Source: Dysgonamonadaceae bacterium
GTDB lineage: Bacteria; Bacteroidota; Bacteroidia; Bacteroidales; Azobacteroidaceae
Reading direction: 5' to 3'
DNA length: 17,653 bases
Assembly (NCBI GenBank): GCA_031284225.1
Contig: JAITAH010000382.1
Coordinates: 1-17,653, forward strand
Positions 1-17,653 of the stretch are shown in pieces. Under the pieces are notes generated by a model that had not been told where the DNA came from, made no database searches, and worked only from the letters and a program-made list of their open reading frames with translations. How positions within the stretch are numbered: position 1 is the stretch's first letter; each line of letters starts with the position of its first letter. Made by a program: the position numbers and the translations under genes.

Positions 1-9
1 TTGAAATGA

Positions 10-513
10 TCACTGTCCATCTCCTTTGGGATTGCTCTTCGCTACTAAATCGGCCAAATCGGATGGTTTGAAATTGCCTTTCAAACGGATGACTACCGCT
101 TTTTCTTCGACGGAGAGTATAATTATCAGAATTTCCCTGATGTCCTTTTTTTCTTCTTTAACCAGGAATCGTACAAGATTATCGTTCTCTTTAATATGCA
201 TCAACGTAGCATATTCCTTATCGTCTTTCAGGTTTTTCAGCCGGTTCCAGATTTCCGTCTTTTGCGCGGCGGGACATTCGTCGCTCAACGCTAATAATTC
301 AAAGGATTTCAGGCCTTTCATGCCTTGTAGAGCGTCTTTTCCACCAACGGATACTCCCAGTAATTGGGTGAAAAACATTCCAACCGAACCGATGCTTATT
401 TTTTCGACGTTTTCCTGTTTGGATAACCGGGCAATCTCCTTATCAACGTTTTGCCCGAATATCTGCATACTGAACGCAAAGATAACCACGAATGACACTG
501 CTGTTTTTTTCAT
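10..513 (-). CDS. DUF4252 domain-containing secreted protein
   Basis: A 167-residue protein of unknown function that resembles the DUF4252 family, small exported proteins common in Bacteroidota. What is seen: a signal peptide at residues 1-20 (two lysines, then a hydrophobic stretch ending ...QIFG before QNVDK), no lipobox cysteine, then an alpha/beta region with the usual family pattern: an early statement of 'KISIGSVGMFF', a central charged part rich in Lys and Asp/Glu, and a C-terminal stretch ('VVIRLKGNF...DLADL') like the family's closing strand and helix. It probably acts in the periplasm or outer membrane. In other Bacteroidota such genes often sit beside an ECF sigma factor or a second DUF4252 gene; here the neighbour downstream lies outside the window. 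It is separated from the upstream kinase gene by 214 bases, so it is likely a separate unit. The family assignment is from memory of the pattern, not a search. Confidence 0.75.
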   Translation of the reverse strand: MKKTAVSFVVIFAFSMQIFGQNVDKEIARLSKQENVEKISIGSVGMFFTQLLGVSVGGKDALQGMKGLKSFELLALSDECPAAQKTEIWNRLKNLKDDKEYATLMHIKENDNLVRFLVKEEKKDIREILIIILSVEEKAVVIRLKGNFKPSDLADLVAKSNPKGDGQ

Positions 514-656
514 GACTGTAATTTTTAATGATTCGATGACCGATGATGTTTGCGCATAGATCGGCGTTTATAATTAAGACGAAAAAAGCGGAAAAAGGTA
601 ACAATGAGGATAAAACGCTCCACTCGCTGTTTATCTCCCAACCCGTATAACCAGAA

Positions 657-685
657 AGGAGATTACCGACTGCCGGCAATCTCCT
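657..685 (-). terminator. Hairpin downstream of the kinase gene, possible terminator
   Basis: The arms AGGAGATT (657-664) and AATCTCCT (678-685) are perfectly complementary. After one A/C mismatch the stem continues with CCG (666-668) against CGG (674-676) around a five-base loop. Read on the minus strand it lies about 43 bases past the kinase stop codon and is followed by TTTCTGG, which is only a weak T-tract. It could end transcription of the kinase gene before DUF4252, but the short T-run makes this uncertain. Confidence 0.4.
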
Positions 686-699
686 CCTGATATTAATCA

Positions 700-720
700 G
701 CCCGGATTAGACAAGCGGGC
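700..720 (-). other. Short GC-rich inverted repeat after the kinase stop
   Basis: GCCCG (700-704) pairs with CGGGC (716-720) across an 11-base loop, just 8 bases beyond the kinase stop codon. No T-tract follows on the minus strand. It may act together with the stronger hairpin at 657-685 to protect or end the kinase transcript. Apart from these two hairpins, nothing else was recognised in the 514-727 gap. Confidence 0.25.
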
Positions 721-727
721 GGAATCG

Positions 728-1810
728 CTAAGAAACTTGCTGTTCGATAAAAGCCTTCATTTCCGGCAAGGCGTCTTCGGCGCTTTGCAGCAGTTTGAAC
801 TGCGCTTGGGTACGTATCCAATTGTGTTCGGGATACTGTATTTTGTAGTAGGTATCGCCGTTGATATAGTCCGTCAAGAAGCGCGCGCATTGCATGTAGG
901 GAAACAGCGTGGCGGCGTAGGGCAGGTTGACGATTTCTATTTCCGTCAAAAACGATTTCGCCGATTGCAGATAGCCTTCGGTAAAAGCCTTAAAAATAGA
1001 CAGGTTGAAACGAATCCGATCTAAATCGGGATCGTCTTCCTTTCCGGTATTGGCGGCGGAGCGGAGAAAATCGCCGGTATCCGAAAAGACAAAACTCGGC
1101 ATCACGGTATCCAGATCGATCACACAAAGGATTTCGCCGTTTTCATCGAAAAGGATGTTGTTTACCTTCGTATCGCAATGACAAACCCGTTTGGGGAGTT
1201 TGCCTTCGCGGAACAGCCGTTCGGCTTTGCACATTTCGGCGGAACGTTTTTCAAGTTCGTCGATATAATATTGTACGGAAGCCAGCCGGCCGGCGCTGTT
1301 GGCCGCTACGGCGTCGCGAAGTTGCAGCAAACGAAATTCCATGTTGTGGAAATTCGGAATGGTTTCGCCCAGTTCCACCGAAATATCGGACAGCATTTGA
1401 TGAAAATCGCCGAACGCCAGACCGGCGTACCGCGAATACTGTTCATTCACCTGCTCGCAGGTAACCGAACGGGGAATAAGCACGGAGATTCGCCAATAAT
1501 TGGTTCCGTCGAAGTAATATTTTTTTCCGGAATCGGCCGGAAGGAAGCGCAATACTTTTCGGTCGATATCCCGTTCGCCGCGTTCGGTCAGTTTGCGGCG
1601 GATGTGGGAAGTTACCGCTTCGATGTTGTTTTGCAGCAAATCGACGTCCTGAAAAATGGCGTGATTGATTCGTTGCAGCACATAATCCGGCGCATCGCCC
1701 GCCGTTTGAACCCGATAGGAATCGTTGATGACCCCGTTTCCAAAAGGATTAATTGCCAATACTTTGCCTTCCAAGGCGAAATGGGAAGTAATTTCCAGTA
1801 AATTGTTCAT
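728..1810 (-). CDS. N-acetylhexosamine kinase-like phosphotransferase (APH fold)
   Basis: A cytoplasmic sugar kinase of 360 residues, close to the length of bifidobacterial N-acetylhexosamine 1-kinase (NahK). It has the aminoglycoside-phosphotransferase/choline-kinase layout: an N-terminal lobe with a glycine-containing nucleotide loop ('FGNGVINDSYRV') and 'YVLQRIN' strand, then the catalytic segment HCDTKVNNILF (H211, catalytic D213, N218) and the metal-binding segment 'VIDLDTVMP' (D232/D234). The HxDTKxNN and IDLDTxMPG-type blocks are those of NahK-like proteins, which phosphorylate GalNAc/GlcNAc at C1; Bacteroidota homologues are often misnamed 'mucin desulfatase'. Substrate is inferred, not shown. 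An upstream ATG at 1837 exists, but a promoter -7 element at 1835-1842 would place transcription start inside that extension, so I chose the ATG at 1810. The gene is divergent from the PUL and may process a sugar released by it or by the GH109-like protein. Confidence 0.78.
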   Translation of the reverse strand: MNNLLEITSHFALEGKVLAINPFGNGVINDSYRVQTAGDAPDYVLQRINHAIFQDVDLLQNNIEAVTSHIRRKLTERGERDIDRKVLRFLPADSGKKYYFDGTNYWRISVLIPRSVTCEQVNEQYSRYAGLAFGDFHQMLSDISVELGETIPNFHNMEFRLLQLRDAVAANSAGRLASVQYYIDELEKRSAEMCKAERLFREGKLPKRVCHCDTKVNNILFDENGEILCVIDLDTVMPSFVFSDTGDFLRSAANTGKEDDPDLDRIRFNLSIFKAFTEGYLQSAKSFLTEIEIVNLPYAATLFPYMQCARFLTDYINGDTYYKIQYPEHNWIRTQAQFKLLQSAEDALPEMKAFIEQQVS

Positions 1811-1834
1811 GGTACAATGATTTATTATTCGGCG

Positions 1835-1865
1835 CAAAATTAGTCTAATTTATGGATTCGGACAA
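1835..1865 (-). promoter_or_regulatory. Bacteroidetes-type promoter for the kinase gene
   Basis: On the minus strand TAATTTTG (1842 down to 1835) is an exact match to the Bacteroidetes -7 consensus TAnnTTTG. A partial -33 element TTGTC lies at 1865-1861, giving a spacer of about 18 bases. Transcription would begin near 1828, leaving a leader of roughly 20 bases before the ATG at 1810. No strong Shine-Dalgarno is present, which is normal for the phylum. Confidence 0.5.
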
Positions 1866-1904
1866 TACGACACACAATAGAACAAGAAAAAAATACAATA
1901 AAAC

Positions 1905-1935
1905 ACATTAATTAACACAATTAATATTTCCTTTG
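1905..1935 (+). promoter_or_regulatory. Candidate promoter/operator region for the susC operon
   Basis: TTCCTTTG at 1928-1935 matches TAnnTTTG in all fixed positions but one and would start transcription about 20 bases ahead of the susC ATG. No -33 TTTG is seen, which fits an activator-dependent promoter. Just upstream lie AT-rich repeats: the palindrome TTAATTAA (1908-1915) and two copies of ATTAAT (1907-1912 and 1920-1925) spaced 13 bases apart. These could be sites for the HTCS encoded at the end of the locus. This is inference; AT-rich DNA gives such repeats by chance. Confidence 0.3.
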
Positions 1936-1963
1936 CAGCCATGTAAATCTAAGTTCTAATAAT

Positions 1964-4900
1964 ATGAAGTATTCACGAAAAAAAGGGTTATTCTGTTTGT
2001 TCCTCTTATTTTTTACGTTAAAAATAAGTGCACAAACAATGGTTAATGGAACGGTTTCCGATGAGAAAGGAGAATCATTAATTGGTGTAAGCATCACCGT
2101 TAAAGGGACTTCTATCGGCGCCGTTACGGATGTAGATGGCGCTTTTGCGATCAACGCTCCGGGGAATGCTACGCTGGTGTTCGGTTATTTGGGTATGAAG
2201 CCAGTGGAAGAAGCAATTAATAACCGGCAAATGATCCATGTAATCATGCGATCAGATAATAACGACTTGGAAGAAGTGGTGGTAATTGGTTATGGAACCG
2301 TGAAAAAACGGGATTTAACAGGCTCGGTTTCTTCCGTTAAAGCTTCTGATATCGATTTGACGGCTTCCGCCTCTATCGGACATGCGTTGAAAGGAAAAGC
2401 CGCCGGATTGAGCGTGATTCAAAACAGTGCGCAACCCGGAGGAGGACTTGATATCCTGATTCGTGGCGCCGGTTCGGTCAATGCCAGTAATAAGCCGTTA
2501 TATATTGTCGATGGCTTTCCTGTCGCACAGTTAGACCCGTTGAGTTCGAATAACGACCGTTTGAATCCGGGAACGCAAAGTGTGTTGAATTTCATTAATC
2601 CGAATGACATCTCTTCCATTGAGGTTTTGAAAGATGCTTCGGCAACAGCTATTTACGGAGCAAGAGCGGCTCATGGCGTTGTGCTGATTACTACCAAACG
2701 AGGAAGTGAAGGGAAAACGACCATCAATTATAATGCTTCCTACGGCGTTCAGGAACATGCCAACATTTTTGATGTTTATAACCTGAACGATTGGATGGTT
2801 GCCAAAAACACCGCAAGTTGGGATTACTGGATGTTTGACAATGCGGTGTATCCGTATGGTTCAAGAACATTGGAAGATGCTATGACCTATCCTAAAAATG
2901 GCGTGGCTTACAAATTACCTTATACCGATACCCAAATCGGCAATGCCGGCGAAGGAACGGATTGGGTCGATTTGATAACCCGGACGGGAAGTATTCAACA
3001 GCACAATCTGAATATTCAAGGCGGAAGCAATCAGACCCGGTTTTTAATGGCTCTTAATTATTTCGATCAGCAGGGAATCATTAAAAATTCGGGATTGCAA
3101 CGATATACCGGAAAATTGAATCTGGATCATACGATTAATAACTATTTGACGGCGGAAGTTAATATTCTTGCTTCCCGGACAGATAATAACAACCGGGCAT
3201 TAGGCGCTGAAAAATGGGAAAAATCGGGTCTGTTGCGCGCGGCGGTACAAATGGGGCCTCACATCCAAGCCATCGACGAAAACGGAAATTATCCCATCAA
3301 TCCTATGCTGCCCACTCAACCCAATCCTTATTCTCTGCTGAATGTGAAAGATGAAGGTCGAATGGATCGTATTTTAGCCAATGCGTCTCTGACCATTAAG
3401 CCTTTGGACGGACTTAGCATTAAACTGAATGGCGGAACGGATATCGCCTATCAAAAACGGAATACATACATGCCTAAATCCACTTTATGGGGGCAGATTT
3501 TCAATGGAAAAGCCGGCATCAGCGCCGGAGAAAACGAACAATACTTGCTGGAAGCTACCGCTAATTACTTGAAAACTATCCGGACGATTCATCGTTTCGG
3601 CTTGTTGGTAGGCGCTTCCCATGAACAATTCACCAACAGTAGCCATTATCTGGAAAATAACGATTTCATCACCGACGCCTTTGAATGGAACAGCATGCAA
3701 TCGGGCACAGGCGTCAAAGGGCTTAATTCCTCTGCCGGAGAAAATAAAATGAAATCTTTTTTTACGCGGATCAATTATACGCTAATGGAACGGTATTTAT
3801 TGACGGCAACGTTCCGTGCCGACGGCGCCAGCGTTTTCGCCAAGAATCATAAATGGGGATATTTTCCGTCCGTAGCGCTTGCGTGGAATGTAACGGAAGA
3901 AAAATTCATGGATAATCTGCGTTCTACTTTCTCTCTCTTAAAAGGGCGTATCAGCTATGGACAAACAGGAAACTCAGATATCGGAGGAAATGCGTTTGCC
4001 GCTTATTATGCGGCTACCGCATGGAATAATGTGGATAAAAGTCAAGTTATCGGCGTCTTTCAGAATCGCTTGGAAAATCCCGATTTGAAATGGGAAACCA
4101 CTACCGAGTTGAACATCGGTTTGGACGTTGGTCTGCTGAATGGGAAAATTTCAGGCTCGTTTGAATTTTATAACCGGGAGATTTCCGATTTATTGAATAC
4201 CCAATCGTTGAATGCCTATCAGCCCATCAGTCAGGTAATAGCCAATATTGGGAAAACGCAAAGCCGGGGGTTTGAAGCCACGATTAATACAAAAAACGTT
4301 ACCAACAAAAATTTCAGTTGGGCGACCGATTTCACATTTTCCACTTACAAAGATCGTTGGCTTGAACGGACGGCGGATTGGAAACCCACTGTTTATCAAA
4401 ATGTCAACGATCCTATCCGTGCTATTTATTCCCGCATAGGGGAAAGAATCTTGCAAACCGGCGAAACGCCTCCGGCCTCGCAGCCGGATTTAAAAGCGGG
4501 ACAAATCGTTATTAAAGACATCGACGGCTATCTGAGGGACAATAATGGCGATCCGGTGGTGGAAAACGGGCGATTTGTTCGCGCCGGCCAACCGGATGGA
4601 ATAATCGATGACGCCGACGTTCAACTGTTAGGCACAACCGATCCCGGATATATCATGGGTTTGAACAACCGATTCCGGTGGAAAAATTTTGATTTCAGTT
4701 TCGACCTGAACGGATTGTTCGACCGTATTATGATGGATCCTACGTATATGGAATTAGGCGCTTCCGCCGATGGAATCGCTCAGTACGGATACAATGGCTT
4801 ACGGGTATTGGATAAACGCTGGATGCCCGAAAAATCATCAACCATCCATCCGAGTTCGTTCTACGGCTGGTCGAATTACGGGTATGGCGACTGGTTTTAT

Positions 4901-5122
4901 CAAAAAGCTTGGTTTATACGGCTTCAAAGTGTAAACCTGGGATATACGGTCCCGATTCGTTCGGCGATGAAAAAAGTGTTTTCGAGTATTCGTATTTATA
5001 TAGACGCCAATAATCTATATACGCTTACGCCTTATACCGGACTGGATCCTGAAACGGACGTCTATGCGGCGGCTTATCCCAATGCACGCACTTATACGAT
5101 AGGTTTTGATATTCGATTTTAA
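1964..5122 (+). CDS. SusC/RagA-family TonB-dependent transporter
   Basis: Outer-membrane transporter that imports glycan fragments in complex with its SusD partner, powered by TonB. The 1052-residue protein starts with a signal peptide (residues 1-24, cleaved after ...KISAQ or just before Q). Next comes a carboxypeptidase-regulatory-like beta-sandwich (about 27-100), then the typical plug start EEVVVIGYGTVKKRDLTGS from residue 103. The SusC/RagA signature follows at about 219-247 (IEVLKDASATAIYGARAAHG... ITTKRG). The rest is a 22-stranded barrel ending in the aromatic residues 'GFDIRF' needed for barrel assembly. There is no STN domain, so it is not of the FecA-like, anti-sigma-controlled type; this agrees with control by the HTCS at the end of the locus. 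The next gene starts 23 bases on, so the two are clearly co-transcribed. Substrate cannot be told from sequence. Confidence 0.96.
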   Translation: MKYSRKKGLFCLFLLFFTLKISAQTMVNGTVSDEKGESLIGVSITVKGTSIGAVTDVDGAFAINAPGNATLVFGYLGMKPVEEAINNRQMIHVIMRSDNNDLEEVVVIGYGTVKKRDLTGSVSSVKASDIDLTASASIGHALKGKAAGLSVIQNSAQPGGGLDILIRGAGSVNASNKPLYIVDGFPVAQLDPLSSNNDRLNPGTQSVLNFINPNDISSIEVLKDASATAIYGARAAHGVVLITTKRGSEGKTTINYNASYGVQEHANIFDVYNLNDWMVAKNTASWDYWMFDNAVYPYGSRTLEDAMTYPKNGVAYKLPYTDTQIGNAGEGTDWVDLITRTGSIQQHNLNIQGGSNQTRFLMALNYFDQQGIIKNSGLQRYTGKLNLDHTINNYLTAEVNILASRTDNNNRALGAEKWEKSGLLRAAVQMGPHIQAIDENGNYPINPMLPTQPNPYSLLNVKDEGRMDRILANASLTIKPLDGLSIKLNGGTDIAYQKRNTYMPKSTLWGQIFNGKAGISAGENEQYLLEATANYLKTIRTIHRFGLLVGASHEQFTNSSHYLENNDFITDAFEWNSMQSGTGVKGLNSSAGENKMKSFFTRINYTLMERYLLTATFRADGASVFAKNHKWGYFPSVALAWNVTEEKFMDNLRSTFSLLKGRISYGQTGNSDIGGNAFAAYYAATAWNNVDKSQVIGVFQNRLENPDLKWETTTELNIGLDVGLLNGKISGSFEFYNREISDLLNTQSLNAYQPISQVIANIGKTQSRGFEATINTKNVTNKNFSWATDFTFSTYKDRWLERTADWKPTVYQNVNDPIRAIYSRIGERILQTGETPPASQPDLKAGQIVIKDIDGYLRDNNGDPVVENGRFVRAGQPDGIIDDADVQLLGTTDPGYIMGLNNRFRWKNFDFSFDLNGLFDRIMMDPTYMELGASADGIAQYGYNGLRVLDKRWMPEKSSTIHPSSFYGWSNYGYGDWFYQKAWFIRLQSVNLGYTVPIRSAMKKVFSSIRIYIDANNLYTLTPYTGLDPETDVYAAAYPNARTYTIGFDIRF

Positions 5123-5145
5123 TTAACTGAAAAAAATATTATACA

Positions 5146-6678
5146 ATGAAAACAACGATTAAATATCTATCCATCTTGTTCTTATTAACAATAATGTCGC
5201 ATTGCGGAGATTTGGAACCGGTCAATTACAATGAAATCAATCCGTCCATATTTCCCAAAACCGAAGAAGATTTGCAGGCATTGGTCATGTCGTGTTATTA
5301 TCCTTTGCGCGGCAGTTGGTGGGACGGTATCAATCACAATTCAGAACGAGGACAAATGTTTGTGAATGATTGCTGTACCGAAATTCTGGCAGGAAAATTC
5401 GGCGCTCAGAAAATGTGCCACGAGCTGTCTTTTATCGAATCCAATATCGAAGTAACCTGTTTTTATTATGTGCGAACGAGCGAACGGTCGGACTATTCCG
5501 ATGGTTTTTGCAATAAAATCAGCCGCTGTACACTGACGATCGACGCCATTGAAAAAAGCGATATAAGTCCGGAAAAGAAAGACAAGTACATTGCCGAGGT
5601 CCGTTGCGCCAGAGCCTATTTGAGTTATATTTTGTTTGACATGTATGGCCCGCTGGCGGTCGCTCCCATTGAAGTATTGAAAGAGCCTTTGAAAGAAGTT
5701 TCTTTGCCTCGCCTGTCCAACGAAGAAATGGTAAAGTTCATCGAAGAAGATTTGATTTTTGCCGGAGAACATTTGCCTTTTCCCAAACAAGCGGAATACG
5801 GAAGATTCAGCCGCGGATTGGCCAAAACGCTTTTGATCCGGTTGTATCTGCACGAAACGGTTCACGACCGAACGTATTATAACAAGGTAGAAATCCTTGC
5901 CAGGGAATTGATGACTTCGGAATACGGCTACGATTTGCTGCCGGAATATACTACTTTGTTTGAATTTGCCGGAATGACCAGAAATAATCCGGAGTATATT
6001 TTTGTTATTCCTTCGACCATAGAAGGCCCGAACCTGTCGCAATGGCAAATGATGGTCATGCCGCCCGCTTCGGATAATTTTCCGATCGGATGGGCTACCG
6101 TACAAAGTACCTGGTGGTTTTACGACACGTTTGAACCTGCCGATACGCGGAAAACCTATATGATTACGGAATATACCAATGGCGGAGTGGTTTACAATCG
6201 CCTGAATCCCAGCGAATTCATCGACTTGGGGCCGTTGCCTCAAAAATATCAAATCGAGATTGTCGGTAATACCAATACGAATTTGGATATTGTACAATAC
6301 CGGTATCCCGAAGTATTGTTGTCGCTGGCGGAAGCGATTGTGATGAAACCGGGCGGAAGCGTAACTCAAGAAGCGGTCGATTTGATGAACCGGATACGAA
6401 TCCGGGCGCATTTGGCAGAGAAAAAAGTGTCGGATTTTCTGACCCATGAAGCATTTATCAACCAATTGCTTAGAGAAAGAAGCCATGAATTTTGGTGTGA
6501 AAACGGTCAGTATCGAGCCGACTTAATTCGCTTCGACAAACTCTACGACCGTGTCTTGGAATTGAACAACGGCATTGCGCCGTATGCCTCTAAAAACAAA
6601 TATTTGTATCCGCTTCCCCTGTCGGTCATTGTCGATGGGAAAGGACAAGTGAAGCAAAATCCGGGTTACGCCGAATAA
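5146..6678 (+). CDS. SusD/RagB-family nutrient-binding lipoprotein
   Basis: Surface lipoprotein that forms the lid of the SusC channel and binds the glycan. The protein is 510 residues, normal for the family. A type II signal peptide ends in lipobox MSHC with lipidated C20, and the acidic residues just after it (GDLEP) fit the Bacteroidetes surface-export signal. SusD hallmarks in order: an N-terminal segment with 'EEDLQALVMSCYYPLRG' (about 42-58), TPR-like helices with 'AEVRCARAYLSYILFDMYGPLAV', 'LAKTLLIRLYLHE', 'YRYPEVLLSLAEAIVM', 'LLRERSHEFWCENGQYRADLIRF', and the closing 'YLYPLPLSVI...QNPGYAE'. It lies 23 bases after susC and 38 bases before the DUF4832 gene. It contains more cysteines than usual in its N-terminal half (DCCTE, CHE, CFYY, CNKISRC), which may form disulfides. 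Confidence 0.96.
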   Translation: MKTTIKYLSILFLLTIMSHCGDLEPVNYNEINPSIFPKTEEDLQALVMSCYYPLRGSWWDGINHNSERGQMFVNDCCTEILAGKFGAQKMCHELSFIESNIEVTCFYYVRTSERSDYSDGFCNKISRCTLTIDAIEKSDISPEKKDKYIAEVRCARAYLSYILFDMYGPLAVAPIEVLKEPLKEVSLPRLSNEEMVKFIEEDLIFAGEHLPFPKQAEYGRFSRGLAKTLLIRLYLHETVHDRTYYNKVEILARELMTSEYGYDLLPEYTTLFEFAGMTRNNPEYIFVIPSTIEGPNLSQWQMMVMPPASDNFPIGWATVQSTWWFYDTFEPADTRKTYMITEYTNGGVVYNRLNPSEFIDLGPLPQKYQIEIVGNTNTNLDIVQYRYPEVLLSLAEAIVMKPGGSVTQEAVDLMNRIRIRAHLAEKKVSDFLTHEAFINQLLRERSHEFWCENGQYRADLIRFDKLYDRVLELNNGIAPYASKNKYLYPLPLSVIVDGKGQVKQNPGYAE

Positions 6679-6716
6679 TAGATAAATTAAAAATTACGAA
6701 TAAAAAATTAGAACGG

Positions 6717-8138
6717 ATGAAAAAAATCGAATTAATTCTTCTCTTTTTAGTGAGTTTCTTTGGACTAAGCTGTGGTTCTCATCATTCAACAGAAAATATT
6801 GTTCCAAAAAAAGAAACGATTGAATACAAATCGATAGACGATAAATTTCCGAATCCCGAAAGAGGTTTTTACAAATATTCGGATTGTAATCTGGGAACAG
6901 GAACAGGAATACTTGACGAAAATACCCTAAAAGCCTATCGAGGGAATAATATTTCCTTGTTGTTCAGGTATTTTTATTTAAAGAATTTCAGGGATAAGCC
7001 AATATCCGACAAAGCGTTGGAGGATTTCGACAAAGATATGGCTATCATTCGGAAAGCCGGAATGAAATGTGTGTTGCGTTTTGCTTATTCCAGCGCTATC
7101 AACGAGCCGGACGCACCGCTGAATACGATTTTGCAACATTTAGATCAACTGAAACCCCATTTGGAGAAAAATGCCGATGTGATAGCTGTAATGCAAGCCG
7201 GTTTTATCGGCTCTTGGGGCGAATGGTACTATACGACCAATGGGCTGAACACCTCCGGAAATCGCTATATGACGCTCAATAAAATACTGGAAACATTGCC
7301 GCCCAACCGAATGGTGCAAGTGCGAACGCCGGCGTATAAAAAAGAATTTGTACAACGGACGACGCCATTGAAGGAAGAAGAAGCTTTTTCTACTCAAAAC
7401 ATTGCACGAATTGCACATCATAACGATTGTTTTTTGGCAAGTACGAATGATTATGGGACTTATCAAGACATAGAAGCGGATAAAGATTATTTGAACAAAG
7501 ATTGCCTGTATGTTCCTATCGGTGGAGAAACCTGTCCGCCCGACGGCGTTGCTCCTGCCGACGGCTTGAAAGCCTATAACGAAATGCGCCGCTTGCGTTT
7601 CAGTTTTCTGAACGAAGATTACTACCGGAATGTGAATAATTTGTGGATAGAAAACGGATATATGGATAAAATAATCAGAGAGTTGGGTTACCGCTTTCAT
7701 CTTGTTTCGGGAGAATATACGACGGAAGTTTCTCCATTGGGCGCTTTTTCTGCCCGGATTGTTTTGAAAAATGCGGGATTTGCTTCTTTATACAACAAAC
7801 GACCGGTGGAATTGATACTCAAAAATACCGCTTCGAACGAGCTTTATAAAGTCAAATTAGAAATAGAGCCTCGCCTTTGGAAGCCCAATACGGAAAATAT
7901 AATTGACGCTACGATCGGTATCCCTGCCGAAATGACCAAAGGAGAATATGCACTCTATTTAAATTTACCGGATGACGCGGAAACTTTACAAACCAATCCC
8001 GATTATTCCGTTCGCTTTGCCAACGAAAATGTGTGGGAGGCAAAAACCGGTTATAACAATCTTTTGCTGACGGTAACCGTGAAAGACAATAGCAGCACGC
8101 CCACTTTTTCAGGAAATTTGTTTTTTCTTAAAAAATAG
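6717..8138 (+). CDS. DUF4874/DUF4832 lipoprotein, putative TIM-barrel glycosidase
   Basis: A 473-residue exported protein of a family with no activity I can name. Signal peptide with lipobox GLSC and lipidated C19. The N-terminal domain (about 40-200) matches DUF4874: 'FPNPERGFYKYSD', 'LLFRYFYLKNFRD', 'IRKAGMKCVLRFAYS', and the block 'GFIGSWGEWYYTTNG' holding E169. The second domain (about 205-350) matches DUF4832, with 'FLASTNDYGTY', 'PIGGETCPPDG' (E271) and a conserved 'LRFSFLNEDYY'. The C-terminal 110 residues look like a beta-sandwich. The barrel-type motifs with two glutamates about 100 residues apart resemble clan GH-A retaining glycosidases (acid/base after strand 4, nucleophile after strand 7), so E169 and E271 are candidate catalytic residues; this is inference. 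Placed directly after susD, it is the best candidate for the surface or periplasmic enzyme that first cuts the target glycan. It could instead be a binding protein. Confidence 0.8.
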   Translation: MKKIELILLFLVSFFGLSCGSHHSTENIVPKKETIEYKSIDDKFPNPERGFYKYSDCNLGTGTGILDENTLKAYRGNNISLLFRYFYLKNFRDKPISDKALEDFDKDMAIIRKAGMKCVLRFAYSSAINEPDAPLNTILQHLDQLKPHLEKNADVIAVMQAGFIGSWGEWYYTTNGLNTSGNRYMTLNKILETLPPNRMVQVRTPAYKKEFVQRTTPLKEEEAFSTQNIARIAHHNDCFLASTNDYGTYQDIEADKDYLNKDCLYVPIGGETCPPDGVAPADGLKAYNEMRRLRFSFLNEDYYRNVNNLWIENGYMDKIIRELGYRFHLVSGEYTTEVSPLGAFSARIVLKNAGFASLYNKRPVELILKNTASNELYKVKLEIEPRLWKPNTENIIDATIGIPAEMTKGEYALYLNLPDDAETLQTNPDYSVRFANENVWEAKTGYNNLLLTVTVKDNSSTPTFSGNLFFLKK

Positions 8139-8177
8139 TATTCCTTATTATCTAATAACAATTAATAATTTAATGGT

Positions 8178-9434
8178 ATGAACAAACAATTTCTTTTTTT
8201 ATTGATTGCTGCTTGCGGATTTTTTACCGCTAATGCGCAAATTACGGTTGATGGCATCGTAAACGATTGGGAAACTGTGCCTGTCTTGAGTGAACCGGGC
8301 GTTTTTCCTTTTGCAAAAGTCGTTTCCGATGACGCCCGTTTTTATTTTCTGGTTACGCTCAACAACGATAACACGTTCGATCCGAATGCGTGGTTTACCG
8401 TTGATTTGTACATTGATGCTGATTTCAGTAGTGAAACCGGCTATAGACAATGGATTTACACAGGATCGGGCATTGACTATTTGGTGCAAGGGACTGATTT
8501 GAACAAATTTACCGGCGCTAACGGTACCGACAGTTGGTCGTGGACTACGACGGGATCAAGCATTGATCGTGCCTATTCTGCCGATGGACGCTCGGCTGAA
8601 CTGTCAATTGCCGCTGCCGGCTATACCGCTGTGGCATTGGCTGAAACATGGGGTGTGGCATTGGGGCCATACTATTTCGATAATCCGGGAGGTGGCGACC
8701 CAAGCCTTTTTATGCAATCTGTGGAGTGGAATTTTACTAACCGAAAAGTTTTTGTGGTCAAACCGCGCACCGAAATCTCGTTGAACGGTAGCGTCGAACT
8801 CATAGCGGCAAATGCTTTCTATCACCCGTTTATGAAAGCCCAGAATATTGTAGAATATCTCGATTTTCAATCCGGCGATTGGGCGGCTCAAAATACGTTG
8901 CATTGGGCTGCGTGGGCTGTAAATCTTTCGGCGCCGGCAACTTTCAATTTCAAAATGACGACCCAAAGTACCGCCAGCGGTAAGGCAAGGCTCACACTTG
9001 TGGATAGGACGACCAATGCGGTGGTAAAAACCTTTGACGATGTTTGGTACCCTGTCAACAACCATTTTGACGAAAACGACTATGGAACGCTCGACTTGTC
9101 TGACGTTCCTGCCGGAAAATATATGCTTAAACTTACTCACCCAACCGATTGGGATACATTTTTGAAAGTATCGAAAGTTACTCTGACAAATCTCAGTTCA
9201 GATGCAATAAAACCCGTGGATGTCTTGGAAAATGTAACGGTAATAGCGCGTGAAAAGGGATTTACGTTAGCAAGCGAAAAAGCTGTCAACGTATATGTTT
9301 ATTCGGTAGAAGGAAAAATTATTTCTAATTACAAACAAGTAAATTCAATCAATCAACCACTTAATTCGGGCTTTTATTTATTGAATATTCAATCGAATGG
9401 AAAACAAATCGTCCGAAAAATCGCTGTAAAATAA
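8178..9434 (+). CDS. T9SS-exported protein with CBM9/DOMON-like domain
   Basis: A 418-residue secreted protein, probably glycan-binding. Signal peptide at residues 1-20 (ends FFTANA before QITVDG), no lipobox. Domain 1 (about 21-195) starts with 'ITVDGIVNDWETVPV' and continues 'DARFYFLVTLNN...WFTVDLYIDAD', the pattern of CBM9/DOMON-like beta-sandwiches that bind sugars through aromatic residues; many Trp and Tyr are present. Domain 2 (about 215-340) is a further beta-sandwich with the Trp-rich segment FQSGDWAAQNTLHWAAWAV, perhaps another binding module. The last 75 residues resemble a type A T9SS sorting domain: 'VNVYVYSVEGKII', 'LNSGFYLLNIQSNGKQIVRKIAVK', although the usual Asn-Pro near its start is missing. 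So it would cross the outer membrane by the type IX system and be released or anchored at the surface. No catalytic motif was recognised. Start and spacing (39 bases after the previous gene) fit the operon. Confidence 0.72.
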   Translation: MNKQFLFLLIAACGFFTANAQITVDGIVNDWETVPVLSEPGVFPFAKVVSDDARFYFLVTLNNDNTFDPNAWFTVDLYIDADFSSETGYRQWIYTGSGIDYLVQGTDLNKFTGANGTDSWSWTTTGSSIDRAYSADGRSAELSIAAAGYTAVALAETWGVALGPYYFDNPGGGDPSLFMQSVEWNFTNRKVFVVKPRTEISLNGSVELIAANAFYHPFMKAQNIVEYLDFQSGDWAAQNTLHWAAWAVNLSAPATFNFKMTTQSTASGKARLTLVDRTTNAVVKTFDDVWYPVNNHFDENDYGTLDLSDVPAGKYMLKLTHPTDWDTFLKVSKVTLTNLSSDAIKPVDVLENVTVIAREKGFTLASEKAVNVYVYSVEGKIISNYKQVNSINQPLNSGFYLLNIQSNGKQIVRKIAVK

Positions 9435-9461
9435 TGTATATAAACTTAATGATAAAAAAAC

Positions 9462-11237
9462 ATGAAACATTTTAAGCAAATTATGATGATTACAGCCGTA
9501 ACAGCGCTATTGTTTGTAGCCTGTAATAACGGCGAAGAACCCATCAACGGTTCTGAAGGAAAAGCTAAAATTGAACAGTTGGCCGTATCTCCGTCAACGA
9601 ATCTGAAGTATGGCGATGCGGTTACGCTAATCGGTATTTTATCGGATGAAACAGGACTTCGTTCCTATACCGTTAAAATCAGTAATGCAAGCGGGGACAT
9701 TTATGAACAGACACAAATGTTGACCGGAAAAACATTTAATTTGAACGAAGCGTTGGTTATTCCGCTTCCTCCCAATGCCGTTGCCGGAAATTTAACAATC
9801 AGTTTGACCGTTAAAAATACAGGCAATCAATTGACCAGCCAGGAAATAGAACTTAAAAATGTCAGTCTTCCGAATTTCCCCAAATTGTATTTGGTTTTAA
9901 ATGGTACGGCTTACGAAATGGTAAAAAATGGCGACGTCTTCGAATTTGAAGATTTTGTTGCGGCAGGAGCTACCGGAAAAATTTATGCCAATGCCGATAA
10001 AACCGGTATTTTCTGGGGATCGGAAAATGGCGCGGTGAAGGTGTTGGGCGCGAATGATATTACGTTCGGATTGGCTGTTGAAGAATATTTCAAAATTTCG
10101 TTCAATGCAGTAAGTTTCCAATTAACCAAAGGAAATCCGCAAACATGGCAACCGGCCTCAGGCAATGATTTGTACATTTTGGGAACCATTTCGGGACATT
10201 GGCAAGATGGCGACATTTCCGTAGAAAAAACTAAAATGAAAATGACGGAATATTCGTTGGGAAGCCGCAGAATGTGGGAATGGGCGCCGCCTGCAATCGA
10301 AAATACGGACGATCCCGAACTGACCTGTTATGGAAATACGGTAGCAGGCATTTTCCGTTTCAAAAAAGGCAATCAGTATGTAACCTATAACGGCGGACAA
10401 ATCGTTACGGGAGCCGATAACAAGGATAACAGTTTTGTTTTGTCGGCTCCGGGACAGTTTCATTTTCGTGTTTTGGCTGAGGCGAATAGCATTACAAGCG
10501 TGCGTGTTTTCGACGAAGGACAAGCGAAATCCTTGGAATACAAAAACGGCGAAATTCTGCTGAACGGCGTGCTTGCAACACCTTCTATTTCTTTTGCCGG
10601 ACAGACAATGAGTTTGTTAACCGGTAACTATTTTGTTTATCAAAGCACGACCGGTATCGGACTGACAAAAAATGCCGCCGTGAATGCCTCCGGCATTGAT
10701 TTGAAGAATTTTTATGCCGATCCCGACGTGTTTACGGGCAGCGGCAACAGCACATGGCAAGTGAAACAGGACGGGTCTTTCTACGTTCGTATCGACGCTT
10801 TTTCGGGACACGTTTATCTGCGCGAAGAAAGCGGCTATCCGAATGTGATTTATCTCGACGGTTGGTGCTGGAAAAAATATCCGACAGACCCGCGGAATAA
10901 CTGGGATGTTACCACTTCTACCTCTTTGTATCGGGTAGGAACGTCCCATGTGTATGAAGCTACCATTTATGTTTTGCCTTGGGGCGGCGATTTCAAATTG
11001 TTTGCAAGTCCCGAACAAACGCAAAGAATGATAAAATCAAAGTATTTTGAAGGCATTAATCCCATGGACGAATCGGGTATTAAATTCCCTATTCCTTCTG
11101 ATCCGGGCGCTTATTATAAAGTAAGCGTGGATTTGAAAGACGGATTTACGTGGAATGAAGAGGCGTTAGATGGCGACAATTACACACTTGTTCCGACCAA
11201 CGGTAAAAAATTCACAATAACATTTACTGCAATATAA
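9462..11237 (+). CDS. SusE/SusF-like multidomain surface glycan-binding lipoprotein
   Basis: A 591-residue lipoprotein (lipobox FVAC, lipidated C21; acidic residues follow in NNGEEP, fitting surface export). It lies at the usual SusE/F place in a PUL. An N-terminal Ig-like domain (about 30-135) is followed by repeated beta-sandwich modules. Sandwich signs: 'LYLVLNGTAYEMVKNGDVFEF', 'YFKISFNAVSFQLTKG', 'DLYILGTISGHWQDGD', 'GSFYVRIDAFSGHVYLREE', and the aromatic C-terminal module 'VIYLDGWCWKKYP' ... 'ATIYVLPWGGDFKLFASPEQ'. From memory it resembles the DUF5016/DUF5121/DUF5125 type of SusE-positioned proteins found in GH31/GH66 loci, but I cannot confirm the exact family. Role: non-catalytic binding of the substrate at the cell surface before SusCD uptake. 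Starts 27 bases after the T9SS gene; a long 162-base gap with a palindromic repeat follows. Confidence 0.8.
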   Translation: MKHFKQIMMITAVTALLFVACNNGEEPINGSEGKAKIEQLAVSPSTNLKYGDAVTLIGILSDETGLRSYTVKISNASGDIYEQTQMLTGKTFNLNEALVIPLPPNAVAGNLTISLTVKNTGNQLTSQEIELKNVSLPNFPKLYLVLNGTAYEMVKNGDVFEFEDFVAAGATGKIYANADKTGIFWGSENGAVKVLGANDITFGLAVEEYFKISFNAVSFQLTKGNPQTWQPASGNDLYILGTISGHWQDGDISVEKTKMKMTEYSLGSRRMWEWAPPAIENTDDPELTCYGNTVAGIFRFKKGNQYVTYNGGQIVTGADNKDNSFVLSAPGQFHFRVLAEANSITSVRVFDEGQAKSLEYKNGEILLNGVLATPSISFAGQTMSLLTGNYFVYQSTTGIGLTKNAAVNASGIDLKNFYADPDVFTGSGNSTWQVKQDGSFYVRIDAFSGHVYLREESGYPNVIYLDGWCWKKYPTDPRNNWDVTTSTSLYRVGTSHVYEATIYVLPWGGDFKLFASPEQTQRMIKSKYFEGINPMDESGIKFPIPSDPGAYYKVSVDLKDGFTWNEEALDGDNYTLVPTNGKKFTITFTAI

Positions 11238-11275
11238 ACAAAAATCGAAAATAAGCCGTTTAAAAAGAGAATGTT

Positions 11276-11353
11276 GCTCGTTCGTGCGAGCCGATAGGCG
11301 AAGCAATCCGGAGATAAGCGCCGGATTGCTTCGGATTTCGCTCCGCAATGACA
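11276..11353. repeat. REP-like palindromic element in the SusE/F-GH31 gap
   Basis: A perfect 13-base stem, CGAAGCAATCCGG (11299-11311) with CCGGATTGCTTCG (11321-11333), encloses a 9-base loop. The outer flanks are partly complementary too (TGCGAGCCGATAGG against TTTCGCTCCGCA), ending in GCAATGACA at 11345-11353. A second small hairpin, GCTCG/CGAGC, lies at 11276-11291. The core and the 'GCAATGACA' end look like the dispersed palindromic repeats with 'GATTGCTTCG...GCAATGAC' known in many bacterial genomes. A T-run (11360-11365) lies downstream, too far off for a standard terminator. The element could stabilise the upstream mRNA or lower expression of GH31. Confidence 0.75.
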
Positions 11354-11399
11354 ATTAAATTTTTTCAGATCGCTTATTTAATTTAATATCCCATACAGA

Positions 11400-12989
11400 A
11401 TGAAACGATTATTATCTCTCGCTCTTTGCCTTCTTTCTTTTCTATCTTTCCGGGCGCCAACCGGATATACGACGGTGGTAACCATGGAACCCGGCGAATA
11501 TTGGTGGGGAGGCGCCACCGGCTTAGGCGCAAAGATGCCTTTTTTGGAACCCGTTAACCTCTTCGATTTATCTTCTCAAAACGAGAATAATCAAGTTGCG
11601 CCGCTTTTTCTGTCCAATCAGGGCCGGTATGTTTGGAGTGATTCTCCTTTTCGTTTTGAGATAAAAGATCGTACGGTTTTTATCCATTCTCTGTATGAAA
11701 AAATAACGGTACAACAGGGCGGGAAAACGTTGAAGGACGCCTATTTGACGGCTTCCGGAAAATATTTTCCGGCGTCGGGCCTTTTACCCGATTCACTGTT
11801 TTTTGTGATGCCGCAATACAATACCTGGATCGAATTGATGTACAATCAAAATCAGGCCGATGTGCTGAATTATGCCCGAAGCATCGTAAAAAACCGGTTT
11901 CCCGAAGGCGTTTTGATGATTGATGATAATTGGCAAAAATACTACGGATGCTTTGAGTTTAAACCCGACCGGTTTCCCAATCCCAAAGAAATGATTGAAC
12001 AGTTACATGCAATGGGATTCAAAGTCATGCTCTGGGTTTGTCCGTTTGTAAGCGCCGACAGCCCCGAATTCCGCTTTTTGAGAAACGAAGGATATTTGCT
12101 GAAACGGAAAGGTAGCCAGGCGCCGGCGATGATCGAGTGGTGGAACGGCGTCAGCGCTTGCTTTGATTTGACTCATCCCGATGCCGCCGCCTATCTTGTT
12201 TCGCACTTAAAAGCGTTGCAGACGGAATATGGTATCGATGGTTTTAAATTCGACGCCGGCGATAGTCAGTTTTATAATCCTCAATACATCGACAGTTACC
12301 AAAAAGAAGCTCAATCGGTGGATCATACGAAGGCCTGGGCAAAAATCGGACTGGAATTTCCGTTCAACGAATACCGCGCCTGTTGGCAAATGGGCGGCGA
12401 AGCGCTGGTGCAGCGGTTGGGCGACAAGGATTATTCGTGGAAAGCGGTCGAAATGTTGATCCCCGACATGTTGGCCGCCGGGTTGCTTGGTTATGCCTAT
12501 ACCTGTCCGGACATGATTGGCGGCGGACAGTTCTCGTCTTTTTTGGGAATCGAGAGCGACCGTTTTAATCAGGAATTGATCGTTCGATCGGCGCAAGTAC
12601 ATGCCCTGATGCCTATGATGCAGTTTTCGGTCGCCCCGTGGCGCATTTTGAGTGCGGAAAATTTGGAGATTATTCGTCAAGCTGCGTTATTGCATCAGCA
12701 AATGGGCGCGTATATTCTGCAATGCGCCAAAGAATCGGCTATCACCGGCGAACCGGTTATCCGGCATTTGGAATATGCGTTCCCGAACGAAGGGTTTGCC
12801 GAGTGTAAAGACCAGTTCATGTTGGGAAACAACTATTTAGTGGCTCCGGTGGTTACGCCGGCGAATATCCGCACGGTGAAACTTCCGAAAGGGAAATGGA
12901 AAGATGACGGGGGCGCTGTTTATACGGGCGGAAAAACATTAACGTTTCATGTTCCTCTGCAACGCATCTTGTATTTTGAAAAATTGTAA
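11400..12989 (+). CDS. Glycoside hydrolase family 31, MYORG/alpha-galactosidase-like
   Basis: An exo-acting retaining alpha-glycosidase, probably periplasmic. 529 residues, with a Sec signal peptide (about 1-18; the Cys10 context LALC is not a good lipobox). The N-terminal beta domain carries 'EYWWGGATGLGAKMPF'. The TIM barrel shows the GH31 pattern: 'GVLMIDDNWQKYYG' (strand 2), 'AMGFKVMLWVCPFVS', 'YGIDGFKFDAGDSQF' with nucleophile D285, and 'QRLGDKDYSW' with acid/base D342 (equivalent to the WxGDN Asp of maltases). 'CPDMIGGGQF' follows, and the C-terminal beta domain ends the protein. The FKFDAGD nucleophile block and the short N-terminal domain recall the MYORG/KIAA1161 branch and Pedobacter alpha-galactosidase, so alpha-galactosidase is my first guess; alpha-glucosidase or alpha-xylosidase cannot be excluded. 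Same strand as the operon, but set apart by the repeat-bearing gap. Confidence 0.92.
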   Translation: MKRLLSLALCLLSFLSFRAPTGYTTVVTMEPGEYWWGGATGLGAKMPFLEPVNLFDLSSQNENNQVAPLFLSNQGRYVWSDSPFRFEIKDRTVFIHSLYEKITVQQGGKTLKDAYLTASGKYFPASGLLPDSLFFVMPQYNTWIELMYNQNQADVLNYARSIVKNRFPEGVLMIDDNWQKYYGCFEFKPDRFPNPKEMIEQLHAMGFKVMLWVCPFVSADSPEFRFLRNEGYLLKRKGSQAPAMIEWWNGVSACFDLTHPDAAAYLVSHLKALQTEYGIDGFKFDAGDSQFYNPQYIDSYQKEAQSVDHTKAWAKIGLEFPFNEYRACWQMGGEALVQRLGDKDYSWKAVEMLIPDMLAAGLLGYAYTCPDMIGGGQFSSFLGIESDRFNQELIVRSAQVHALMPMMQFSVAPWRILSAENLEIIRQAALLHQQMGAYILQCAKESAITGEPVIRHLEYAFPNEGFAECKDQFMLGNNYLVAPVVTPANIRTVKLPKGKWKDDGGAVYTGGKTLTFHVPLQRILYFEKL

Positions 12990-13004
12990 AACGTTGTATC
13001 TTTA
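12975..13004 (+). promoter_or_regulatory. Candidate promoter of the HTCS gene, inside the GH31 3' end
   Basis: TTTG at 12975-12978, within the last GH31 codons, and TATCTTTA at 12997-13004 (one mismatch to TAnnTTTG) are 18 bases apart, close to the usual Bacteroidetes -33/-7 spacing. Transcription would start near 13011, leaving a leader of about 15 bases to the ATG at 13026. This would let the sensor be made at a basal level independently of the operon it controls. Confidence 0.45.
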
Positions 13005-13025
13005 TCCCTCGTAACAAATTTTATA

Positions 13026-16000
13026 ATGATAAAACTCAGATTTGTCTTCTTTTTCGGTCTTTTCTGCTTTCCTTGGCTTGGCGGCGGATTGGTTCATTCG
13101 GAAGAACTGCATTTTTATCATCTTACGCGCAGCGAAGGATTACTCCATGACAACGTTACTTGCGTCGCTCAGGATTCGATCGGTTATATCTGGTTCGGCA
13201 CTCACCGCGGATTAAACCGCTATGATGGATATTCAATTGATTCGTACCGGTATGACAACGGTAAAATTAATTCCGTGTATTACAACAGGGTCTATAAAAT
13301 CGAAATTACGGGAAATTTCCTCTGGATGGCCACCGAAGCCGGCATCGTCTGTTTCGATATTTACAACAAACAATACATTGATGTCGCAATCAATGATCCC
13401 GGCAATCTTGATTTTTATTCACAAGTACGATATCTCAAAAAAGGGTACGACGGTCTGATGTGGTTTTTTACCGATCGCAACCATATTCGTCTGGGAGAAA
13501 TACATTATGATGCCGGTAAAAACAAATGTGTCGTTGCTCCGCGCAAAATAGGCAACGAATATGGCTTTGTTTCTCAAGACAATAATCCGAAAGTGGCTTT
13601 CGACGAAACCGGAAATGTATGGATTTCAGGAAACGATTATATAAGCTGTTACGGCAGAGGAAGCGACGGAGAACTTTATTTTGCCGGATGTACCGAACAA
13701 AGAATCGGAAGGGACGTCAAAGAAATGAATTACGAAACCGGCAATTTGTGGATCGCCTATTGGGATAAGATTGATAAATACCATGTTTCGAACTCGACGG
13801 AAATAGAAAAAACAAAAAGTATTCCTTATTCGTGGCGAAATATTTCCACGTTTTACCTGAACGAGAATTCCATTTGGTTAGGCTCGGATAATGGGATTCT
13901 TCAAATAACCGTAAAAGAAGATGATGGACCGTTGATGGTCGAACATCGACATTTGCCGTTAGACGCAAACTCGATGGGAAACGCCCCGAATAATATTTTT
14001 CTCGACCGTAACAACAACATCTGGGTTTCGACATGGGGCGCCGGTGTGGCTTATGCTAATACCAATCCTAAATTCTTTCAAACGATTACTTATAACCCGC
14101 TTCAATCTAAAGGGACCATCGCGTCGGAATTTGTCAGTTGCATTCATAAGAGTTCGGATGGATATGTTTATTTGGGAACAAAATTCGGCGGAATCAGTCG
14201 CCTGAAAAGTAAAAACAAAAAAGACGTGGAAATTTTCTGTACGACTTCTCAACTATTGCCGGCGGTAACAAGCATCCACTCGGATGATGAAACGGTTTTT
14301 GCGGCCGTAAACAATACAATCGTACTTATCGACAAGCAAAGCAAACACGTCAAAGATTTATTGCATACCGCCCGGCATGTTTTCTGGATTGAATTTGACC
14401 GTTTCAATCGTTTGTGGGCGGCTACCCATGCAGGACTGGAATGTTTTGAAAAACAAAACGGACAATGGAAAAAAACCCGAACCTTGACAAGCGCCTCATC
14501 ATTCAAATTATCGACCGATTTGCTTCATAATATTTATTCAAACAAGGAAAAAAACGAACTGTTGGTTACGTCGGCGTCAGGAATGAATCGAATTAGATTT
14601 AAAGAGAACGGTGATATTCAACAAGTGATTCATTACCGGGCAAAAGAAAACGATTTGAACAGTCTGAGCAGTAATTTTCTGTGGCCGATCGACAGGCAAA
14701 ACGACTCGGTGTACTGGATTGGGTCGATGGGAAACGGATTGAACCGGTTGACATTAATTGATAAACCCGATGGCGTTTACGACTATTCTTGCGATGTTTA
14801 CGGCAAAGAATCGGGAGCTCCGTCCGGCGATATAGAAAGTCTTGCTGTCGATAAATACGGAAATGTCTGGTGCGGAGGTTTTTCGCTCGCCTGTTTCGAT
14901 ACTAAGCTCAACCGTTTCAATGTGTTTGATATCAACGATGGATTACAGAGCTATATGTTTGGAACTTCATCGTCGTGTAAAGACAGCGACGGCACGTTAT
15001 ATTTCGGTGGAGCGAAAGGGATGAATTATTTCATGCCGGCCCCTAATATGATGGATTCAAATGCTTATCCGGTTTTCTTTTCCCGCGTGTATATCAACGG
15101 CAAATTGGTCGATTCGGATATCGAGTATTCTAAATCATTGACTCTTAAATATCCGGACAATAATTTCACGCTCGATTTTACATCTTTATTGTTCAACACC
15201 GGACAGCATATCCGATATCGTTACCGTTTAGACGACTATGATAGCGAATGGCGTTACATCGAAATGGGAAAAGAACCGAAGGTTTCTTATCAGAAATTGC
15301 CTTACGGAAATTACCAACTGATGGTCGAATCCGGCGGATGGAAAGATTGGAGAGGAAATCATTCGATCCTGAATCTTTATGTGCCGCCGCCTTTCTGGTG
15401 GTCGTGGTATGCGAAAACGACTTATCTGCTCATGGGTTTGGGTATCGTTTTTTTGCTTTTCAACTCCTTTTTGCATTGGATGCAAATGAAGCAAATCATT
15501 TCCCTTCAAACAGAACGAGAACGATTCTTTACCGATGTATCCCACGAATTTAAAACGCCTTTGAGTATTATCAACTCGGCCATTGCCGAATTGAACGAGG
15601 AAGAAACCGCTGTACAGGGAAACAAACATTTTACGCTTATCCAACGAAACAACAATAAACTCCTTAAACTGATTAATGAACTTCTTGATTTTCACCGCGC
15701 CGACGGCGAAAAAGCGCATTTGAAAACCACCTGTACGTCCGTCCGGGATTTCATTATGCAAATTTATGACGAATTTTCGGCCTGGTCTGCTTCTTCCGGT
15801 ATCTCTATGAGGCTTTCCTTGCCGGAAGAAGATATCCGGTTATGGCTGGACGAGGAGCGTTTGGGGAAAATTATTACAAATATCTTGTCCAACAGTATTC
15901 GTTACACCGAATCCGGCGGAACGATTGATGTGAACGTTTCAACCGGTAATGTGCGGGACGTAATTCCTTATTATGAATCCTCATTCCGGTCTTTGGACAG

Positions 16001-17132
16001 TTTGATTTATAATAATCATCTGATTATCAATGTTCGAGATACGGGCGTAGGGATTCCGCCGGCATCGCTTCCGCTAATTTTTGAACGCTTCTATCAAGTC
16101 AACACCAAACCCGGCCAACGGTTGGGTTCCGGTATCGGATTAGCGCTTGTCCATTCTCTCGTTCGGCTGCATCATGGAGGAATTATCCTCAGCAGTAAAA
16201 TGAATGAAGGTACGGAAATGATTGTTGCTTTGCCCTTAGACGACGGATATTTGAGAAAAAACGAAAAAGTAGATGAAAGCTCGTTTGAATTAGGCGTATA
16301 TCTTTCGGATTATGCGTTAGAATATGAACAATTGGAATGGGATAACCGGACGGAAGAAGCGATGGAAAATAAACCTACCCTTTTGCTGGTGGACGATAAT
16401 CAGGAAATTTTGATGATTTTGCGCGAACATTTTAAGAACAATTATAACACGATTTTAGCGTTCGACGGCGAAGAAGCGTTCCAAAAGTGCAATACTCAGT
16501 TTCCCGATTTGGTCATTTCCGATGTGATGATGCCGAAAATGAATGGTATTGAACTCTGCGCCAATCTGAAAAAACATCTGCGAACTTGTTTTATCCCGGT
16601 CATTTTGCTGTCGGCTAAATCGCTTGTCGAACATCAGATAGAAGGTGTTGAAAGCGGCGCCGACGCCTATATTCCCAAACCATTCGATATCCGGCTTCTG
16701 AAAGCCACCGTGCAAAATTTGCTGACACGCTCCGGACAACTGAAAGATTTTAATCCGGCAAAAGCCATTATCAACCGGCGAAAAGAAATTTTAGACGAAA
16801 AACGACAGGCCTTTTTCCTCCAGTTAACCGGTTTAGTGGAAGCAAACATGAATAATCCCCATTTTTCCATCGATCATCTTTGCCTCGAATTAGGCATGAA
16901 CCGGTCGAAACTGTACAGTACCATCAAGGAAATCACCGGAATGACATTGGGACATTACATCCTCCAATTACGCTTGGACAAAGCCGGCGAACTTTTGAAA
17001 ACAACCGATATAACGGTAACCGAAACCTGCTACCGCGTGGGTATCGACAGCCCTTCTTATTTCAGTAAAGCGTTCAAAGCGCAATTCGGCGTTTCGCCGA
17101 TAGAGTTTGCCAAAACGGAAAATGTTTCTTAA
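13026..17132 (+). CDS. Hybrid two-component system sensor-regulator (HTCS)
   Basis: A 1368-residue inner-membrane protein that joins a periplasmic sugar sensor, histidine kinase, receiver and DNA-binding domain in one chain. Order: signal peptide or first membrane segment (about 1-25); two-bladed-propeller-type sensor with reg_prop repeats (about 27-690, e.g. '[20 protein letters not shown]', '[10 protein letters not shown]'); Y_Y_Y domain (about 713-785); membrane helix (about 799-816). HisKA follows with '[11 protein letters not shown]' (phospho-acceptor H840), then HATPase with N-box N956, 'DTGVGIPP' (from D1005) and '[12 protein letters not shown]'. The receiver has acidic D1123/D1124, phospho-acceptor D1166 in '[13 protein letters not shown]' and K1218. 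The AraC-type HTH at about 1270-1365 shows both helix-turn-helix units. All catalytic residues are present, so it should be active. Expected role: bind a breakdown product of the glycan and activate the susC promoter. It starts 36 bases after GH31 and has its own candidate promoter. Confidence 0.96.
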
Positions 17133-17653
17133 TCGGCAAATTTCAATCCTTGCAGTTTATCCCATGCGCCGCGCGTAAAATCGGGGATTTCAACCGGAGC
17201 GCCGTTGTTGCGGGCGGAGATTTCGGATAATTCTACGATGCACGACCATTCGGCGGCGTCATACACATCCTCGTCCAAGGGCAAGCCGTTGCGCAGGCAA
17301 TAAATCAGGCGGTAATCCATAATAAAATCCATTCCGCCGTGGGCGATGCTTCCCAATTCGGCCGCCGTTTTGCCGGCTTGTTTGTAGAACGGATGTTCAT
17401 AAACGGCCAACAGCGAATCCATTTCCTGCTGGTTCAAGCGGGTGTGCGCATTCGGGTCGAGAGCAATCTGGCGAATCGGGTATTTTTGTGCAAAACCTTT
17501 GGTTCCGCTGATGGTATGCAAGCGGTTGTAGGGTCGCGGACTGGTTACATCGTGTTGAATCATAATCGTTTTACCCTTTTGCGTTTTGATGAGGGTCGTG
17601 TTCATATCGCCCAGCGCGTAAGGTTGAGCGGCTTCGGGAGAGTCTTTGCCGAA
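17129..17653 (-). CDS. GH109-like Gfo/Idh/MocA family protein, C-terminal part (cut by window edge)
   Basis: The open frame runs without a stop to the right edge, so the visible 174 residues are the C-terminal part of a longer gene; the internal ATG at 17605 is not a believable start, since frame-matching family sequence (YALGD before MNTT) lies ahead of it. Matches to GH109 / Gfo-Idh-MocA proteins include '[17 protein letters not shown]', '[11 protein letters not shown]', '[20 protein letters not shown]' and '[19 protein letters not shown]'. GH109 enzymes use bound NAD to hydrolyse terminal alpha-GalNAc through an oxidation-elimination route. The nucleotide-binding and catalytic part is outside the window, so activity (and any signal peptide) cannot be judged; a plain sugar dehydrogenase is possible. 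Its stop codon overlaps the HTCS stop by four bases. Confidence 0.82.

Follow-up and report, generated by a model that had tools for sequence, protein, structure and literature searches.

The question raised by this locus is what the DUF4874/DUF4832 lipoprotein encoded next to susD does for the cell. The DNA analyzed (the window) is the whole stretch of 17,653 nucleotides from a Dysgonamonadaceae bacterium, and a first-pass annotation, made from its letters alone, had read the protein (the window protein) as an undescribed glycoside hydrolase of clan GH-A that makes the first cut at the cell surface. The window protein is very probably a glycoside hydrolase, which is the best reading of it. 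We put the probability at about one half (0.5) that it is a lipid-anchored glycosidase in a PUL for a Pel- or galactosaminogalactan-type chain of alpha-linked Gal/GalNAc, cutting in the periplasm and probably in endo mode.

Genes of the locus

The window contains an adjacent susC/susD pair, a glycosidase and a sensor-regulator, the combination by which a PUL was recognized. The order on the plus strand is susC, susD, DUF4874/DUF4832, a 418-aa type IX secretion (T9SS) protein, a SusE-position lipoprotein, GH31 and a hybrid regulator, with gaps of 23 to 162 bp. The genes are:

728..1837, minus strand: N-acetylhexosamine 1-kinase-like protein, APH family (PDB 4ocj, E 7.9e-70)
1964..5122, plus strand: SusC-type TonB-linked outer-membrane transporter (TIGR04056, E 6.1e-252)
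5146..6678, plus strand: SusD-type lipoprotein (PF07980), two acidic residues at +2 to +7
6717..8138, plus strand: DUF4874/DUF4832 lipoprotein, predicted glycoside hydrolase (473 aa, ATG start; ORF list, Pfam and structure model)
8178..9434, plus strand: 418-aa protein with a C-terminal signal for type IX secretion (TIGR04183), no other domain recognized
9462..11237, plus strand: lipoprotein of 591 aa in the SusE position, probably binding glycans at the surface, two acidic residues at +2 to +7 (no Pfam match; relatives in 21 of 80 loci)
11400..12989, plus strand: GH31 of the solved GH31 alpha-galactosidase group (best PDB match 8j53, E 6.7e-216, then 8j50 and 8j52)
13026..17132, plus strand: hybrid two-component sensor/regulator (PF07494, PF07495, HisKA, HATPase, receiver, AraC HTH)
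17129..17653, minus strand: 3' portion of a gene of GH109 (the alpha-N-acetylgalactosaminidase family), truncated at the window edge (PF21252; PDB 6t2b, E 9.3e-41; 2ixa, E 3.3e-24)

The placement directly after susD was confirmed, with 38 bp between the two genes. GH31 had been taken as the only recognizable glycosidase of the locus, which is corrected here by the C-terminal end of GH109 at the window edge; GH109 is, as far as known, likewise an exo-enzyme family. The regulator and the convergent GH109 gene share four bases at their stop ends (17129-17132). An interval of 126 bp separates susC from the start of the APH-family gene, and a DUF4252 gene (window 10-513, minus strand) lies downstream of the latter. 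For the 418-aa T9SS protein the PDB gave no match with E up to 1; relatives of this protein are present in 5 of the 80 loci that were fetched for comparison. The sole PDB match of the SusE-like protein (E 0.75) was treated as chance.

Conserved acidic residues

The scores of the window protein exceed both curated Pfam cut-offs. DUF4874 (PF16173) spans residues 46-207 (E 6.9e-50; 169.2 bits, cut-off 30.1) and DUF4832 (PF16116) spans residues 231-436 (E 1.8e-64; 217.9 bits, cut-off 29.2). In Pfam hmmscan at E up to 1 these were the only matches, and GH114, GH135, GH166 and GH191 were not among them. The database search listed or scored 5051 relatives, and the nearest named ones among the matches listed are from Tannerella, Dysgonamonadaceae and Prevotellaceae MAGs. 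At least Bacteroidota, Ignavibacteria, Calditrichaceae, Actinomycetota and Streptococcus carry DUF4832. In addition, an Ackermannviridae phage protein named DUF4832 (BFVD A0A8S5R645) matches the structure model with E 1.7e-16 and is a candidate phage depolymerase. The features of the window protein used below are:

6771..6773, plus strand: C19, the lipobox Cys, followed by GSHHST (no acidic residue at +2 to +7)
6855..7682, plus strand: predicted (beta/alpha)8 barrel, residues 47-322 (structure model and fold comparison)
7221..7223, plus strand: E169, in the loop that follows strand beta4, putative general acid (invariant in 94 of 94 locus sequences and in 240 of 240 listed relatives)
7425..7427, plus strand: D237, immediately past beta6, third candidate among the invariant acids (94 of 94; 240 of 240)
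7527..7529, plus strand: E271, immediately past strand beta7, putative base or nucleophile (94 of 94; motif in 239 of 240)
7683..8081, plus strand: C-terminal beta-strand domain, residues 323-455 (structure model)

The first-pass annotation was accurate in its description of the letters: the DUF4874/DUF4832 reading frame has E169 within SWGEWYY and E271 within GGETCPP, and the lipobox Cys, C19, is preceded by LS. Both glutamates also persist across divergent clades. Only four of 60 Asp/Glu positions (D154, E169, D237 and E271) are invariant in 94 sequences, consisting of 93 ORFs from the 80 loci plus the window protein, a set that is biased for E169, although not for E271, because one of the two patterns that fetched the loci contains E169. 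E169 and E271 are both kept in 35 of 35 aligned relatives, hand-chosen from the best 120 of 5051, and in all 47 sequences of a further set (A2). Two database searches that used no E169 pattern, the second with a query (L081) only 27% identical to the window protein, gave the same picture: E169 and D237 are invariant in 240 of 240 proteins (the best 120 of each search), and the motif WGE-H[ND]D-[GD]GE was present in 120 of 120 and 119 of 120 among the matches listed, the exception (P0235) being without that stretch. In the second clade a fast alignment seemed to show Asp in place of E271, but its columns had shifted: the motif is kept in 119 of 120, and when 12 sequences were realigned by a slower method Glu stood at this position.

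In a remote sister family, 118 of 120 listed members show W-x-E, then FDDS and then GGE; P0292 and P0293 fall outside the pattern. Judged from their order, these motifs would be equivalent to those of E169 and E271. A member of this family (L050) scores below the Pfam cut-off for DUF4832, and PF16116 was found in 3 of its 120 listed relatives. Conservation as a whole does not single out an active site, because by a crude count conserved polar residues are equally dense on the two faces of the barrel (12 of 96 positions on the catalytic face and 7 of 56 on the other). The case for catalysis thus rests on the particular acids.

Predicted fold

The model of the window protein is a TIM barrel followed by a beta domain, with a pLDDT of 90.9, and in this respect confident structure models agree with the earlier impression of a barrel. 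E271 stands immediately past beta7 (268-270) and E169 nine residues past beta4 (156-160). The rows shown by VIA-align are glycoside hydrolases, foremost GH5-type and GH14 enzymes; GH5 enzymes and GH14 beta-amylases are equal in structural score, at 7-13% identity in the rows shown. The model has the (beta/alpha)8 barrel of clan GH-A and its fold is compatible with that clan, but GH5 and GH14 tie in score, and a GH42 profile gave no match, this profile consisting of only five sequences (two of seven loci had no usable frame). GH14 proteins gave no match in the 17 genomes searched, and there was no solved sequence relative of the window protein in the PDB at E up to 10. The Foldseek lists also contain TIM barrels that are not glycosidases, for example sugar epimerases and KDO8P synthase. 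The families that cleave Pel or galactosaminogalactan were absent from the best 50 rows of each structural list and may be present further down.

One of the VIA-align rows, 7upv, is a beta-amylase-like protein whose title gives it a non-catalytic role. The window protein could likewise be a glycan-binding protein built on a dead barrel, in line with its position after susD, which is typical of binding lipoproteins. The available portions of PMC12345266, PMC7112168 and PMC7480376 tell of no activity for a DUF4832 protein of Bacteroidota. However, the acids after beta4, beta6 and beta7 are invariant across divergent clades, the export signal for surface display is absent (see below) and a streptococcal DUF4832 protein, SIR_1591, has been reported to be active. 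We regard a purely binding role as very unlikely.

Cellular location

Acidic residues after the lipobox Cys mark the surface lipoproteins of Bacteroidota (PMC5080379; PMC6222051). The window protein lacks this acid-rich export signal. At positions +2 to +7 it has no acidic residue, and the SusD and SusE-like lipoproteins of the window have two each. The same difference was found among relatives. At least two acidic residues at these positions were present in 6 of 69 DUF4832 lipoboxes from the best 120 matches of the first search and in 10 of 101 from the best 120 of the second clade, counted only where a lipobox was found with a home-made pattern, which was unmatched in 51 of 120 and 19 of 120 proteins and which may in a few have settled on a Cys before the true one. 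The corresponding values were 4 of 24 for DUF4832 proteins of SusD-bearing loci, 21 of 30 for SusD and 16 of 16 for SusE-like proteins (pattern unmatched in 17 of 41, 5 of 35 and 6 of 22, respectively). Because the signal is missing in the DUF4832 protein and present in SusD and SusE-like proteins, the enzyme is probably placed on the periplasmic side.

A surface enzyme for the first cut, as first proposed, thus does not fit the signal, which is absent here and in most lipobox-bearing relatives but present, where a lipobox was found, in most SusD and in all SusE-like proteins. The same enzyme might still act on the surface under a different export signal in this lineage. PULs usually have a surface endo-enzyme, and the window has no other recognized endo-enzyme. 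In addition, the export consensus is known to differ from genus to genus (PMC5080379). Against this, SusD and SusE-like proteins of the same loci carry the acidic signal that most DUF4832 proteins lack, and the work outside the cell could be done, where it is present, by the T9SS-tailed sister family. This alternative is unlikely in our view, although it is the one we would place first among the alternatives.

The sister family (L050:13653-14945 and relatives) occurs in 8 of the 80 loci, in four of them beside or near GH31. A T9SS tail (PF18962) was counted by eye in 34 of 120 listed members, and such members may act outside the cell where they are present. No member of the family was recognized in the window.

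Substrate suggested by the neighboring genes

The neighbors of the window protein point to a substrate for several reasons. First, the window GH31 aligned to 8j53 over residues 21-529 of 529, and MYORG and YicI rank below 8j53, 8j50 and 8j52. These three GH31 alpha-galactosidases are taken here to prefer alpha-1,4-galactobiose. MYORG itself acts best on Gal-alpha-1,4-Glc and does not turn over Gal-alpha-1,4-Gal (PMC9491548), a point against the reading preferred here. Secondly, the APH-family protein BT4240 of B. theta is a GalNAc kinase, and GH109 includes alpha-N-acetylgalactosaminidases (both PMC11992087). Third, similar genes recur in the 80 loci. The clusters found were SusC (41 loci), SusD (34), DUF5009 (22), SusE-like (21), GH31 (17), GH109 (14), SIS (AgaS-like; 9), sugar-phosphate isomerase/PIG-L (9), PfkB (8), NahK-like (7), GH36 (7), KbaZ (5) and DeoR (4), each named from one representative; these neighbor counts are lower bounds, as ORF picking dropped the DUF4832 ORF from its cluster at some loci (for example L019, L054, L067, L076 and L078). 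The Pfam matches to AgaS and KbaZ are presumed to indicate galactosamine catabolism. Any of seven GalNAc/alpha-Gal marker clusters was found in 38 of the 80 loci and none in 42; for the four strictest markers (GH109, SIS, NahK-like or KbaZ) the numbers were 24 and 56. Thus, about half of the loci are silent on a Gal/GalNAc substrate, some of their contigs being short. Three of five plasmid-collection records had no annotated feature in the stretch examined.

Lastly, co-location was counted in 40 genomes, drawn from 42 of the 80 loci (L016 was left out, and two loci are in one genome); most of these are named isolates or have long contigs. Within 20 kb of DUF4832 were found 16 of 46 GH109 genes (0.60 expected), 11 of 18 GH31-like genes (0.28 expected), 6 of 6 KbaZ genes (0.07 expected) and 5 of 23 kinase genes (0.31 expected), where the genes are those listed by the searches, the reference is 53 strong DUF4832 matches with weaker partial ones omitted, the expected values assume even placement and the loci were chosen after their neighborhoods had been seen. 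Since the genomes were fetched via DUF4832 and include close kin, they are not independent, and a Poisson tail would not be a true probability. For example, three Barnesiella genomes account for half of the six KbaZ genes, and three Rufibacter genomes and one Sabulibacter genome have the same arrangement. Seven further genomes, selected for their neighbors, gave 5 of 7 for KbaZ and 3 of 4 for the kinase. Taken together, the GH31, kinase and GH109 neighbors are proposed to point to a glycan of Pel or galactosaminogalactan type, with Gal/GalNAc in alpha linkage.

Two further observations concern genes found with DUF4832. A DUF5009 membrane protein (cluster c3, 22 of 80 loci, e.g., L055:11777-12889) recurs beside it; we take DUF5009 to be kin to amino-sugar N-acetyltransferases, which would fit re-acetylation of galactosamine. 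In Bacteroides finegoldii (L082:14872-18966), DUF4874/DUF4832 is fused to GH3 and an Fn3-like domain in a protein of 1365 aa, near GH16 and SusC/SusD genes; this fusion favors a glycosidase.

The same neighbors would also suit a glycoside hydrolase for host glycans, acting on mucins, globosides or Forssman-type glycans at their alpha-GalNAc or Gal-alpha-1,4-Gal termini. Many relatives come from oral or gut Bacteroidales by record title. In B. theta, GH109 and a GalNAc kinase have a mucin role, and its GH109 also cleaves the Forssman disaccharide (PMC11992087). However, DUF4832 lies beside GalNAc-type genes in Flavobacteriaceae, Cytophagales, Ignavibacteria and Calditrichaceae as well. To our knowledge these taxa have no tie to animal hosts. 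Nor was a sialidase, fucosidase, GH20 or other dedicated beta-hexosaminidase named in the window and the scanned representatives of the larger clusters, although the GH3 of L082 could include such activity. Host glycans are on balance an improbable target.

It could also be supposed that the enzyme serves an unrelated, possibly beta-linked plant glycan and that the GalNAc-type neighbors are incidental. GH5 endoglucanases give the best structural scores, a DUF4874-DUF4832-dockerin protein is present in a rumen cellulosome (PMC7480376) and the distant relative with the GH3 fusion is next to a GH16 gene. These points are countered by the alpha-glucan enzymes of GH14, which tie in structural score, and by the GH31 alpha-galactosidase kin, GH109 and KbaZ genes, which co-locate far above expectation. 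A plant glycan is thus considered quite unlikely.

Proposed mechanism

The reading preferred here, a periplasmic glycosidase for galactosamine-type chains, would work as follows. The glycan would be captured at the surface by SusD and the SusE-like lipoprotein, perhaps together with the T9SS protein, and SusC would import fragments. The DUF4832 enzyme, anchored at the periplasmic face of the outer membrane, would cut these fragments, probably in endo mode. Catalysis would fall to a pair on its barrel, E169 past beta4 and E271 past beta7; D237 is the third conserved acid there, and the fold would be completed by the C-terminal beta domain. GH31 would then take off alpha-Gal and GH109 alpha-GalNAc, and the kinase would phosphorylate GalNAc in the cytoplasm. 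A Glu/Glu pair on a GH14-like barrel provides a precedent for cutting alpha-1,4 bonds; GH14 enzymes invert. D237 is an alternative catalytic partner because the known galactosaminidases use Asp and Glu.

A broader proposal is offered tentatively: DUF4832 would found a glycoside hydrolase family cutting alpha-1,4-linked GalNAc/GalN/Gal exopolysaccharides, and the PUL of the window would eat Pel or galactosaminogalactan, with a periplasmic cut and the sugars passing to GalNAc catabolism. If this is true, the biofilm matrix of bacteria and fungi is a food of Bacteroidota, the DUF pair, for which 5051 relatives of the window protein were listed or scored, gains a function, and the family is a possible source of new antibiofilm enzymes.

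Comparison with known systems

The protein had been called an undescribed glycoside hydrolase. The hydrolase part is supported by the fold, the conserved glutamates, the PUL context and SIR_1591, and the word undescribed applies only in part, as SIR_1591 was reported in 2025. SIR_1591 of Streptococcus intermedius is a DUF4832 protein encoded beside pel genes, and the purified protein disrupts aggregates of Pel (alpha-1,4-GalNAc); it has a predicted TIM barrel resembling beta-amylases and beta-galactosidases, and its deletion gave no aggregation phenotype (PMC12345266). Glycosidase activity has thus already been claimed for the family, on an indirect assay, and the word "catalytic" is absent from the main text of that report. 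DUF4832 genes adjoin pel operons of streptococci and clostridia (PMC7112168), and DUF4832 is also named in PMC6258164. What is new here is the suggested substrate, galactosamine-type chains, for a DUF4832 PUL. No PUL for galactosaminogalactan or Pel was found in the open literature searched, to which most subscription journals do not belong.

SIR_1591 and the window protein are alike in the DUF4832 label, the TIM barrel with a C-terminal beta domain, the beta-amylase-like fold matches and the alpha-1,4-GalNAc context, their kinship being judged from the label and the described architecture. They differ in that SIR_1591 is from a Gram-positive organism, has a transmembrane anchor and belongs to a Pel synthesis operon, whereas the window has a Bacteroidota uptake locus. 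The endo-alpha-1,4-galactosaminidases of GH114, GH135, GH166 and GH191 are also barrel enzymes for Pel or galactosaminogalactan, but they use an Asp nucleophile and a Glu acid/base (PMC12054363), and the window protein has E169, D237 and E271 as invariants. GH14 beta-amylases and GH5 enzymes differ in that no sequence kinship with them was found and their substrates are alpha-1,4-glucan or beta-glycans.

At the level of the locus, the PUL BT4240-50 of B. theta is similar in its SusC/SusD pair, GH109 alpha-GalNAcase and APH-type GalNAc kinase, and unlike the window in its M60-like peptidase and GH2 for mucin; the only DUF named in the main text of its report is DUF1735 (PMC11992087). The GH31 of the window aligns nearly full length with 8j53 of the GH31 alpha-galactosidases 8j50, 8j52 and 8j53, and their activity is predicted for it. 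A Paludibacter MAG from a woodchip bioreactor has a susC-susD-unk-unk-unk-GH31 locus (PMC11653725), which, compared by listed order only, has the same gene order as the window.
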